NCBI RefSeq assembly: GCF_000421185.1
Contig: NZ_ATWJ01000008.1
Coordinates: 248,001-312,000 of the forward strand
DNA from: Ornithinimicrobium pekingense DSM 21552
Lineage (GTDB): Bacteria > Actinomycetota > Actinomycetes > Actinomycetales > Dermatophilaceae
Length of the DNA: 64,000 bases
Direction of reading: 5' to 3'
The notes beneath the pieces are model-generated. The model was not told the DNA's origin, searched no databases, and saw only the letters and a program-made list of their open reading frames with translations. Positions 1 through 64,000 of this stretch are shown here, piece by piece. How positions within the stretch are numbered: position 1 is the first letter of the stretch; each line of letters begins with the position of its first letter. The position numbers were made by a program, and so were the translations under genes.

Positions 1-68
1 GCGTCTTCGTGCTGGACGGGCCCGGTGACGGCGCGCGGCTGGTGATCGACGTCGCCCACCGGTGGTGA
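1..68 (+). CDS. C-terminal fragment of an unidentified protein
   Basis: An open frame running in from the left edge reads VFVLDGPGDGARLVIDVAHRW and ends at TGA 66-68. Codons are G/C-ending like the neighbours, so it is probably the last part of a real gene. About 21 residues are too few to assign a family. The next gene starts about 65 bases later on the same strand. Confidence 0.45.
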   Translation, partial: VFVLDGPGDGARLVIDVAHRW

Positions 69-134
69 GCCCTGCGCGGCGCCCGCGTCGGTCGGACCGG
101 CGCGGGCGCCGCCGCGTCTCCCAGGATGAGGGGT

Positions 135-1118
135 ATGGAGCTCCTGCTGCTCGGCGGAACCGCCTTCCTCGGCCGCCAGATCGCCCTGTCCGCCCTGGCC
201 GACGGCCACTCGGTCACCTGCCTGGCCCGGGGCAGCGCCCCGCCGCCGGAGGGCGTCACCTTCGTCCCCGGTGACCGCGACGACGACGCCGCCGACGCCC
301 TGGCCCCCGTGGCCGGTCGTCGCTGGGACGCCGTGGTCGACCTGACCAGCCAGCCCGGCCGTGCACGCAGGGCGCTGCGCGACCTGCGGGCCGACCACTG
401 GGTGTTCGTGTCCACGGCCAACGTCTACGCCGGGACGACGCCGGCCGGCCACCGCGAGACCGACGCCCTGACGCCGGCGCTGCAGGCCGAGGTCATGGCC
501 GGGCCCGAGGACTACGGGGCTGCCAAGGTGGCCTGCGAGCAGCTCTACGCCGGGTCGGGCACGACCGCGACGCTCGTGCGCTCCGGGCTGATCGGCGGGG
601 CGGGCGACACCTCGGGCCGGTCGGGCTACTGGCCGTGGCGCTTTGCGCACCCGGTCGGCGACGGGTCGGCCGTCGCCGTGCCCGACGACCCCGGCTTCCC
701 CTGCGCGCTCGTCGACGTGCGCGACATCGCCTCCTTCGTCGTCACCGCCGCCCGCGAGCGCCTCGACGGGCCCTACAACGTCACGGGGCCGACCACACCG
801 CTCTCGGAGGTGCTCGCGACCGCGGCCGAGGTGGCGGGGACGGCCGCCCGGCCCCACCCGGTGCCCCCGGCCCGGCTGGCCGAGCTCGGCGTGAACCCGT
901 GGATGGGGCCGCGCTCGATGCCGCTGTGGATCGACGACCCCACCATGCGCGGCTTCGGGACCATGGACACCTCCCGGGCCCGTGCCGCCGGGCTGGTGAC
1001 CCGGCCGCTGGCCGAGACGCTGCGCGCGGCCCTGGCCTACGAGGAGAACCGCGAGGGCGAGCGACCGACCGGGCTCACCGACGAGGAGGAGCACGAGGTG
1101 CTGGCCGCGGTGCGCTGA
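135..1118 (+). CDS. NAD-dependent epimerase/dehydratase family protein (extended SDR)
   Basis: A 327-residue extended short-chain dehydrogenase-like protein, probably cytosolic. The nucleotide-binding glycine motif GGTAFLG is at residues 7-13, a beta strand leading to STANVYAG near residue 93, and the catalytic pair YGAAK at 127-131. The family oxidises, reduces or epimerises NDP-sugars and other substrates; the substrate here cannot be read from sequence. I chose ATG 135, whose hydrophobic strand MELLLLGG starts the Rossmann fold; an in-frame ATG at 126 adds only MRG. The start codon lies inside the window-wide GGTATG motif. A patatin gene follows after 22 bases. Confidence 0.8.
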   Translation: MELLLLGGTAFLGRQIALSALADGHSVTCLARGSAPPPEGVTFVPGDRDDDAADALAPVAGRRWDAVVDLTSQPGRARRALRDLRADHWVFVSTANVYAGTTPAGHRETDALTPALQAEVMAGPEDYGAAKVACEQLYAGSGTTATLVRSGLIGGAGDTSGRSGYWPWRFAHPVGDGSAVAVPDDPGFPCALVDVRDIASFVVTAARERLDGPYNVTGPTTPLSEVLATAAEVAGTAARPHPVPPARLAELGVNPWMGPRSMPLWIDDPTMRGFGTMDTSRARAAGLVTRPLAETLRAALAYEENREGERPTGLTDEEEHEVLAAVR

Positions 1119-1128
1119 GGCAACGGCA

Positions 1129-1134
1129 TACCCT
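1129..1134 (+). promoter_or_regulatory. -10 element TACCCT for the patatin gene (leaderless layout)
   Basis: TACCCT is followed by six bases and then GTG 1141. TANNNT 6-7 bases before the start codon is the known layout of leaderless actinobacterial transcripts. No Shine-Dalgarno sequence is present. The element is part of a GGCATACCC motif. Confidence 0.5.
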
Positions 1135-1140
1135 CGGGGC

Positions 1141-2028
1141 GTGGAGCCGCTGACGACGGACGCGCCCGGCACCGCCCTGGTCCTCGAGGGCGGCGGGATG
1201 CGTGCGTCCTACACCTCCGGGCTGGTCGTGGCCCTGCTCGAGGCCGGGGTCCACCTGGGCTGGGTGGGTGGCGTCTCGGCCGGGTCGAGCAACACGGTCA
1301 ACTACGTGGCGCGCGACCCGTGGCGTGCCCGGCACAGCTTCACCGACTTCGCCGCGGACCCCCGGTTCGGCGACTGGCGGACGTTCGTGCGCGGGCAGGG
1401 GCTGTTCAACGCGCGGTACATCTACGAGGAGACCGGGCTGCCGGGCGCCGCGCTGCCCTTCGACTGGGAGACCTTCGCCGCCAGCCCCGCGGCCGTGCGG
1501 ATCGGCGCCTTCAACGCCACGCGCGGCGAGCAGGTCTACTGGGGCCGCGAGGACCTCCCCACGATGGACGACCTCATGGTGCGCGTGCGGGCCTCGTCGA
1601 CCATGCCGGTCGTCATGCCCCCGGTGACGATCGGCGGCGAGGTCTGGGTCGACGGGGCGCTCGGGCCCTCCGGCGGCATCCCGCTGGACGCGGCGCGCGC
1701 CGACGGCTACCAGCGGTTCCTGGTCGTGCTGACGCGCGGGCGCGACTACGTCAAGACACCCTCGCGCCACGACTGGTACCTGCGCCGGCACTTCCGGCGC
1801 CTGCCCTCCGTGGCCGAGGCCCTCCGGCAGCGGCCGGCGCGCTACAACGCCGTGCGCGAGGAGCTGTGGGAGCTGGAGCGGGCCGGCACGGCCTACGTGT
1901 TCGTGCCCGGGGCCATGCCGGTGGGCAACGGCACCCGCGACGTCGCGCGGCTGCGCGCGAGCCACGAGGCGGGCCTGGCGCAGGCGCGCCGCGAGCTGCC
2001 GGCGATCCGGGAGTTCCTCGGTCTCTGA
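1141..2028 (+). CDS. Patatin-like phospholipase (RssA-like)
   Basis: A 295-residue patatin-fold serine hydrolase, expected to cleave acyl esters of lipids with a Ser/Asp dyad. The oxyanion loop GGGMR is at 17-21, the nucleophile elbow GVSAG at 44-48 (Ser46), and the dyad aspartate in DGALG at 171-175. No signal peptide is seen, so it is probably cytosolic or peripheral. The length fits the single-domain bacterial YjjU/RssA group. Start is GTG 1141, directly after a TACCCT -10 box. The crotonase gene begins 22 bases past the stop. Confidence 0.85.
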   Translation: MEPLTTDAPGTALVLEGGGMRASYTSGLVVALLEAGVHLGWVGGVSAGSSNTVNYVARDPWRARHSFTDFAADPRFGDWRTFVRGQGLFNARYIYEETGLPGAALPFDWETFAASPAAVRIGAFNATRGEQVYWGREDLPTMDDLMVRVRASSTMPVVMPPVTIGGEVWVDGALGPSGGIPLDAARADGYQRFLVVLTRGRDYVKTPSRHDWYLRRHFRRLPSVAEALRQRPARYNAVREELWELERAGTAYVFVPGAMPVGNGTRDVARLRASHEAGLAQARRELPAIREFLGL

Positions 2029-2050
2029 CCGCGCGTGCCATGCTCCGGGT

Positions 2051-2842
2051 ATGGAGTCATCCGCCGGCACCGGACTGGTCACCACCGAGGTGGAGGGGCA
2101 GGTCGCGCACGTGCGGCTGGCGCGACCGGACAAGCTCAACGCGCTGACGCTGGGGATGCTCGACGAGCTGGTCGCGACCGCGCGGGCACTGCGGGACGAC
2201 CGTGAGGTCCGGGCGGTGGTGCTCAGCGGCGCCGGCGAGGCGTTCTGCGCCGGGCTCGACCTGCGGGCCGCGCTGGGCGAGCCGCGCGGGATCGCCCGGC
2301 GCTTCGTCCCCGGGCTGCGCGGCACCAACGTCTTCCAGGAGGCGTGCTGGGCGTGGCGCCGGCTGCCCGTCCCGGTGGTCGCGGTCGTCCACGGCCACTG
2401 CCTCGGCGCCGGTCTGCAGCTGGCGCTCAGCGCCGACCTGCGCGTCAGCACCCCGGACGCGCAGTGGTCGGTGCGCGAGGTGCGCTGGGGGCTCGTGCCG
2501 GACATGAGCGGGACGCGCTCGCTCGTGGAGCTGGTCGGGCTGGACGTCGCCAAGGACCTGACGCTCACGGCCCGGACCGTGACCGGCACCGAGGCGCACC
2601 GCCTGGGGCTGGTGACGCGGCTGTCGGAGGATCCCCACGCCGAGGCCGCCCGCCTCGTCGGCCAGATCGTCGAGCACGACGCCGAGGCCGTGGCCTGGAG
2701 CAAGCGGCTGCTGGACCGGGCGGTGGCCTCCTCGTCCCGGGCGGTGTTCCGCCGTGAGCGTCTCGCCCAGCTGCGCCTGCTGGCCCGGATGGACCGCGGC
2801 GGACTGCCCGGGCGGGCCTCCGACCGGGCCGCGTCGGCCTAG
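2051..2842 (+). CDS. Enoyl-CoA hydratase/isomerase (crotonase) family protein
   Basis: A 263-residue crotonase-fold protein, likely acting on acyl-CoA esters in fatty-acid or aromatic side-chain catabolism. The oxyanion-hole strands are visible as GEAFCAGLDLRAAL and HGHCLGAGLQLALSADLRV. WSVREVRWGLVPDMSG near residues 140-155 covers the usual catalytic-acid region. Whether it hydrates, isomerises or does something else cannot be decided. The gene converges on the hydrolase at 2844; a short palindrome GGCCT-N5-AGGCC spans the junction. No partner acyl-CoA gene is adjacent. Confidence 0.85.
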   Translation: MESSAGTGLVTTEVEGQVAHVRLARPDKLNALTLGMLDELVATARALRDDREVRAVVLSGAGEAFCAGLDLRAALGEPRGIARRFVPGLRGTNVFQEACWAWRRLPVPVVAVVHGHCLGAGLQLALSADLRVSTPDAQWSVREVRWGLVPDMSGTRSLVELVGLDVAKDLTLTARTVTGTEAHRLGLVTRLSEDPHAEAARLVGQIVEHDAEAVAWSKRLLDRAVASSSRAVFRRERLAQLRLLARMDRGGLPGRASDRAASA

Positions 2843-2843
2843 C

Positions 2844-3536
2844 TCAGGCCTCCACGCCCCCCGACGCGACGGCGTCGTCCCCCGGCTCGTCGAGGAAGTC
2901 CGCCAGGATCGTGGACAGCTCCTCCGGCCGGTCCACGTTGACGAGGTGCCCCGCGCCCTCCACGACCCTCAGCCGCGCGTCCGCGATGCCGGAGGTCAGC
3001 GCCCGCGCCGCCGCCTGGTTGACGACGTCCTTGGCCCCGACGAGCACGAGCGTGCGGGCGGTGATCCGCGGCAGCGCGTCGGTCAGGTCGAGGGCGCGGA
3101 CGACCTTCTGGCTGCGCAGCACCTGGTCCTTGGAGACCCCCGCGTCGACGAACCGCGACCGGGGGATCATCCGCAGCAGCGCGCCCTGCATCCGCATCAC
3201 CGACCGCGGCGGGCGCACCTGGCCGCCGACGAGCACGAGCCGCCGCACCCGCTCGGGGAAGTCTGCCGCCAGCTGGGCGGCCACCATCGCCCCGTACGAC
3301 ACCCCGCACAGGTCGACCTGCTGCATACCCTCGAGCATCAAGGTGGTGTCGAGCGCCGCCGCGGCCTGGCCCATCGGCAGCGGCTCCTTCTCGGTCGGTC
3401 GCAGCCCGGGCACCCACGGCGTGAGCAGCCGCCGCGAGCCGTAGAGCCGGACGACGACGTCCTCCCACGCCATCGGCGCCTGACCGCCGGCGTGCAGGAG
3501 GACGAGGGGCGGCGGAGGGTCGGTCGGTCCGGTCAC
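2844..3536 (-). CDS. Alpha/beta-hydrolase fold protein
   Basis: A 230-residue alpha/beta hydrolase. The oxyanion region LLHAGGQ lies at 13-19, the nucleophile elbow GVSYG at 78-82 (Ser80), the acid in VGAKD (Asp170) and the base in GAGHL (His197). The full triad supports a functional esterase, lipase or C-C hydrolase of unknown substrate. No signal peptide or membrane segment is seen. The GTG start at 3536 lies six bases after a TACCCT box on the minus strand, suggesting a leaderless message. Confidence 0.8.
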   Translation of the reverse strand: MTGPTDPPPPLVLLHAGGQAPMAWEDVVVRLYGSRRLLTPWVPGLRPTEKEPLPMGQAAAALDTTLMLEGMQQVDLCGVSYGAMVAAQLAADFPERVRRLVLVGGQVRPPRSVMRMQGALLRMIPRSRFVDAGVSKDQVLRSQKVVRALDLTDALPRITARTLVLVGAKDVVNQAAARALTSGIADARLRVVEGAGHLVNVDRPEELSTILADFLDEPGDDAVASGGVEA

Positions 3537-3542
3537 CCTCGC

Positions 3543-3548
3543 AGGGTA
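3543..3548 (-). promoter_or_regulatory. -10 element TACCCT for the alpha/beta hydrolase (leaderless)
   Basis: On the minus strand TACCCT is followed by six bases and GTG 3536. The same TACCCT-N6-GTG arrangement precedes the genes at 1141 and 4614 and the minus-strand start at 60786. Confidence 0.5.
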
Positions 3549-3574
3549 TGCGGTGCGCCGGGCGGGGCGAAGGG

Positions 3575-3940
3575 TCAGGCGCCGTGGGGGTCGGAGACGC
3601 AGAACTCGTTGCCGGCCGGGTCACGCAGCACCGTCCAGGCGAACCCGTCGTGGTCGTGGTTGCGGACGACGCTGGCCCCCAGCTCCACCAGGCGCGCGAC
3701 CTCCTGCGTCCGCTCGGCGCCGGACAGGTCGAGGTGGAGCCGGTTCTTGCCGGGGGTCGGCTTCTCCACGCGCTGGAAGGCGAGGGCGGGCCGGCCGCGC
3801 AGGATGACGAAGTCGGGCAGGTCCGTGCCGACCTCGGTCTGCAGGGCCTGGCGCCAGAAGTCCGCCAGCTCCTGGGGCTCCTCGCAGTCGACGGTCACCA
3901 TGTCCACCGACAGGCTGCTCTTCCTGCTGTCGTCGCTCAT
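3575..3940 (-). CDS. VOC (glyoxalase-like) family protein
   Basis: A 121-residue single-module vicinal-oxygen-chelate protein. Visible family features are VDMVTVDCEEPQELADFW at the N-terminus, ALAFQRV, KNRLHLDL and the closing DPAGNEFCV. Proteins of this size usually dimerise to form a metal site; roles range from drug sequestration to dioxygenase or isomerase chemistry, and the role here is unknown. The ATG start at 3940 is preceded by CAGACT seven bases upstream, a reasonable leaderless -10. Confidence 0.8.
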   Translation of the reverse strand: MSDDSRKSSLSVDMVTVDCEEPQELADFWRQALQTEVGTDLPDFVILRGRPALAFQRVEKPTPGKNRLHLDLSGAERTQEVARLVELGASVVRNHDHDGFAWTVLRDPAGNEFCVSDPHGA

Positions 3941-3986
3941 GACCGTCAGTCTGGCGGATCCGACCGCCGCGCGCAGGGGGACGGCC

Positions 3987-4538
3987 TCAGGCCGTGACGG
4001 ACCCCCGCTCGCGGGCGGCGGCGACCAGCTGGTCGAAGAGTCCGCGCACGGCGTCCTCCGGGGCCGCCTCGAGGACCTCGCCCTCGGGCGTGAGGTCCTC
4101 GCCGAAGCGCAGGCCGGGGCCGTCCAGGCGCACGGTCTGCAGGCGGTCGAGGACGGTCGCCAGGGCGCCGGTCGCGGCGGTCGCCCCGCCCCAGCCGTAG
4201 CCGACCACGCCGACGGGCAGGCCGTTCCACTCGGCGTGGAGGGTGTCCAGGGCGTTCTTGAGCACGGCCGGGTAGCCGCCGTTGTACTCGGCCACCGTCA
4301 GGACGAGCGCGTCGTAGCCGCGGACCCGCTCGGACCAGGCGATCGTGCTGGGCTGGTCGTACTCACCGGCCGAGGGCATCTGGCCGTCGGCCAGGAAGGG
4401 CAGGCCGATCGCGGCCAGGTCGACGATCTCGACCTCGGTGCCGTAGGGGGCCAGGCCGGCGACCCAGCCGGCGACCTTGGGGCCGATCCGGGCGGGGCGG
4501 GTGGTGCTGACGACGACGCCGATCGTGGGGAAGCTCAT
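3987..4538 (-). CDS. NADPH-dependent FMN reductase
   Basis: A 183-residue flavodoxin-like reductase. The phosphate-binding loop follows the first strand (VVVSTTRPARIGPKV, 8-22), and the family signature PEYNG appears as AEYNGGYPAVLKNALD with a following GVVGYGWGG loop. It should bind FMN and use NAD(P)H to reduce flavin, quinone or azo compounds. A very long overlapping open frame extends further upstream on this strand, but only this part has family sequence, so I set the start at ATG 4538. It is divergent from the UvrA-like gene. Confidence 0.85.
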   Translation of the reverse strand: MSFPTIGVVVSTTRPARIGPKVAGWVAGLAPYGTEVEIVDLAAIGLPFLADGQMPSAGEYDQPSTIAWSERVRGYDALVLTVAEYNGGYPAVLKNALDTLHAEWNGLPVGVVGYGWGGATAATGALATVLDRLQTVRLDGPGLRFGEDLTPEGEVLEAAPEDAVRGLFDQLVAAARERGSVTA

Positions 4539-4601
4539 GCAGGCGTCAATGAGTGACGGTTCAACGACATTCCCGTGAGCGCCCGGCTGTGGCGCACGCC
4601 A

Positions 4602-4607
4602 TACCCT
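4602..4607 (+). promoter_or_regulatory. -10 element TACCCT for the UvrA-like gene (leaderless)
   Basis: TACCCT, then GACCTG, then GTG 4614. This favours GTG 4614 over the upstream in-frame GTG at 4575 as the true start. Confidence 0.5.
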
Positions 4608-4613
4608 GACCTG

Positions 4614-7010
4614 GTGACCGGACGGATCGAGGTGCGCGGCGCCCGCCTGCACAACCTGCGCGACGTCGACGTCGACCTCCCCCGCGACGCCTTGGTGGCG
4701 GTCACCGGCGTCTCGGGCTCCGGCAAGTCCAGCCTGGCGTTCGGCACGGTGCACGGGGAGGCGCAGCGCCGCTACCTCGACTCGGTGGCCCCCTACGCGC
4801 GGCGGCTGATCCACACCGCCGTCGACCCGCAGGTCCGTGACGTGCGCGGCCTGCCCCCGACCGTCGCGCTCGAGCAGGGGCGGGGCGGCGCCGGGGCCAG
4901 GTCGACCGTCGGCACCGTCACGACGACCGGCTCGACCCTGCGCATGCTCTGGTCGCGCTGCGGCACCTACCCCGCGGGAGCCGGCCACCTCGACTCCGAC
5001 TCCTTCTCCCCCAACACCCCGCTCGGCGCCTGCCCGGCGTGCGGCGGGCTGGGGGTGGTGCACGAGCCGACCGAGGCGTCGATGGTGCCCGACGACTCGC
5101 TGTCCATCGCCGAGGGCGCCGTCGCGGCGTGGCCGGGCGCGTGGCTGGGCAAGAACTACCGCGACATCGTCGCCACCCTCGGCCACGCCGTCGACGTCCC
5201 CTGGCGCGAGCTGCCCCGGGCCACCCGCGACTGGATCCTCTTCACCGACGAGCAGCCCGTGGTCACCGTCGTGCCCACCCGCGACGCCGCGCGCATCAAC
5301 CGGCCCTACCAGGGCACCTTCTCCTCGGCCGCCCGCTACGTCCGCCGCACGCTGGCCGAGACCAGGAGCGCCACGCAGCGCGAGCGGATGCTCCGGTGTG
5401 TCGTCACGCGCCCGTGCGGCACGTGCGGCGGGCGCCGCCTCCGGCCGGAGGCGCTGGCCGTCACCTGGCAGGGGCTGGCGGTCGACGAGGCCTCGGGGGT
5501 GCCGGTCGACGGGCTGCTCGCGACCGTCCGCGAGCGCCTGGACGAGCTGGCGGTGCTCCTGGAGCGCGACGCGCGGCAGCAGGCCGAGACCTTGCTGCTG
5601 GAGGACCTGGCCGGGCGGCTGGGGCTCATGGCCGAGCTCGGGCTGGGGCACCTGACCCTGGGCCGGTCGAGCACCAGCGTCTCGGCGGGCGAGCTGCAGC
5701 GGCTGCGGCTGGCGACCGCGTTGCGGTCGGGGCTGTTCGGCGTGGTCTACGTCCTGGACGAGCCGTCGGCCGGGCTGCACCCGCGCGACACCGACCGGCT
5801 GGTCGACCTGCTGCGCCGCCTCGTCGGGGCGGGCAACACGGTGGTGGTCGTCGAGCACGACATGGGGATCGCGAGCCGCTGCGACTGGGTCGTCGACGTC
5901 GGTCCGGGCGCCGGTGCCCAGGGCGGGGAGGTCCTGTGGTCCGGCCCGCCCGCGGGCCTGGTGGGTGTCGACGCGTCGGTCACGGCGCGCTACCTCGCCG
6001 ACCGGGTCCACACGGCCGAGATCCGCCAGGGGCCGCGCCGTCCCGGGACCGGCACCCTGCACCTGGCCGGGCTGGCGCGGCACACGGTGCGCGGCGTCGA
6101 CCTCGACCTGCCCCTGGGGACGTTGACGGTCGTCACCGGCGTCTCCGGGTCGGGCAAGACCAGCCTGCTCGACGCGGTCCACGACGTCACCGGCGCCGAC
6201 CTCGCCCGGGTCGAGGACCAGCCCGACGACGACCCCGCCGACGACGACGCGCCGGCCACCGGGAGCGTGACCGCGACCGGTGACGGCATACCTCGACGGG
6301 TCGTGCGCATCACCCAGCGGCCGATCGGCCGCTCGCCGCGCTCCACCCTCGCCACCTACACGGGCCTGTGGGACCACGTGCGCCGGCTCTTCGCGGCGAC
6401 GCCGGACGCGCGCGAGCGGGGGTGGACGGCCACCCACTTCAGCTTCAACACCGCCGCCGGGCAGTGCCCGACCTGCGGCGGCGAGGGAGCGGTGGCCGTC
6501 GAGCTGCTGTTCCTGCCCGGCACCTACTCCACCTGCCCGACCTGCCGCGGCGCCCGGTTCGACGCCCAGACCCTCGAGGTGACCTGGGAGGGCCGCACGG
6601 TCGCCGACCTGCTGGCGATGACGGTCGTGCAGGCAGCGGAGGTGCTGGCCGGGGTGCCGCCGGCGCGGCGCGCCCTGGACGCCCTCGACGCGCTGGGCCT
6701 GGGCTACCTCACCCTCGGGCAGCCGGCCACCGAGCTGTCTGGCGGCGAGGCCCAGCGCATCAAGCTGGCGACCGAGCTGCAGCGCGAGCGTCGCGCGCCG
6801 ACGCTCTACCTCTTCGACGAGCCGACGACCGGCCTGCACCCGGCCGACGTGCACCGGCTGCTGGCGCAGCTGCACACGCTGGTCGACGCCGGCCACACGG
6901 TGCTGGTCGCCGAGCACGACGAGGCGGCGGTGGCGACGGCCGACGTCGTCGTCGAGCTGGGCCCGGGTGCCGGTGACGAGGGCGGTCGCGTGGTCAGCGT
7001 CCGGCGATAG
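4614..7010 (+). CDS. UvrA-like ABC ATPase (excinuclease subunit A paralogue)
   Basis: About 798 residues with two ABC ATPase halves in UvrA order. The first Walker A is GVSGSGKSS at 32-40, the second GVSGSGKTS near residue 508. ABC signatures are [13 protein letters not shown] and [13 protein letters not shown], with [10 protein letters not shown] and [10 protein letters not shown] Walker B regions. Zinc-ribbon CxxC pairs are visible (CPACGG, CGTCGG, CPTCGG, CPTCRG). It is clearly shorter than canonical UvrA (about 940-970), as in the UvrA2/DrrC-type paralogues linked to drug tolerance, which lack part of the UvrB-interaction region. No uvrB or uvrC is nearby. Confidence 0.85.
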
Positions 7011-7034
7011 GGCCGGGCCCCGCACACTGGAGCC

Positions 7035-8306
7035 ATGCGCATCGCCCTGCTCGCGGCCGGCAGCCGCGGCGACCACCAGCCCCTGGTCGCCGTGGGGCGC
7101 GGTCTGGCGGCACGCGGCCACGACGTCGGCGTCACCGCCACCTCCGACTACGTCGACCTGGTCCGGGCCGGCGGGCTGCGGCCCGAGGAGGTCCGGATGG
7201 ACCTCATGCGCCGCTACCGCGAGGAGGTGCTCACCGGACCGGGGATGCCGGAGGACCTGCACGGGCAGCTGGGGATGATCGGCGAGATGGCCCGGGTGCT
7301 GGCACCGGAGGTCAGCCGGACGATGCGCGACCTGGCACCCCGCTACGACGGCTTCGTCACCACCGCGCTGAGCGCCACCTGGCCCGGCCTCTTCGTCCCC
7401 GGACCCTCGCGGCCGCAGGTGCTGATGATGTTCGTCCCGGCGCTGCCGTCCGTGCACGGTGACTCGAGCCTGTTCTCGGTCGCGCGGGGTCGCTCGCTGC
7501 GCAACCTGGCCGCCGGGGCACGTGGCATGTGGTCCGCGCTCGGTGCCGTCGCCCCGGGCGTCGAGCCGGGCACCGCCGGGGTCACGCGGCGCGACCGGCG
7601 CCGTGCCGCGCTGCAGCTGGCGACCGCCCCGGCCTTCGTCGCGAACACCCCTCAGCTCGTCACCCCCCGCCGCGTGGCGGGCCGGCGGGTGCGCAGCGTC
7701 GGCTACCCCTTCACCGACAGCCCGCCCGGCACGGCGCTGCCTGCAGAGGTCGAGGCGTTCCTCTCGGCGGGGCCCCCGCCGGTCTTCGCCGGGCTCGGCT
7801 CGCACACCGTCCCGGCCGTCCGCGACGCCCTGCGCAGCACGGTCGACGCGGCCCTCGGGCTGGGCCGGCGCGTGCTCGTCATGCGCGGGTCGGGTCTGGA
7901 GGACGAGCGCGGGTATGACGGGCGCGTCGCCTTCGTCGGCGAGGCGCCCCACGACCTGCTCTTCCCCCGTGTCGCCGCCGTGGTCCACCACGGCGGCGCC
8001 GGCACCACCGCCGAGGCGCTGCGGTCCGGACGGCCGCAGGTGGCGGTCCCGTTCACGATGGACCAGCCCTGGTTCGGCCGGCGGCTGCACGAGATCGGCG
8101 TCGCGGCCGCCCCGGTCCCGGCGGACGCGGCCGGCAGCCCCACCGGTGCCGCCGCCCTCCGCGCGGCCCTGGCCGTGGCGCTGGGCCCGGGCGTCCGGGC
8201 CAGGGCGCAGCAGGTGTCTGTCGCGGTGCGCGGCGAGGACGGCGTCGCCGGCGCCGTCGCCGAGATCGAGACGGCGCTGCTGCGTGGCCCCCACGAGCGC
8301 CCGTAG
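7035..8306 (+). CDS. Glycosyltransferase, GT1 family (UGT/MGT-like)
   Basis: A 423-residue GT-B fold enzyme. The N-terminal strand-loop is IALLAAGSRGDHQPLVAVGRGL (acceptor domain). The C-terminal donor-binding motif is VVHHGGAGTTAEALRSG near 316-332 followed by PQVAVPFTMDQPWFG, as in sterol, macrolide and glycopeptide glucosyltransferases. It should move a sugar from an NDP-sugar to a small hydrophobic acceptor; the acceptor is unknown. A CACACT box lies six bases before ATG 7035. A 16-bp perfect palindrome directly follows the stop codon. Confidence 0.85.
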   Translation: MRIALLAAGSRGDHQPLVAVGRGLAARGHDVGVTATSDYVDLVRAGGLRPEEVRMDLMRRYREEVLTGPGMPEDLHGQLGMIGEMARVLAPEVSRTMRDLAPRYDGFVTTALSATWPGLFVPGPSRPQVLMMFVPALPSVHGDSSLFSVARGRSLRNLAAGARGMWSALGAVAPGVEPGTAGVTRRDRRRAALQLATAPAFVANTPQLVTPRRVAGRRVRSVGYPFTDSPPGTALPAEVEAFLSAGPPPVFAGLGSHTVPAVRDALRSTVDAALGLGRRVLVMRGSGLEDERGYDGRVAFVGEAPHDLLFPRVAAVVHHGGAGTTAEALRSGRPQVAVPFTMDQPWFGRRLHEIGVAAAPVPADAAGSPTGAAALRAALAVALGPGVRARAQQVSVAVRGEDGVAGAVAEIETALLRGPHERP

Positions 8307-8307
8307 A

Positions 8308-8362
8308 CAAGGTTGTGCACCGCAGACACGGTTGGCGACGTGGTGCGCGGTGCACAACCTTG
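8308..8362. terminator. 16-bp perfect palindrome with 23-base loop, putative terminator
   Basis: Left arm 8308-8323 (CAAGGTTGTGCACCGC) and right arm 8347-8362 are exact reverse complements. The structure begins one base after the glycosyltransferase stop codon TAG 8304-8306. There is no T-run, as is common for high-GC actinobacterial terminators. It may instead be one copy of a genomic palindromic repeat family. Confidence 0.55.
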
Positions 8363-8432
8363 AGTGGCCGGCCGCCGTCCACCCGCGGGGCGTGCGTGGC
8401 GGGACGGACCACCGCAGAGACTGTGCGGCGCC

Positions 8433-8438
8433 TACGCT
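8433..8438 (+). promoter_or_regulatory. -10 element TACGCT for the sugar dehydrogenase gene (leaderless)
   Basis: TACGCT, six bases, then ATG 8445. It supports ATG 8445, whose product begins with a proper lipoprotein signal, over in-frame ATG 8364. Confidence 0.45.
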
Positions 8439-8444
8439 GGGGCC

Positions 8445-9749
8445 ATGGCGGGCGTGGCGCGGGCGGCGGCGGCCGGCGCTGTGCTCGCGCTGGCGCTGAC
8501 GGCCTGCTCAGGCGGAGCCGACGACACCGGCGGCTCCGACGAGCCCGTCGCGGCGCCCACCCCCGACGCAGTGGACGTGACCACACCGGGGGCTCCCAGC
8601 GGCCCGACCGACGACAGCGACGTCACCGGCGCGACCGCACCCGGCGGCGCCACGACCGAGGACCCCACCACCGAGGACGCACCGGCGGCCGCGCCGGACG
8701 GCCTCGACGTCGAGGTCGTCCTCGACGGGCTCGCGCTGCCGTGGGACGTGCAGCTGCTGCCCGACGGCACCGCGCTGGTCACCGAGCGGGCCGGCCGGCT
8801 GCTGGCCGTCGACGACCCGCCCGGGTCCGCCGGGGCCCGTGAGGTGTCGATCGACCTGTCCGAGCTCTTCGTCGGCAGCGAGGCGGGGCTGATGGGCCTG
8901 GCGGTCTCGCCGCAGTTCGAGCAGGACCGCACGATCTTCCTCTGCCACGCGGCGCAGCCGACGGGCGGGCGCCCGGACGTCCGGGTCACCCGGTGGACCC
9001 TGGACGCGGACGTGACCGCGGCGACCCAGGACGCCGTCGTCGTGGACGGCATACCCCTGACGTCGGGACGGCACTCGGGCTGCCGTCTGCTCGTCCTGCC
9101 CGACGGCACCCTGCTCGTCGGCACCGGTGACGCCGCCGACGAGCGCAACCCGCAGGCGCTGGACTCCCTCGGCGGCAAGGTCCTGGCCGTCACCCCCGAC
9201 GGGGACCCGGCGGACGCCGACGGTCACGTGGAGGGCGCCGACCCGCGCATCCTCACCTACGGGCACCGCAACGTGCAGGGCCTGGCACTGCAGCCCGGCA
9301 CTGACCCCGCCCGTGTGTGGTCGGTCGAGCACGGTCCCGACGTCGACGACGAGGTCAACGTCCTCGTGCCGGGCGGCAACTACGGCTGGGATCCGGGCCC
9401 CGGCTACGACGAGTCGGTGCCGATGACCGACACGGGCGCCTTCCCGGACGCGGTCGGCGCGGCCTGGAGCAGCGGAGCACCCACGCACGCCACGAGCGGC
9501 GCCGTCTTCCTCGAGGGCGAGCAGTGGGGCGCCTGGGACGGGGCGCTGGCCGTGGCCGAGCTCAAGGGCAGCGGGGTCACGATCTTCGACGTCGACGGCC
9601 AGGAGGTCCTCGGCACCGTCCGTCCGCCGGAGCTCGACGGGACCTACGGGCGGTTGCGGTCGCTCACCCTCGACGACGACGGCGCGCTGTGGGTCACCTC
9701 CTCCGACGGGCAGGGTGACGTCCTGCTGCGCGTGACGCCCGGCGGCTGA
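8445..9749 (+). CDS. Lipoprotein, PQQ-type soluble aldose sugar dehydrogenase family
   Basis: A 434-residue exported lipoprotein. The signal sequence ends in a lipobox LTAC with Cys21, followed by a Thr/Asp/Pro-rich linker to about residue 85. The rest is a six-bladed beta-propeller of the glucose/sorbosone dehydrogenase family: LDGLALPWDVQLLPDGTALVTER, YGHRNVQGLALQPG, VEHGPDVDDEVNVLVPGGNYGWD and a closing LRSLTLDDDGALWVTSSD are typical blade motifs. Relatives oxidise aldose sugars with PQQ outside the membrane; PQQ synthesis genes are not in the window. The gene converges with the GT2 fusion gene. Confidence 0.85.
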   Translation: MAGVARAAAAGAVLALALTACSGGADDTGGSDEPVAAPTPDAVDVTTPGAPSGPTDDSDVTGATAPGGATTEDPTTEDAPAAAPDGLDVEVVLDGLALPWDVQLLPDGTALVTERAGRLLAVDDPPGSAGAREVSIDLSELFVGSEAGLMGLAVSPQFEQDRTIFLCHAAQPTGGRPDVRVTRWTLDADVTAATQDAVVVDGIPLTSGRHSGCRLLVLPDGTLLVGTGDAADERNPQALDSLGGKVLAVTPDGDPADADGHVEGADPRILTYGHRNVQGLALQPGTDPARVWSVEHGPDVDDEVNVLVPGGNYGWDPGPGYDESVPMTDTGAFPDAVGAAWSSGAPTHATSGAVFLEGEQWGAWDGALAVAELKGSGVTIFDVDGQEVLGTVRPPELDGTYGRLRSLTLDDDGALWVTSSDGQGDVLLRVTPGG

Positions 9750-9780
9750 CCTCGACGTCGGTCACGCTCCGAGCCGCCGG
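9739..9780. terminator. Palindrome shared by the 3' ends of two converging genes
   Basis: CCGGCGGCT (9739-9747) and its exact complement (9772-9780) flank an inner GACC/GGTC pair (9748-9751 and 9760-9763). The arms contain the last codons of both the lipoprotein gene and the minus-strand GT2 gene, and only 12 bases separate the genes. A bidirectional terminator is the likely role. Confidence 0.45.
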
Positions 9781-12700
9781 CGCACCTGCTCGAGCCGCTC
9801 CACCTGGCGGCGCACCTGCCGCTCGTAGGCCTCGGCCCGCGGGTGACCGGCGAGCCGGGCGCTGCGACGTGGGTACAGGCTGACGAGCTGGGCGTGACAG
9901 AGCGCCAGCTCCTCCAGCGGCAGGTAGGCGGTGCCGCCCGCCCCCGCACCCTCCACCAGGAGCGCGACGACGAGGTCGAGGACCTCCTCGGGCTCGGCGC
10001 CGAAGAGGTGCAGCTTGGCCGCGTCGTTCATCACCAGGCCCTCGTGCGCCTGCTCCCAGTCGACCAGCACGACCCGGTCCTCGACGGACAGGACGTTGGA
10101 GGCGACGAGGTCGCCGTGGATGAACGACCGGCGCAGCTCGCCGTCCCGGTCGAGCAGGTCCTGCACCCAGGCGGCCAGGGAGGCGGGCACGACGTCGGTG
10201 CGGCACGTCTCGCGCCATCGCTCGGCGAACCCGCCGCCCCAGTGGTCGGTGAGGCGCACGGGCGTCACGCCGTGGCCACGGTGCACCGCGGCCAGCCCGG
10301 TGAGGATCTGCGGGGCGGCCGCGGTCAGCTGCCGCGCACCGGCCAGCGGCGCGCCCGGGAGCCACCGCTCCACGAGGTACGGCATACCTCCGCCGAGGAC
10401 GCCGTGACCCACCATCGGCGGGACGAGGTCGGGCGCGTGCCGCTCGACGACCTCGTGGGCGCGCACCGCCCGCGCGACCCCGCTGCCGCTGCTCGGGCTC
10501 GGCGGCTGCACGACCAGGGTCAGGCCGGCGTCGGCGTAGACGGCGCGCAGCTTGGGTCGTCGCTGCAGGTCGAACTTGCCCAGCACGACGAGGTCCGCGG
10601 CCACCGGCGCGGGCAGCACGGTGACTCCCTCGTCGTCGGGGTCCCAGGCGGCACGCTGGCTGCGGCCCGGCACGAGGGCGGCCACCCGGGGGTCGAGCTC
10701 GGGCCGACGCACCACCCGGTCACGCCCGAGCAGCAGCACGTCGTCCGCCCGACCCGGCAGCGCCGGCTCTGCGCGCTCCGCCTCGGCGACGAGCGCGAGG
10801 GCCTCCCGCAGCCGCGCCACCGGGTCGTCGGTGGCCGCGTGCGGCGCGTCGTCAGCGAGGCTCCGGCGCGCGGCCCGGGCCACCGACGCCCGGCCGGGGC
10901 GCAGGTCGTCGAGCAGCAGCGGCACCGACCATCCCTCCCGCTCCCACGCCTCCTGGTCGGCCACGCTGCGCGCGACCCACCGGGGGACACGGCCCAGGTG
11001 CTCGCGCACGAACGCCCCGGCCGACTCGAGGTCGCGGGGCGGCTCCTGCACCGACGGGGGCACGGCAGCCACGAGGACGCGGTCGGCCGTGGCCCGCGGC
11101 AGCGGGACGGCCGGCAGGGCGAGCACCGACGGCTCCAGCACCACCAGGACCTCGGCGTGCACCGCGTCTGTGTCGGTGACCAGGTCGACCCTTCCCTGCC
11201 TGGCCGCGTCGAGCAGCTCAGGGCTCCAGCCGGGTGAGGCGGCACCGGCACGCGTCAGGTCCTCGCGGCCCAGCACCGCCACCGGCGGCCGGTTCCCGTC
11301 GACCGGGTCACCGCCCCCGAGCACGAGGGAGCGGAGCTCCTCGTCGACCCCGGCCGGCAGCGGGTCGGCCTGGTCGACGACCACGACCAGCGGGTATGCC
11401 GTGCGCGCCGGCCGGGCGCCGGGCAGGTCCCGCACGAAGCCGCGGGGCACCGGGAACGGCCGCATGCCCTCCCGCCGCAGCCGGACGTCCTCCGGTGCGT
11501 TCGCGCCGGCCCTGGCCAGCCCGGCGTGCCAGTGCCGGAAGGCGCTGCGGAAGAGCACCCGGTCGGGGCTGTGCCGGCCGAGCGCGAAGTCCGCCCGGGA
11601 CAGCGACCCCGCCGCCAGCCGCGTGACGGCCAGCGGCCGCACGACGTTGACGACCCCGCCGACCAGCTCGAGCCGCTCCTGCAGCTCGGAGTCCGCGCCC
11701 TTGCGGATGGCGTCGAACCCGCCGACCTGCTCCAGGAGGTCCCGCCGGACGAGCAGCGAGCTCGCGTTCATCCGCTCCGGCCGGTAGCCGAACCACTGCC
11801 GTGTCAGGTCCGGCCGCGCCCGGATCGCGGTGCTCCGGCTGGCCGCCGCGGCGGGCGCCTCGTCGAGCGCGCCCACCTGCAGGGCGATCCGCTCCGGGTG
11901 CGACCAGTCGTCGGCGTCCTGGGTGGTCACGTGGTCACCGCGGGCCACGGCGAGCGCCGCGGCGCGCGCGAGGTAGGACCCGCCGTTGACCTCCTGCCGC
12001 AGCAGCCGCACCCGGTCGTCGAGGGCCTCGCACTCGGCGAAGAGCTCGGCATACCCCGGTCCGGAGGCGTCGTCGACCAGCAGCACCTCGAGGTTGCCCC
12101 ACGACTGGGCGAGCACCGAGGCGACCGAGGTGACCAGCCCGCGGTCGGGCCGGAAGGCCGGGACGACGACCGACACGAGCGGGCCGTCCACGGACCGGTC
12201 GGCCGTCAGCCGGAGCCCGTCGAAGACGGGCCGGAGGGAGGGGTCGACCTCCGGGCCGCGCAGGTCGCGGGCGACGAAGCGCGACCCCAGCAGCTCCTGC
12301 CACCGCTCGTGCGTCGCCGGCTGCTGCGTCCCCTCCGCGTGCGGGTTGACGAGGTCGGCCCGCAGCCCCTCGACCACGTCCGCGCTCACCCCGTCGAGCT
12401 GCTCCAGCCCCTGGCGCACGAGGTCGTGCCGGCCGAGGAGGAAGGCCGCCTGCAGGTAGTGCCGCCGCTCGACGGGCCGCAGCGCACGCGGGCCGCGGGC
12501 GGCCACCACCTGGCGGTAGAGCTCGACCCCCGCCCGCTGCTCCACCTCGTCGCGGGCCGCCCCGAACCAGGCCGTCGCGAGGGCCACCGCGAAGGGCAGC
12601 GTGCTGCCCGGCACCGTCGCCCGGTCCGGGACAGGGGCGCCGTCGGCCAGCCGGACGGCCAGCGACCGGGCGGGGGCGCCGGCGCGGGCGTGCCGCGCCA

Positions 12701-12785
12701 GCGCGTCGAAGGTCGCGTCGTGCTGCCCGCGGAGCGCCGCGCCGAGCAGCCGTTCCTCGGGCGGGGCGACGGCAGGACGGGGCAT
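9762..12785 (-). CDS. Fusion protein: GT2 glycosyltransferase plus APH/choline-kinase-like domain
   Basis: About 1007 residues. Residues 1-195 are alpha-helical with no clear family. From about 200 a GT-A family 2 domain starts ([14 protein letters not shown] at 203-216, LLVDDASG, then the metal motif [14 protein letters not shown]). The region of about 430-730 is unassigned. The C-terminal domain shows the kinase catalytic loop HGDLVASN at about 890-897 and the metal-binding DWEQ at about 909, as in aminoglycoside phosphotransferases and choline kinases. No transmembrane segment is obvious. A role in making a phosphorylated surface glycan or teichoic-acid-like polymer is inference. Start uncertain: ATG 12785 has CACAAT seven bases upstream; ATG 12794 adds three residues. 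Confidence 0.75.
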
Positions 12786-12839
12786 GCCGCTCATTGTGCA
12801 CGGCACGGGCCGGACTTCCGGTGCGTCGGCCCACGACCG

Positions 12840-12845
12840 TAGGGT
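12840..12845 (+). promoter_or_regulatory. -10 element TAGGGT for deoD (leaderless)
   Basis: TAGGGT, seven bases, then GTG 12853. No Shine-Dalgarno sequence is visible. Confidence 0.5.
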
Positions 12846-12852
12846 TTGCCGC

Positions 12853-13572
12853 GTGAGCACCCACATCGCCGCGCAGCCCGGCCAGATCGCCCCCCGCGTC
12901 CTCCTCCCCGGCGACCCCCTCCGGGCCCGGTGGATCGCCGAGAACTTCCTCGAGGGGGCAGAGTGCTACAGCGAGGTCCGCGGGATGCTCGGCTTCACCG
13001 GCACCTTCCGCGGCGAGCGCGTCTCGGTGCAGGGGACGGGGATGGGGCAGCCGTCCGCCTCGATCTACGTCAACGAGCTCATCAAGGACTACGACGCCCA
13101 GCAGCTCGTGCGCGTCGGCTCCTGCGGCGCGCTGTCGGAGCAGCTGCGGGTCCGCGACGTCGTCATCGCCCAGGCCGCGGCGACCGACAGCTCGATGAAC
13201 ACCCTGCGCTTCCAGGGCTACCACTTCCCGCCCACCGCGACCTTCGCGCTGCTGCGCAACGCGGTCGAGGTCGCCGAGCGCGCGCAGGTCCGGCACATGG
13301 TCGGCACCGTCTTCAGCTCTGACAGCTTCTACCACTCCCGCGCCGAGCTCACCGCCAACGTCGTGGACTACGGCGTGCTGGCGGTCGAGATGGAGGCCGC
13401 GGAGATCTACACCCTCGCGGCGCGGCACGGGCGCCAGGCGCTCGGGGTCATGACCGTCTCCGACCACATCGTCACCGGCGAGGAGACCACCGCCCAGGAG
13501 CGCGAGCAGACCTTCGGCGACATGGTCACCGTCGCCCTGGAGGCGATGCTCGCCACCCCGCTGCCCGGCTGA
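12853..13572 (+). CDS. deoD: Purine-nucleoside phosphorylase, DeoD type
   Basis: A 239-residue hexameric-type purine nucleoside phosphorylase, which splits purine (deoxy)nucleosides with phosphate in nucleotide salvage. Family motifs are the phosphate loop [15 protein letters not shown], the strand [26 protein letters not shown], and the base/ribose site [19 protein letters not shown] with the later [10 protein letters not shown]. Length matches the E. coli enzyme (239). It starts with GTG and stands alone, divergent from the GT2 fusion gene. Confidence 0.92.
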
Positions 13573-13580
13573 GGCCGCCA

Positions 13581-14099
13581 TCAGCGTGGGTCGGCGTGCT
13601 CCGGCGGCCACACCACGGTGAAGCGCTCGAGGACGATCTCCTGGTCCTCGGTCCACGACTCCCCCCGGGCTGCGCAGGTCCGGGTCCAGTAGCGGCGGTG
13701 CTCGCGCCGCCAGCTCTCCAGCGTCAGGTCGTCCTCGCCCTCGTCCCGGGCGAACGCCGTGTCGGCGGTGTCGATGGTGCCGATGCGCAGCTCGGTGCTG
13801 CGCAGGACCACCCGGGGAGTCCCCCTCCCGTCGCACGCGACCCAGTGCGAGCCGACCCGCGGCAGCTGCTCACCCTCGGCCACGAAGTCGGCCACCAGCG
13901 CCGACGTCGCGCGCTTCCCACCGGCCAGCACCAGCTCCAGCAGTTCGTCGGCCAGGGCCTCGGAGTCACCGAAGCGCTCGACGGTGTGCTCCGGGCAGGC
14001 GGCGACCGCCTCGGGGTGGGCAGCGGCATACTCCTGCCACAGCACGGACGCGGCGGCCCTGTCCGGCTCACCCGGGGGTATGCGGTGTGGTTCGCTCAC
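13581..14099 (-). CDS. ASCH domain protein
   Basis: A 172-residue protein whose central part matches the ASCH (PUA-like) family: LELVLAGGKRATSAL near 55-69 is the conserved Gly-Lys-x-x-Thr-Ser loop, with LPRVGSHWVACDGRGTPRVVLRSTELRI and a closing ERFTVVWP strand. ASCH domains are thought to bind RNA or nucleotides; some have amidohydrolase or ribonuclease activity. Codon 7 is the rare Ile codon ATA, inside a CATACC motif. It converges with deoD eight bases away; I see no functional link. Confidence 0.8.
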   Translation of the reverse strand: MSEPHRIPPGEPDRAAASVLWQEYAAAHPEAVAACPEHTVERFGDSEALADELLELVLAGGKRATSALVADFVAEGEQLPRVGSHWVACDGRGTPRVVLRSTELRIGTIDTADTAFARDEGEDDLTLESWRREHRRYWTRTCAARGESWTEDQEIVLERFTVVWPPEHADPR

Positions 14100-14124
14100 C
14101 AGCGAACCCTCTCACCCGGGGGGA

Positions 14125-15873
14125 TCACCCGGCGCGGCGGGCCACGACGTCGACGAAGACCTGCGGCAGCTCGCGGGGGTCGCGCAGCACGAGCGACTCC
14201 CCGCCGGCGGCGGCGGCCAGACGCTCCAGCGCGTCGGCGTCGACGTCCGGACCCATCCCGATGAGCACGACGGTCACGGGTCGGTCGCCCGGCGCGCGCG
14301 CCTCCTCGAGCCGCTCGACCACCTCGTCCTCGGACAGCCCGCCCGTGCTGTCGTCGTTGATGCCGTCGGTGAGCAGCAGCACCGAGCTGATGGCGTCGGG
14401 CCGGTAGTCCTCCTGCATGAACTGGTAGGCCGCCCAGAGGGCGTCGTGCAGGCCGGTGTCGCCCTGCAGGGTGTCCAGCCCGAGGTCCTCGGTCTCGGCC
14501 AGAAGGACGTCCTCGTGGGTGACCCCGCTGCGGACCTCCTCGTTGAGCGGGCGCAACGGCACGACCTCGACGAAGTCCGTGTCGTCGTCGAGCGCCGTGG
14601 CGAAGTACCAGAGCCCGATGGCCGTCTGCCCGGGCACGACCGCCAGGGCTGTCTGCGCGGCCTCGCGCGTGAGGTCGATGCGGGTGGTCCCCTCGCCGAC
14701 GACCGCCTCCATGGAGCCGGAGATGTCGATGAGGGTGAGGATCCGCGACTGCGGCGCGATGACGGCCCAGGTGCGCGCCAGCCTGGCGCTGACCTCGGCG
14801 TCCGGCGCGGCCGCCTGCAGCGCCAGGTCCTCGGGGATCCCCGGCACACCGGGTGCCTCGCCGTCGGCACCGGGCCGCAGGTCCAGCGCGAGCAGGTCGG
14901 CGGCCCCGTCCTCGGAGAGCAGCTGCTCCTCGAGCGCGTCGACGGCCTCGGCGGACCCGGCGTCACCGACGCGCACGAAGGGCATCGTGACCGTCCCGAC
15001 GCCGCCCTGCAGGGCGACGCCCCGCAGCTCCTCGCCGTCGGCGACGGCCCGGCCGAGCTGCTGCTCCGTGGCCGGCACGAGGGTCGTCGGGTCGCTGCGC
15101 ACCGCCGCGAGGGGGTCCCCCTGGATGGAGCTCTGCGCGAGCAGCACCAGCAGGTTGCGGCCCGGGCTGCCGGGCTCGGACAGCCCTCCGAGCTGGTCGG
15201 AGGTGGAGCCGAGCAGCGCCATCGAGGCCGGGTCGGTGCGCGGGTCCCCCAGGCGCAGCGACACCTCGGGACCGCCCGAGGCGACGGACTCCTGGTACTG
15301 CTGCAGGACCTCGGCGAAGGTCGAGTCGGGGCCCACCCCGAGGTCGGCCAGACCGGCGACGACCTCCGGACGGCCGGTGAGCAGGACCGGGCTGGTGGCC
15401 ACCGTCTGCCCGACGTCCAGGTCGGTGCCCGACTGCTCGACCAGCTGCGCCCACGCCAGCGAGCTGGGCAGCCACACGTCCGGCTCCTCCCCGTCGCGCA
15501 GGCTGGCCTGGAAGACGGCGGTGTCGCGCGAGACGACGGCGTAGGTGAAGCAGTCCGCCGACCCCTCGGCCGCCCGGTCGGCGGCCGACTCCACGGCCGG
15601 CAGCAGCTCCGGGGCGCTCCACACCGTCACGGCCTCGCAGCTCGGCGGACCCTCCACGGGTGAGCCGCCGCCGGACGCCCCCGCGCCGTCGGACTCCTCC
15701 GCACCGGTCGTGGCAGCCGCCCCGTCCCCGGAGGCGGCCCCGTCCGCGGGCCCCGCCCCGTCGCGGTCCAGCCACCAGAGCAGGCCGAGGCCCCCGACGA
15801 GGAGGACCACGACGAGAAGGACGACCATCCCTGCTCCGAAGTTCACGGGCTCCGGGGCGCTGTGCTTCGCCAC
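14125..15873 (-). CDS. Membrane-anchored substrate-binding and VWA domain protein
   Basis: About 582 residues. An N-terminal membrane segment (VVLLVVVLLVGGLGLLWWL, about 17-35) is followed by a Gly/Ala/Ser-rich linker to about 75, then an extracellular solute-binding-like domain (VTVWSAPELLPAVESAADR, EEPDVWLPSSLAW, ATSPVLLTG). A C-terminal von Willebrand A domain follows, with MIDAS motif DISGSM near residue 382 and later LLLTDGIND. Actinobacteria often carry this pair in one protein, outside the membrane; the ligand is unknown. GTG 15873 is six bases after TATTTT, so I prefer it to longer upstream frames that run into the Nudix gene. Confidence 0.82.
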   Translation of the reverse strand: MAKHSAPEPVNFGAGMVVLLVVVLLVGGLGLLWWLDRDGAGPADGAASGDGAAATTGAEESDGAGASGGGSPVEGPPSCEAVTVWSAPELLPAVESAADRAAEGSADCFTYAVVSRDTAVFQASLRDGEEPDVWLPSSLAWAQLVEQSGTDLDVGQTVATSPVLLTGRPEVVAGLADLGVGPDSTFAEVLQQYQESVASGGPEVSLRLGDPRTDPASMALLGSTSDQLGGLSEPGSPGRNLLVLLAQSSIQGDPLAAVRSDPTTLVPATEQQLGRAVADGEELRGVALQGGVGTVTMPFVRVGDAGSAEAVDALEEQLLSEDGAADLLALDLRPGADGEAPGVPGIPEDLALQAAAPDAEVSARLARTWAVIAPQSRILTLIDISGSMEAVVGEGTTRIDLTREAAQTALAVVPGQTAIGLWYFATALDDDTDFVEVVPLRPLNEEVRSGVTHEDVLLAETEDLGLDTLQGDTGLHDALWAAYQFMQEDYRPDAISSVLLLTDGINDDSTGGLSEDEVVERLEEARAPGDRPVTVVLIGMGPDVDADALERLAAAAGGESLVLRDPRELPQVFVDVVARRAG

Positions 15874-15879
15874 TCTCGC

Positions 15880-15885
15880 AAAATA
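15880..15885 (-). promoter_or_regulatory. -10 element TATTTT for the VWA protein gene (leaderless)
   Basis: On the minus strand TATTTT stands six bases before GTG 15873. It is strikingly A/T-rich for this genome, which supports a promoter role. Confidence 0.55.
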
Positions 15886-15971
15886 GCGCAGTCCGCGGGC
15901 CCCGGTCACCGGCCCGAAAAGGTGAACCCGCGGGCCGCGGGCGCGGCTTCTGGACGACGCCGCCTCGACGG

Positions 15972-16799
15972 TCAGCGGACCCGCGGCACCCCGTCCTCCA
16001 GGAAGACGGTGTGCCGCCCGTGGGCCCGCTCGGCGGCGACCACCGATCCCAGCAGCCGGTGGACGTAGGGCGCGACGTGCCCCGCCGCCTCCTGCGGCGT
16101 GCGCCAGTGGACGGCCCTGATCTCCGAGGGCTGGAGGGTGACGCGCTCGGGCAGGTCCGGGTGCTGGCCGAGGTCGAAGACCAGCAGCAGGGCGTCGGTC
16201 CACTGCTTGTAGGGCGGCAGCCAGTCGACCGCCACGAGGTCGCCGACGGGCAGGTCGACGCCGAGCTCCTCGCGCACCTCACGCTGCAGCGACGCCACCG
16301 GCGTCTCCGCCGGCTCGGCCACCCCGCCGACCAGGTCCCAGTCCTTCTTGTAGGTCAGCTCGCACAGCAGCACCCGCCCGGCGCCGTCCCCGACCAGCCC
16401 CTGGACGATGAGCCGCTTGGTCGGCAGGGAGGCGTCGAGCATCGCCAGGAACGCCTCCTGGGTGCCGGGCGCCGGGTCGTCGCGCAGGCGCGCCAGGCGC
16501 AGCACGTCGACGGGTATGCCGTCGCGCGAGACCCCCCGCCCGCGGGCGCGGCCCTCGGGGCGCAGCCCGGCGCGCTGCAGGACCTTGCGCAGGGCTGCCT
16601 GCTCCGGCGCGACGTCAGCCTCGACCCGGTGGTGTCCCGCGGCGAAGGCCTCCTCGACCAGGGCCCGCACCTGTCCCAGCGCACGCTCGGCCGCCTGCTC
16701 GCCGTCGACCCGCAGGTGCTGCAGGCCGACCAGGGTGACCACGCCCCGCTGGGCGGCGCGCAGCCCGGCACCCGCCTCGCCGTCGCCGTCCGGCGCCAT
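15972..16799 (-). CDS. Nudix hydrolase with an extra N-terminal domain
   Basis: A 275-residue protein. The C-terminal half is a Nudix domain with the full box GX5EX7REVREELGV near 158-180, expected to hydrolyse a nucleoside diphosphate linked to another group. The N-terminal part of about 120 residues (GHHRVEADVAPEQAALRKVLQRAGLR) resembles the helical end of a GNAT acetyltransferase but lacks a clear acetyl-CoA loop, so I do not call one. ATG 16799 has GGAGG eight bases upstream and follows the paaN stop by 23 bases, so it may be co-transcribed with paaN. Confidence 0.78.
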   Translation of the reverse strand: MAPDGDGEAGAGLRAAQRGVVTLVGLQHLRVDGEQAAERALGQVRALVEEAFAAGHHRVEADVAPEQAALRKVLQRAGLRPEGRARGRGVSRDGIPVDVLRLARLRDDPAPGTQEAFLAMLDASLPTKRLIVQGLVGDGAGRVLLCELTYKKDWDLVGGVAEPAETPVASLQREVREELGVDLPVGDLVAVDWLPPYKQWTDALLLVFDLGQHPDLPERVTLQPSEIRAVHWRTPQEAAGHVAPYVHRLLGSVVAAERAHGRHTVFLEDGVPRVR

Positions 16800-16822
16800 A
16801 CCCCTGACCTCCGTGCCGTCCC

Positions 16823-18526
16823 TCAGACGTGCCGCCGGCTGGTGATGACCCGGAAGCGCCCGGCCACGAACGCCGCGTCCGCGTAGGCGGCGTTGGCGGC
16901 CGGGTTGGCACCGGTGCCGTGGAAGTCGGAGAACGCCGCGGTCTGGTTGACGAAGATCTGCCCGGTGAGGTTCTCGGACAGCGCGACACCCGCGTCGGCC
17001 GCCGCGTCGCGGGCCGCGTCCAGGACCTGCTCGTCGGTGGAGTAGACGGCCGCGGTCATCCCGCCGTGCTCGCGCACCGTCTCGGTGAAGCGCCGCAGCG
17101 ACTCGGCGGTGTCCTGCGTCCGCACGACGAAGGCCACCGGCCCGAAGCACTCCTGGGTGTAGGCGCCCGTGTTGTCGGCGAGGACCCCGACGAGTGCGGG
17201 CGTGCGGACCACGGCGTCGGGGTAGGTGGGGTGGGTCACCGCGCGGGAGTCGAGGACGACCTCCCCGCCCAGACGCTCGGCGAGCGCGGGGACGTGGGTG
17301 GCGCGGGAGCGGACGTCGTCGTTGACCGTCGCACCGAGGATCTCCACGGCGCGGGCGTCGTCGGCGGTGAAGCGGGTGATCGCCTCGGCGAGCCGGCCGG
17401 CGAACTCGTCCGCCGACAGGTGGCCCTGGTCGGTGTCGACACCGGTGGAGGGGACGTAGACGTTCTGCGGGGCCGTGCACATCTGGCCCGAGTAGAGGGA
17501 GAAGGAGAAGGCGAGGTTGCCCAGCATGCCCTCGAGGTCGTCGGTGGAGTCGACGACGACGGTGTTGAGGCCGGCCTTCTCGGTGTAGACCAGCTTGCCC
17601 TGCGCGGCGGCCTCGGTCTCCAGCCAGTGCCCGAAGCCCGGGCCGCCGGTGTAGTCGATGATCCGCACGGCCGGGTCCAGCGCGAGGTCCTTGGCGAGGG
17701 TGCCGCCGTCGTCCTCGGGTGCGAGCTGGACGAGGGCCCGGTCGAAACCGGCCTCGGCCAGCACGTCGCGGGCGATCGCGACGGTCAGCGCCAGCGGCAG
17801 CACGGCCCGGGGGTGGGGCTTGATGACCACGGGGTTGCCGGTGGCGAGGCTGGCGAAGATGCCGGGGTAGGCGTTCCACGTCGGGAAGGTGTTGCAGCCG
17901 ATGACGAGGGCCACGCCGCGGGGCACGAGGCGGTAGTCCTTCTGCATGCGGATCGGCTCACCCTTGGCCGGCTTCTCCCAGGTCACCGAGGCCGGGATGC
18001 GCCGCTGCTCCTCCAGCGCCACGACGATGGCCTCGAGCGCGCGGTCCTGGGCGTGCGGGCCGCCGGCCTGGAAGGACATGACGAACGGCTGGCCGCTGGT
18101 GTGCATCACCGCGTGGGCCATCTCGTGGGAGCGGCGGTTGATGCGCTCGACGATCTCGGTGCAGACGGCGGCGCGCACCTCGGCCCCGGCGTCCCGCCAG
18201 GCGGGCAGGACGGCCTGGGCCGCGGCCATCGCCGCCGGGACGTCGAGCTCGGGGTAGCGCACGCCGAGGGCGGGGCCGTAGGGGCTGCGCTCGGAGCCGA
18301 CGGTCCGGCCCGTGGTGGGCTGGTCGGCGAGCGCGGTGAAGTCCTTGTTGAGGTGCGCCTCGTGGGCCGCCTGCCCGTCCTGGGGGGCGGTCTCCCCGTA
18401 GACGCGCGGGCTGGGCGACTCGGGGTAGCGACTGTAGTAGCTGCGCTCGCGCAAGGCCTGGGTGGCCGCGTCGAGCGTCTCACGGTGCGTCTCGAGGAAC
18501 GGGTGCGTCGTGGCGGTCTCGGGCAT
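16823..18526 (-). CDS. paaN: Phenylacetic acid degradation protein PaaN (aldehyde dehydrogenase family)
   Basis: A 567-residue aldehyde-dehydrogenase-superfamily protein. The N-terminal region with HETLDAATQALRERSYYSRYPESPS-like sequence and HLNKDF is typical of PaaN. The NAD site GCNTFPTWNAYPG, the ETEA segment and the catalytic-cysteine stretch SGQMCTAPQNVYV are all visible. It is thought to oxidise the ring-opened semialdehyde in aerobic phenylacetate breakdown; unlike E. coli PaaZ, no hydratase domain is attached. ATG 18526 lies seven bases after TAGGGT. Other paa genes lie 4 kb away on the opposite strand. Confidence 0.85.
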   Translation of the reverse strand: MPETATTHPFLETHRETLDAATQALRERSYYSRYPESPSPRVYGETAPQDGQAAHEAHLNKDFTALADQPTTGRTVGSERSPYGPALGVRYPELDVPAAMAAAQAVLPAWRDAGAEVRAAVCTEIVERINRRSHEMAHAVMHTSGQPFVMSFQAGGPHAQDRALEAIVVALEEQRRIPASVTWEKPAKGEPIRMQKDYRLVPRGVALVIGCNTFPTWNAYPGIFASLATGNPVVIKPHPRAVLPLALTVAIARDVLAEAGFDRALVQLAPEDDGGTLAKDLALDPAVRIIDYTGGPGFGHWLETEAAAQGKLVYTEKAGLNTVVVDSTDDLEGMLGNLAFSFSLYSGQMCTAPQNVYVPSTGVDTDQGHLSADEFAGRLAEAITRFTADDARAVEILGATVNDDVRSRATHVPALAERLGGEVVLDSRAVTHPTYPDAVVRTPALVGVLADNTGAYTQECFGPVAFVVRTQDTAESLRRFTETVREHGGMTAAVYSTDEQVLDAARDAAADAGVALSENLTGQIFVNQTAAFSDFHGTGANPAANAAYADAAFVAGRFRVITSRRHV

Positions 18527-18533
18527 GGTCCCC

Positions 18534-18539
18534 ACCCTA
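18534..18539 (-). promoter_or_regulatory. -10 element TAGGGT for paaN (leaderless)
   Basis: On the minus strand TAGGGT is seven bases before ATG 18526. Confidence 0.5.
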
Positions 18540-18605
18540 CGAGGTGGCTCCGGCAGGTGCCGCGCCGCTCGCGCCCCCACCGGCAGTCCGGCGGCCCGCC
18601 CGCTG

Positions 18606-19520
18606 TCAGGCAAGCCGGCCAGGGTCGAGGACCACGCGGAAGAGGGCCCGCGGGTCCTGCAGCGTCGCCGGGGGCAGGGCCGCGGACCGGGGGACGACCC
18701 GCTCCCAGCGCACGGTGCGGCGGTGCGGCAGCGGGCCCCGGCCCGCGTAGGCGTAGCCGCCGGTCACCCGGCCGAGCAGGAGCCCGTCGCCGTGCTGCAC
18801 CGGAAGTCCCACGAGGTCCCCCTCGCGCACCTCGTCCAGGAGGACCGCCAGCTGGCGCAGGTCCTTGGCGCGCCGTCGGCCGCTGCGGGCCAGGCCCAGG
18901 GCCGCAAGCTCCTCGGGCGGCACCCGGCCGGCGTCGACGTCCACGCCCGACTGCTCGCCGAGGCCGATGACCCCGGCGGACAGGCAGGTGGCCAGCTCGG
19001 CGTCCTCGCGCGGGCGGACGACCCAGGCGCTCACGCCCTCCGGTCGGGGACGGGTCGGCACGTCGTCGGCGTCCGGCCAGACGTAGGGCAGGTCCTCCGG
19101 CTCGGCACCGAAGCGCTCGGTGAAGAGGGGACGGTAGTAGTCGGGGTCCTTGGCCAGCAGGTTGGAGCGGTGGGACAGGTGCAGCGCCTCGTCGCCCAGC
19201 CATCCGGGCAGCAGGCCCGCCGCGGCGAGCTCGGCCTGCGGCACCCCCACGACCTGCGGCGCGAACTCGGCGATCATCGGCTCGGTGCTGTCGGCGTGCC
19301 CGCGCTCGCGCCAGTGCCGCACGGTGGCCAGCCCGTAGGCGACGAGCGCCTCGGTCCGCCCCCGCCACATGAGCACGACGGGGTGCGAGCCCCAGCCGTA
19401 GTCGGGCAGCTCCAGCGCGCGCAGCACCTGCAGGGTCTCCACCCGTTGCTTGCCCAGGCGGGCCGGGTCGAGCAGGCGGGCGCTCTCGTCGAAGTCGGGC
19501 ACGGGCAGGAAGGTCTGCAC
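18606..19520 (-). CDS. Pyrimidine-dimer-glycosylase-like domain fused to an EVE/PUA-like domain
   Basis: About 304 residues. Residues 1-150 (QTFLPVPDF, LLDPARLGKQRVETLQVLRAL, GWGSHPVVLMWRG, then HLSHRSNLLAKDPDYY) match the MSMEG_6728-type family related to T4 endonuclease V. Residues about 165-290 (AWVVRPREDAELATCL, VREGDLVGLPV, GRVTGGYAYAG, HRRTVRWERVVPRSAL) resemble the PUA/EVE-like domain found at the N-terminus of Mrr-type restriction enzymes, which reads modified bases. Together they suggest recognition and excision or removal of an altered base; that is inference. The GTG start follows GAGG by nine bases; the ABC-F gene ends 28 bases upstream. Confidence 0.65.
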   Translation of the reverse strand: MQTFLPVPDFDESARLLDPARLGKQRVETLQVLRALELPDYGWGSHPVVLMWRGRTEALVAYGLATVRHWRERGHADSTEPMIAEFAPQVVGVPQAELAAAGLLPGWLGDEALHLSHRSNLLAKDPDYYRPLFTERFGAEPEDLPYVWPDADDVPTRPRPEGVSAWVVRPREDAELATCLSAGVIGLGEQSGVDVDAGRVPPEELAALGLARSGRRRAKDLRQLAVLLDEVREGDLVGLPVQHGDGLLLGRVTGGYAYAGRGPLPHRRTVRWERVVPRSAALPPATLQDPRALFRVVLDPGRLA

Positions 19521-19548
19521 CGAGCCATCCTCACCCAGCCGGGCGTCG

Positions 19549-21273
19549 TCAGCGCGACCGGCGCACCCGCTCCTCGTCCCACACCGGCTCGTCGGCCTCG
19601 TAGACCTCGCCGTCGGCCCCGAGGACCAGGAACCGGTCGAAGCCCCGGGCGAACCACCGGTCGTGGGTGACCGCGAGGACGGTGCCCTCGAAGGACCGCA
19701 GCCCCTCCTCCAGGGCCTCGGCCGAGTGCAGGTCGAGGTTGTCGGTCGGCTCGTCGAGCAGCAGGAGCGTGGCGCCCGACAGCTCGAGCATGAGGACGCA
19801 GAACCGGGCCTGCTGGCCACCGGAGAGACTGTCGAAGGTCTGCTCCGCCTGCAGTGCCAGCTCGTAGCGGTCGAGCACGCGGGCCGCCTCCTCCCGGGTG
19901 CGGCCCCGGCGGTGGTCGTCGCCGCGGTGCAGGATCTCCAGCAGGGTCCGCCCGGCGTAGCTGTTGCCCTCGTGGGTCTGGGCGAACCAGCCGGGCCGCA
20001 CGCGGGAGCCGAGCCGTGCCGTGCCGGTATGCCGCACCGCCTCCGGGCGCGTCTCTCCCACCGGCTGGTGCTCGACGTCCGGGTCGCTGCCGCCCGCCGC
20101 CAGCAGCCGCAGGAGGTGGGACTTGCCCGAGCCGTTGGACCCGAGCACGGCGACGCGCTCGCCATACCAGACCTCGAGGTCGAAGGGCCGCATGAGCGGG
20201 TCGGCCGGGGCCGGCCCGTCCTGTCCGGGGGTGCCCGGGGCGAGCAGCTCCAGGCCCTCGCAGACGACCGCGCGCTTGGCGGTGCGACCACCGGTCAGCC
20301 GCATGGTCACATGCTGCTCGGCGGCCACCTTCTCCGGCGGGCCGGCCTCCTCGAAGCGGCGCAGCCGGGTCTGGGCGGCCTGGTAGCGGGCGGCCATGTC
20401 GGCGTTGTAGGCGGCCTTGCTCTTGTAGAGCTGCATGAGCCGGCGCAGCTTGGCGTGCTCCTCCTCCCAGCGGCGCAGCGCCTCCTCGAGCCGGGCGTTG
20501 CGCTCCTGCCGGGCCTGGTGCCAGGTGGCGAACGAGCCGGGGTGCGTCCAGGCCGTCGCCCCGGCCGCGCCCGCCTCGAGGGTGACGACGCGGGTGGCGG
20601 CCCGGCTGAGCAGCTCGCGGTCGTGGCTGACCAGGAGCACCGTCTTGGGGGTGGCCCGCAGCTGGTCCTCCAGCCAGCGCTTGCCGGGGACGTCGAGGTA
20701 GTTGTCCGGCTCGTCGAGCAGCAGCACCTCCTCCGGGCCGCGCAGCAGCGCCTCGAGCACCAGGCGCTTCTGCTCGCCGCCGGACAGGGTGGTGACGGCC
20801 CGCCACTGCGCGCGCTCGAACGGCATGCCCAGGGCCGCCGTGGTCACCTCGTCCCACCGGGTCTCCTGCTCGTAGCCGCCCGCGTCGCCCCAGTCGACGA
20901 GCGCCTGGGCGTAGGCCATCTGGGCCGGCTCGTCGTCGACCTCCATGATCGCCAGCTCGGCGGCGTCCAGGGCCCGCGCCGCGTCGGCGACGCGCCCCGG
21001 GGCGACGCTGACGAGCAGGTCGCGGACGGTCGAGTCGTCACGCAGCGAGCCGACGAACTGCCGCATCACCCCCAGGCCGCCGGTCCGGGTGACCGTGCCC
21101 CCGTGGGCGTCCAGCTCGCCCGCGACGATCCGCAGCAACGTCGTCTTGCCGGTGCCGTTGGGCCCGACGAGCGCGACGACGGCTCCCTCCCCGACGCGGA
21201 AGCTCACCTCGTCCAGCAGCGGCCTGCCGTCGGGGAGGACGAAGGAGATCCGGTTGACGTCGACGTGGCCCAC
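19549..21273 (-). CDS. ABC-F family ATPase
   Basis: About 574 residues with two ABC ATPase domains in one chain and no membrane segments. Walker A loops are GPNGTGKTT and GSNGSGKSH; signatures are LSGGEQKRLVLEALL and LSGGQQARFCVLMLE, each followed by LLLDEP. The linker (RQERNARLEEALRRWEEEHAKLRRLM and following) is charged and helical, as expected for the P-site tRNA-interaction motif. ABC-F proteins act on the ribosome in translation or antibiotic protection. GTG 21273 is chosen; GTG 21312 adds 13 residues but lies inside a palindrome. Confidence 0.88.
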   Translation of the reverse strand: MGHVDVNRISFVLPDGRPLLDEVSFRVGEGAVVALVGPNGTGKTTLLRIVAGELDAHGGTVTRTGGLGVMRQFVGSLRDDSTVRDLLVSVAPGRVADAARALDAAELAIMEVDDEPAQMAYAQALVDWGDAGGYEQETRWDEVTTAALGMPFERAQWRAVTTLSGGEQKRLVLEALLRGPEEVLLLDEPDNYLDVPGKRWLEDQLRATPKTVLLVSHDRELLSRAATRVVTLEAGAAGATAWTHPGSFATWHQARQERNARLEEALRRWEEEHAKLRRLMQLYKSKAAYNADMAARYQAAQTRLRRFEEAGPPEKVAAEQHVTMRLTGGRTAKRAVVCEGLELLAPGTPGQDGPAPADPLMRPFDLEVWYGERVAVLGSNGSGKSHLLRLLAAGGSDPDVEHQPVGETRPEAVRHTGTARLGSRVRPGWFAQTHEGNSYAGRTLLEILHRGDDHRRGRTREEAARVLDRYELALQAEQTFDSLSGGQQARFCVLMLELSGATLLLLDEPTDNLDLHSAEALEEGLRSFEGTVLAVTHDRWFARGFDRFLVLGADGEVYEADEPVWDEERVRRSR

Positions 21274-21308
21274 GCGAGTCGATGGTGTCAGCGGCGCGGC
21301 GGCGCTGT

Positions 21309-21354
21309 CCACGGGTTTGGGCGGGGGCCACTCTCCTGGCCCTTCGTCCCGTGG
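21309..21354. terminator. Nested palindromes downstream of the AbiEi-like gene
   Basis: Outer arms CCACGGG (21309-21315) and CCCGTGG (21348-21354) enclose an inner hairpin GGGCCA-CTCTCC-TGGCCC (21325-21342). It lies past the minus-strand AbiEi-like gene and before the ABC-F start, so it probably ends that transcript. Confidence 0.45.
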
Positions 21355-21359
21355 AAGGG

Positions 21360-21400
21360 GTCACGTGGGAGTGGTCAGCATCTCGCCACTTCCACGTGAC
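21360..21400. repeat. 41-bp palindromic repeat, copy 1
   Basis: Arms 21360-21374 and 21386-21400 are 15-base complements with one G-T pair around an 11-base loop. The left arm begins GTCACGTGGGAGTG, identical to the start of copy 2 at 22504. It sits 28 bases past the stop codon of the AbiEi-like gene. Confidence 0.65.
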
Positions 21401-21428
21401 CGCCGGCCGCGCCGAGGGCACACAGCGC

Positions 21429-22406
21429 TCAGGCCGCCCGGCGGCGACGTCCTGCAAGCAGCGCTCGAGCGACCTGGTCCAGGTATCGGTCAGGGTAGAG
21501 CCGCCATCCCAGGACCGGGATCGTCAGACTGATCGTGTCAACGTCGCCGATCGCGAGGTCGTTGGCCCTGAAGGAGTCGTCCACGACCTTGATCCCTTGG
21601 TAGTGGTGAGCTCCCTGCACCTCGGCGTGAACCTTCTCCTTGTCCCAGAAGATGTCGAGATAGACAGCCCCGCGGGGGCCTGTACGTACAGCTTGCCGCG
21701 TCGGCACGGGCAGCCCTCGAGCGCGGCACGCCGCCGCGACGTCCAGCTCGTTGATCGACTGGGCTCCGTCGCAGACGTCTCGGATCACGACGTCCAGGAA
21801 GCGGCGTCGGCGCGAGGCTCGCACGGCGGACCAGCGTCCGAGCAGCACCGCCGGTGACACGAGCCGCTGCTGCACCACCATCGCCAGCACGGTGGCGGCC
21901 TCGCGGTCCGTGCGGGCCCACTGCGCGGCACGGACCGCCGCCACCTCCGGGCGAGTCCGGCGCAGACCGGCGAGCACGCACGGCCCGACGTCGCGCAGGG
22001 TGTGATGGCGCACGCCCCGCAGCGGACGGATCGTCGCGTTGCCCGGCACCGAGACATGGATCAGCTTTTCGGTCCAGTGCCTGAGGCCGGCGACCACCAG
22101 AGCGGACGGACCGTCCAGCACCGACCGTGGGCCGGACTCCCAGAGCGCCCGCCACAGCAACCCCTCGTCGCGGGGCCGCTGCCCGTCGATGCAGATGGTG
22201 TGGACGCCGGCCCGGTGCCAGACGCCCCGTCGGAGCTGCGCGTCGACGTCGTAGCGGGTCAGTCCTTCCGCCAGCAGGTCAGCACGCCGGACCACACCCC
22301 CGTGCCGCCGTGCCAGCTGCGCGGCGATGTCCCCCCGTCGGGCGAAGCGTTCCGCCGACGTCGGCCGCCCCACGGAGCCGCCGCCGGGTCCCGCGCCACC
22401 GCCCAT
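21429..22406 (-). CDS. AbiEi-type antitoxin domain plus DUF559-like endonuclease domain protein
   Basis: About 325 residues. The N-terminal third (IAAQLARRHGGVVRRADLLAEGLTR, then VDAQLRRGVWHRAGVHTI) resembles the winged-helix AbiEi antitoxin domain that binds DNA. The C-terminal part (VYLDIFWDKEKVHAEVQGAHHY) has the Asp/Glu-x-Gln pattern of the DUF559/Vsr-like PD-(D/E)XK fold. Such proteins are common and mostly uncharacterised in actinobacteria; no AbiEii toxin partner is next to it. AAGGAG lies nine bases before ATG 22406. Codon use is slightly less G/C-biased than neighbours (several A/T-ending codons). Related palindromes bracket the gene. Confidence 0.7.
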   Translation of the reverse strand: MGGGAGPGGGSVGRPTSAERFARRGDIAAQLARRHGGVVRRADLLAEGLTRYDVDAQLRRGVWHRAGVHTICIDGQRPRDEGLLWRALWESGPRSVLDGPSALVVAGLRHWTEKLIHVSVPGNATIRPLRGVRHHTLRDVGPCVLAGLRRTRPEVAAVRAAQWARTDREAATVLAMVVQQRLVSPAVLLGRWSAVRASRRRRFLDVVIRDVCDGAQSINELDVAAACRARGLPVPTRQAVRTGPRGAVYLDIFWDKEKVHAEVQGAHHYQGIKVVDDSFRANDLAIGDVDTISLTIPVLGWRLYPDRYLDQVARALLAGRRRRAA

Positions 22407-22503
22407 CCGTCCATCTCCTTCACGACTCCGCGATCTCGTGCCCTGCCCAGCGTGGCAGAACCGCGCTGGCACGACGCCCGTCGTCCACAGCGCCAGGGCG
22501 GCG

Positions 22504-22544
22504 GTCACGTGGGAGTGACGCCATACTCGCCACTCCCACGGGAC
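22504..22544. repeat. 41-bp palindromic repeat, copy 2
   Basis: Arms 22504-22517 and 22531-22544 pair over 14 bases with one mismatch. Same length and orientation as copy 1, about 31 of 41 positions identical by my alignment, differences mainly in the loop. It lies 98 bases upstream of the AbiEi-like start and 57 bases before paaH. Confidence 0.65.
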
Positions 22545-22601
22545 GCTTCGCCCAGCACAGCCGCTCGGTCGCCCGCGCACCGCGCGTGCCAGAGTGGCGC
22601 C

Positions 22602-23855
22602 ATGGACGACAGCCCCGGCACCTCCAGCCCCCTGCTCAGCTCCCCGGCGGCCGAGCTGGCCGTCGCCGTCATCGGTGCCGGCGCCATGGGCAGCGGCATC
22701 GCCCAGGTCGCGGCGCAGGCCGGGCACCCGGTGCACCTCGTCGACAGCCAGCCGGGCGCCGCCGAGAAGGCCCTGGAGACGATGGGCGCGACGCTGGACC
22801 GCCTGGTCGGCAAGGGACGCCTGGAGCGTGCGGACGCCGACGCGACGCTCGCCCGGATCACGCCGATGACGACCGGCGACATGAGCACGGTGCCGCCGTC
22901 GGGGCTGGTCGTCGAGGCCGTGGTCGAGCACCTGGACGTCAAGCGGCAGATCTTCCGCCAGCTCGAGCAGACCCAGTCGCCCGCCGCGGTGCTGGCGACC
23001 AACACCTCGAGCCTGCCGATCGACGGCATCACCGACGAGGCCACCACCGGCCACGACGCGGCCCTGCACGGCGGCCGGTCCCCGCACATGGCCACCCGCG
23101 GGCGGGTCGTCGGGCTGCACTTCTTCAACCCGCCGCCGGTGATGCGGCTGGTCGAGGTCGTCGCCGGCACCCACTCCGACCCCAGGGTGGTCGACGACGC
23201 CGCGGGGCTGATGCGGCGCTGGGGCAAGGTCCCGGTCCGCTGCACCTCGACGCCGGGCTTCATCGTCAACCGGGTCGCCCGGCCGTTCTACGGCGAGGCG
23301 CAGCGGATGGTGCAGGAGGGGCTGGTCGACCCCGCGACCGTGGACCTCACCCTGCGGCGCGCCGGCTTCCGCATGGGGCCGATGGAGCTGACCGACCTCA
23401 TCGGCCAGGACGTCAACCTCGCGGTCGGCGAGTCCGTGTGGCACCAGACCGGCGAGGATCCTCGCTACGCCCCCACCGACTACCAGCGCGGGCTCGTGCG
23501 CGAGCGTCGCCTCGGGCGCAAGACCGGCCACGGCGTCTTCCGGTATGACGACTCCGGCACCGCTCTCGACGCGACGCCCGACGAGCAGCTGGCCGACCGC
23601 CTCGTGGGCGGGCCGGTGCTCACCGACCCCGTGGCCCGGACGGTCGCCATGCTGGTCAACGAGGGGGTCGACCTGGTCGCCCGCGGGGAGGCGAGCGCCG
23701 AGGACGTCGACACCGCCATGAAGCTCGGCACCAACTACCCCAAGGGCCCCTTCGAGTGGCTGGCCGAGATCGGCGCCGAGACCGTCCGCGCGCAGCTGGC
23801 CGAGCTCGACCGGGCCTACCCCGGCGGGCGCTACCGCCCCAGCGAGGCGCTGTGA
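22602..23855 (+). CDS. paaH: 3-hydroxyacyl-CoA dehydrogenase (PaaH type)
   Basis: A 417-residue NAD-dependent dehydrogenase. The Rossmann loop is GAGAMGSG at 25-32, followed by VDSQPGAAEKAL. The catalytic region contains GLHFFNPPPVMRLVEVVAGT, and GFIVNRVARPFYGEAQRMVQEG starts the C-terminal helical domain; a second helical repeat (AMLVNEGVDLVARGEASAEDVDTAMKLG) completes it. In phenylacetate breakdown it oxidises 3-hydroxyadipyl-CoA to 3-oxoadipyl-CoA. It overlaps paaI by four bases (GTGA), so the two are translationally coupled. Start ATG 22602, with CAGAGT six bases upstream. Confidence 0.88.
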   Translation: MDDSPGTSSPLLSSPAAELAVAVIGAGAMGSGIAQVAAQAGHPVHLVDSQPGAAEKALETMGATLDRLVGKGRLERADADATLARITPMTTGDMSTVPPSGLVVEAVVEHLDVKRQIFRQLEQTQSPAAVLATNTSSLPIDGITDEATTGHDAALHGGRSPHMATRGRVVGLHFFNPPPVMRLVEVVAGTHSDPRVVDDAAGLMRRWGKVPVRCTSTPGFIVNRVARPFYGEAQRMVQEGLVDPATVDLTLRRAGFRMGPMELTDLIGQDVNLAVGESVWHQTGEDPRYAPTDYQRGLVRERRLGRKTGHGVFRYDDSGTALDATPDEQLADRLVGGPVLTDPVARTVAMLVNEGVDLVARGEASAEDVDTAMKLGTNYPKGPFEWLAEIGAETVRAQLAELDRAYPGGRYRPSEAL

Positions 23856-24286
23856 GCGAGCCCGACCTGACCCACGTCCGGCGCATGTGGGCCGACGACC
23901 GGGCCTCGGCGGCTCTGGGCATCGAGCTGCTCGACTGCGGGGTCGACACGGACGGCACGCGGCCGCTCGGCCACGCCCGCACCCGCATGCCGGTGAACGG
24001 GTCGATGGTCAACGGTCACGACATCGTGCACGGCGGCTACATCTTCACCCTGGCCGACTCCACCTTCGCCCTGGCCTGCAACGCCACGGGCCGGACCACG
24101 GTGGCCTCCGGCGGGGACATCACCTTCGTCACCTCGGCCCGGCTCGGTGACGTCCTCGTGGCCGAGGCCCGCGAACGGGTCACCTTCGGCCGCAGCGGCC
24201 TGACCGACGTCACCGTCACCCGCGAGTCCGACGGGGCCGTCGTCGCCGAGCTCCGCGGGCGCAGCCGCGCCCTCCCGCCCCGCTGA
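23852..24286 (+). CDS. paaI: Hydroxyphenylacetyl-CoA thioesterase PaaI
   Basis: A 144-residue hotdog-fold thioesterase. The signature NGHDIVHGGYIFTLADSTFALACN carries the conserved Gly-Gly and the acidic residue of the PaaI group. It is believed to rescue CoA from dead-end intermediates of the phenylacetate pathway. The GTG start lies within the paaH stop (GTGA overlap). paaK follows after 42 bases. Confidence 0.9.
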   Translation: MSEPDLTHVRRMWADDRASAALGIELLDCGVDTDGTRPLGHARTRMPVNGSMVNGHDIVHGGYIFTLADSTFALACNATGRTTVASGGDITFVTSARLGDVLVAEARERVTFGRSGLTDVTVTRESDGAVVAELRGRSRALPPR

Positions 24287-24328
24287 GACACGCCATACCC
24301 TGCCTCTGACCGACGAGAAGGACCGCTC

Positions 24329-25645
24329 ATGTCACTGCCGACCATTGACGCCCGTCCCGACCTGCACGACGAGGCGGAGCGCTGGTCCGTCGACCAGCTG
24401 CGCGCCGAGCAGCTGCGCCGGCTGCAGGGTTGCGTGCGCCGCGCCCACGACGGCGTCCCGCACTACCGGCGGCAGCTGGAGGAGCGCGGCGTCCACCCCG
24501 ACGACATCCGCAGCCTGGAGGACGTCCGGCTGCTGCCCTTCACCACCAAGGCCGACCTGCGCGACAACTACCCCTTCGGGATGCTCGCCGTGCCGCGCGA
24601 GCAGTGCGTGCGCCTGCACGCCAGCTCCGGGACCACCGGACGGCCGACGGTCGTGGGCTACACGAAGCAGGACATCGACACCTGGGCCGGGCTTGTCGCC
24701 AGGTCGCTGCGCGCGGCCGGGGTGCGCCCCGGCGACCTGGTGCACGTCGCCTACGGCTACGGGCTGTTCACCGGCGGGCTCGGCGCGCACTACGGGGCCG
24801 AGCGGCTGGGCTGCACCGTCGTGCCGATGAGCGGCGGGCAGACCGAGAAGCAGATCCAGCTCATCCAGGACTTCCGCCCCGACGTCATCATGGTCACCCC
24901 CTCCTACTTCCTGGCGCTCGTGGACCACGTCAAGGAGCTCGGCCTGGACCCGGCCGAGACCTCGCTGCGCGTCGGCGTCTTCGGCGCCGAGCCGTGGACC
25001 GAGGCGATGCGCGCCGAGATCGAGCAGACCTGCCGGATGCACGCCACCGACATCTTCGGGCTCTCGGAGATGATGGGGCCGGGCGTCGCGCAGGAGTGCG
25101 TCGAGACCAAGGACGGGCTGACGCTGTGGGAGGACCACTTCTACCCCGAGGTCGTCGACCCGCTGACCGACGAGCCGGTCGCCGACGGGGAGGAGGGCGA
25201 GCTCGTGCTCACCGCGCTCACCCGCGAGGCGATGCCCGTGCTGCGCTACCGCACCCGCGACCTCACCCGTCTCCTACCCGGCACCGCCCGTCCGTCGATG
25301 CGCCGGATGGCCCGGATCACCGGCCGCTCGGACGACCTGATGATCGTGCGCGGCGTCAACGTCTTTCCCACGCAGATCGAGGAGATCGTGCTAACGGTCG
25401 AGGGGCTGTCGCCGCACTTCCAGTGCATCCTCACGCGCCCGGGGCGGATGGACCAGCTCACCGTCAACGTCGAGGCGGTCCCCGGCACGGACCCCGCCAG
25501 GTATGACGTGCTCGCGCGGGAGGTCTCCCACCAGATCAAGTCGCGCATCGGCACCAGCGCCCAGGTGGTGGTCCTCGGGGAGGGCGGCATCGAGCGGTCG
25601 GTCGGCAAGGCCAGGCGGATCGTGGACCAGCGCGAGCGCGGCTGA
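24329..25645 (+). CDS. paaK: Phenylacetate-CoA ligase
   Basis: A 438-residue adenylate-forming enzyme that activates phenylacetate with ATP and CoA, the first step of the pathway. The phosphate loop SSGTTGRPTVVGYTKQD is near residue 96, FGAEPWTEAMR and DIFGLSEMMGPGV are the family core, and TGRSDDLMIVRGVNVFPTQIEE is the hinge to the small C-terminal domain. Length matches known PaaK proteins. AGAAGGA lies six bases before ATG 24329. A TACCCT box at 24295-24300 could be the -10 of a separate promoter, giving a short leader. Confidence 0.92.
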   Translation: MSLPTIDARPDLHDEAERWSVDQLRAEQLRRLQGCVRRAHDGVPHYRRQLEERGVHPDDIRSLEDVRLLPFTTKADLRDNYPFGMLAVPREQCVRLHASSGTTGRPTVVGYTKQDIDTWAGLVARSLRAAGVRPGDLVHVAYGYGLFTGGLGAHYGAERLGCTVVPMSGGQTEKQIQLIQDFRPDVIMVTPSYFLALVDHVKELGLDPAETSLRVGVFGAEPWTEAMRAEIEQTCRMHATDIFGLSEMMGPGVAQECVETKDGLTLWEDHFYPEVVDPLTDEPVADGEEGELVLTALTREAMPVLRYRTRDLTRLLPGTARPSMRRMARITGRSDDLMIVRGVNVFPTQIEEIVLTVEGLSPHFQCILTRPGRMDQLTVNVEAVPGTDPARYDVLAREVSHQIKSRIGTSAQVVVLGEGGIERSVGKARRIVDQRERG

Positions 25646-25715
25646 CGGGCGGTGGGCCGGTCACGATCCGGTCACGCCTGCGGCGCGGCCGTTGCCGCAC
25701 GTCGGCCCCCCTGCC

Positions 25716-25721
25716 TATGGT
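25716..25721 (+). promoter_or_regulatory. -10 element TATGGT for the FtsX operon (leaderless)
   Basis: TATGGT, seven bases, then ATG 25729. The in-frame ATG at 25717 would sit inside the -10, so 25729 is the better start. Confidence 0.5.
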
Positions 25722-25728
25722 CCCGCTC

Positions 25729-28700
25729 ATGACGTCGTGGTGGGGCTGGGCGCTGCGCCGTGCCCGGGCCTCGACGGGCCTGCTGCTGACCCTGCTGGCG
25801 CTGGTGACGGCCACGACCGCGATCCTGGCCGGTGCTGTCGGCTACTCCGGCGCGGCCGCCACGACCGCGGCACGCGAGGCGCTGACCGGGGCCGTCCCCG
25901 GCGAGGCCGGCATCCGGGTCCAGACCCGCCAGGCCGAGGACCCGCAGGCCCAGGACGCGGCCGCGCGGCAGCGCATCGCGCAGGCCTTCGACCCCGCCCC
26001 CGTCAGCGTGCAGCGCACGGTCGTCAGCACCCCCCGGCCGGCGTCCCTCGACGGCACCCGTCTGGACGGGGGCCTCGTCGCGGTCGCCAGCGGCTCGCTG
26101 ACAACGGACGCCCCCGGGGCCGGCGAGCGGGTCGACGTGGTGGAGGGGTCGTGGCCGCGGGAGGGCTCCCTGGAGGGCATGCTCCACGCCGGGACGGCCA
26201 CCGAGTGGGAGGTCTCGGTCGGGGACACCCTCGAGGTCGGCGGCGCCGAGGTCGCCGTGGTCGGGCTGTGGCGCCCGGTCGACGCCGAGGACGCCTTCTG
26301 GTTCGGCGACCCTCTCGTCGCCGCCGGCCGCGACGGCGACCAGCGCGGCCCGCTGGTCGTGGCGCCGGGGTCGGTCGGCGACCTGGTGGACGCCCCGTTC
26401 GTGCGGTGGACCGTCCAGCCCGACGCCTCGCAGATCCAGCCCGACGACCTCGCCCACCTCGCCTCGGCGGCCGGCAGCCTGCGCTCGTCGCTGAAGACCC
26501 CCGAGGTCGAGGTCCGCGGCGTGACGGTCGACGGCGACCTCGCCCCGACGGCCGCGACCGCCTCCCGCAACCTGGCCACCGCCAACGCGCTCGGCGTCAT
26601 CCCGCTCTCGGTGCTGACGCTGGTGACCCTGCTCGCGGTCACCCAGCTGGCCCGGCTGCTGTCGACCACCCGCGAGGCGCAGGCGCAGCTGCTCGTCGCG
26701 CGTGGCGCCACGCGCACACAGGTCCTCGTGGGCACCGTCGCCGAGGCCGCCGTCGTGACGGTCGTCGGTGCGGCGCTCGGCGCGCTGGCGGCGTGGGCGG
26801 TGCTGGGCACGGTGCCGGCCGGCGACGCCCAGGGGGCCACGGTGGTCCGTGTCGCCGCGGTCTCCGGTCTCGCGGTCCTCGCCGTGCTCGCGGCCGTCGC
26901 CGTGCTGCAGGTGCGGCGCCTGACCGCCGGCGGCCGCGCCGACATGTCCGGCCGGACCCGGGCGGCCACCGCCCTGGCCACGCTCGTCCTCGTGCTCGGC
27001 GCCGCGGCCGTCGCCTGGTGGCAGCTGCGCCGGACCGGTTCGCCCCTCGTCACCCGCGAGGACGGGACGCTCGGGACCGACCTCGTGGCCGGTGCCGCGC
27101 CCGCGCTGCTGCTGGCCGCCGCCGCCGTGGTCGCCATGGCGCTCCTGGGTCCCCTGGGCCGGCTCGCGGAGAGCCTCACCCGGCCGTCGCGCCGGGCCGG
27201 CGGTCACCTCGCCGCCGCGCAGGTCTCCCGGCGGCTGCCCGTGTATGCCGTGCCGGCCGTGCTCACCGTCCTCGCCGTCGGTGCCACCACGCTCGCGGGC
27301 CTGTACTCCGGCACCTCCGCCGCGCTCCGGGACAACCTCGCCGCCGTCGCCCAGGGCGCACCGGTCCGGGCCAGCCTCGACGAGCCGCCCCGCACCACCG
27401 CGCCAGGCGCCGTGCCGGCCCCGCCCGCCCTGCCCGAGGTCCCGGGCAGCACCTCCACCCCCGTCTGGCTCGACGCGGACGCCCGGCTGGGCGACCTGAC
27501 GCTGCCGTTGACGATGGCTGACGTCGAGGAGCTGGGACGGGTCGCCAGCGTGCCCGACCTGCCGGAGGACGCGCCGCTGGTCCCGGCCGACGCCCTGACC
27601 ACCGAGGCCGCGGCCCGGGAGGGCCTGGCCGTGCCCGAGGGGACCCGGGAGGTCACCGCCGTCCTCGACGTCGAGCTGACCGTCCCCGAGCGCGACCTGA
27701 CGACGATCCAGCGCGGCTTCGAGCAGACGGTCAGGGACGTCCAGGAGGGCACCTACGGCGCACCGCAGGAGGACCTGGAGGCCGCCCGGTCGGCGGCGCG
27801 CCAGATGACCGACTCCATGCTGCTGACCTCCATGGGACAGGTCGAGTGGGGCGTCACGCTGCTGCTCGTCGAGCAGGGCAGCGGGCTCTACCAGGAGGTC
27901 AGCTCCGCCCCGGTCACGGTCGACCTGCCGCAGGTGCGGCCGCCGTGGCTCGACCTCGACGCGGCAGCCGACCCGGCGCCGGGCGAGGACCCGGTCGCGG
28001 AGGTGCCCGAGGGCACGGTCGTGGACTACACGCTGGCGCAGGTCCGTCAGGGCGGCGGCAGCGCCGACCTGACGTTCACCCTCCCCGAGGGCACGGCCTG
28101 GACGCTGACGGGGGTCCGGCTGTCCACGCCGCGCCACCAGGACTCCTTCTGGGGGTTCGTCTCCCCCGCGGTGGAGGCGAGCCTGTCCCTGCGGACCGAC
28201 GACGGCACCGACCTGCTGGGTGCCCCGACCGCCGGGTGGGGCTCGGACCAGCTCGCCACGCCGGAGGCGGTCGCCAGGGCTGAGGAGGCCAACGCCGGGC
28301 TCGACCCGGAGGAGACCACGACGACCGTCCTCCCGGACGGGAGCGTGCTGGTCTCCGACGGCGCCACCGCGGTCTTCGGCGCGCTGGACACCAGCGGGCC
28401 GAGGTGGTCGATCAGCGCCGACTCCGACCACCTCTTCCCGGAGGCGGCCACGGTGGGGCCCGGGCTGGAGGTGGAGGATGCCACCGTGACGGGGCACGGT
28501 GCTCCGCCACCGGACGACGTCCCGTCCGAGGATGCCGCGCTGCCGGTCGCGCTCACCGTCCAGGCCGCCCGGGCCGCCTCGCTCACCCTGGGCGACCGCG
28601 CCGAGCTGACCGCGTTCAGCACCCGGCTGCCGGTGCGGGTGGCCGCCGTGGTGCCGGCCGTCCCCGGCACGCTGGCCCCGCAGGCGGTGCTGCTCGACCG

Positions 28701-29304
28701 TGACACCGTCGCCGCCCACTACGCGCAGGCGGGGCGCACGCTGCCCCACCCCACCGAGCTGTGGGTCCGCCCGGCCGGCGGGGACGCGGCCCCCGTCGTC
28801 GAGGAGCTCGCCGGGGCCGAGGGCGTCGGCGCCGTCGCCGGACCCGGCCGGGTCGCCGTCACCGACGCGACCAGCGCCGCCCGCCTGGTCTTCTGGGTCG
28901 CCTCCGCCGGCGCCGTGCTCCTCGCCGTCACCGGCATCGCGGCGGTGGCCGCCACGCTGCTCGGCCACCGGCGGGCCGAGGTCGCGGTGCTGCGCGCCCT
29001 GGGTATGCCGCCGCGCACCCAGGCGCGCTCCCGCGCCCTGGAGCTGGGCGGGGTCGTGCTGGCCTCGATCGCGCTGGGCCTCGTGGCCTCCTGGCTCGTG
29101 GGGCTGGCCGTGGTGCCCGAGCTGGCGCTGTCCACGACCCTCCCCGGGCAGGTGTCCCTGCCCTCGGCGCTCCTGCTGGAGCCGGGGCCGTGGGCGGTGC
29201 TGCTGGGCGTCGGCCTCGTCGCGGTCCTCGCGGTCGTGCTGCTGCAGGCCGGGCGGGTGCGTGCGCAGGCCCTCGACGGCGACTACCGGGAGGAGATCCG
29301 GTGA
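25729..29304 (+). CDS. Large FtsX/MacB-type ABC transporter permease
   Basis: About 1191 residues. One N-terminal membrane helix (LLLTLLALVTATTAILAGAVG, about 18-40), a large outside domain to about 280, then a set of membrane helices (near 285-310, 340-365, 385-405, 410-430, 450-480). A second long outside region with acidic character spans about 530-1040, and the last three helices (about 1045-1175) form a typical FtsX domain with the ALGMPPRTQARSRALEL coupling segment. Such permeases move no classic solute but drive extraction or signalling across the envelope. It overlaps the next permease by four bases (GTGA). Confidence 0.82.
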   Translation: MTSWWGWALRRARASTGLLLTLLALVTATTAILAGAVGYSGAAATTAAREALTGAVPGEAGIRVQTRQAEDPQAQDAAARQRIAQAFDPAPVSVQRTVVSTPRPASLDGTRLDGGLVAVASGSLTTDAPGAGERVDVVEGSWPREGSLEGMLHAGTATEWEVSVGDTLEVGGAEVAVVGLWRPVDAEDAFWFGDPLVAAGRDGDQRGPLVVAPGSVGDLVDAPFVRWTVQPDASQIQPDDLAHLASAAGSLRSSLKTPEVEVRGVTVDGDLAPTAATASRNLATANALGVIPLSVLTLVTLLAVTQLARLLSTTREAQAQLLVARGATRTQVLVGTVAEAAVVTVVGAALGALAAWAVLGTVPAGDAQGATVVRVAAVSGLAVLAVLAAVAVLQVRRLTAGGRADMSGRTRAATALATLVLVLGAAAVAWWQLRRTGSPLVTREDGTLGTDLVAGAAPALLLAAAAVVAMALLGPLGRLAESLTRPSRRAGGHLAAAQVSRRLPVYAVPAVLTVLAVGATTLAGLYSGTSAALRDNLAAVAQGAPVRASLDEPPRTTAPGAVPAPPALPEVPGSTSTPVWLDADARLGDLTLPLTMADVEELGRVASVPDLPEDAPLVPADALTTEAAAREGLAVPEGTREVTAVLDVELTVPERDLTTIQRGFEQTVRDVQEGTYGAPQEDLEAARSAARQMTDSMLLTSMGQVEWGVTLLLVEQGSGLYQEVSSAPVTVDLPQVRPPWLDLDAAADPAPGEDPVAEVPEGTVVDYTLAQVRQGGGSADLTFTLPEGTAWTLTGVRLSTPRHQDSFWGFVSPAVEASLSLRTDDGTDLLGAPTAGWGSDQLATPEAVARAEEANAGLDPEETTTTVLPDGSVLVSDGATAVFGALDTSGPRWSISADSDHLFPEAATVGPGLEVEDATVTGHGAPPPDDVPSEDAALPVALTVQAARAASLTLGDRAELTAFSTRLPVRVAAVVPAVPGTLAPQAVLLDRDTVAAHYAQAGRTLPHPTELWVRPAGGDAAPVVEELAGAEGVGAVAGPGRVAVTDATSAARLVFWVASAGAVLLAVTGIAAVAATLLGHRRAEVAVLRALGMPPRTQARSRALELGGVVLASIALGLVASWLVGLAVVPELALSTTLPGQVSLPSALLLEPGPWAVLLGVGLVAVLAVVLLQAGRVRAQALDGDYREEIR

Positions 29305-32105
29305 CCGGCCGGCACAGCGCGCGCCGCGGGCGGGGGACCACGCCCGCCGGGCTGGCCTGGCGCCAGTTCGCCGCGGACCCGTGGGTGTCGGCCGCCCTGG
29401 CCCTCCTCGTCGGCCTCGTCTCGTTGCTGGTCACTGCCGTGCCACGGGCCCTGGAGGACGTGCAGGCCCGCCAGCTCGCCCAGGACGTCAGCGCGCTGTC
29501 CGCCCTGCAGCGCGACGTCACCGGGGCCTGGGGCACCACGGTCGAGTCACCCTTCGCCGTCGACCCGGCGGACGGGCAGGCGACCGACCCCTGGCAGCCC
29601 TTCCGCGACGGCGCCGAGCAGGTGCGGCTGGCGCAGCCGGAGCCCCTGCGCTCCCTGCTGCAGCCGGCGCAGATGCACTCCTACCTCACCAGCGACATCA
29701 CGACGGTCCCGCCGATCGAGTCGACCTACTACGCCGCCACGGTCACCGTCTTCGCCGACCCCGACCTGGAGCGCCACGTCGAGCTCGTCGAGGGCGAGTG
29801 GCCCGAGCTGCGGGCCCCCGCGGGCCCCGACCCGGACGCCCCCGTCGGCCGCACCCGGCCCGCCGGCACCCAGCCGGACCAGGAGGAGGACGCAGCCCGC
29901 ACGACCGTACCGGTGGTGATCCTGGACGAGGCGGCGGAGCGGACGCACTGGGAGGTCGGGGACGAGATCGGCGGAGGGCTGGAGCTGGTGGGCACCTACC
30001 GTCCCGTGGACCCCGACGACCCCCGCTGGCAGCACGTGCCCAACGGGACCTCCATGGGCATCCTGGCCGACCCCAACCGCGGGGAGGCCGCACAGGTCAC
30101 GGCATACCTGAGCCCGCGCAACCGCGGCAGCCTCGGGCCGCCCGCCTCGGTCCGGACCCAGCTCTGGTATCCCGTCGACACGTCCGCGCTCACCACCGAC
30201 CGCGTCGACACCACCCTGGTGCGCCGCCAGCTGACGCGCATGCTCGCCCAGCAGCACGTGATCGTGCCGGCGGGCGACCCCTCGCTGGGCACCCTCGAGG
30301 GTCCGCAGGTCCCGTCGTTCACGACCGAGCTCACCTCGGCCCTGGACCAGGTCGCCCGCCAGCAGCGCGCCACCTCCTCGCTGCTGGCGGTCGTCGCCGC
30401 CGGCCCGCTCGGTGTCGCGGCGGCCGTGACCGCCCTGGGCGCACGCCTCGTCGTGCAGCGCCGGCGCCCGGCACTGGCCCTGACGCTGGCGCGCGGTGCC
30501 AGCCCGGTGCAGCTGCGCCGCCTGGTGGCGGCGGAGGGTCTTGCCCTCGGCGTCCCCGCCGCGCTGGCCGGCCACCTGGTGGCGCGTGCGGTGCTGCCCG
30601 GCCCCGGGCGGTGGTGGGAGTGGGCGGCGACAGCGGTCGTCGCGCTGGTCCCCGCCGTCGCCCTGGCTGCCTCGCTGGAGGACGCCTCCCTGCTGCAGCG
30701 CCGCAGCGACCTGTCGGCCCGCGGGCGCAGCCGGTGGCGCTGGGTGGTCGAGGTGGCCGTGCTCGGCCTGGCCGCGCTGGCGACCTGGCGGCTGCTGGAC
30801 CGCGAGGCGCGCGGGGACGAGGCGGCCGAGTCGGGCATCGACCTGCTGGCCGCCGCGGCGCCGGTGCTGCTCGCCCTGGCGGCCTGCGTCGTGGCGCTGC
30901 GCCTCTACCCGCTGCCGCTCGGCCTGCTCACCCGGGTGCTGCGCGGCCGCTCCTCGCTCACCCCCTTCCTCGGGGCGGCCCGCGCGCTGCGGGACCCCTC
31001 CGGAGGTCTCGTGCCGGCCCTGTCCGTGGTCCTCGGCACCTCCGTCGCCCTGGTCAGCGCCGTGCTGCTGACGACGGTCACCCAGGGCGCGGAGGCGGCG
31101 GCGTGGCAGGGCAACGGTGCGTCCGTGCGGCTCACCGGTCCTGTCGTCGACGACGCGCTCGTCCAGCAGATCTCGCAGGTCGACGGTGTCACCGCCGTCG
31201 CCCGCGTCCGTGACCTCGGCTCCCGCCTCGACCTCGTCGTCGACGGGGAGCGGCAGAGCCTGCGCCTGCTCATCGCCGACGACGGCCTGGAGCGGGTGCT
31301 GGCCCCGCCGTCGCAGGCGGCCGGTCCGCCCGAGGCTTTCTGGGACGAGGAGGGCCCGGTGCCGCTCGCGGTCGGCGGGGACGTGTCCGTGACCACCGGC
31401 GAGGGCACGCTGGGCACCCTGCGTGACCCGGTGCGCGTCGTGGGCGCCCTCGACGACGTGCCCGGGGTCCAGACCCCCGGTAGCTGGGCGCTGGTCGAGC
31501 GCTCCCGGTGGGAGGCGGCGGGCCGCACCACGCCGCTGGCCAGGACCGCTCTCGTCGCGGTCGGCGAGGGGCAGGACCCCGGACGGGTCGCCGAGGAGGT
31601 CCGCGGGCTCATCGGCTCGGGGGTCGTCACGACCGTGCAGGAGGAGCTCGACGACTTCACCTCGGCCCCCGTGACCACCGGGCTGACGCGGGCGTTCGTC
31701 GGGGCCGCCCTGGTCAGCGGCCTGCTCACCGTGCTCGCCATCGTCGTGGTGCAGCTCATGGGCGCCTCGGCGCGCACCCGCCTGCTCGCCGTCCTGCGCA
31801 CCCTGGGCCTGGGCCCCCGCCAGACGCGGGCCCTCACCTCGTGGGAGCTGGGCCCGCTGCTGGTCACCTCGCTGGTGGTCGGCGCCGTGCTCGGGCTGGC
31901 GGTGCCGTGGGTGCTCGTGCGGGCCGTCGACCTGCGCGGCCTCACCGGGGGCGGCGCGCAGCCCGCCCTCTCCCTGGACCCGGTGACCGTCGGCGGGGTC
32001 CTGCTCACCGTCGTGCTCACGGTCGTCCTGGCCGTGTCCGTCAGCGCCTGGCTCGCCGGGCGCACCAACCTCGCGCAGTCGCTGCGCGTCGGGGAGGAAC
32101 GATGA
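29301..32105 (+). CDS. Second large FtsX-type ABC transporter permease
   Basis: About 934 residues. An N-terminal membrane helix (VSAALALLVGLVSLLVTAVP near 28-47) precedes an outside domain of about 290 residues. A first helix bundle follows (LLAVVAAGPLGVAAAVTALGARL onward, 360-560), then a second outside region (about 600-790) and a final three-helix FtsX domain (AFVGAALVSGLLTVLAIVVVQLM, then LRTLGLGPRQTRALTSWELGPLL). It is the partner of the upstream permease, with which it likely forms a heterodimer. Start GTG 29301 overlaps the previous stop; the next ATPase overlaps by ATGA. Confidence 0.82.
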   Translation: MTGRHSARRGRGTTPAGLAWRQFAADPWVSAALALLVGLVSLLVTAVPRALEDVQARQLAQDVSALSALQRDVTGAWGTTVESPFAVDPADGQATDPWQPFRDGAEQVRLAQPEPLRSLLQPAQMHSYLTSDITTVPPIESTYYAATVTVFADPDLERHVELVEGEWPELRAPAGPDPDAPVGRTRPAGTQPDQEEDAARTTVPVVILDEAAERTHWEVGDEIGGGLELVGTYRPVDPDDPRWQHVPNGTSMGILADPNRGEAAQVTAYLSPRNRGSLGPPASVRTQLWYPVDTSALTTDRVDTTLVRRQLTRMLAQQHVIVPAGDPSLGTLEGPQVPSFTTELTSALDQVARQQRATSSLLAVVAAGPLGVAAAVTALGARLVVQRRRPALALTLARGASPVQLRRLVAAEGLALGVPAALAGHLVARAVLPGPGRWWEWAATAVVALVPAVALAASLEDASLLQRRSDLSARGRSRWRWVVEVAVLGLAALATWRLLDREARGDEAAESGIDLLAAAAPVLLALAACVVALRLYPLPLGLLTRVLRGRSSLTPFLGAARALRDPSGGLVPALSVVLGTSVALVSAVLLTTVTQGAEAAAWQGNGASVRLTGPVVDDALVQQISQVDGVTAVARVRDLGSRLDLVVDGERQSLRLLIADDGLERVLAPPSQAAGPPEAFWDEEGPVPLAVGGDVSVTTGEGTLGTLRDPVRVVGALDDVPGVQTPGSWALVERSRWEAAGRTTPLARTALVAVGEGQDPGRVAEEVRGLIGSGVVTTVQEELDDFTSAPVTTGLTRAFVGAALVSGLLTVLAIVVVQLMGASARTRLLAVLRTLGLGPRQTRALTSWELGPLLVTSLVVGAVLGLAVPWVLVRAVDLRGLTGGGAQPALSLDPVTVGGVLLTVVLTVVLAVSVSAWLAGRTNLAQSLRVGEER

Positions 32106-33082
32106 ACCACACCGACACCCGCACCCCCGACCGGGCCCGGGCCGCCGCGCCGACCCCCGTCGTGCGCGAGCACGGCGGGCCGGACATCTGGTGCGAGGAC
32201 CTGGTCCGCATCTACTCCACCGAGGGGGTCGAGGTGCAGGCACTGCAGGGCCTCAACCTCGTGGTCGACCCCGGTGACGTCGTCGCGCTCGTCGGGGCCT
32301 CCGGCTCGGGCAAGTCGACCCTGCTGGGCATCCTCTCCGGCCTCGACCGCCCCACCGGCGGCCGCGCCCGCGTCGCCGGCGTCGACCTGCTGACGATGAG
32401 CCGTGCGCAGCGGGTCGACTACCAGCGGCACGTCGTCGGCTTCGTCTGGCAGCAGACCTCGCGCAACCTGCTGCCCTTCCTCACCGCCGCCGACAACGTG
32501 GCGCTGCCGATGGTCATCAGCAGCCGCACCGACCGCGCCGCCCGGGTCGGCGAACTGCTGGACCTGCTCGGCGTGGCCGACTGCGCCGACCGGCGCCCCT
32601 CCCAGCTGTCGGGCGGGCAGCAGCAGCGGGTCGCGATCGCCACCGCCCTGGCCAACTCGCCCGCCGTGCTCCTCGCCGACGAGCCCACCGGAGAGCTCGA
32701 CGACACCGCGTCCGAGCAGGTGCTCGAGGCGATGCGCTCCGCGGCCGCGGAGCTGGGGACCACCGTGCTGGTCGTCACGCACGACCCCACCGTGTCCGAC
32801 CACGTGCGGCGCACCGTGCAGATCCGCGACGGCCGCACCTCCACCGAGGTCCTGCGTCAGCGGGTCGTCGGCGAGGACGGCGTGGAGCGGGTCGTGGCGC
32901 GGGAGTACACCGTGATCGACCGCGCCGGCCGCATCCAGCTGCCCCGCCAGCACGTGCACGAGCTCGGGCTGCACGACCGCGTGCGCCTGGAGAAGGAGGC
33001 CGACCACGTGCAGGTGTGGGCCGACGACCAGGACCACGGGCTCCCCACGGACGACGCCGCGGGGACGGAGGAGGCGCGATGA
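32102..33082 (+). CDS. ABC transporter ATP-binding protein with AbrB-like C-terminal tail
   Basis: A 326-residue ATPase of the LolD/MacB/FtsE type. Walker A GASGSGKST, signature LSGGQQQRVAIA, Walker B VLLADEPTGELD and the H-loop VVTHDPT are complete and end near residue 240. The last 70-80 residues are extra: TVIDRAGRIQLPRQHVHELGL followed by DRVRLEKEADHVQVW looks like one AbrB/MazE swapped-hairpin strand set. This could dimerise or bind nucleic acid; that reading is inference. ATG 32102 overlaps the permease stop, and the stop overlaps the next ATPase start. Confidence 0.85.
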   Translation: MNHTDTRTPDRARAAAPTPVVREHGGPDIWCEDLVRIYSTEGVEVQALQGLNLVVDPGDVVALVGASGSGKSTLLGILSGLDRPTGGRARVAGVDLLTMSRAQRVDYQRHVVGFVWQQTSRNLLPFLTAADNVALPMVISSRTDRAARVGELLDLLGVADCADRRPSQLSGGQQQRVAIATALANSPAVLLADEPTGELDDTASEQVLEAMRSAAAELGTTVLVVTHDPTVSDHVRRTVQIRDGRTSTEVLRQRVVGEDGVERVVAREYTVIDRAGRIQLPRQHVHELGLHDRVRLEKEADHVQVWADDQDHGLPTDDAAGTEEAR

Positions 33083-33819
33083 CCCAGCACACCGCATACC
33101 CCGGGACCCCCGGCACGAGCGGCGCGGTGCTCACCGCGCGCGACCTGCGCCGCACCTTCGGCACGGGCGCGGCCCAGGTGCACGCCCTGGCCGGTGTCGA
33201 CCTCGAGGTGCCCGCGGGCCGGCTGACGGTCGTGCGGGGGCCGTCCGGCTCGGGCAAGACCACGCTGCTCAACCTGCTCGGCGGCCTGGACCGGCCGACC
33301 TCCGGGGAGGTGGTGCTCGACGACGGCCGGGTGCTGTCGGCCCTGCCCGAGCGGGACGTGCTGGCGGTGCGGCGCGAGCGGATCGGCTACGTCTTCCAGA
33401 GCTTCGGTCTGGTCCCGGTGCTGTCCGCGGCAGAGAACGTCGAGGTGCCGCTGCGGCTGCAGCGCACCGCACCGGTGGAGCGGGCGAAGCGGGTCGCCGA
33501 GGTCCTCGAGCTCGTGGGGCTGGGACGGCACGCGACGCAGCGTCCCTACGAGCTGTCCGGCGGCCAGCAGCAGCGGGTCGGCATCGCCCGCGCCCTCGTC
33601 TCCCGGCCCGACATCCTGATCGCCGACGAGCCCACGGGGCAGCTCGACTCGGAGACGGCCGGCACGATCATGGACCTGCTCGTCGAGCTCACGCACAGCC
33701 GCGGGATCGCCTCCGTGGTCTCCACCCACGACGCCGTGCTCATCGGCCGGGCCGACCAGCTGGTCGAGCTGCATGACGGGAAGCGCGTGACGGTGGCACC
33801 ATCAGGGGATGAGCACTGA
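33079..33819 (+). CDS. ABC transporter ATP-binding protein (LolD/MacB type)
   Basis: A 246-residue ATPase. Walker A GPSGSGKTT, signature LSGGQQQRVGIARAL, Walker B ILIADEPTGQLD and H-loop STHD are all present, and the spacing is that of lipoprotein-export/FtsE-like ATPases. With the previous ATPase it gives two distinct nucleotide-binding subunits for the two permeases, so a fully hetero-oligomeric transporter is likely. Its 3' end overlaps the DivIVA-like gene by 11 bases. Confidence 0.88.
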   Translation: MTQHTAYPGTPGTSGAVLTARDLRRTFGTGAAQVHALAGVDLEVPAGRLTVVRGPSGSGKTTLLNLLGGLDRPTSGEVVLDDGRVLSALPERDVLAVRRERIGYVFQSFGLVPVLSAAENVEVPLRLQRTAPVERAKRVAEVLELVGLGRHATQRPYELSGGQQQRVGIARALVSRPDILIADEPTGQLDSETAGTIMDLLVELTHSRGIASVVSTHDAVLIGRADQLVELHDGKRVTVAPSGDEH

Positions 33820-34141
33820 CGACCAGCCCACCGTGCCCGTCCCGGACGGGGTGGCGGAGGGCGACCTGCCCGAGCCCGGTGAGTTCCCGACGACCCGCGT
33901 CCACCAGGGTTACCGGCCCGAGCAGGTCGACGCGCTGATCGAGGACGTCTTCGACGCGGTCCGCAGCGGCGGGCCCGCACCGTCCATCGCCGACGCCAAG
34001 TTCGAGCCCACGCGCGGGGTGCGCAAGGGCTACGAGGAGGAGGCGGTCGATACCTACCTCGACGAGCTCTCCGAGGCGGTGGGCCAGCAGCCGACCCCCG
34101 AGCCCGACGACGGCACCGGGACCTCGCACGAGGTGGAGTGA
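33809..34141 (+). CDS. Small protein with two DivIVA-like motifs
   Basis: A 110-residue acidic protein without a membrane segment. It carries two copies of a short unit: FPTTRVHQGYRPEQVDALIEDV (about 26-47) and FEPTRGVRKGYEEEAVDTYLDEL (about 65-87), both of the form F-x3-R-x3-GY-x4-VD. This matches the start of the DivIVA/Wag31 domain, which binds curved membrane and helps place polar growth machinery. The long coiled coil of true DivIVA is missing. Being last in the transporter operon suggests a possible localisation or adaptor role, which is inference. Confidence 0.65.
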   Translation: MSTDDQPTVPVPDGVAEGDLPEPGEFPTTRVHQGYRPEQVDALIEDVFDAVRSGGPAPSIADAKFEPTRGVRKGYEEEAVDTYLDELSEAVGQQPTPEPDDGTGTSHEVE

Positions 34142-34150
34142 GGCCCCGCA

Positions 34151-34156
34151 TAGGGT
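34151..34156 (+). promoter_or_regulatory. -10 element TAGGGT for galE (leaderless)
   Basis: TAGGGT, six bases, ATG 34163. This suggests galE has its own promoter even though it lies only 21 bases after the DivIVA-like gene. Confidence 0.45.
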
Positions 34157-34162
34157 GAGGAC

Positions 34163-35185
34163 ATGCGCGTCCTCGTGACCGGCGGTGCCGGCTACATCGG
34201 CTCCCACACCGTCCTGCAGCTGCTCGCGGCCGGCCACGACGTGGTGGTGGTCGACGACTTTCGAAACGCCAAGCCTGCCGTGGTCGAGCGGCTCGAGGAG
34301 CTCTCCGGGCGTCACGTCCCCGTGCACGCCTTCGACGTCGCCGACCGCGACAAGCTCGACGTCGTCATGAGCGACCCGTCGGCCCCGGTCGAGGCCGTGG
34401 TGCACTTCGCCGCCCTCAAGGCGGTCGGGGAGTCGGTGGCCCGGCCGGTCGCCTACTACCGCAACAACATCGACGCGACCCTGGAGGTGGTCGACGCGAT
34501 GGTCCGCCACGGCGTGCGCCACCTGGTCTTCTCCTCCTCCGCCACGGTCTACGGCGCCGACGCACCGGTCCCGATGACCGAGGACCTGCCGACCTCGGCC
34601 ACCAACCCCTACGGCTGGACCAAGGTGATGAACGAGCAGATCCTGCGCGACGTCGTCGTGGCCCACCCCCAGCTGCGGGTCGCGCTCCTGCGCTACTTCA
34701 ACCCCGTCGGGGCCCACCCCAGCGGCCGCATCGGCGAGGACCCCTCGGACATCCCCAACAACCTCATGCCCTACGTCGCCCAGGTGGCGGTGGGCCGCCG
34801 GGAGAGGCTGTCGGTCTTCGGCGACGACTACGACACCCCGGACGGCACGGGGGTGCGCGACTACATCCACGTCGAGGACCTGGCCGCCGGCCACGTCGCG
34901 GCGCTCGACCGGATCAGCAGCCACGACCGGCCGCTGTCGGTGTGGAACCTCGGGTCGGGCACCGGCACCTCGGTGCTGGAGCTCGTGCGCGCGTTCGAGG
35001 AGGCCAGCGGGCGTCCCGTGCCCTACGAGGTGGTGGACCGCCGGCCCGGCGACGTCGCGGTCTCCTACGCCGACCCCTCCCTGGCCGAGCGGGAGCTGGG
35101 CTGGCGCACGACCCGGACGGTGCGCGACATGTGCGCCGACACCTGGCGCTGGCAGCAGGGCAACCCGGAGGGCTACCCCGGGTGA
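34163..35185 (+). CDS. galE: UDP-glucose 4-epimerase
   Basis: A 340-residue extended SDR enzyme interconverting UDP-glucose and UDP-galactose. NAD loop GGAGYIGSH at 7-15, VVVDDF for ribose binding, the Ser/Tyr/Lys site (FSSSATVYG and the later NPYGWTK), LRYFNPVGAHPSGRIGEDP and the RDYIHVEDLAAGH signature are all present. Length equals the family norm. It supplies galactose for surface polymers or the Leloir pathway. Confidence 0.95.
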   Translation: MRVLVTGGAGYIGSHTVLQLLAAGHDVVVVDDFRNAKPAVVERLEELSGRHVPVHAFDVADRDKLDVVMSDPSAPVEAVVHFAALKAVGESVARPVAYYRNNIDATLEVVDAMVRHGVRHLVFSSSATVYGADAPVPMTEDLPTSATNPYGWTKVMNEQILRDVVVAHPQLRVALLRYFNPVGAHPSGRIGEDPSDIPNNLMPYVAQVAVGRRERLSVFGDDYDTPDGTGVRDYIHVEDLAAGHVAALDRISSHDRPLSVWNLGSGTGTSVLELVRAFEEASGRPVPYEVVDRRPGDVAVSYADPSLAERELGWRTTRTVRDMCADTWRWQQGNPEGYPG

Positions 35186-35197
35186 GGCACGCCTCGC

Positions 35198-35220
35198 CTA
35201 CTACGGGACCGTCGTAGTAG
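35198..35220. promoter_or_regulatory. BlaI-type operator overlapping the blaI promoter
   Basis: CTACTACG-N7-CGTAGTAG, perfect 8-base arms. TACTAC/GTAGTA is the half-site of actinobacterial BlaI regulators. It overlaps the -10 TAGACT, so BlaI probably represses its own gene. Confidence 0.7.
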
Positions 35221-35223
35221 ACT
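35218..35223 (+). promoter_or_regulatory. -10 element TAGACT for blaI (leaderless)
   Basis: TAGACT, six bases, ATG 35230; overlaps the operator palindrome by three bases. Confidence 0.5.
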
Positions 35224-35229
35224 GACGGG

Positions 35230-35610
35230 ATGCGCCAGCGAAACACCTCCCTGGGCGACCTCGAGCGGGTCGTCATGGACACGCTGTGGTCCCACGGCCC
35301 CGAGCTGTCGGTCCGTGACGTCATGGACCACATGGGCGGCGAGAAGGACCTCGCCTACACCACGATCATGACGGTGCTGGACCGCCTCGCCAAGAAGGGG
35401 CTGGCCGACCGCACCCGCGACGGCCGCGCCTGGCGCTACACCGCGGCGTCCTCCCGCGAGGAGCTCGCGGCCACCGCGCTGCGCTCGACCCTGGAGAACG
35501 TCCAGGCCGACCGCAAGCTGGCGATGGTGCACTTCCTCGACGACGCCAGCCCTGCCGAGATCGACGACCTGCGAGCCGCACTCGCCGAGGTCGAGCGCCG
35601 CCACGGCTGA
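35230..35610 (+). CDS. blaI: BlaI/MecI/CopY family transcriptional repressor
   Basis: A 126-residue winged-helix repressor. The DNA-binding part (LGDLERVVMDTLWSHGPELSVRDVMDHM and AYTTIMTVLDRLAKKGLADRTRDGRAWRYT) is typical of the family, with a helical C-terminal dimerisation arm. Family members are inactivated by cleavage from a partner M56 peptidase, encoded here 12 bases downstream. A palindromic operator overlaps its own promoter, and a related palindrome precedes cydA, so the respiratory genes next door are probable targets. Confidence 0.9.
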   Translation: MRQRNTSLGDLERVVMDTLWSHGPELSVRDVMDHMGGEKDLAYTTIMTVLDRLAKKGLADRTRDGRAWRYTAASSREELAATALRSTLENVQADRKLAMVHFLDDASPAEIDDLRAALAEVERRHG

Positions 35611-35622
35611 CCCGGGGACAGC

Positions 35623-36546
35623 GTGACGGGCGTCGTCGTCACCGCGGCGCTGATCGTCGGCGCCCTGTTCACCGTCCTCGCCGCCCCGCACCTGCTCGCG
35701 CGCCAGACCTGGCTGCGCAGCACGCCGGGCGAGACCCTCTTCCTGTGGCAGGCCGTCGCGCTCTCCGGGGTGGTCGCCGCGCTGCTGGCCGCCCCGGTGG
35801 CCGTCCTCAGCCTGCCCACCGACCGCCCCTGGCTGCGCCTGGCCGCGTATGCCGTGTCGCTGGCCATGCTCGTCCGGCTGCTGGTCTCGGGCCACCTCGT
35901 CGGCACCGACCTGCGCCGCCGCCGGGCCGAGCACCGACAGCTCGTCGACATCCTCGGTGAGCGGATCGAGCGGACGGACGCCCGCGCGGAGGGCGTCACG
36001 GTGCTGGCCCGCGGCAACCCGACCGTCTACTGCCTGCCGGGCCGGCACGACCGCATCGTGCTCAGCCGGGAGGCGCTCGAACGCCTCGGCCCCGAGGAGC
36101 TGGACGCGGTCATGGCCCACGAGCAGGCCCACCTGAGCCAGCGGCACGACCTGCTGCTGGAGCTGTTCACCGTGCTGCACGAGGCGGTGCCCCGCCGGGT
36201 CCGCGCCGACGCGGCCCTGGACGAGGTCCACCTGCTGGCCGAGATGCTGGCCGACCGCGCGGCGGCCCGCCGGGTGGGCCCGCTGGCGCTGGCCCACGCC
36301 CTCGTCGCCATGGCCGGGGGCCACCGGGGCGACGCCGGTGGCGAGGCGGGCGGGACCGCATACCCGGGTCCTCCGGCCGGCACGCTCGCGGGAGGCACCC
36401 AGGTCACCACCCGGCTGCGCGCCTTCGCCGCCGACCCCGCCCCGGGCTGGGCGCGGGCCGGCATCTTCACCGTCGCCGTGGCCCAGCTGCTTCTGCCGGT
36501 GCTGCTCCTGCTGCCCCTGCTGTGGACTACCTCACAGTTTCTCTAG
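35623..36546 (+). CDS. M56 family membrane metallopeptidase (BlaR-like)
   Basis: A 307-residue integral membrane peptidase. Helices are predicted near 3-25, 43-62, 72-92 and at the C-terminus (FTVAVAQLLLPVLLLLPLLW). The zinc motif HEQAH follows DAVMAHEQAHLSQRHD near residue 166, and EMLADRAAA supplies the distal glutamate. Unlike BlaR1/MecR1 there is no external penicillin-binding domain, so the signal is not evident. It is the expected antirepressor of BlaI. Start GTG 35623. Confidence 0.87.
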   Translation: MTGVVVTAALIVGALFTVLAAPHLLARQTWLRSTPGETLFLWQAVALSGVVAALLAAPVAVLSLPTDRPWLRLAAYAVSLAMLVRLLVSGHLVGTDLRRRRAEHRQLVDILGERIERTDARAEGVTVLARGNPTVYCLPGRHDRIVLSREALERLGPEELDAVMAHEQAHLSQRHDLLLELFTVLHEAVPRRVRADAALDEVHLLAEMLADRAAARRVGPLALAHALVAMAGGHRGDAGGEAGGTAYPGPPAGTLAGGTQVTTRLRAFAADPAPGWARAGIFTVAVAQLLLPVLLLLPLLWTTSQFL

Positions 36547-36575
36547 ACGGCTCGGAGGCCCACGCCTCGGAGGGG

Positions 36576-36581
36576 TATGTT
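36576..36581 (+). promoter_or_regulatory. -10 element TATGTT of the cyd operon
   Basis: TATGTT lies 42 bases before GTG 36624. A leader of about 35 bases with AGGGGAG before the start codon would follow. The BlaI-like palindrome begins inside this box and covers the expected start of transcription. Confidence 0.5.
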
Positions 36582-36603
36582 ACGACTAGGTGTAGTACGT
36601 AAC
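36579..36603. promoter_or_regulatory. BlaI-like operator upstream of cydA
   Basis: Imperfect palindrome: GTTACG (36579-36584) and CGTAAC (36598-36603) surround ACTA and TAGT. The inner TAGT/ACTA half-sites resemble those of the blaI operator at 35198. Placed just after the -10, a bound repressor would block initiation. Confidence 0.55.
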
Positions 36604-36623
36604 GATCCGTAGGGGAGCCTGCA

Positions 36624-38090
36624 GTGGACGCGTTGGACCTCGCCCGGTGGCAGTTCGGCATCACGACCGTCTACCACTACTTCTTCGTGCCGATCACCAT
36701 CGGTCTGTCCCTGCTCGTGGCCGTGATGCAGACCCGGTGGATGCAGACGCGCGACCCGCAGTGGCTGCGGCTGACGAAGTTCTTCGGCAAGCTCTTCACG
36801 ATCAACTTCGCGCTCGGGCTGGTCACCGGCATCGTCCAGGAGTTCCAGTTCGGGATGAACTGGTCGGACTACTCCCGCTTCGTCGGCGACATCTTCGGCG
36901 CGCCGCTGGCCATCGAGGCGCTGCTGGCCTTCTTCCTCGAGTCGACCTTCCTGGGCCTGTGGCTCTTCGGCTGGGGCCGGGTGCCGGAGAAGCTGCACGC
37001 CTCCTTCATCTGGCTGGTGCACATCGGCACCCTGCTGTCCGCCTACTTCATCCTCGCCGCGAACTCGTTCATGCAGAACCCCGTCGGCTACACCATCGAC
37101 GAGGCCGACGGCCGGGCCGAGCTGACCGACTTCCTCGCGGTGCTCACCAACCCGGTCCAGCTCGTCACCTTCCCGCACGTGGTCGCCGCCGCCTGGATGA
37201 CCGGCGGGGCGTTCGTGCTGGCCTTCGCCGCCTGGCACCTGTGGCGCCAGGGCACACCCCAGGCCGACAAGCCGATGTACCGCAAGGCGGCCAAGCTCGG
37301 AGCCTGGACCCTGCTCGTGGCCGGCCTGGTCGTCGCCGGCACCGGCGACCTGCAGGGCAAGGTGATGACCGAGGTCCAGCCGATGAAGATGGCCGCCGCC
37401 GAGGGCCTCTACGAGGACGTCCCCGAGGGCGTCGGCGCGCCGTTCTCGATCATCACGGTCGGCACCCTCGACGGCCGCGAGGAGGTCTGGGCGCTGACCG
37501 TGCCCAAGCTGCTCTCCTACCTGGCGACCGGCTCGCTCGAGGGCGAGGTCGAGGGCATCGACCACATCCAGGAGCGCTACGAGCTGACCTACGCCGGCGC
37601 CGAGCTCACCGCCGCCGACGACTACCGGCCGGTCGTGCCGGTCACCTACTGGAGCTTCCGGCTCATGATGGGCCTGGGCTTCGCGGGTATGGCGATCGCC
37701 GCCGCCGTGCTCTGGGCGCTGCGTGGTCACGGCTCCGAGGTCGGCGAGACGCGGCTGGAGGGCAGCCCCTGGTGGGGCCGCGCGGCGGCCGTCGTGCTCT
37801 TCCTGCCGCTGCTGGCGAACAGCTTCGGGTGGGTCTTCACCGAGATGGGCCGCCAGCCCTGGCTCGTCATGGGCCTGATGACCACGCAGACCGGTGTCTC
37901 CCCCGGCACCACGACCGGCGAGGTCGTGACCTCGTTGGTCGTCTTCACCCTGCTCTACGGCGCGCTCGCGGTCGTCATGGTCGGCCTCACGCTGCGCTAC
38001 GGACGCGCCGGCGCCGAGCAGGTGCCGGAGGACGCGTCGTACGACCCGGCGACCCGCTCCGACGACGAGCCGTTCGTCTTCACCTACTGA
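36624..38090 (+). CDS. cydA: Cytochrome bd ubiquinol/menaquinol oxidase subunit I
   Basis: A 488-residue heme-bearing membrane subunit of the bd-type terminal oxidase, which reduces oxygen with quinol electrons. Expected ligands are visible: His in TTVYHYFFVP near residue 19 (heme b595), His in TFPHVVAAAWMTGG near 185 and the later Met in PWLVMGLMTTQTG (heme b558). Acidic residues for proton uptake are in IEALLAFFLESTFLG, and the quinol-site QPMKMAAAEG is present. The Q-loop is the short type usual in actinobacteria. A GTG start follows AGGGGAG. Confidence 0.95.
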   Translation: MDALDLARWQFGITTVYHYFFVPITIGLSLLVAVMQTRWMQTRDPQWLRLTKFFGKLFTINFALGLVTGIVQEFQFGMNWSDYSRFVGDIFGAPLAIEALLAFFLESTFLGLWLFGWGRVPEKLHASFIWLVHIGTLLSAYFILAANSFMQNPVGYTIDEADGRAELTDFLAVLTNPVQLVTFPHVVAAAWMTGGAFVLAFAAWHLWRQGTPQADKPMYRKAAKLGAWTLLVAGLVVAGTGDLQGKVMTEVQPMKMAAAEGLYEDVPEGVGAPFSIITVGTLDGREEVWALTVPKLLSYLATGSLEGEVEGIDHIQERYELTYAGAELTAADDYRPVVPVTYWSFRLMMGLGFAGMAIAAAVLWALRGHGSEVGETRLEGSPWWGRAAAVVLFLPLLANSFGWVFTEMGRQPWLVMGLMTTQTGVSPGTTTGEVVTSLVVFTLLYGALAVVMVGLTLRYGRAGAEQVPEDASYDPATRSDDEPFVFTY

Positions 38091-38129
38091 CCGCGCGCCG
38101 GCACCGCATACCCGCAAAGGAACGCACCC

Positions 38130-39200
38130 ATGGAACTGACCACGATCTGGTTCGTCCTCATCGCCGTGCTGTGGATCGGCTACTTCGTCCTCGAGGGCTT
38201 CGACTACGGTGTCGGCGCGCTGCTGCCCGTCCTGGGCCGGGACGAGACCCGGCGACGGCAGATGCTCGGCTCGATCGGCCCGTTCTGGGACGGCAACGAG
38301 GTGTGGCTGCTCACCGCCGGCGGGGCGACCTTCGCCGCCTTCCCGCACTGGTACGCCACGCTCTTCTCCGGCTTCTACCTGCCGCTGCTGCTGATCCTCG
38401 TGGCGCTCATCGTGCGCGGCATCGGCCTGGAGTACCGCGGCAAGGTCGACTCGACCTCCTGGCGCCGCCGCATGGACCTGATGATCATCGGCGGGTCGGC
38501 GGTGCCGGCGCTGCTCTGGGGCGTGGCCTTCACCAACATCGTGCGCGGCGTGCCGATCGACGCGCAGATGGAGTACGTCGGCGGGTTCTGGGACCTGCTG
38601 AACCCGGTCGCCCTGCTCGGCGGGCTGGTGACGCTGACGCTGTTCCTGACCCACGGCGCGCTCTTCGTCGCGCTCAAGACCGACGGGGCGCTGCGGCACG
38701 ACGCCCGCGCCCTCGGCGTCCGGCTGGGTGTCGTCGCGGCGGCGCTCGCGGTCGTCTGGCTGTGGCTGGTGCACTCCTCGACCGGTGGCCTCGTCTCGGG
38801 CACCCTTGCGGTGCTGGCTGCCGCGGCCCTGGTCGCCGGCCTGCTGGCCGCGCGCACCGGCCGGGAGGGCTGGGCCTTCACCGGCACGTTCGTGGCGATC
38901 GCCCTGGCCACCGCGTCGTTGTTCGTCGCGCTCTTCCCCGACGTCATGCCCTCCACGCTCGACCCCGCGTGGTCGCTGACCGTCGACAACGCCGCGTCCT
39001 CGGCCAAGACCCTCGGGATCATGACCTGGGTCGCGGTCGTCTTCACCCCGATCGTCCTGCTCTACCAGTCGTGGACCTACTGGACGTTCCGCAGGCGGAT
39101 CTCCGGGCACCACATCCCTACCGACGTGCACCACGCGGCGGTGACGGCCGAGACCCGTCAGGGCTCCGACCGCCCGGACCGGCCGCTGACCTCGGCCTGA
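38130..39200 (+). CDS. cydB: Cytochrome bd oxidase subunit II
   Basis: A 356-residue membrane partner of CydA. The opening LTTIWFVLIAVLWIGYFVLEGFDYGVGALLP and IGPFWDGNEVWLLTAGGATFAAFPHWYATLFSGFYLPLLL are highly typical, and about eight to nine helices can be seen. It carries no heme but is needed for assembly. AAAGGAA precedes ATG 38130, and the cydDC fusion follows seven bases after the stop. Confidence 0.95.
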   Translation: MELTTIWFVLIAVLWIGYFVLEGFDYGVGALLPVLGRDETRRRQMLGSIGPFWDGNEVWLLTAGGATFAAFPHWYATLFSGFYLPLLLILVALIVRGIGLEYRGKVDSTSWRRRMDLMIIGGSAVPALLWGVAFTNIVRGVPIDAQMEYVGGFWDLLNPVALLGGLVTLTLFLTHGALFVALKTDGALRHDARALGVRLGVVAAALAVVWLWLVHSSTGGLVSGTLAVLAAAALVAGLLAARTGREGWAFTGTFVAIALATASLFVALFPDVMPSTLDPAWSLTVDNAASSAKTLGIMTWVAVVFTPIVLLYQSWTYWTFRRRISGHHIPTDVHHAAVTAETRQGSDRPDRPLTSA

Positions 39201-39207
39201 GAGCCCG

Positions 39208-42200
39208 ATGCGCCCGTTCGACCCCGCCCTGGTCCGCTCGCTGCCCGCCACCCGGTGGCCCGTGGCCCGGCTGGCGGCCGTCGGTGTCCTCTCGGGGGTG
39301 GTCGCGATCGCCCAGGCCCTCCTGCTCGCACTGGTCGTCGGCCGGGTGGTCTCCGGCGGCCCGCTCGGGCCGGTGCTCGGCTGGCTGGTCGGCGTCCTCG
39401 TCCTGCGCGGGGTGCTGGCGGGCGTCTCGGAGCGGGTCGCGCGCCGCGCCGGGCAACGGGTCGCGGGGGAGGTGCGCGCCGCCACGCTGCGCTCGTGGCT
39501 GGGCCGGCCGGTCGAGCGACGGCCGGCCGACGAGGTCGCGGTGACCCGGGCGACGGAGGGCGTCTCGGCCGTCGAGCCCTACGTCGGGCGCTACCTTCCC
39601 GCCCTCGTCACCGCGGCTGTGGTGCCCGCCCTGACCGTCGTGGCGCTGCTCGTCGTCGACCCGTGGAGCGCGCTCGTCGTCGTCCTGACGCTGCCGCTGC
39701 TGCCGGTGTTCGCCGCCCTGATCGGGCGGCACACCCAGGACCAGACGGAGCGCCGGTGGGGAGCGATGTCGCTGCTGGCGGGGCACTTCCTGGACGTGGT
39801 GCGCGGGCTGCCCACGCTGGTGGCCTACGGGCGCGCCCGGGCCCAGGTCGACGTCGTGCGGGCCGTCGGCGAGCGCCACCGCGAGGCCACGGTCCGCACC
39901 CTGCGGACAGCCTTCCTCTCGACCGCGGCGCTGGAGCTGCTCGCCACGATCTCGGTGGCCATGGTCGCGGTCGCGGTCGGTCTGCGGCTGGCCTACGGCG
40001 CGATGGACCTGGTGGTCGGCCTGGCCGCCATCCTCCTCGCGCCCGAGGCCTACTGGCCGGTGCGTCGCGTCGGCGCTGAGTTCCACAACGCCGCCGACGG
40101 TGCGACGACGCTCGAGGCGCTGCGGGCCGACGGCGTGCTGGGAGGCGAGCCCGCCCACGCCGACGAGCCCGCGCGTGCCGGTGTCGTGCTCCGCGACGTC
40201 TCCTATGCCCACCCCGGTCGCGGGCGCACGGTCGCGGGCGTCACCCTCACCACGCCGTCGACCCCGGGCCTGACCGTGCTCACCGGACCTTCCGGCGCCG
40301 GCAAGACGACCGTGCTCGAGCTGCTCGCGGGACTGCGCGTCCCGGCGTCCGGCACGGTCGTCGCCCCGCCCGCGCACCTGGCCGCCCAGCGTCCGCTCAT
40401 CCTCCCGGGCAGCGTGCGGGACAACCTCGCGCTCGCCGGTGGCAGCCTTGACGTCGACGGGTCCGCGGCCGACGCCGCGATGGTCGCCGCCCTGGACAGG
40501 GTCGGTCTCTGGGCTGCCCTGGCCGACCGCGAGGGGCTGGGCACCGTGCTGGGCGACGAGGGCTTCGGCCTGTCGGCGGGCCAGCGCACGCGGCTCGCCC
40601 TGGCCCGCGCCCTCCTCAGCGACGCGCCGCTGCTGCTGCTCGACGAGCCGACCGCCAACGTCGCCGCCTCTTCCGTGCCGCTGCTGCACGAGGTGATCCG
40701 GGGGCTGGCGGCCGGGCGCCGCGTCGTCGTGGTGACCCACGACCCGGCCCTGGCCGCCCTGGCCGACGACCGCTGGGAGCTCACGCCTCTCCCGCTGCAG
40801 GACCCTCGTGCCGTTCTGTCGTGTCACGGGCGTCGCCAGGGCGACCGGCGTGACACGACGGAGCCGTCGCAGGATGCGGAGGCACCGGCCGGCCAGACCG
40901 CCGTCCCCGGTCACGTCGAGCCGATCGCCACCCCGGGCGGACGTCACGGTCTGTGGCTGGCCTGCGCCCTGGGTGGCGCCTCCGTGGCGTGCGGGGTGGC
41001 CCTCACCGCGACGTCCGGGTGGCTCATCGTCCAGGCCTCGACGATGCCGGTCATCCTCACGCTCATGGTCGCGATCGTCGGCGTGCGCGCCTTCGGTCTC
41101 TTCCGGCCGGTCTTCCGCTACGCCGAGCGCGTGGTCTCCCACGACGTGGCGCTCGAGGACCTGGCCGGGCGCCGCGCCGACGTCTTCGCCCGGCTCGTGC
41201 CGCTGACCCCGGCCCGGTTGGGCCGGCGCAGCCGCGGCGAGGTGCTGACGGCCGTCGTCCGTGACCTCGACGACGTCGTCGACGAGCAGGTGCGCGTCAC
41301 GGTGCCCGCGTGGTCGGCGCTCGTCGCCTCGGTCACCGGCGCGGCCCTCGCCGCCTGGCACCTGCCCGCCGCGGGCGCCGTCGTGGCGGGCGGCGCCCTG
41401 CTCACGCTCGGTCTGGCCGCCTCCGGGTATGCCGCGGAGCGCGCGGCCCAGCAGGACGCGGTCGAATCCCGGGGGCAGCTGCAGCACCGCGTGACCGCGC
41501 TGACGGGCCGGCTGCTCGCGGTGCAGGCTGTGACCGGGCTCCACGCCGACCGCACCGTGCTGCTGGCCGGTGTCGCACGTGCGGAGCAGGCCCAGCAGCG
41601 GGCGGAGGCCCGGCTCGTCACCGCCCGGGCGGTCGTGCTCGCCCTGGTGTGGTGCGTCGTCGCCGGCACGACGGCCCTCGTCGCCGTCCTGGTCCGGGAG
41701 GCGCACGCTGCCGGCGGGCTGGGCGGCCCCTCCGCCGCACTGGTCGCCCTGGTCCCGATGGCACTGGCCGACACCTGGGTGGGCGCGGCTGACGTCGCCG
41801 GGGCCCGGGCCCGCGCCCGTGCGGCCGCCGCTCGGCTCGCCGCGGTCCTGGGGCAGTCCCCGGCCGTGCGGGGCCACGGCACCCAGGAGCCCGCCGCGAC
41901 GGATGTCCCCACGCTCACGCTCGACGGCGTCGGCGCCTCGTGGGAGGCACGCGGCTCCCTCGACCTCGCGCCGCTGGACCTGGACCTGGCCCCGGGCAGC
42001 CGGGTCGCGCTCGCCGGGCCCAACGGTGCGGGGAAGTCCACCGCGCTCGCCGTGCTCGCACGGCACCTGGACCCGCTGTGCGGCCGCTACGCCCTGGACC
42101 GTGCCGACGTGCTCGACCTCGAGCTGGAGCGCACCCGCGCGCGGATCGCGGTCGTCGACGACGAGCCGCATGCGTTCGCAGGGTCCGTGCGGGCCAACCT

Positions 42201-42579
42201 CGTGCTGGCCCGCCAGGACGCCACCGACGAGGAGGTCGTGGCCGCGCTGCGGGCGGTGGACCTCGGGCACTGGTACGCCACGCTCCCCCAGGGCCTCGAC
42301 ACCCTGCTGACCGGGCTGTCCGGAGGTGAGCGGAGCCGGCTCTCCCTCGCCCGCGCGGTGCTCTCCGGCAGACCGGTCGTCCTGCTCGACGAGCCCGCCG
42401 CGCACCTCGACGACGCGACGGCCGAGCGGGCGCTGGGGGGTCTGCTGTCCGCGCCGGGTGCGGACCGCCGGACCCACGTCATGGTCAGCCACCGCCCCGG
42501 GGACCTGTCCGGCTGGCGCACGACAGGCCTGCACGCCGAGCGGCGGACCACGGGTGCCGCGACCGTCCCGGTGCCCTGA
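39208..42579 (+). CDS. cydDC: Fused thiol-reductant ABC exporter CydDC
   Basis: A 1123-residue fusion of two ABC half-exporters. The first half (CydD-like, 1-530) has six helices, Walker A GPSGAGKTT and Walker B LLLLDEPTANV. The second half (CydC-like, about 565-1123) has its own helices (ATSGWLIVQASTMPVILTLMVAIVGVRAF), Walker A GPNGAGKST, signature LSGGERSRLSLARA and LLDEPAAHLDD. CydDC exports glutathione/cysteine-like reductants needed for cytochrome bd assembly. The linker (about 530-565) contains a DNA palindrome. In E. coli the two halves are separate proteins. Confidence 0.92.
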   Translation: MRPFDPALVRSLPATRWPVARLAAVGVLSGVVAIAQALLLALVVGRVVSGGPLGPVLGWLVGVLVLRGVLAGVSERVARRAGQRVAGEVRAATLRSWLGRPVERRPADEVAVTRATEGVSAVEPYVGRYLPALVTAAVVPALTVVALLVVDPWSALVVVLTLPLLPVFAALIGRHTQDQTERRWGAMSLLAGHFLDVVRGLPTLVAYGRARAQVDVVRAVGERHREATVRTLRTAFLSTAALELLATISVAMVAVAVGLRLAYGAMDLVVGLAAILLAPEAYWPVRRVGAEFHNAADGATTLEALRADGVLGGEPAHADEPARAGVVLRDVSYAHPGRGRTVAGVTLTTPSTPGLTVLTGPSGAGKTTVLELLAGLRVPASGTVVAPPAHLAAQRPLILPGSVRDNLALAGGSLDVDGSAADAAMVAALDRVGLWAALADREGLGTVLGDEGFGLSAGQRTRLALARALLSDAPLLLLDEPTANVAASSVPLLHEVIRGLAAGRRVVVVTHDPALAALADDRWELTPLPLQDPRAVLSCHGRRQGDRRDTTEPSQDAEAPAGQTAVPGHVEPIATPGGRHGLWLACALGGASVACGVALTATSGWLIVQASTMPVILTLMVAIVGVRAFGLFRPVFRYAERVVSHDVALEDLAGRRADVFARLVPLTPARLGRRSRGEVLTAVVRDLDDVVDEQVRVTVPAWSALVASVTGAALAAWHLPAAGAVVAGGALLTLGLAASGYAAERAAQQDAVESRGQLQHRVTALTGRLLAVQAVTGLHADRTVLLAGVARAEQAQQRAEARLVTARAVVLALVWCVVAGTTALVAVLVREAHAAGGLGGPSAALVALVPMALADTWVGAADVAGARARARAAAARLAAVLGQSPAVRGHGTQEPAATDVPTLTLDGVGASWEARGSLDLAPLDLDLAPGSRVALAGPNGAGKSTALAVLARHLDPLCGRYALDRADVLDLELERTRARIAVVDDEPHAFAGSVRANLVLARQDATDEEVVAALRAVDLGHWYATLPQGLDTLLTGLSGGERSRLSLARAVLSGRPVVLLDEPAAHLDDATAERALGGLLSAPGADRRTHVMVSHRPGDLSGWRTTGLHAERRTTGAATVPVP
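40818..40859. repeat. Palindrome in the coding linker between the CydD and CydC halves
   Basis: GTCGTGTCACG (40818-40828) and its exact complement (40849-40859) enclose a second pair GTCGCC/GGCGAC (40832-40837, 40840-40845). It encodes roughly residues 537-551 of the fusion. Such a structure is expected between genes, so it may be the relic of an intergenic terminator or an inserted repeat. Confidence 0.55.
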
Positions 42580-42627
42580 CCTCCCGCTTCGCGTCCGCTT
42601 GCGGTGGTGAGCCAGGGCTCCGACATC

Positions 42628-42633
42628 TAGGTT
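42628..42633 (+). promoter_or_regulatory. -10 element TAGGTT for the coiled-coil membrane protein
   Basis: TAGGTT 39 bases before ATG 42673. The leader includes AGGAG (42662-42666) six bases before the start, so this is a leadered gene. Confidence 0.45.
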
Positions 42634-42672
42634 GGACAGACCGCAGGACAGCGACACCGACAGGAGACCGGC

Positions 42673-43005
42673 ATGGAACCGTGGATGTGGTGGCTCATCG
42701 GGGCGCTCGTCGTCCTCGTGATCGTCGCCGTGGCCGTTCTGGCCGCGCAGCGTCGCAAGAAGCAGGAGGCGGCCCGGCACCAGGCCAAGGACCTGCGGGA
42801 ACGCGCCTCGGGTGGCGAGCGCTACGTCGCGAGCGCCGAGGACAAGGCCCGCGAGCTGCAGCTGAGGGCCCGCGAGGCCGAGGAGGAGGCCGGCCGGCTG
42901 CGCGCCCAGGCCGACGACGCCACCAACGTGGCGAGGGAGCACCGTGACCGCGTGACGGGTGAGTACCTCAGGGCCGACGAGATCGACCCCGACGCCAAGC
43001 GCTGA
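42673..43005 (+). CDS. Small membrane protein with coiled-coil domain
   Basis: A 110-residue protein: one N-terminal membrane helix (WWLIGALVVLVIVAVAVLAA, about 6-25) followed by a charged helix rich in Arg, Glu and Ala (about 28-95), probably a cytoplasmic coiled coil. No catalytic motif is seen. Similar small proteins in actinobacteria are of unknown function. It has its own promoter and a good AGGAG site and lies between cydDC and purB, with no evident link to either. Confidence 0.75.
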   Translation: MEPWMWWLIGALVVLVIVAVAVLAAQRRKKQEAARHQAKDLRERASGGERYVASAEDKARELQLRAREAEEEAGRLRAQADDATNVAREHRDRVTGEYLRADEIDPDAKR

Positions 43006-43042
43006 CCGGATCCCGGCCCGGGCGGCTGCGACAATGGGGGGC

Positions 43043-44482
43043 ATGCCGCTGCCGACCGCCCGCACGCCCCTGTCCGAGCTCGACCCGCCGATCGCCCTCG
43101 GCGCGCTGGACGGGCGCTACCGCGGCGCGGTCGGGGCGCTGGTCGACCACCTCTCCGAGGCGGCCCTCAACCGGGCCCGGCTGCACGTCGAGGTCGAGTG
43201 GCTCATCCACCTGACCAGCCACGACGTGGTGCCCGGCGCCGACCGCCTCTCCGACGAGGAGCAGGAGGCGCTCCGGGCGCTGGTCACCAGGTTCGACGCC
43301 GACGCGATCGCCGAGCTGAAGGAGATCGAGGCCGAGACCGTCCACGACGTCAAGGCGATCGAGTACTACCTGCGCCGTCGCCTCGTCGAGATCGTCGGAG
43401 GCGACGACCCCGCGCGCGCCACGTCCCTGTCCGAGCTCGTCCACTTCGCCTGCACCAGCGAGGACGTCAACAACACCTCCTACGCCCTCATGGTCCAGGG
43501 CGCCGTCACGCAGGTCTGGCTGCCGAAGGCCGTCACGCTCGTCGACCAGCTCACGGGTATGGCGCACGACCTGCGGGGGGTGCCGCTGCTGGCGCACACC
43601 CACGGGCAGCCGGCGACGCCGACGACCATGGGCAAGGAGCTGGCGGTGCTGGCCTGGCGGCTGCGGCGCCAGCTGGAGCGGGTGAGCGGCACGGCATACC
43701 TCGGCAAGCTCAACGGCGCGACCGGCACCTACGGCGCGCACGTGGAGGCGGTGCCGGGCGCCGACTGGCAGGAGGTCAGCCGCACGTTCGTCGAGCACCT
43801 CGGCCTGACGTGGAACCCGCTGACCACGCAGATCGAGAGCCACGACTGGCAGGCCGAGCTCTACGCCGACGTCGCGCGGTTCAACCGGGTGCTGCACAAC
43901 CTGTGCACCGACGTCTGGACCTACATCTCGATGGGCTACTTCGCGCAGGTGCGGGGCCAGGGCACGGTCGGGTCGAGCACGATGCCGCACAAGGTCAACC
44001 CGATCCGGTTCGAGAACGCCGAGGCCAACCTCGAGGTCTCCAACGCCCTCCTCGACGTGCTGGCGTCCACGCTCGTGAACAGCCGGCTGCAGCGCGACCT
44101 GACCGACTCCTCCATGCAGCGCAACATCGGCACAGCCCTGGGGCACAGCATCCTCGCGCTCGACAACGTGGCGCGCGGCCTGGCCGGTCTCGACGCCGTC
44201 CCGGAGGCCATGGCCGCCGACCTCGACGCCAACTGGGAGGTCCTCGCCGAGCCGATCCAGTCGGTGATGCGGGCGCTGGCGGCGCGCGGTGTCGAGGGCA
44301 TGACCAACCCCTACGAGCGGCTCAAGGAGCTGACCCGCGGCCGCCGCATCGGGCAGGCCGAGCTGGTGGAGTTCGTGCGCGGGCTCGGGCTGCCGCCGGA
44401 GGAGGAGGAGCGGCTCGCCGCCCTGACCCCCGCCACCTACACCGGCATCGCCGCAGACCTCGTCGACCACCTGGTCCGTTGA
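43043..44482 (+). CDS. purB: Adenylosuccinate lyase
   Basis: A 479-residue fumarase/aspartase-superfamily enzyme of purine synthesis, acting on SAICAR and adenylosuccinate. The conserved region TSEDVNNTSYALM, the histidine motif HTHGQPATPTTMGKELAV and the signature GSSTMPHKVNPIRFENAE are present. Length and the N-terminal LDGRYRG agree with the PurB group nearer E. coli (456) than B. subtilis (431). An ATG at 43034 adds MGG. The stop overlaps the barstar start by one base. Confidence 0.95.
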   Translation: MPLPTARTPLSELDPPIALGALDGRYRGAVGALVDHLSEAALNRARLHVEVEWLIHLTSHDVVPGADRLSDEEQEALRALVTRFDADAIAELKEIEAETVHDVKAIEYYLRRRLVEIVGGDDPARATSLSELVHFACTSEDVNNTSYALMVQGAVTQVWLPKAVTLVDQLTGMAHDLRGVPLLAHTHGQPATPTTMGKELAVLAWRLRRQLERVSGTAYLGKLNGATGTYGAHVEAVPGADWQEVSRTFVEHLGLTWNPLTTQIESHDWQAELYADVARFNRVLHNLCTDVWTYISMGYFAQVRGQGTVGSSTMPHKVNPIRFENAEANLEVSNALLDVLASTLVNSRLQRDLTDSSMQRNIGTALGHSILALDNVARGLAGLDAVPEAMAADLDANWEVLAEPIQSVMRALAARGVEGMTNPYERLKELTRGRRIGQAELVEFVRGLGLPPEEEERLAALTPATYTGIAADLVDHLVR

Positions 44483-44853
44483 TGCACCTGCTGCCCGCCG
44501 ACCAGCTCGAGCCGGTGCGCGCGCACCTGGACCGGCAGGGGTATGCCGTGGCCTCCGTGGTCACGCCCGTCGAGGGCGGCCTCCGCGCCGCCCAGGCGGA
44601 GATCGCGCGGACGCTGCGGCTGCCCGCGGTGGCCGGCACCAACCTCGACGCGATGGCCGACGCGCTGCGCGACCTGCCGCAGATCTGGGGGACCGACCAG
44701 GTGGCCCTGCTGTGGGAGGACGCCGAGCGGCTCGCCGCCGACGACGGCCGGGCCTGGTGGATCCTGGGCGAGATCCTCGACGACGCGGAGGACCTGACGG
44801 TGGTGGCGTTCGGCGAGGCGCGCATGGGCCGGCCCTCGGACCTGCCCTCATGA
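44482..44853 (+). CDS. Barstar family ribonuclease inhibitor
   Basis: A 123-residue protein. The barstar core is seen in AQAEIARTLRLPAVAGTNLDAMADALRDLPQIWGTDQVALLWED and a final strand DLTVVAFGEARMG. Barstar proteins bind and block guanyl-specific RNases, using an acidic helix that fills the RNase active site. The next gene, overlapping by ATGA, encodes just such an RNase, so this is its probable immunity protein, made first in the operon. Confidence 0.85.
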   Translation: MHLLPADQLEPVRAHLDRQGYAVASVVTPVEGGLRAAQAEIARTLRLPAVAGTNLDAMADALRDLPQIWGTDQVALLWEDAERLAADDGRAWWILGEILDDAEDLTVVAFGEARMGRPSDLPS

Positions 44854-45320
44854 GGATGAGCAGGCCCGTGGCGGTCGGGCTCCTGGTGCTCTGCGCGGTC
44901 GTCGTGCTCTGGCTCGTCGCGCAGACGACGGGCGAGGACACCGCGTCCCCCGCGCGCCCCGCGAGCTCCGCGAGCCCCGCCGGCAACGACGGACCGACCG
45001 GCACGGACACCCGCGACTGGGACGACATCGACGCCTGCGCCGACGACGTCCTCCCGCCGGAGCTGGAGGAGGTGGCCGACGACGTCGAGGCGGGCGGGCC
45101 GTTCGAGTTCCCGGGCAAGGACGGGTCGACCTTCGGCAACTACGAGGGCTACCTGCCGGACGAGTCACGCGGCTACTACCGCGAGTACACCGTCGAGACG
45201 CCCGGTCTCGAGCACCGGGGCGCACGCCGGATCGTCACCGGCGGCGGGAGCGGCGACCTGCCCGACGTCTGGTACTTCACCGACGACCACTACGAGAGCT
45301 TCTGCGAGTTCGCCCCGTGA
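44850..45320 (+). CDS. Guanyl-specific ribonuclease (RNase Sa/barnase family), exported
   Basis: A 156-residue protein. N-terminal hydrophobic segment (VAVGLLVLCAVVVLWLVA, about 7-24) acts as a signal peptide or anchor; a Ser/Pro/Thr-rich spacer follows to about 55. The catalytic domain covers about 60-156: FEFPGKDGSTFGNYEGYLP is the substrate loop, and the triad is likely Glu in YYREYTV, Arg in GARRIVTGG and His in DDHYESF, as in RNase Sa. Cysteines near both ends could form the usual disulfide. It overlaps both neighbours by four bases. Confidence 0.82.
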   Translation: MRMSRPVAVGLLVLCAVVVLWLVAQTTGEDTASPARPASSASPAGNDGPTGTDTRDWDDIDACADDVLPPELEEVADDVEAGGPFEFPGKDGSTFGNYEGYLPDESRGYYREYTVETPGLEHRGARRIVTGGGSGDLPDVWYFTDDHYESFCEFAP

Positions 45321-45718
45321 GCACCGTGCTGGACAGGCTGGGGCAGCCGGGTGCGGACTTCCTCGCCGAACGCCACCTGGCGACGCTGTCGACCGTCGGC
45401 CCCGGAGGGCTGGTCCACGTCGTCGCGGTCGGGTTCACCCTCGCCGACGGCGTGGTGCGCGTCATCACCAGCGACGGGAGCCAGAAGGTGCGCAACGTGG
45501 AGCGCGACCCGCGGGCCACCGTCGCGCAGGTCGACGGGCGGCGATGGCTCAGCCTCGCCGGCACGGCGGTCGTCGAGCGCGACCCCGACGCCGTAGCCCG
45601 GGCCGAGGAGCTCTACGCGGTCCGCTACCGCCCGCCCCGCATGAACCCCCGCCGGGTGGTCGTCCGCCTGACGCCGGAGCGTCTCCTGGGCTCTCGGTCG
45701 CTGCTGACCGGGGACTGA
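45317..45718 (+). CDS. PPOX-class F420-dependent oxidoreductase-like protein
   Basis: A 133-residue split-barrel flavin/deazaflavin protein. The pattern FLAERHLATLSTVGPGGLVHVVAVGFTL, then KVRNVERDPRATVAQVDGRRWLSLAGTAVV, is that of the family that binds F420 (or FMN/heme in relatives) as a dimer. The substrate is unknown. The GTG start overlaps the RNase stop (GTGA), placing it last in a purB-barstar-RNase run, a puzzling neighbour. Confidence 0.8.
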   Translation: MSTVLDRLGQPGADFLAERHLATLSTVGPGGLVHVVAVGFTLADGVVRVITSDGSQKVRNVERDPRATVAQVDGRRWLSLAGTAVVERDPDAVARAEELYAVRYRPPRMNPRRVVVRLTPERLLGSRSLLTGD

Positions 45719-45751
45719 CGAGCACCGGCCGGAAGGATCCCGCAGGTGCGA

Positions 45752-45779
45752 GGCAACCTCACAGGCGCTTCCCGGCGTC
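45752..45779 (+). promoter_or_regulatory. Possible ECF-type promoter of the sigma factor gene
   Basis: GGCAACC (45752-45758), 17 bases, then CGTC (45776-45779), eight bases before ATG 45788. An AAC-rich -35 with CGTC at -10 is the usual ECF promoter form, and these genes are often autoregulated; transcription would start almost at the ATG. Confidence 0.35.
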
Positions 45780-45787
45780 CTGGTGAC

Positions 45788-46324
45788 ATGAGACAGGTCG
45801 AGGTCGACGCGGAGTTCGCCGCGTTCGTGCGCGCCCGCCAGCACCGGCTGGTCCGGGCGGCGCGTCTCTTCTGCGGCGACCACCACGCCGCCGAAGATCT
45901 GGTCCAGGACGCGCTGATCAAGCTCGCCTCCCGCTGGGAGTCGGTGCGTGACGGGTCCCCGGACGCCTACGTCCGGCGCATCCTCTACCGCGACGCGGTG
46001 AGCAGGTGGCGCCGGTGGGGTCGGGAGATCCCCCACGCCGGTCAGCACGGGGAGCCGGACGCGCTCCACGGCGAGCCGGTCCCGGCGGCGGTCGACGGCT
46101 GGGTCGAGGGGGCGGGCCTGAGGGCCGCACTCGCCCAGCTGCCGCCACGCCAGCGCGCGGTGATCGTCCTGCGCTACTTCGAGGACCTGTCCGAGGTGGA
46201 CATCGCCGAGGCGCTCGGCTGCTCCACCGGCACGGTCAAGAGCCAGGCCAGCAAGGCCATGAACACCCTGAGAAACCTGATGCCGGCGCCCGTGAGCGCT
46301 GTCCGGGACGGAGACGAGCGATGA
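45788..46324 (+). CDS. RNA polymerase sigma factor, ECF SigE family
   Basis: A 178-residue ECF sigma factor. Region 2 is AAFVRARQHRLVRAARLFCGDHHAAEDLVQDALIKLASRW with AYVRRILYRDAVSRWRRW. Region 4 is LPPRQRAVIVLRYFEDLSEVDIAEALGCSTGTVKSQASKAMNTLR, its last helix binding the -35. This matches the actinobacterial SigE-family type. The next gene overlaps by four bases (ATGA) and encodes a membrane protein that is the likely anti-sigma factor. Confidence 0.9.
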   Translation: MRQVEVDAEFAAFVRARQHRLVRAARLFCGDHHAAEDLVQDALIKLASRWESVRDGSPDAYVRRILYRDAVSRWRRWGREIPHAGQHGEPDALHGEPVPAAVDGWVEGAGLRAALAQLPPRQRAVIVLRYFEDLSEVDIAEALGCSTGTVKSQASKAMNTLRNLMPAPVSAVRDGDER

Positions 46325-47241
46325 ACGACGAGCTGAGGCGGTCGCTGGACCGCGCCGCGGGCGAGGACCCGCAGATCGACCTGACCGAGTCGGCCTGGAC
46401 CGGAGGCCGCGTCGTGCGGCGCCGCCGGCACGCCGCGCAGGCGGTGGGCGGGGTGGCCGCCGCGGCCGTGCTCGCCGGCGCCTTCGCCCTCGGCGGCGGG
46501 GTGCTCTCGGAGCCGAACGCCTACGACGGGCCGGCGCGGCCCACCGTGGACGACACCGCCACCCGCACCGCCGCGACCATCACCACGAGCGAGCCGACCT
46601 CCGAGCGGGCCTCGGAGGAGACGTCAGAGCAGGTGACCACCTGGGAGACGTCGCAGGTGCCGTCGCAGGAACCGCCCGCGGACACCCGGCCCGAGCAGGT
46701 CGCCCCGGTCCCGACGACCACCCCGGTGCAGGAGCCATCCACCCCGTCACCCACGGAGCCCACGCAGGAGCCACCCACGGCCACGCAGACGGTGCCGGCC
46801 GGCCCCGGTGGCGACGGGGTCCTGGCCCTCACCGCGGACAGCGTCGACGGCCTGCCCCTGGACGGTCCCGCCGCCGACCTCGTCGACGCGCTCACCGCCG
46901 AGCTGGGCGAGCCGTCCTTCACGATGCCGGGGGCCGTCGTGGACTGCAGCGGTGCCACGAACGCCGACCTCTACGCGTGGGATGTCCTGCAGCTCACGGC
47001 GCGCGACGTCGGGCTGACCTGGACCGTGCACGCCGGGGACCGCCCCGCGTCGCTGGACCTGCCGGGCTCGCTCAAGCTCGGGATGACCGAGCAGGCCCTC
47101 CGCGCCGCGGAGACGGTGGTCGCCGAGCCCACGAGCGGCGGCGGATGGCCCGTCCTGGTGCTGCAGAGCGGCGTGGCGGTCGACCTGGGCGAGGGGGACG
47201 TCGTGGTCGCCGTGTCCAGCACGTGGACGCCACCCTGCTGA
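46321..47241 (+). CDS. Single-pass membrane protein, probable anti-sigma factor
   Basis: A 306-residue protein. Cytoplasmic N-terminus of about 40 residues (LRRSLDRAAGEDPQIDL), one membrane helix (AVGGVAAAAVLAGAFALGGGV, about 41-61), then a long Thr/Glu/Pro/Ser-rich outside stretch (about 80-165) and a compact C-terminal domain. Position after and overlap with the ECF sigma gene is the main evidence for an anti-sigma role. No zinc-binding HxxxCxxC motif is present, so it is not a ZAS-type protein. Confidence 0.65.
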   Translation: MNDELRRSLDRAAGEDPQIDLTESAWTGGRVVRRRRHAAQAVGGVAAAAVLAGAFALGGGVLSEPNAYDGPARPTVDDTATRTAATITTSEPTSERASEETSEQVTTWETSQVPSQEPPADTRPEQVAPVPTTTPVQEPSTPSPTEPTQEPPTATQTVPAGPGGDGVLALTADSVDGLPLDGPAADLVDALTAELGEPSFTMPGAVVDCSGATNADLYAWDVLQLTARDVGLTWTVHAGDRPASLDLPGSLKLGMTEQALRAAETVVAEPTSGGGWPVLVLQSGVAVDLGEGDVVVAVSSTWTPPC

Positions 47242-47252
47242 GTCCTGCTGGA

Positions 47253-47269
47253 ATACCCTCTAGGGGTAT
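47253..47269. promoter_or_regulatory. CsoR operator of the copper operon
   Basis: ATACCCTCTAGGGGTAT, a near-perfect palindrome of the ATACCC-N5-GGGTAT type bound by CsoR repressors. It overlaps the -10 TATGCT, so copper-free CsoR should block transcription. Confidence 0.85.
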
Positions 47270-47272
47270 GCT
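47267..47272 (+). promoter_or_regulatory. -10 element TATGCT for csoR (leaderless)
   Basis: TATGCT, six bases, ATG 47279; overlaps the right arm of the CsoR operator. Confidence 0.55.
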
Positions 47273-47278
47273 GTTGGC

Positions 47279-47566
47279 ATGGCTGTGAACGGTTACACCG
47301 GGTCCAAGGACGCCTACCTCAAGCGGCTGAGCCGCATCGAGGGACAGGTGCGCGGCATCGCGCGTATGGTCGACGAGGACACCTACTGCATCGACATCCT
47401 CACCCAGGTGAGCGCTGTCACCAAGGCCCTGCAGGCGGTGAGCCTCGGCCTGCTCGAGGACCACATCAGCCACTGCGTCGTCGAGGCGGCGGCCGAGTCG
47501 GAGGAGGCCAAGGACGCCAAGGTCCGTGAGGCCGCCGACGCGATCGCCCGCCTGGTGCGCAGCTGA
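47279..47566 (+). CDS. csoR: Copper-sensing repressor CsoR
   Basis: A 95-residue all-helical repressor. The copper ligands Cys (TYCIDIL), His and Cys (HISHCV) give the C-H-C set of true copper sensors, and LKRLSRIEGQVRGIARMV is the DNA-contact helix. Cu(I) binding releases it from the operator that lies just upstream. It leads an operon with copZ and copA. Confidence 0.92.
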   Translation: MAVNGYTGSKDAYLKRLSRIEGQVRGIARMVDEDTYCIDILTQVSAVTKALQAVSLGLLEDHISHCVVEAAAESEEAKDAKVREAADAIARLVRS

Positions 47567-47609
47567 CCGGCCGCGCCCAGCGGCACACCCCCATCACAAG
47601 GAGCACCCC

Positions 47610-47861
47610 ATGACCGACACCAACGCCGACACCCCGGTCCAGAACCAGACCACCAAGATCGTCGTGAGCGGCATGACCTGCGGCCACTGCGTCTCCTCGG
47701 TCACCGAGGAGCTCAAGGAGGTCGAGGGCGTGCTCGAGGTCCGCGTCGAGGACCTCGTCAAGGGTGGCGACACGGACGTCTTCGTCGAGTCCGACGGCCC
47801 GCTCGACCTCGAGGCGGCCCGTGCGGCCGTCGCGGAGGCCGGCTACACCGCCTCCGTCTGA
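47610..47861 (+). CDS. copZ: Copper chaperone CopZ (heavy-metal-associated domain)
   Basis: An 83-residue ferredoxin-like metallochaperone with the metal site GMTCGHC near 22-28 and the typical closing EAGYTASV. The acidic N-terminus of about 15 residues is an extension. It should carry Cu(I) in the cytosol to CopA. AAGGAG lies seven bases before ATG 47610. Confidence 0.92.
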   Translation: MTDTNADTPVQNQTTKIVVSGMTCGHCVSSVTEELKEVEGVLEVRVEDLVKGGDTDVFVESDGPLDLEAARAAVAEAGYTASV

Positions 47862-47997
47862 CCAGCACAGCACAGCCTGACCCACGATGGGCGGCCGGGC
47901 GCGCACACCGCGTCCCCGGTCGCCCGCAGGGGGGTCACCCCACGTCCCCGGTCGGGGCGAGAACGTACGCACGACGTCGTCGGTCGAAGGAAGAAGC

Positions 47998-50223
47998 ATG
48001 AGCACCAGCACCCGTCCCAGCACCCCGGTCCCCGCCGCCGACGCCCAGCAGCACGTCGACCTGGCCATCACCGGGATGACGTGCGCGTCCTGCTCGGCAC
48101 GCATCGAGCGCAAGCTCAACAAGCTCGACGGCGTCGAGGCCAGCGTCAACCTGGCGACCGAGAAGGCCCGGGTGAGCTTCCCCTCCGCGCTGAGCGTGGC
48201 CGACATCGTGGCCACCGTCGAGAAGACCGGCTACGGCGCCACGCCCCTGGAGGACGACCGCGGCGGTCGCGCCCCGGCGATGACGCACGACGTGGTCAGC
48301 AAGGACTCCCTGCGGCTGCGGATGGTCGTCGCCAGCGTGCTCGGCGCCGTCGTCGCCGTGCTGCACATGGTGCCGCCCGTCGCGGACGCCCTCGGCACGA
48401 CCGGTCACTGGCTGCAGCTCGTGCTGACCCTGCCCGTCTACCTGTGGGCGGCCTTCCCCTTCCACCGTGCCGCGGCGATCAACGCCCGGCACCTGTCCTC
48501 GACGATGGACACCCTCGTCTCGGTCGGCACGACCGCCGCGATGGGCTGGTCGGTCGTGGCGCTGCTCACCGGCTTCAGCCACGACATGTACTTCGAGGTC
48601 GTCGCGGTCGTCACCGCCTTCCTCCTCATCGGCCGCTACATCGAGGCCCGCGCCAAGGCGCAGGGACGCTCAGCCCTGACCTCCCTGCTCGAGCTCGGAG
48701 CCAAGGAGGTCGCGATCCTGCGCCAGGAGGTCGGCTCCGGCGCCTGGACCGAGGTGCGCGCCCCCATCGAGGAGCTCGGCGCGGGTATGCGGTTCGTCGT
48801 GCGCCCGGGCGAGAAGGTCGCCACCGACGGCCGGGTCGTCGACGGCAGCAGCACGATCGACGCCAGCATGGTCACCGGCGAGTCGATGCCGGTCGAGGTC
48901 TCGGTCGGTGACGACGTCACCGGTGCCACGGTCAACGGTCACGGCCGGCTGGTCGTCGAGGCCACCCGCGTGGGCAGCGAGACCACCCTGGCCCGCATCA
49001 CCCAGCTCGTCGAGCAGGCCCAGACCGGCAAGGCGCCCGTGCAGCGCCTCGCCGACCGGATCTCGGCCGTCTTCGTGCCGGCCGTGCTCGTCATCGCCCT
49101 GGTGACGTTCGTGCTCTGGCTGCTGACCGGCCACTCCCTGGCCGAGGCGCTCGCCCCGGCGGTCGCGGTGCTGATCATCGCCTGCCCGTGCGCCCTGGGC
49201 CTGGCCACGCCGACCGCCCTGCTGACCGGCACCGGCCGCGGCGCCGAGCTCGGCATCCTCATCAAGGGCCCGCAGATCCTGGAGTCCACCCGCCGGGTCG
49301 ACACCGTCGTGCTCGACAAGACCGGCACGCTGACCACCGGTGAGCCGGTCCTGACCGACGTGGTCACCGCGGGTGCCCTGGCGCCGGACGCCGCCCTCAA
49401 GGCGGCCGCGAGCGTCGAGACCGGCAGCGAGCACCCCGTCGCCCGCGCCGTCGTCGAGGGCGCCCGGCAGCGTGGGATCGAGCCCAGCCCGATCACCGGC
49501 TTCTCGAACCTGCCCGGTCGGGGCGCGCGCGCGAGCATCAAGGACGTCGAGGTCACGGTCGGCAAGCCCGACCTCTTCGACGCGGTGCCCGAGGAGCTGC
49601 AGGCCGCCGTCGACGCCGGCACCGGCACGACGGTCCTCGTCGGCTGGGCCGGCACCGCCCGTGCCGCGATCACGGTCGCCGACACCGCCCGCAGCTCGAG
49701 CGCCTCCGCCGTCGCGCGCCTGCGCGAGCTCGGCCTCACCCCATACCTGCTGACCGGGGACAACGAGCACACCGCCCGGGCCGTTGCGCGCGAGGTCGGC
49801 ATCGACGAGGCCAACGTCGACGCCGGCGTGCTGCCGCAGGACAAGTTCGCCCACGTCTCGGCGCTGCAGGAGCAGGGCCGGGTGGTCGCGATGGTCGGCG
49901 ACGGCGTCAACGACGCCGCGGCGCTGGCCCAGGCCGACCTCGGGATGGCGATGGGCTCGGGCACCGACGTCGCGGCCGAGTCGGCGGACATCGTGCTCAT
50001 GCGCTCCGACGTCGACACCGTGGCCGACGCCATCGGGCTGTCCCGCAGGACGCTGCGCGTCATCAAGGAGAACCTCGTCTGGGCCTTCGGCTACAACACC
50101 CTGGCGATCCCGCTGGCCGCGTTCGGGATGCTCACCCCGCTGATCGCCGGTGGCGCGATGGCGCTGTCGTCGGTGCTGGTGGTCCTCAACAGCCTGCGCC
50201 TGAAGGGTTACGGCCGCCGCTGA
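47998..50223 (+). CDS. copA: Copper-exporting P1B-type ATPase
   Basis: A 741-residue ATPase. One N-terminal metal-binding domain (GMTCASC near 26), eight membrane helices with the ion motif [13 protein letters not shown], the actuator loop VTGESMP, phosphorylation site [10 protein letters not shown], the nucleotide-site SEHPVARA and hinge [21 protein letters not shown] plus MTCASC indicates Cu(I) export. AGGAAGAA precedes ATG 47998. The 136-base gap after copZ holds a 12-base direct repeat (47911 and 47943) of unknown meaning. Confidence 0.95.
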
Positions 50224-50289
50224 CCGGGCCCACGGCCACACCTGCAGGGGGGTGTCAAGGACGTCCGGCCGGTGTGTCACGATGACCGC

Positions 50290-50934
50290 ATGCGCATCGA
50301 CCACGTCAGCTACGCCGCCGGCCCGGACGGACTGCAGGCGACGGCCGCACGGCTCGGGGAGCAGCTCGGGGTCTCACCCTTCGACGGCGGGGTCCACCCC
50401 CGCTTCGGCACCCGCAACGTCGTCCTCCCGCTCGCCGACGACCGCTACCTGGAGGTCGTGGAGGCCCTGGACCACCCGGCCTCGGACAAGGCGCCCTTCG
50501 GCCAGGCCGTCAAGGCCCGCTCCGGACGCGGCGGCGGCTGGATGGCCTGGGTCGTGGCCGTCGACGACCTCGCGCCCGTCGAGGAGCGTCTCGGCCGCGG
50601 CGCCGTCGAGGGTCACCGGCACACGCCCGAGGGCGTGGAGCTGCAGTGGCTGCAGATCGGCGTCAAGAACGTCATCGACCACGGCAACCTGCCCTTCTTC
50701 GTCAAGTGGGTCTCCGCCCCCGAGGTGCACCCCTCGCACCTGAGCGAGAGCAGCACCCGGCTGAGCGGTCTGACGATCGGCGGCGAGCCGACGGTCGTCC
50801 GGGCCTGGCTGGGCCTGGGACACCTGCAGGAGCGCACCTTCGAGACCTCCGTCGAGTTCGGCTTCGTCGAGGACGACGAGCCGTGCCTGTTCGACGTCAC
50901 CTTCGAGACCGCCAACGGCGTCGTCACCATCTGA
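50290..50934 (+). CDS. VOC/glyoxalase-like family protein
   Basis: A 214-residue protein of the larger glyoxalase-like group: MRIDHVSYAAGPDGLQATAARLGEQLG, FGTRNVVLPLADDRYLEVVEAL and a second half ending in LFDVTFETANGVVTI. No specific reaction can be named. The start ATG 50290 has CACGAT six bases upstream; a GTG at 50272 would add six residues. It converges with the methyltransferase gene, with a strong hairpin between. Confidence 0.75.
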   Translation: MRIDHVSYAAGPDGLQATAARLGEQLGVSPFDGGVHPRFGTRNVVLPLADDRYLEVVEALDHPASDKAPFGQAVKARSGRGGGWMAWVVAVDDLAPVEERLGRGAVEGHRHTPEGVELQWLQIGVKNVIDHGNLPFFVKWVSAPEVHPSHLSESSTRLSGLTIGGEPTVVRAWLGLGHLQERTFETSVEFGFVEDDEPCLFDVTFETANGVVTI

Positions 50935-50945
50935 CGAAGGTCGCG

Positions 50946-50966
50946 GTCAGCGCCCGCGGCGCTGAC
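50946..50966. terminator. Strong hairpin between converging genes
   Basis: GTCAGCGCC-CGC-GGCGCTGAC, perfect nine-base stem and three-base loop. It starts 12 bases past the VOC gene and includes the stop codon of the minus-strand methyltransferase gene (50947-50949). Confidence 0.7.
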
Positions 50967-51759
50967 GGACCGCCTCGTAGAGGATGATCGCGGCCGAGGT
51001 CGCGACGTTGAGGGAGTCGGCGCGCCCGACCATGGGGATCCGCACGCGCCGGTCGGCAGCGCTGATCACCTCCGGCGTCAGCCCGGTCTTCTCCGCGCCG
51101 ACCGCGACGGCGACGGCCCCGGTCCAGTCGACGTCAGTGTGCTCGGTGTCGGTGTCGGGCGTCGCCGCCACGAGGGGTATGCCGCGCCCGGCGAGCCAGG
51201 CCTGCACCGCCTGCGTCGTGTCGGAGGCCACCTGCACCGAGAAGACCGTGCCCTTGGACGCGCGCACCGTGTTGGGGTTGCCCCAGTCGGTCACCGGGTC
51301 GGCCGCGACCACCGCGTCGACACCGGCCGCGTCGGCGGTGCGCAGCATCGCGCCGAGGTTGCCGGGCTTCTCCACCCCCTGGCAGACGAGCAGCAGCGCG
51401 TCGTCGGGCACGTCCAGGTCGGCGCAGCGGCGCTCGACCGTGTCGACGACGGCCAGGAAGCCGTCCGGGCCCTCCCGATAGGCCGCCTTCTCGAACGCCG
51501 CCCGGGACAGCTGCACCAGCTCGGTCCCGAGCCGACCGACGCGGTCCACCAGCCCTGAGGCCCGCGCGGTCGCGCCCATCAGCTCCGGGCAGAAGTAGAG
51601 CTCGCGGGGGACCACGCCGGAGTCCAGGGAGAGCTCGAGCTCCTCGAGGCCCTCGACCAGCGTGCGTCCCTGCTCCTCGCGCACCCGCCGCCGACGCAGG
51701 GTCCCCAGCGCCTTGACCCTGGGGTTGGCCGGGGAGGTGATCAGCGTCGGCTCGGGCAC
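50947..51759 (-). CDS. SpoU/TrmH-family RNA methyltransferase
   Basis: A 270-residue SPOUT-class enzyme that methylates ribose 2'-OH of rRNA or tRNA using AdoMet. The N-terminal substrate-binding region (ITSPANPRVKALGTLRRRRVREEQGRTLVEG) and the knotted C-terminal motifs (GNLGAMLRTADAAGVDAVV, GAEKTGLTPEVI, VRIPMVGRADSLNVATSAAIILYE) are typical of the RlmB/TsnR group. The GTG start at 51759 has GAGACT seven bases upstream. Which RNA it modifies is not evident. Confidence 0.88.
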   Translation of the reverse strand: MPEPTLITSPANPRVKALGTLRRRRVREEQGRTLVEGLEELELSLDSGVVPRELYFCPELMGATARASGLVDRVGRLGTELVQLSRAAFEKAAYREGPDGFLAVVDTVERRCADLDVPDDALLLVCQGVEKPGNLGAMLRTADAAGVDAVVAADPVTDWGNPNTVRASKGTVFSVQVASDTTQAVQAWLAGRGIPLVAATPDTDTEHTDVDWTGAVAVAVGAEKTGLTPEVISAADRRVRIPMVGRADSLNVATSAAIILYEAVRQRRGR

Positions 51760-51896
51760 GCGGCCCAGTCTCTCAGGTCCGAAGGTGCGTCCGCGGGTCC
51801 GCGACACGGCCGGGCAGGTCGACCCTCAGCACGCACGTGCACCCCGCAGGTCGGCGGGCCCGGGCGTGTCCCGGCACACGGCACGGCGTCTCCGGC

Positions 51897-52757
51897 TCAG
51901 GCGAGCTCGGCCAGCACCTGCTCCAGCGCGTCGACCAGGCCGTCCTCCTCCACCGTCCCGGTCATCCGGTCGGCGGCCTCGACGACCTCGGCGGGTGCCT
52001 GGCCCATGGCGTAGCTGCACGCCGCCCAGGTCAGCATCTCGATGTCGTTGCGCTGGTCGCCGACGGCGACCGTGCGGTAGGGCTCGACGTCGAGCCGGCG
52101 CCGCACCTGCTCCAGGGCGGAGGCCTTGCTGACCCCCTCCGGCGCCAGGTCGAGCCAGGCGCTCCAGCCGACGGCGTAGCTCACGCCGTGCAGGCCCATC
52201 CGCTCCACGAGCGCGCTGAACTCCTCCGGGGTGGAGCTGGGGTCACGGATGGTGACGCGGGTGACGGGGTCGGCCAGCAGCTCCTCCATCGGCACCACGG
52301 TCTCCTCGCCCCACAGCTCGCCGTCGGGGAAGGGGGTGCTGACCTTGAACCCGACCCCGATCTCCTCCACCGCCACGAGCGCCTCGGGCAGCTCGCGGTG
52401 GATCAGCGAGACGGCCGGTGCCGGGTCGAAGGTGACGACGTCGACCAGGCCGAACCCGCCGTCGGCGGTCGGGTCGACCTCGACGGTCACCGCGCCGTTG
52501 GAGCACACCACCGGCCGGCCGGGGGTCATCAGGTCGAACTGCTCCAGCACCGGCAGCGTCGCGACGGTCGAGCGCCCGGTGGCGACGACCACGGTGACGT
52601 GCGGCAGGGCCTCGAGCTGGCGGACGACCTCCAGGACGCGCGGCGAGACCGACCCGTCGTGCAGCAGCAGGGTCCCGTCCACGTCGAGGGCGACGAGGAG
52701 GGGGGTGTCGCGCACGGGGTGCCTGGTCTCCGGGGAGGTCGTCTGGACGCTGCTCAC
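51897..52757 (-). CDS. HAD-IIB family hydrolase (Cof-type phosphatase)
   Basis: A 286-residue haloacid-dehalogenase-like phosphatase. Motif I is ALDVDGTLL, motif II VVVATGRS, the conserved Lys is in EGVSKASAL, and motif IV is VAVGDQRNDIEML. The cap domain of the Cof type lies between. Such enzymes dephosphorylate sugar phosphates or cofactors; the substrate is unknown. The GTG start at 52757 lies six bases after TAGGCT. Confidence 0.88.
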   Translation of the reverse strand: MSSVQTTSPETRHPVRDTPLLVALDVDGTLLLHDGSVSPRVLEVVRQLEALPHVTVVVATGRSTVATLPVLEQFDLMTPGRPVVCSNGAVTVEVDPTADGGFGLVDVVTFDPAPAVSLIHRELPEALVAVEEIGVGFKVSTPFPDGELWGEETVVPMEELLADPVTRVTIRDPSSTPEEFSALVERMGLHGVSYAVGWSAWLDLAPEGVSKASALEQVRRRLDVEPYRTVAVGDQRNDIEMLTWAACSYAMGQAPAEVVEAADRMTGTVEEDGLVDALEQVLAELA

Positions 52758-52763
52758 ACCGGG

Positions 52764-52769
52764 AGCCTA
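52764..52769 (-). promoter_or_regulatory. -10 element TAGGCT for the HAD gene (leaderless)
   Basis: On the minus strand TAGGCT is six bases before GTG 52757. Confidence 0.45.
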
Positions 52770-52812
52770 GCCGCCACCAGGGCGAACGGCGCGGCGACGT
52801 CCGGGCCCGGCC

Positions 52813-54084
52813 TCACTCGCCCATCCGCAGGGCGCGGCGCCAGGTCAGGCTGCCCGAGGTGTGCAGCAGGGCCCGCCGGTAGAGGCGGCTGCCGAGCAGG
52901 ATCGTCAGGGCGCAGAACCCGGCGACCAGCGCGAGCGCGAGCGCCGGCTCCCACCAGGAGACGTCGCCCTCGAGGATGCGCATGGGCATGAGCAGGGTCG
53001 ACAGGACCGGCACGAAGGAGGCGACCTCGCGCCAGACGCCGTCGAGGTTGATCGCCCCGAAGATGGCCACGACCAGCACCATCGTCAGCGGCATCGTCGT
53101 CGACTGCAGGTCCTCGGTGCGGGAGGCCAGCGCCCCCGCCGCGGCCCACACGCAGGCCAGGGCGAGGAAGCCCAGGAGGAAGAAGGGCAGGTACCACCCC
53201 AGGGCCTCGGCCATCCCGGGCAGGGCGACGTCGAGGTCGGTGAAGGTCAGCCCGACCAGCGCCGCGGCGACGATGAGCGCCATCTGGCCGACGGCCATGA
53301 GGGTGTTGCCCAGGACCTTGCCCAGCAGCAGGTGCCGCACGGGGATCGCGGCGGCCAGGATCTCCACGATCCGCGACTGCTTCTCCTCGACCACGCTGCT
53401 GGCGATCTGCATACCGAACATCAGGGCCGCGATGTAGAACACCATCGCGAACCCGAGGCCGACGACGAACAGCATGCCCTCGGCCATGGCGCCGTCCTGG
53501 CTCCCGACGTCGACGGTCGTCAGGACCGTGCCCGCCGTGAGCTCGGCCATGCTGGTGCCCGCCTGCTCGGCGTTGGCGGCGAGCGCCTCGGCCCGCACGG
53601 TGTCGGCGAGGGCCGAGGTCAGCCGCAGCGGCGGCTCGCCGTCGCTGAGCACCTCCCAGGCCCCGTCCGCGCCGACCAGGGCGACGTCGGCGTCTCCCTC
53701 GACGACCGCGTCCTCGGCGGCGGACCGGTCGGCCACCGGCTCGGTGAGGACCGTGACCTCCTCCTGCCCGCTCATCGAGGGGGCGCCGGAGACGGCGGGC
53801 GCGGCGCGCTCCACGAGGGCGGCGCCCGTGGCGTCGGTGACGGCGACGCGGTACTCCGTGCCGCCGCCGCCCAGGAGCGCCGGCACGACCATCGCGCCGA
53901 GCAGGAGCACCACGGTCAGGACGGTGCCCAGGACGAACGTCTTGTCGGTGAGCCGCACGCGGATCTCCCGCGCCATAACCAGGGTCCAGGGTGCGCGGGG
54001 CGGCGTGACGGAGGGGTGGTCGGGGACGCGGGCGCGGTCCGCCTGCGGCGGTGCGACGTCGGGGTGCTCACGGGTGGTGCTCAC
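52813..54084 (-). CDS. ABC-2 type transporter permease (NatB/YhaP-like)
   Basis: A 423-residue permease. A first helix (FVLGTVLTVVLLLGAMVVPALL near 52-73) is followed by an outside domain of about 150 residues, then five to six helices in the C-terminal half (AEGMLFVVGLGFAMVFYIAALMFGMQIASSVVEEKQSRIVEILAA is the characteristic region). This is the NatB-type layout for sodium or drug/peptide export. The GTG start at 54084 overlaps the ATPase stop by four bases. Downstream of a two-component system. Confidence 0.85.
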   Translation of the reverse strand: MSTTREHPDVAPPQADRARVPDHPSVTPPRAPWTLVMAREIRVRLTDKTFVLGTVLTVVLLLGAMVVPALLGGGGTEYRVAVTDATGAALVERAAPAVSGAPSMSGQEEVTVLTEPVADRSAAEDAVVEGDADVALVGADGAWEVLSDGEPPLRLTSALADTVRAEALAANAEQAGTSMAELTAGTVLTTVDVGSQDGAMAEGMLFVVGLGFAMVFYIAALMFGMQIASSVVEEKQSRIVEILAAAIPVRHLLLGKVLGNTLMAVGQMALIVAAALVGLTFTDLDVALPGMAEALGWYLPFFLLGFLALACVWAAAGALASRTEDLQSTTMPLTMVLVVAIFGAINLDGVWREVASFVPVLSTLLMPMRILEGDVSWWEPALALALVAGFCALTILLGSRLYRRALLHTSGSLTWRRALRMGE

Positions 54085-54965
54085 GACACGGCCACCTCTC
54101 GGTAGATCTCGGACAGGGAGGGGACGACCCGGCTGAACTCCCGGACGCCACCGCGGGCGACGGCGTCGACGAGGAGCCGCTCGGCGACCTGCTCGTCGGC
54201 GGGCTGGACCAGGGCGCTGGGCCCGTCGAGGTCGACCACCTCGACACCGGGGACCCCGCGCACCCACCCGGTGTCGCCGGTGGTGGTCAGCCGGTAGCGC
54301 AGCGGGGCGGTGGCCCGTAGCTGCTCGGAGGTGCCCTGCGCGACGACGCGGCCCTGGTGCAGCACGACGATGGCGTCGCAGAGCCGGTCGACGAGGTCGA
54401 GCTGGTGGGAGCTGAAGAGGACCGGCACGCCGCGCGCGGTGTACTCCCGCAGCAGGGCGCTCATCTGGTCGACCGCCGCGGGGTCGAGGCCGGAGAACGG
54501 CTCGTCGAGGACGAGGAGCACGGGGTCGCCCAGGACCGAGGCGATGATCTGGGCACGCTGCTGGTTGCCCAGCGAGAGGGTCTCCAGCTTGTCCTTGAGC
54601 CGCTCCCCCAGGCCGAAGCGCTCGAGCAGCTCGGTGGAGCGGGCGCGGGCCGCGGTGGCGGTCATCCCGTGCAGCTGGCCCAGGTAGGTCAGCTGCGCCA
54701 GCACCGGCTGCTTGGGGTAGAGGCCCCGCTCCTCCGGCATGTAGCCGAAGCGGCTGCGGTCGGCGGCCGTGACCGGCCTGCCCTGCCACAGGACGGTGCC
54801 GGCGGTCGGTGCCAGCACCCCCATGACCATCCGCATCGTGGTCGTCTTGCCCGCGCCGTTGCCGCCGACGAAGCCGACCATCGCGCCGTCCGGCACGGCA
54901 AAGCCCACCTCGTCCACGGCGAGGTGGTCGCCATACCTGCGCGTGAGCCCCTGGAGCTCGAGCAT
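54081..54965 (-). CDS. ABC transporter ATP-binding protein (NatA-like)
   Basis: A 294-residue ATPase: Walker A GGNGAGKTT, signature LSLGNQQRAQII (a LSLGN variant of LSGGQ), Walker B VLLVLDEPFSGLDP and H-loop FSSHQLD. The C-terminal extension of about 70 residues is as in NatA/CcmA-type exporters. GGAGG lies five bases before ATG 54965. It forms a transporter with the permease that overlaps its 3' end. Confidence 0.9.
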   Translation of the reverse strand: MLELQGLTRRYGDHLAVDEVGFAVPDGAMVGFVGGNGAGKTTTMRMVMGVLAPTAGTVLWQGRPVTAADRSRFGYMPEERGLYPKQPVLAQLTYLGQLHGMTATAARARSTELLERFGLGERLKDKLETLSLGNQQRAQIIASVLGDPVLLVLDEPFSGLDPAAVDQMSALLREYTARGVPVLFSSHQLDLVDRLCDAIVVLHQGRVVAQGTSEQLRATAPLRYRLTTTGDTGWVRGVPGVEVVDLDGPSALVQPADEQVAERLLVDAVARGGVREFSRVVPSLSEIYREVAVS

Positions 54966-55019
54966 CGCATCCTCCGTCGTGTCGGTCCGTTACCCCACCC
55001 ACGCTAGGCACCGCGGCGT

Positions 55020-55036
55020 CCGGGCACATCGCCCGG
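55020..55036. terminator. Short hairpin between the response regulator and the ABC ATPase genes
   Basis: CCGGGC (55020-55025) and GCCCGG (55031-55036) with a five-base loop, in the 113-base gap on the minus strand. Weak candidate terminator or attenuator. Confidence 0.3.
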
Positions 55037-55078
55037 CGGTCGGAGATGCGGCCTCCCCCTGCGGACGGAGGGCGGCGC

Positions 55079-55747
55079 TCAGCCGCGCGGGGACACCAGC
55101 CCCGCCTCGTAGGCGGCGATGACGGCCTGCACCCGGTCGCGGACCCCGAGCTTGGCCAGGATGTTGGACACGTGGGTCTTGACGGTCGCCTCGGTCACGA
55201 ACGCCCGGGCGGCGATCTCCCCGTTGGACAGCCCTCGCGCGACCAGCTCGAGCATCTCGCGCTCCCGGTGGGTCAGGACGGGCAGGGGTATGCCGTGCCC
55301 GTCGCCAGGGGGCTCCCCGGCACCCGGGGTGGCCATCCGGGCGATGACCCGGCGCGTGACCTCGGGGGCCAGCAGGGCGTGTCCCTCGGCGACCGCCCGC
55401 ACGGCGTCGACGAGGTCGTCGGGGTCGGAGTTCTTGAGCAGGAACCCGCTGGCCCCGGCCGCGAGCGCCTCGAAGAGGTAGTCGTCCCGGTCGAAGGTGG
55501 TCAGGATGAGGACGCGGACCTCGGGGTGGGCGGCGACGACCTGGCGGGTCGCCTCGATGCCGTCGAGCACGGGCATCTGGACGTCCATGAGCACCACGTC
55601 GGGGCGCAGCGAGACGACGGCCTCCACCGCGCGGGCGCCGTCGGTGACCTGGCCGACGACCTCCAGGTCGTCCTCGACGGACAGGATCATCGCGAACCCC
55701 TGCAGCAGGAGCGGCTGGTCGTCGACCAGCAGCACGCGCACGCTCAT
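55079..55747 (-). CDS. NarL/FixJ-type response regulator
   Basis: A 222-residue regulator. The receiver domain has the acidic pair in LLVDDQP, the phosphoacceptor Asp in VVLMDVQMPVLDG and Lys in LLKNSD. The C-terminal LuxR helix-turn-helix is LTHREREMLELVARGLSNGEIAARAFVTEATVKTHVSNILAKLGV. The ATG start overlaps the kinase stop (ATGA), so they form one pair. The ABC-2 transporter genes right after it are the obvious candidate targets. Confidence 0.93.
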   Translation of the reverse strand: MSVRVLLVDDQPLLLQGFAMILSVEDDLEVVGQVTDGARAVEAVVSLRPDVVLMDVQMPVLDGIEATRQVVAAHPEVRVLILTTFDRDDYLFEALAAGASGFLLKNSDPDDLVDAVRAVAEGHALLAPEVTRRVIARMATPGAGEPPGDGHGIPLPVLTHREREMLELVARGLSNGEIAARAFVTEATVKTHVSNILAKLGVRDRVQAVIAAYEAGLVSPRG

Positions 55748-57141
55748 ACAGCTGCGCCCGCGCCGACGCCCACGCCCGCGGGCTCGCCGTGCGCGCGCAC
55801 GGGGACCCCGTCGAGGGCGCACCACGCCCGCACCCGCCAGCCGGGGCTGCCGGTGCGCGGCCCCGCCTCCACCGCGCCGCCGAGGTGCTCGGTGCGCTCC
55901 CGCATCCCGACCAGCCCCAGACCGGTGCCGGAGGTGCCGACCCGTGCGGTGCCGTCGTCGACGACCTCGACCTCCAGCCGGCCCGCTGGCTCGTCGACCC
56001 GGACGACGGCGTTGGCGTGGCGGGCGGTGGAGTGCCGGTGCACGTTGGCCAGGGCCTCCTGCACGACCCGGTAGGCGGTGAGCTGCACCGGGGGCGGCAC
56101 GCGCTCGGCGGCCCCCTCCGGGGTCTGCACGAGGTGCACGGTGACGGCGCAGGTCGGGGTGCTCGACCGGTCGGCGAGCGCCGGCAGGTCGGCCAGGGTG
56201 GGCTGCGGGCGGCGGCCGCCCCCGTCCTCCTCCTCGGGCCGGGCGCCGCCGGAGGCGAGCTCACCGCTGCGCAGGGTGCCGACGAGGTCGCGCATCTGGG
56301 TGACCGCCTCGCGGGAGGCCTGCTCGACCGTGCCCAGCGCCGTGCTGGCGGCCTGGGGGTCGCGCTCCATGACCCGCCGGGCGGCGGCGGCCTGCACCCC
56401 CATGACGGAGACGTGGTGGGCGACGACGTCGTGCAGCTCGCGGGCGATGCGCAGCCGCTCGGCGACCACGGCCTGGTCGCGCAGCCGCACGGACTGCTCG
56501 CTGATGGTCTGCGCCTGCTCCACGACGCGGGCGGTGTTGCGGGCGCCGTTCCAGGCCAGCTGGCCCAGCACGATCGCACCGCCGAAGAACAGCACGTTGT
56601 TGAGCACCATGAAGCCGGCGACCGCGGCGGGGACGTCGAAGAGCCCGATCTGCTCGGGGACGTCCTCGGCGAACATCGCGGTGAGCTGCTGCATACCGGT
56701 GCCGATCGCGTAGGACCAGGCCACCCAGGCGACCATCAGCGCCACGACCAGCCCGATCGCCGCCAGCAGCATCCGGCGGTCCCGCGCCCAGGCCACACCG
56801 GAGAAGATGAGGAAGAAGTAGAGGACCTGCATGGGCAGGGTGCTCATCGTCATCGGCAGCAGGACGCCGAGCAGCAGCATGTGCACGCCGACGACGGCGG
56901 TCACCACGACGGGGTGGCTGCGCCGGACCAGCACGAGGGCGGCGAGGGAGAGCATCCCGACGTACTGCCAGGCGGTCCCGTGCGGCTCCTCGGTGAAGGC
57001 GCCGAGGCTGCGCATCAGCTCGGCCCCGACGGCGACCACCGCGGCGGCCGCGACCGCCAGGCGCACGTCCTGGGCCTCCGCCACCCGTGGACGGGGCCGG
57101 ACCCACACCTCGTCGATCCCGAACCACCGCTCCACGCTCAT
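55744..57141 (-). CDS. Sensor histidine kinase (DesK/NarX-like, HisKA_3)
   Basis: A 465-residue kinase. About six membrane helices make up the N-terminal sensor (from DVRLAVAAAAVVAVGAELM near 27 to about 200), with no sizable outside domain, suggesting sensing within the membrane. The phosphoacceptor helix is RLRIARELHDVVAHHVSVMGVQ (His near 233), and a HATPase_c domain closes the protein (VQEALANVHRHS, then GTSGTGLGLVGMRERTEHLGG). ATG 57141 is six bases after TACCCT. Confidence 0.92.
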   Translation of the reverse strand: MSVERWFGIDEVWVRPRPRVAEAQDVRLAVAAAAVVAVGAELMRSLGAFTEEPHGTAWQYVGMLSLAALVLVRRSHPVVVTAVVGVHMLLLGVLLPMTMSTLPMQVLYFFLIFSGVAWARDRRMLLAAIGLVVALMVAWVAWSYAIGTGMQQLTAMFAEDVPEQIGLFDVPAAVAGFMVLNNVLFFGGAIVLGQLAWNGARNTARVVEQAQTISEQSVRLRDQAVVAERLRIARELHDVVAHHVSVMGVQAAAARRVMERDPQAASTALGTVEQASREAVTQMRDLVGTLRSGELASGGARPEEEDGGGRRPQPTLADLPALADRSSTPTCAVTVHLVQTPEGAAERVPPPVQLTAYRVVQEALANVHRHSTARHANAVVRVDEPAGRLEVEVVDDGTARVGTSGTGLGLVGMRERTEHLGGAVEAGPRTGSPGWRVRAWCALDGVPVRAHGEPAGVGVGAGAAV

Positions 57142-57147
57142 CCCTCC

Positions 57148-57153
57148 AGGGTA
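57148..57153 (-). promoter_or_regulatory. -10 element TACCCT for the histidine kinase gene (leaderless)
   Basis: On the minus strand TACCCT is six bases before ATG 57141; the spacer is GGAGGG, which could also help ribosome binding. Confidence 0.5.
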
Positions 57154-57237
57154 GGCAGCCACGGGGCCCGGGCGCCTCCGACCCAGGTGGGAGATCGCGG
57201 CGGGAAGGTCGCACCGGCGACGGACGTTGGAAGGGCC

Positions 57238-57603
57238 ATGGACCTGGAGCAGACCCGGACCGCCGTCGCGGCCGCGCGCGAGCGCGCCACCCAGCGGTGG
57301 GCCCGGCTCGCCGGTCCCTCGACGTGCCGCCTGGACGGGCCGGACGCGCAGCGGCTGGCGGCCAAGGAGGCCGAGGGCGCGGTGCAGGCGCTGCGGCTGG
57401 CGGGCACGCTGCTGGACGCGGGCTCCGCCGACGGCACGGCCGACCGGCTCGAGGCGGCACGCCGCCGGTGGCTCGCCACCCCGGCGGGGCGCGGTCCGCT
57501 GGCCGAGGCCTACCTCGCCGGCGGGACCGACGCCCTCGACCGGGTCGCGGCCGAGGTCGCTCAGGCGTGCGGGGGCCGCAGCACCTTCGAGCCGCCCAGA
57601 TAG
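57238..57603 (+). CDS. Small uncharacterised helical protein
   Basis: A 121-residue soluble protein, rich in Ala, Arg, Glu and Leu, predicted mostly helical ([41 protein letters not shown]). Third codon positions are almost all G/C, which supports a real gene. No family is recognised. GGAAGGG precedes ATG 57238. Its last 43 bases overlap the 3' end of serS on the other strand, an unusually long convergent overlap. Confidence 0.6.
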
Positions 57604-58844
57604 GGCTGCAGCGCCTCCGGGACGACGACCGACCCGTCGGCCTGCTGGTGGTTCTCCAGCAGCGCGATGATCGGGCGCGTGCTCGTCAGCGCGGTGCCGT
57701 TGAGCGTCGCGACGGTGCGCGTGCCGCTGCCGTTCGGGTCGCGCTCGCGGGTGCCGAGCCGGCGGGCCTGGTAGGTCGTGCAGTTGGAGGTGGAGGTCAG
57801 CTCGCGGTAGGCCCCCTGCGTGGGGATCCACGCCTCGCAGTCGTACTTGCGGGCCGCCGGGCCGCCCAGGTCGCCCGCAGCCACGTCGATGACGCGGTAG
57901 GGCAGCTCGAGGGCGTCGAGGATGCGGCGCTCGACCCGCAGCAGGTTGGCGTGCTCGGCCTCGGCGTCCTCGACGCGGCAGTAGACGAACATCTCGGTCT
58001 TGGTGAACTGGTGCACCCGGAAGATGCCGCGGGTGTCCTTGCCGTAGGACCCCGCCTCCCGCCGGTAGCAGGTGGAGGTCGCGGCATACCGCAGCGACCC
58101 GGCCGACAGGTCGAGGATCTCGTCGGCGTGCAGCCCGGCGAGCGCGACCTCGGAGGTGCCGGTGAGGTAGAGGTCGTCGGCCTCGAGGCGGTAGACCTCG
58201 TCGGCGTGGGCGTCGAGGAAGCCGGCCCCCGCCATGGCCTCCGGCCGCACCAGGGTCGGCGGGACCACGGGCACGAAGCCCTCCTCCTGGGCGACGTGCT
58301 GAGCGAAGGCCATGAGCGCGTGCTCGAGGCGGGCGCCCAGGCCCATCAGGTAGTAGAAGCGGGCTCCGGAGACCTTGGCGCCGCGGGCGGTGTCGATCGC
58401 GTGGTGCAGCTCGCCGAGCTCGAGGTGGTCGCGCGGCGCGAAGCCCTCCGCAGCGAAGTCGCGCGGCGTGCCGACCTCCTCGAGAACGACGTAGTCGTCC
58501 TCGCCGCCGACCGGGACACCGTCCTTGACGACGTTGCCGATCCGGCGCAGCGCGGACTCGCGCTCCTGCTCGGCCTGGCCGGCCTCGGCCTCCAGCGCCT
58601 TGACGCGGGCCGCGAGGTCCTTGACCTCGGCCAGCAGCGCCTGCTTCTGCTCGCCCTGGGCCTGCGCGACCTTCTTGCCGAAGGCCTTCTGCTCGGCCCG
58701 GGCGGACTCGAACCCGGCCAGCGCGGCGCGGTAGCGCTCGTCGGCGGACAGCACCACGTCGACCACCCCGGGGTCCTCGCCGCGCGCCTGCTGCGAGGCA
58801 CGCACGCGCTCGGGGTCGTCACGGAGCTCACGGAGGTCGATCAT
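57561..58844 (-). CDS. serS: Seryl-tRNA synthetase
   Basis: A 427-residue class II synthetase that charges tRNA-Ser. The N-terminal coiled-coil arm ([59 protein letters not shown] region, about 35-100) recognises the tRNA long arm. Motif 2 [30 protein letters not shown] and motif 3 [19 protein letters not shown] are present. Length matches the family. ATG 58844 is seven bases after TAGGCT. Confidence 0.95.
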
Positions 58845-58851
58845 GCAGGCC

Positions 58852-58857
58852 AGCCTA
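58852..58857 (-). promoter_or_regulatory. -10 element TAGGCT for serS (leaderless)
   Basis: On the minus strand TAGGCT is seven bases before ATG 58844. Confidence 0.5.
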
Positions 58858-58927
58858 CTGGCCCGGCACCGCGCGGCCCCGCTCCCGGCCGGGCGGCTCC
58901 GGCTGCGCGCGGCCGCGGGCGGGCGGC

Positions 58928-58933
58928 TACGGT
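58928..58933 (+). promoter_or_regulatory. -10 element TACGGT for the small membrane protein gene (leaderless)
   Basis: TACGGT, seven bases, ATG 58941; the start codon is part of a GGGTATGG motif. Confidence 0.45.
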
Positions 58934-58940
58934 TGCGGGT

Positions 58941-59180
58941 ATGGAGAGCGAAGCGAGCTGGGCGATGCTCGCCCTCGCCCTGGGTCTGGTGCTGGCACTC
59001 ACCGCCGTCGTCATCTGGCTGTCGGTGACGGAGGTGCGGGCGGTCCGCCCGGCGCCGGCCACCGTCCGTCCTGGGCGGGGCCGGGCACGGGGGATGCGGC
59101 AGGGTGCGGCGGCCAAGGCCGACCGTCTCGAGGCCGACGACGAGCGTGGCAGCGGCACCGGCGACGGGCGGAGCGCGTGA
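58941..59180 (+). CDS. Small single-pass membrane protein
   Basis: A 79-residue protein with one membrane helix ([21 protein letters not shown], about 9-29) and an Arg/Ala/Gly-rich positively charged C-terminus of about 45 residues, probably cytosolic. No family is recognised. Its stop overlaps the GTG start of the diacylglycerol-kinase-like gene (GTGA), so the two are translated together and may cooperate at the membrane. Confidence 0.65.
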
Positions 59181-60316
59181 GCGACCGGCCGGAGGGGGCC
59201 TCCCGTCGCGCCGCCGTCATCGTCAACCCGACGAAGTTCGAGGACGCCGGGCGGGTGCGCCGCAAGGTCACCGAGATCTGCCACCGGCACGGCTGGGCCG
59301 ACCCGCTGTGGCTGGAGACGACCGCCGAGGACACCGGGGTCGGCCAGACCCAGGAGGCGCTGGCTGCCGGTGTCGACCTCATCTGCCCGCTGGGCGGTGA
59401 CGGCACGGTGCGGACCGTCGGCGCCGAGCTGGCCGGGCACGACGTGCCGATGGGCCTGCTGCCCGCGGGCACCGGCAACCTGCTCGCACGAAACCTCGAG
59501 CTGCCCCACGACTCGCTGGAGCGGTGCCTGACGATCGCGCTGACCGGTCAGGACGCGTGGATCGACACCTGCTGGCTCGACCTGGTGCGCCCGACGAGCG
59601 CCCAGCTCGCGGCCCGCTTCGAGGACGACGACGACCCGGCCGAGAACGTCGACATGGACGACGCCGTCGACGACCGCACCTCCGAGCAGGTGCGCGAGGA
59701 GCACACCTTCCTGGTGATGGCCGGTCTGGGCTTCGACGCCGAGGTGATGGCCGGGGTGCCCGAGCGCCTCAAGGCCAGGGTGGGCTGGCTGGCCTACCTC
59801 GTCGCAGGCCTGCGCCACCTCAAGGGTCCGCAGTTCACCGTGGCGGTCAAGGTCGACGGCACCGAGACCTTCACCCGGCGGGTGCGCAGCGTGATGGTCG
59901 GCAACGTCGGCAAGCTGCAGGGCGGCATGGAGCTGCTGCCCGACGCGCTCGCGGACGACGGCAGCGTCGACGCCGTGCTGCTCTCCCCCGAGGGCATCGT
60001 GGGCTGGGCCGCGACCCTCGGGCAGCTGGTGACGCGCCACCGCATCGGCCACTCGCGCGTCGACCACGTGCAGGGCCAGGAGGTCCGGGTGGTCTCGGAC
60101 AAGCCGGTCGAGATCGAGATCGACGGCGACACCCTCGGCTCGGCGATCGCCATGCGCGTGGTGGTCCAGCCCGGGAGCCTCCTCGTGCGCATCCCGGAGG
60201 GGGGCCGACGCGGTGCGCGTCGCGAGATCGACGTCCTCAGCGACGCCGAGCACCAGCCGCTGACCCACGGCCGCGGCCACCCGCACCACGACGACCAGGT
60301 CAGTCACGCCGACTGA
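59177..60316 (+). CDS. Diacylglycerol kinase family lipid kinase (YegS/DgkB-like)
   Basis: A 379-residue lipid kinase. Motifs are [14 protein letters not shown] at the N-terminus, the nucleotide site [32 protein letters not shown] and, in the second domain, [14 protein letters not shown]. An acidic insert ([19 protein letters not shown], about 153-171) interrupts the usual sequence. It should phosphorylate diacylglycerol or a related membrane lipid. It is coupled to the small membrane protein upstream. Confidence 0.87.
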
Positions 60317-60345
60317 GCCGGCCGGGGGCGGGTGCCTCAGTCGGC
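60308..60345. terminator. Palindrome containing both stop codons of converging genes
   Basis: GCCGACTGAG (60308-60317) and its exact complement (60336-60345), loop of 18 G-rich bases. Both proteins end in Ala-Asp encoded by the arms. Likely a bidirectional terminator. Confidence 0.6.
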
Positions 60346-60786
60346 GCTGCCGGTCCTGGCCGCGTCCAGCGCCTGCCGCTCCTCAGGGGTGAGGACGACC
60401 TCGGAGTCGCCGCCGACGACCCCCTTGGCGTAGGTGCGGCTCTCCCCGCGCGCGTGGATGGAGCTGATGACCATCCCGTCGCCGGCGTCGTCGACGAGCG
60501 CCGCGCTGAACGACATCCGCCCGCCCATGTCGCCGAAGGCGTCGTAGCGGACCACCGCCACGTGCCGCAGCGCCTCGCCCAGCGCACCACGGACCCGCTC
60601 CACCTCGGTCTCGAGGGCGGCCAGCCGCTCGCCCTCCGGCGTCGCCGGCGCCCCGGCCTCCAGGAGCCGGGCCAGCCTGCGGTCGACCACGCGCAGCCGC
60701 CGCCAGGCCACCACGGCGAGCAGCAGCGCCAGCAGCGCCACGCCCACCGCGGTCCAGGTCAGCAGCTGGGGGTCGAGTCGGTCCAC
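60337..60786 (-). CDS. DUF4446 family membrane protein
   Basis: A 149-residue protein with one N-terminal helix (LLTWTAVGVALLALLLAVVAWRRL, about 8-31), a short coiled coil (LARLLEAGAPATPEGERLAALETEVERVRGAL), then the conserved DUF4446 core VAVVRYDAFGDMGGRMSFSAALVDDAGDGMVISSIHAR. The function of the family is unknown. The GTG start at 60786 is six bases after TACCCT. Divergent from the large membrane protein gene. Confidence 0.87.
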   Translation of the reverse strand: MDRLDPQLLTWTAVGVALLALLLAVVAWRRLRVVDRRLARLLEAGAPATPEGERLAALETEVERVRGALGEALRHVAVVRYDAFGDMGGRMSFSAALVDDAGDGMVISSIHARGESRTYAKGVVGGDSEVVLTPEERQALDAARTGSAD

Positions 60787-60792
60787 GACCCG

Positions 60793-60798
60793 AGGGTA
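60793..60798 (-). promoter_or_regulatory. -10 element TACCCT for the DUF4446 gene (leaderless)
   Basis: On the minus strand TACCCT is six bases before GTG 60786; part of a GGCATACCC motif. Confidence 0.5.
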
Positions 60799-60908
60799 TG
60801 CCGTGCACGCCCGCCCTCCCCGCACGCCGCCCTGTCGGCGTCCAGGCTGCGTCGACCGGGCCGTGACACGATGCTGACTCCCAGATGCGACGGCGAGAGG
60901 ACGGGTGG

Positions 60909-63005
60909 GTGACGGGAACGGACCGGCGGCGGGCCTGGCGCTTCGTCCTGGGGATCGTCGGCGCCTGGGCGCTGGCGTTCCTGCTGGCCGCCGTCGGCGT
61001 GATGCCCACCGTGGGGGGTGGGGCGCCGCTGCGGCCGGGTGGAGGCGATGACGGTGCCGCGCCCGCGGTGGTGCTGGTCGGCATACCCGGGCTGACGTGG
61101 GAGTCCGTCGACGAGGAGACCACGCCGACCCTCGCCCGGCTCGCCGAGGAGGGCGGCACGGCGGCGCTGGTGCTGCGCGGCACGCACGAGGTGACCTGCG
61201 TGGCGGACGCCTGGCTGACGGTGGGGGCCGGGCAGCGGGCAGCCACCGACGCGGAGGGGTGCCGGGGCGTGGACCCGGGAACGGCCGACGACGGGGCGAG
61301 GGGACCCACGGTGGAGGAGGTGGTCCAGGACGGGCGCGTGGACGCCGCGGCCTGGGACCGGTGGCGGGCCGCCGTCGAGCGGCAGGAGCTGGGGACCCGG
61401 TTGGGCACGCTCGCCGCGCTCGCCGAGGACGGCGGGTCCTGCGTGGCGGCGTCCGGCGGTGCGGCAGCTCTGGGTGCCGCGGGACCCGACGGCGCCGGAC
61501 CGGGGGAGCCGGCCAGCGGGACGACGTGCCGGGTGCGCCTCGTCAGCCTGCCCGCCGCTCCCCCCTCCGAGGTCGACGCGGCCGTGGAGTCCGTCCGCTC
61601 CGGACTGCCGGCCGGCACCACCCTGGTCGTCGCAGGTCTGGGGCACACGCAGGGGCGGGCGGAGGCGATGGCGCTGATCGTGCACCCCGTCGCCGGGGCC
61701 GGGGGCGCCGCGCTGTCCTCGGGGTCGACCCGCCAGCAGTCGCTGGTGCAGCTGGCGGACCTGACCCCGACGTTGCTGCACCTGGCCGGCATCGAGGTCC
61801 CGGAGAGCGGCTCGGGCCCGCTGGCGGGGCAACCGCTCACCGTGCAGGCAGGCGGGGGTGAGCCCGTGCGGCAGGCACGCGACGTGGCGGGCGGCGTCAC
61901 CCTGGCGAAGTCGTCGGTCGTGCCGGTCATGGGCGGCCTGGCGGCCGTCATCCTCCCGCTGCTGGTGGTCGCCGCCGTGCTGCGGCGTGGACGCCTGGTG
62001 TCCTTCGTGGTGACCGTCGCCATGGCGGTGCCGGTCGCCACCTTCCTCGCCGGGTCCCTGTCCTGGTGGCGCGCTGACGCCCCGGTGACCGTCCTGACCC
62101 TGACCGTCGCCGCCTGGGCGGTCGCGCTCGCGGGGCTGGCCTGGGCCGGGCCCGGGCGCCGTGACGCCCTGCTGCCTCCCGCCATCGTCTCCGCGGTCAC
62201 CCTGGTCGTGCTCGGCGCCGACATGATGTGGTCGGCGCGGCTCGGGCTCGTGTCGGTGCTGGGGCTGCAACCGGTCACGGCCGGCCGGTTCTACGGCCAG
62301 GGCAACGTGGGGTTCGGCATCGCGCTCGGCGCGTTCCTCGTCCTGGCCGGGGCGCTGCTGACCTGGGTGCGGCCGGACCCGAGGACCGGTGGGCGGAGCA
62401 GCGAGGGCACGCGAGCAGGAGACTGGCGTTCGGCGGGACCCCTCGCCCTGCTGGGAGGGACGTTCACCGTGATCGGTGCGGCCCCGTGGGGCGGGGCCGA
62501 CTTCGGCGGCGTGCTCGCCGTCGTCGTCGCCACCGGGCTGCTGGTCATGGTGGCGCTCGGGCTGCGGTGGACCGCCACGGGGCTGCTGGGCCTGGGGCTC
62601 CTCGGGGTGGTGGTCGCGGCCGTCGTCATGGTGCTCGACTGGCTGCGCGGGCCGGGCAGCCGCACCCACCTGGGCGACTTCGTCCAGCGCGTCCTCGACG
62701 GTGAGGCGTCGGCCGTCGTCACGCGCAAGCTCGACCAGAGCCTGGGCATCCTGCTCACCTACCCGATGTCGTGGTTCGCCGTCCTGGCACTGGTGCTCGT
62801 GGCCGTCGTGGTCCTGCGCCGCCCGGCCTGGTCCGCGCCGTTGTGGCGCTACCACGGGCTCTATCCCGCCTCGGTCGCCGGCCTGGTGGCGATCGGCCTG
62901 GGCTGGGTCCTCAACGACTCCGGGATCGCGGTCGTGGCGCTCGCGCTCACGATGGTCATCGCCGGGGCCTTGAGCGTGCTCGGCAGGGAGCTCGAGCGGA
63001 CCTGA
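60909..63005 (+). CDS. Large membrane protein with an alkaline-phosphatase-like outside domain
   Basis: A 698-residue protein. One N-terminal helix (FVLGIVGAWALAFLLAAVGVM, about 13-33) leads to an outside domain of about 290 residues: VVLVGIPGLTWESVDEETTPTLARLAEEG and LIVHPVAG with SLVQLADLTPTLLHLAGIEVP resemble alkaline-phosphatase-superfamily folds, though metal ligands are not all clear. The C-terminal half has about ten helices (from VVPVMGGLAAVILPLLVVAAVL). The reaction is unknown. GAGAGG lies eight bases before GTG 60909; an ATG at 60885 lacks such a site. Confidence 0.7.
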   Translation: MTGTDRRRAWRFVLGIVGAWALAFLLAAVGVMPTVGGGAPLRPGGGDDGAAPAVVLVGIPGLTWESVDEETTPTLARLAEEGGTAALVLRGTHEVTCVADAWLTVGAGQRAATDAEGCRGVDPGTADDGARGPTVEEVVQDGRVDAAAWDRWRAAVERQELGTRLGTLAALAEDGGSCVAASGGAAALGAAGPDGAGPGEPASGTTCRVRLVSLPAAPPSEVDAAVESVRSGLPAGTTLVVAGLGHTQGRAEAMALIVHPVAGAGGAALSSGSTRQQSLVQLADLTPTLLHLAGIEVPESGSGPLAGQPLTVQAGGGEPVRQARDVAGGVTLAKSSVVPVMGGLAAVILPLLVVAAVLRRGRLVSFVVTVAMAVPVATFLAGSLSWWRADAPVTVLTLTVAAWAVALAGLAWAGPGRRDALLPPAIVSAVTLVVLGADMMWSARLGLVSVLGLQPVTAGRFYGQGNVGFGIALGAFLVLAGALLTWVRPDPRTGGRSSEGTRAGDWRSAGPLALLGGTFTVIGAAPWGGADFGGVLAVVVATGLLVMVALGLRWTATGLLGLGLLGVVVAAVVMVLDWLRGPGSRTHLGDFVQRVLDGEASAVVTRKLDQSLGILLTYPMSWFAVLALVLVAVVVLRRPAWSAPLWRYHGLYPASVAGLVAIGLGWVLNDSGIAVVALALTMVIAGALSVLGRELERT

Positions 63006-63063
63006 GCAGTGCACGCGCCGGCGCACGCCGTGGGCGACACGCTGTGGACAACCCCCATTGGGT

Positions 63064-63079
63064 TCGAACATCTGTGCTA
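63064..63079. promoter_or_regulatory. LexA (SOS) box-like palindrome upstream of the DUF222 gene
   Basis: TCGAACATCTGTGCTA matches the actinobacterial SOS box TCGAACATATGTTCGA at 13 of 16 positions, with one perfect half-site TCGAAC. It abuts the -10 TAGGTT (63078-63083), so LexA would block the promoter. In mycobacteria several DUF222/13E12-type genes belong to the LexA regulon. Confidence 0.5.
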
Positions 63080-63083
63080 GGTT
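63078..63083 (+). promoter_or_regulatory. -10 element TAGGTT for the DUF222/HNH gene
   Basis: TAGGTT, 72 bases before GTG 63156, overlapping the LexA-like box by two bases. TTGGGT upstream (63057-63062) is a possible -35 but with short spacing. Confidence 0.4.
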
Positions 63084-63155
63084 TGGCAGAAGTCATCAGG
63101 ACGTGCCGGCAGCGGGGGTCGTCGTCGGCAGGGGCGTCCGGAGGGAGGGATCGTC

Positions 63156-64000
63156 GTGGACCTGTCGCCCGGTGAGGCGCTCTTCGAGTCGCGTCTGCCC
63201 ACCTTCCGCGCCCAGGGGCCCGCACCCCTGCACGTGGTCCACCACACCGACGCGCGGTTCACCCTTGACCTCGGACTGACGGACACACCGACAGGCGCTT
63301 CGAAGGAGGTGTCGAGGCAAGCCCCCACCACCCAGCCCGGTCCTCCGAGCTGGGCCACCCCGGAGGGCCAGCAGGGCGCACCGGTGGAGAGCCCGGGTCC
63401 CGCACCGACCGACGACGCTGCTCACCGCTCGCTGTCCCGGCTGCAGGAGGTGGGCTGCGCGCGGTCGACGGCGGACGCCGCCCTGATCGAGGCGATCATC
63501 GACGTCCTGACAGCCGCGCGCGAGCGGCTGCTGCACGACAAGGGGCTGGTCGGGGTCGAGCTCGGTCGGGGCCAGGAGCGCTCGCTGGAGGCGGACGTCC
63601 GCCGGGTCGCCGTGGCGGAGGTGGGGGCGGTGCTGGGCTTCGGGATCACGGAGTCCCAGGCCCTGGTCGGGCTGTCGTCCGCGGCCGGCGACCTGCGCGA
63701 CGTGGTCCTGGGCGCCCTGCGTCGCGGAGAGGTCACCTGGCCCATGGTGCGCGTCTTCTGGGAGTCCTCCTCCAGGCTCGACGAGTCGCAGCGCATGCTC
63801 GTCGCCATGTCCCTGTTCGGGAAGGACACAGGCCTGGCGTGCGAGGAGCGGCTGGGTTGCGACGGGGACCTGCTCGGACGCCCGTGGGGTGACGGTTCCT
63901 ACCGCAAGGCCTGCGAACGTGAGATCCGCGCCTGCGAGGGCACCGACGTCGCGGGTGAGCGCGAGCGCCGCCGGCGCGCCTACGCACGCCGTCGCGCGTC
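63156..64000 (+). CDS. DUF222 domain protein, probable HNH endonuclease (13E12 family), incomplete
   Basis: The frame runs from GTG 63156 off the right edge; 281 codons are visible. After a Pro/Thr-rich N-terminus the DUF222 helices appear: VAVAEVGAVLGFGITESQALVGLSSAAGDLRDVVLGALRRGEVTWPMVRVFWESSSRLDESQ (about 140-205). The C-terminal HNH nuclease domain typical of these proteins would lie beyond the window and cannot be confirmed. GGAGGGAGG precedes the start. These genes are multicopy in actinobacteria; a LexA-like box suggests DNA-damage control. Confidence 0.72.
   Translation, partial: MDLSPGEALFESRLPTFRAQGPAPLHVVHHTDARFTLDLGLTDTPTGASKEVSRQAPTTQPGPPSWATPEGQQGAPVESPGPAPTDDAAHRSLSRLQEVGCARSTADAALIEAIIDVLTAARERLLHDKGLVGVELGRGQERSLEADVRRVAVAEVGAVLGFGITESQALVGLSSAAGDLRDVVLGALRRGEVTWPMVRVFWESSSRLDESQRMLVAMSLFGKDTGLACEERLGCDGDLLGRPWGDGSYRKACEREIRACEGTDVAGERERRRRAYARRRA

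Follow-up and report, generated by a model that had tools for sequence, protein, structure and literature searches.

A BlaI-type repressor and a sensorless BlaR1-like peptidase as a likely switch for cytochrome bd in Ornithinimicrobium pekingense

In a 64,000-nucleotide stretch of the Ornithinimicrobium pekingense DSM 21552 genome (hereafter the window), the genes for a BlaI-type repressor and a membrane metallopeptidase stand immediately ahead of the genes for cytochrome bd. The repressor and protease motifs are intact, the peptidase lacks a sensor domain, and the cydA promoter carries an operator that is conserved in relatives. We consider it likely, from sequence comparison, that BlaI and this sensorless BlaR1-like peptidase together switch the cytochrome bd operon, with the peptidase cleaving BlaI upon a signal.

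All genes of the locus lie on the forward strand. A galE-like epimerase gene (34163-35185) precedes blaI, which encodes a winged-helix repressor (35230-35610) and is followed by the gene for the 307-residue peptidase (35623-36546). The peptidase stop codon lies 77 nt from the start of the codirectional cydA, which encodes cytochrome bd subunit I (36624-38090; PF01654, 549.5 bits); subunit II is encoded by cydB (38130-39200; PF02322, TIGR00203). CydDC is an exporter needed for the assembly of cytochrome bd. Here cydD and cydC are fused into a single open frame of 1123 amino acids (39208-42579), which scores above the cut-offs of both TIGR02857 and TIGR02868. The nearest named relative as judged by BlaI, Serinicoccus kebangsaanensis (L244; 77% identity), has an identical gene order.

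The blaI product belongs to the BlaI/MecI/CopY family, matching PF03965 at 98.7 bits (cut-off 22.6), and a profile search of the whole genome found it to be the sole PF03965 protein. Its nearest solved structure is 2g9w (E 8e-26), which we take to be M. tuberculosis BlaI. His101 and Phe102 (codons at 35530-35535) align with the cleavage site of S. aureus BlaI, and all 12 BlaI sequences compared from the family have His101, Phe102 and Leu103. The S. aureus protein is cut between Asn101 and Phe102, according to an excerpt of PMC9834060.

The peptidase contains four hydrophobic segments, and its chain stops after the last of them. The zinc-binding active-site motif HEQAH (36118-36132) was recognized as a sequence motif and by alignment: all 30 aligned sequences have H166, E167, H170 and E207, and HExxH is invariant in these 30 and in all 79 of the 79 peptidase relatives. 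As in BlaR1, this motif lies between transmembrane helices of a membrane protease. The original prediction had described an M56 peptidase without a beta-lactam sensor, and we confirmed that no extracellular penicillin-binding sensor domain is present in the hydrophobic segments and chain end, in the predicted structure (mean pLDDT 88.5) or in the alignment with BlaR1, which spans BlaR1 residues 6-286 only. By VIA-align, the best match of the peptidase model is S. aureus BlaR1 (Z 11.9, r.m.s.d. 4.7, 212 residues), a Z score that helical models reach easily, and Ste24-type M48 proteases score Z 10 to 11. Foldseek alone returned no match to the model at E 0.001, and a sequence search found no solved relative at E 1. 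Pfam places the protein at the border of two families, with 26.9 bits for M56 (cut-off 31) and 31.1 bits for M48 (cut-off 20.3). Because profile and structure scores are thus mixed between M48 and M56, we call the peptidase BlaR1-like and leave its family label undecided. A Tyr-Cys-x-Pro motif occurs in 75 of the 79 peptidase relatives; its cysteine is Cys137, in the protease domain.

Upstream of cydA, the conservation among relatives delineates a predicted BlaI-type operator, TACGAC-TAGGT-GTAGTA (36581-36597), which differs by one mismatch from TACTAC-N5-GTAGTA; no other N5 site in the window comes within two mismatches of that motif. It overlaps the likely -10 box of cydA, TATGTT (36576-36581, forward strand), which was called by eye from the alignment with relatives. 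The cydA promoters of relatives carry TACTAC-N5-GTAGTA just past the likely -10 box, often as two copies 19 nt apart; the window has a single operator where many relatives have two. The original prediction had drawn this operator by its outer arms, GTTACG (36579-36584) and CGTAAC (36598-36603), directly 3' of TATGTT. The letters are present, but the outline was wrong: inverted 6-bp arms with a spacing of exactly 13 occur 46 times in the 64-kb window, and the arms are altered in near relatives (CTTACG...CGTCCC in G158, ATTACG...CGCATC in G152). We therefore regard the outer arms as coincidental and rejected them as the operator, the conserved element being TACGAC-N5-GTAGTA.

To relate this element to BlaI, we compared 133 cydA upstream regions of the family (30 loci and 103 further stretches). 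Of the 134 family genomes with cydA, G017 and G093 (contig ends) and G082 (partial gene) yielded no region, while G144 contributed two. BlaI was scored as absent when no match to the window's BlaI was found at E 1e-20, a definition that allows for other PF03965 proteins. The operator TACTAC-N5-GTAGTA (at most two mismatches, within 250 nt) was found in 100 of 100 cydA regions (99 genomes) with a BlaI homologue, 35 of them exact, 53 with one mismatch and 12 with two, versus 1 of 32 regions without one, the other 31 having at least four mismatches; because the genomes are related, these counts are not independent. One member each of genera g33 and g26 is without a BlaI match, and these two genomes (G131, G096) are also without the operator. 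The single exception, G046 (L211, G046:C192:4318-4828), is a draft genome with an exact operator at cydA, on a 9.7 kb contig, and no BlaI match.

The spacing of the half-sites was examined in 101 regions, which include the second cydA of G127, counted apart from the 100 and 32 regions above. This second gene (L122, G127:C1:2163279-2163789) lies far from blaI and has a one-mismatch operator upstream. A spacing of 5 accounts for all 101; with spacings of 2 and 8 the figures are 65 and 76, which we read as register shifts of the TAC repeat, and with spacing 9, as in the blaI palindrome described below, only 5 regions match. The best of 59 permuted half-sites covers 3 of 101 regions. Among 200 random half-sites the best, TACTAG, is a near copy of the motif and covers 50 of 101, with the next best covering 20.

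The blaI and cyd genes are also physically linked. A BlaI homologue (E 1e-20) is found in 108 of 149 family genomes, and in 96 of these blaI and cydA share a strand and lie no more than 12 kb apart, with blaI downstream in 88 and upstream in 8, all 8 belonging to the window's genus. The remaining 12 comprise 6 genomes without a cydA match and 6 with cydA elsewhere. In a scan of named genomes across actinobacteria, for which the best 80 of 591 relatives were kept, cydA lies near blaI in 40 loci: 13 with cyd then blaI, 3 with blaI then cyd, and 24 divergent, the last including Kribbella, Nocardioides, Aeromicrobium, Microlunatus and Kineosporia. The operator stands upstream of cydA in every one of these 40, with at most one mismatch in 37. 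The other 40 of these best 80 show no visible cydA (many are mycobacteria, and some are cut contigs), and in 33 of them the operator lies upstream of blaI with at most two mismatches. Literature searches on BlaI with cytochrome bd, cydA or cydAB returned no report of blaI adjoining cyd among the matches listed, as far as their excerpts go, and none was found that pairs the BlaI family with cydAB. Neither the linkage nor the exact operator, nor how widely it is conserved, was met in the searches made.

The M. tuberculosis BlaI-BlaR pair (Rv1846c-Rv1845c) shares with the window's pair a similar BlaI (nearest structure 2g9w). Its BlaR likewise has no sensor domain, according to an excerpt of PMC5473688, and the same operator type as in the window occurs in two other mycobacteria, M. 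triplex and M. interjectum. Searched with the motif derived from the window's family, these two genomes contain 8 and 7 sites (at most one mismatch) versus 39 and 28 for a reversed control, so the counts alone show nothing. Both genomes have sites 20-27 nt upstream of cydA, where a COX15/CtaA gene begins, about 220 nt before an ATP-synthase I gene, which the A chain follows, and upstream of blaI. A mycobacterial-type BlaI is marked by TACTAC/TACGAC-N5-GTAGTA at its target promoters, and such sites are present here as predictions from the DNA letters. The targets overlap BlaI targets published for M. tuberculosis, as far as excerpts show, among which the ATP-synthase operon was tested by electrophoretic mobility shift assay (excerpt of PMC12565901). 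The idea of BlaI acting on cytochrome bd is not wholly new, because the excerpt of PMC5473688 states, citing Sala 2009, that BlaI binds the cytochrome bd promoter in M. tuberculosis. The M. tuberculosis pair is, however, described as a beta-lactamase regulator, and in the mycobacterial loci examined blaI is not beside cyd, whereas the window's blaI belongs to the cyd locus. The only class A beta-lactamase match in the window's genome is marginal (PF13354, 25.1 bits, cut-off 22, in a 641-codon frame), and in this search for class A enzymes none of the nine near-match operator sites of the genome adjoins that frame. Depriving an M. tuberculosis chalkophore mutant of copper upregulates cydABDC, qcrABC and ATP-synthase genes; the excerpt of PMC12140626 that reports this makes no mention of BlaI.

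The comparison thus strongly supports the original prediction that BlaI controls cytochrome bd, through the operator counts in regions with and without BlaI, the linkage and the mycobacterial cydA motif; that prediction was right in substance, for a partly wrong reason. Direct repression of cydABDC by BlaI, as predicted from these data, is well supported by comparison because operator and BlaI co-occur, the genes are linked, the motif recurs in mycobacteria, and the sensorless protease is intact.

The blaI promoter of the window is covered by a perfect palindrome, CTACTACG-N7-CGTAGTAG (35198-35220), which contains TACTAC-N9-GTAGTA and ends 9 nt ahead of the blaI ATG. It is unlikely to have arisen by chance, because the pattern has only one match in the 3.85 Mb genome and because it alone, among 46 perfect 8-bp inverted repeats in the window (spacer 3-12), has at least four A/T in an arm. 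The blaI and cydA sites have the half-sites TAC[T/G]AC and GTAGTA in common, with a spacing of 9 at blaI versus 5 at cydA, and in the 300 nt upstream of the window's blaI no N5 match has fewer than five mismatches. Of 30 genus loci, 4 carry a palindrome of the blaI half-site (at most one mismatch, spacing 3-12) upstream of blaI, with a spacing of 9 in the window, 8 in G158 and G152, and 6 in G151. Judged by eye, weaker CTAC...GTAG pairs occupy the same position in several other genus members, and pairs resembling TCCTAC-N5-GTAGGA occur farther upstream in more distant ones. Of the BlaI-type operator claimed earlier for this promoter, the exact and unique palindrome stands; its identity in type with the cydA site was not established, given the spacing of 9 and the five mismatches of the best N5 match. 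BlaI autoregulation through this possible site is less sure, because the palindrome differs in spacing and a comparable one is present in only 4 of 30 genus loci, and we regard it as no more than plausible.

Across the genome, the motif with at most one mismatch has 9 sites versus 9 for the reversed control, and at two mismatches 40 versus 170; the N9 pattern at three mismatches has 36 versus 28. In most other genus members the reversed control exceeds the motif, among the matches listed. In the genome-wide half-site search proposed with the original prediction, the motif was thus no commoner than its reversal, and we rejected a regulon drawn from own-genome counts alone.

Individual sites are nevertheless recorded here as observations. 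A one-mismatch site (L080, G000:C9:284082-284098) immediately precedes a radical SAM gene (TIGR04053, 503 bits, over cut-off), for which the next best model, the heme b synthase AhbD, is below cut-off. Two sites of the genome recur in G158 before orthologous genes: L079 (G000:C9:250923) with L361, before M20 peptidase/DUF3043, and L085 (G000:C13:166442) with L365, before a translation-GTPase-like gene named by eye. In relatives, among the matches listed, sites precede genes for arginine deiminase, pyruvate phosphate dikinase, universal stress proteins, zinc alcohol dehydrogenases and pyridoxamine-phosphate-oxidase-like proteins (L096, L098, L105, L120, L121, L363, L366, L369, L370, L371), these targets being the nearest plausible frames by start distance and GC3 rather than annotated genes. 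Proteins of about 197 residues with similar N-termini are encoded just downstream of exact sites at L109, L112, L114 and L115; they match no Pfam family at cut-off and give one weak DoxX score. In G158, a one-mismatch site (L362, G158:C1:1896300-1898500) lies 36 nt before a gene for a CueP-type periplasmic copper-binding protein, a possible pointer to a copper signal. Among the matches listed, exact sites are absent in all sampled members of g3, g12, g14 and g36, which are without a BlaI match, and also in BlaI-bearing genera such as g18. The wider predicted sites resemble a low-oxygen and energy-metabolism regulon, which we treat as a lead and not a result.

We infer BlaI binding, repression, cleavage and induction at the cyd locus as follows. 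As its conservation suggests, TACGAC-N5-GTAGTA over the likely -10 box and start region of cydA would be bound by a BlaI dimer, repressing cydABDC. The peptidase would be activated by a respiratory-chain or membrane signal and, by homology, would then cleave BlaI, probably at His101-Phe102, much as S. aureus BlaR1 acts at Asn101-Phe102. With BlaI lost, cydABDC would be transcribed; more doubtfully, BlaI may also control its own gene through the palindrome at 35198-35220. That the peptidase responds to a respiratory or membrane input is plausible, and a copper or oxidase-failure signal is a guess.

Other explanations differ in what they make of the signal, the binding protein or the site. The pair could sense cell-wall stress, as suggested for mycobacteria, with cytochrome bd as one target and the respiratory link as output rather than input. 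Amoxicillin with clavulanate does induce both blaI-blaR and cydAB in M. tuberculosis (excerpt of PMC5473688), but the window's peptidase has no sensor domain and the genome's marginal beta-lactamase frame has no near-match site beside it, and we judge this explanation unlikely. It seems to us a little less probable still that a different regulator binds the N5 operator at cydA, with BlaI merely linked and kept or lost with the operon. BlaI is named as the binder wholly by comparison, and G046 has the operator with no BlaI match at E 1e-20. Yet in mycobacteria whose blaI lies away from cyd the motif also stands before blaI and before the ATP-synthase genes, whose operon is the assayed M. tuberculosis BlaI target (PMC12565901, in excerpt), and BlaI and operator were lost together within two genera.

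As for the sites themselves, cydABDC might be driven solely by read-through from the blaI promoter, the cydA-proximal site being idle. The codirectional genes, the 77-nt gap and the perfect palindrome at the blaI promoter are compatible with such an arrangement, which becomes very improbable in view of the cydA N5 operator persisting in loci with blaI divergent from cyd or downstream of it, and of the blaI palindrome being absent in most of the genus. That the cydA palindrome is a functionless chance repeat deserves hardly any credence: its outer arms are indeed of the common, unconserved type, but the inner N5 element is conserved in its promoter position among the BlaI-bearing relatives compared.

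We thus retain a BlaI-peptidase switch for cytochrome bd as the likely explanation, and offer a broader proposal tentatively, as something possible that we would not presume. The actinobacterial sensorless BlaI-M56 pair may be primarily a respiratory switch, with cytochrome bd as its core target and the peptidase reading the state of the respiratory chain at the membrane. Under this proposal, ATP synthase, heme A synthesis and low-oxygen genes would have been added in some lineages, and beta-lactamase control would be a mycobacterial sideline. The input would possibly be failure of the copper-dependent oxidase branch, and the nearly invariant Cys137 of Tyr-Cys-x-Pro would be a candidate redox or metal contact.

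The window's pair can be set beside systems of similar design. S. aureus BlaI-BlaR1 and MecI share its repressor family, the membrane HExxH protease and the Phe at the cleavage position (excerpt of PMC9834060), but BlaR1 has an extracellular beta-lactam sensor that the window's peptidase is missing, and the operator sequence and targets differ. In cyanobacteria, a BlaI-like regulator and a BlaR1-like protease, PetR-PetP, swap plastocyanin for cytochrome c6 according to copper (PMC7896320, a commentary, in excerpt). By analogy of design, this system, which likewise acts on electron-transport proteins, provides an earlier example of a pair of this kind in electron transport, although its targets and organisms are different and its signal is copper. 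SigC and OxyR (Corynebacterium glutamicum) and SenX3-RegX3 (mycobacteria) control the same bd operon and belong to unrelated protein families.

Cytochrome bd matters for low-oxygen growth and for tolerance of respiratory drugs, and its control in actinobacteria is only partly understood. At a locus that physically joins the pair to cydABDC, with its operator delimited precisely and with relatives that include Serinicoccus and Kribbella, the questions of control and sensing become directly testable. If true, a family named for resistance would be recast as a regulator of electron transport, in line with PetR-PetP.
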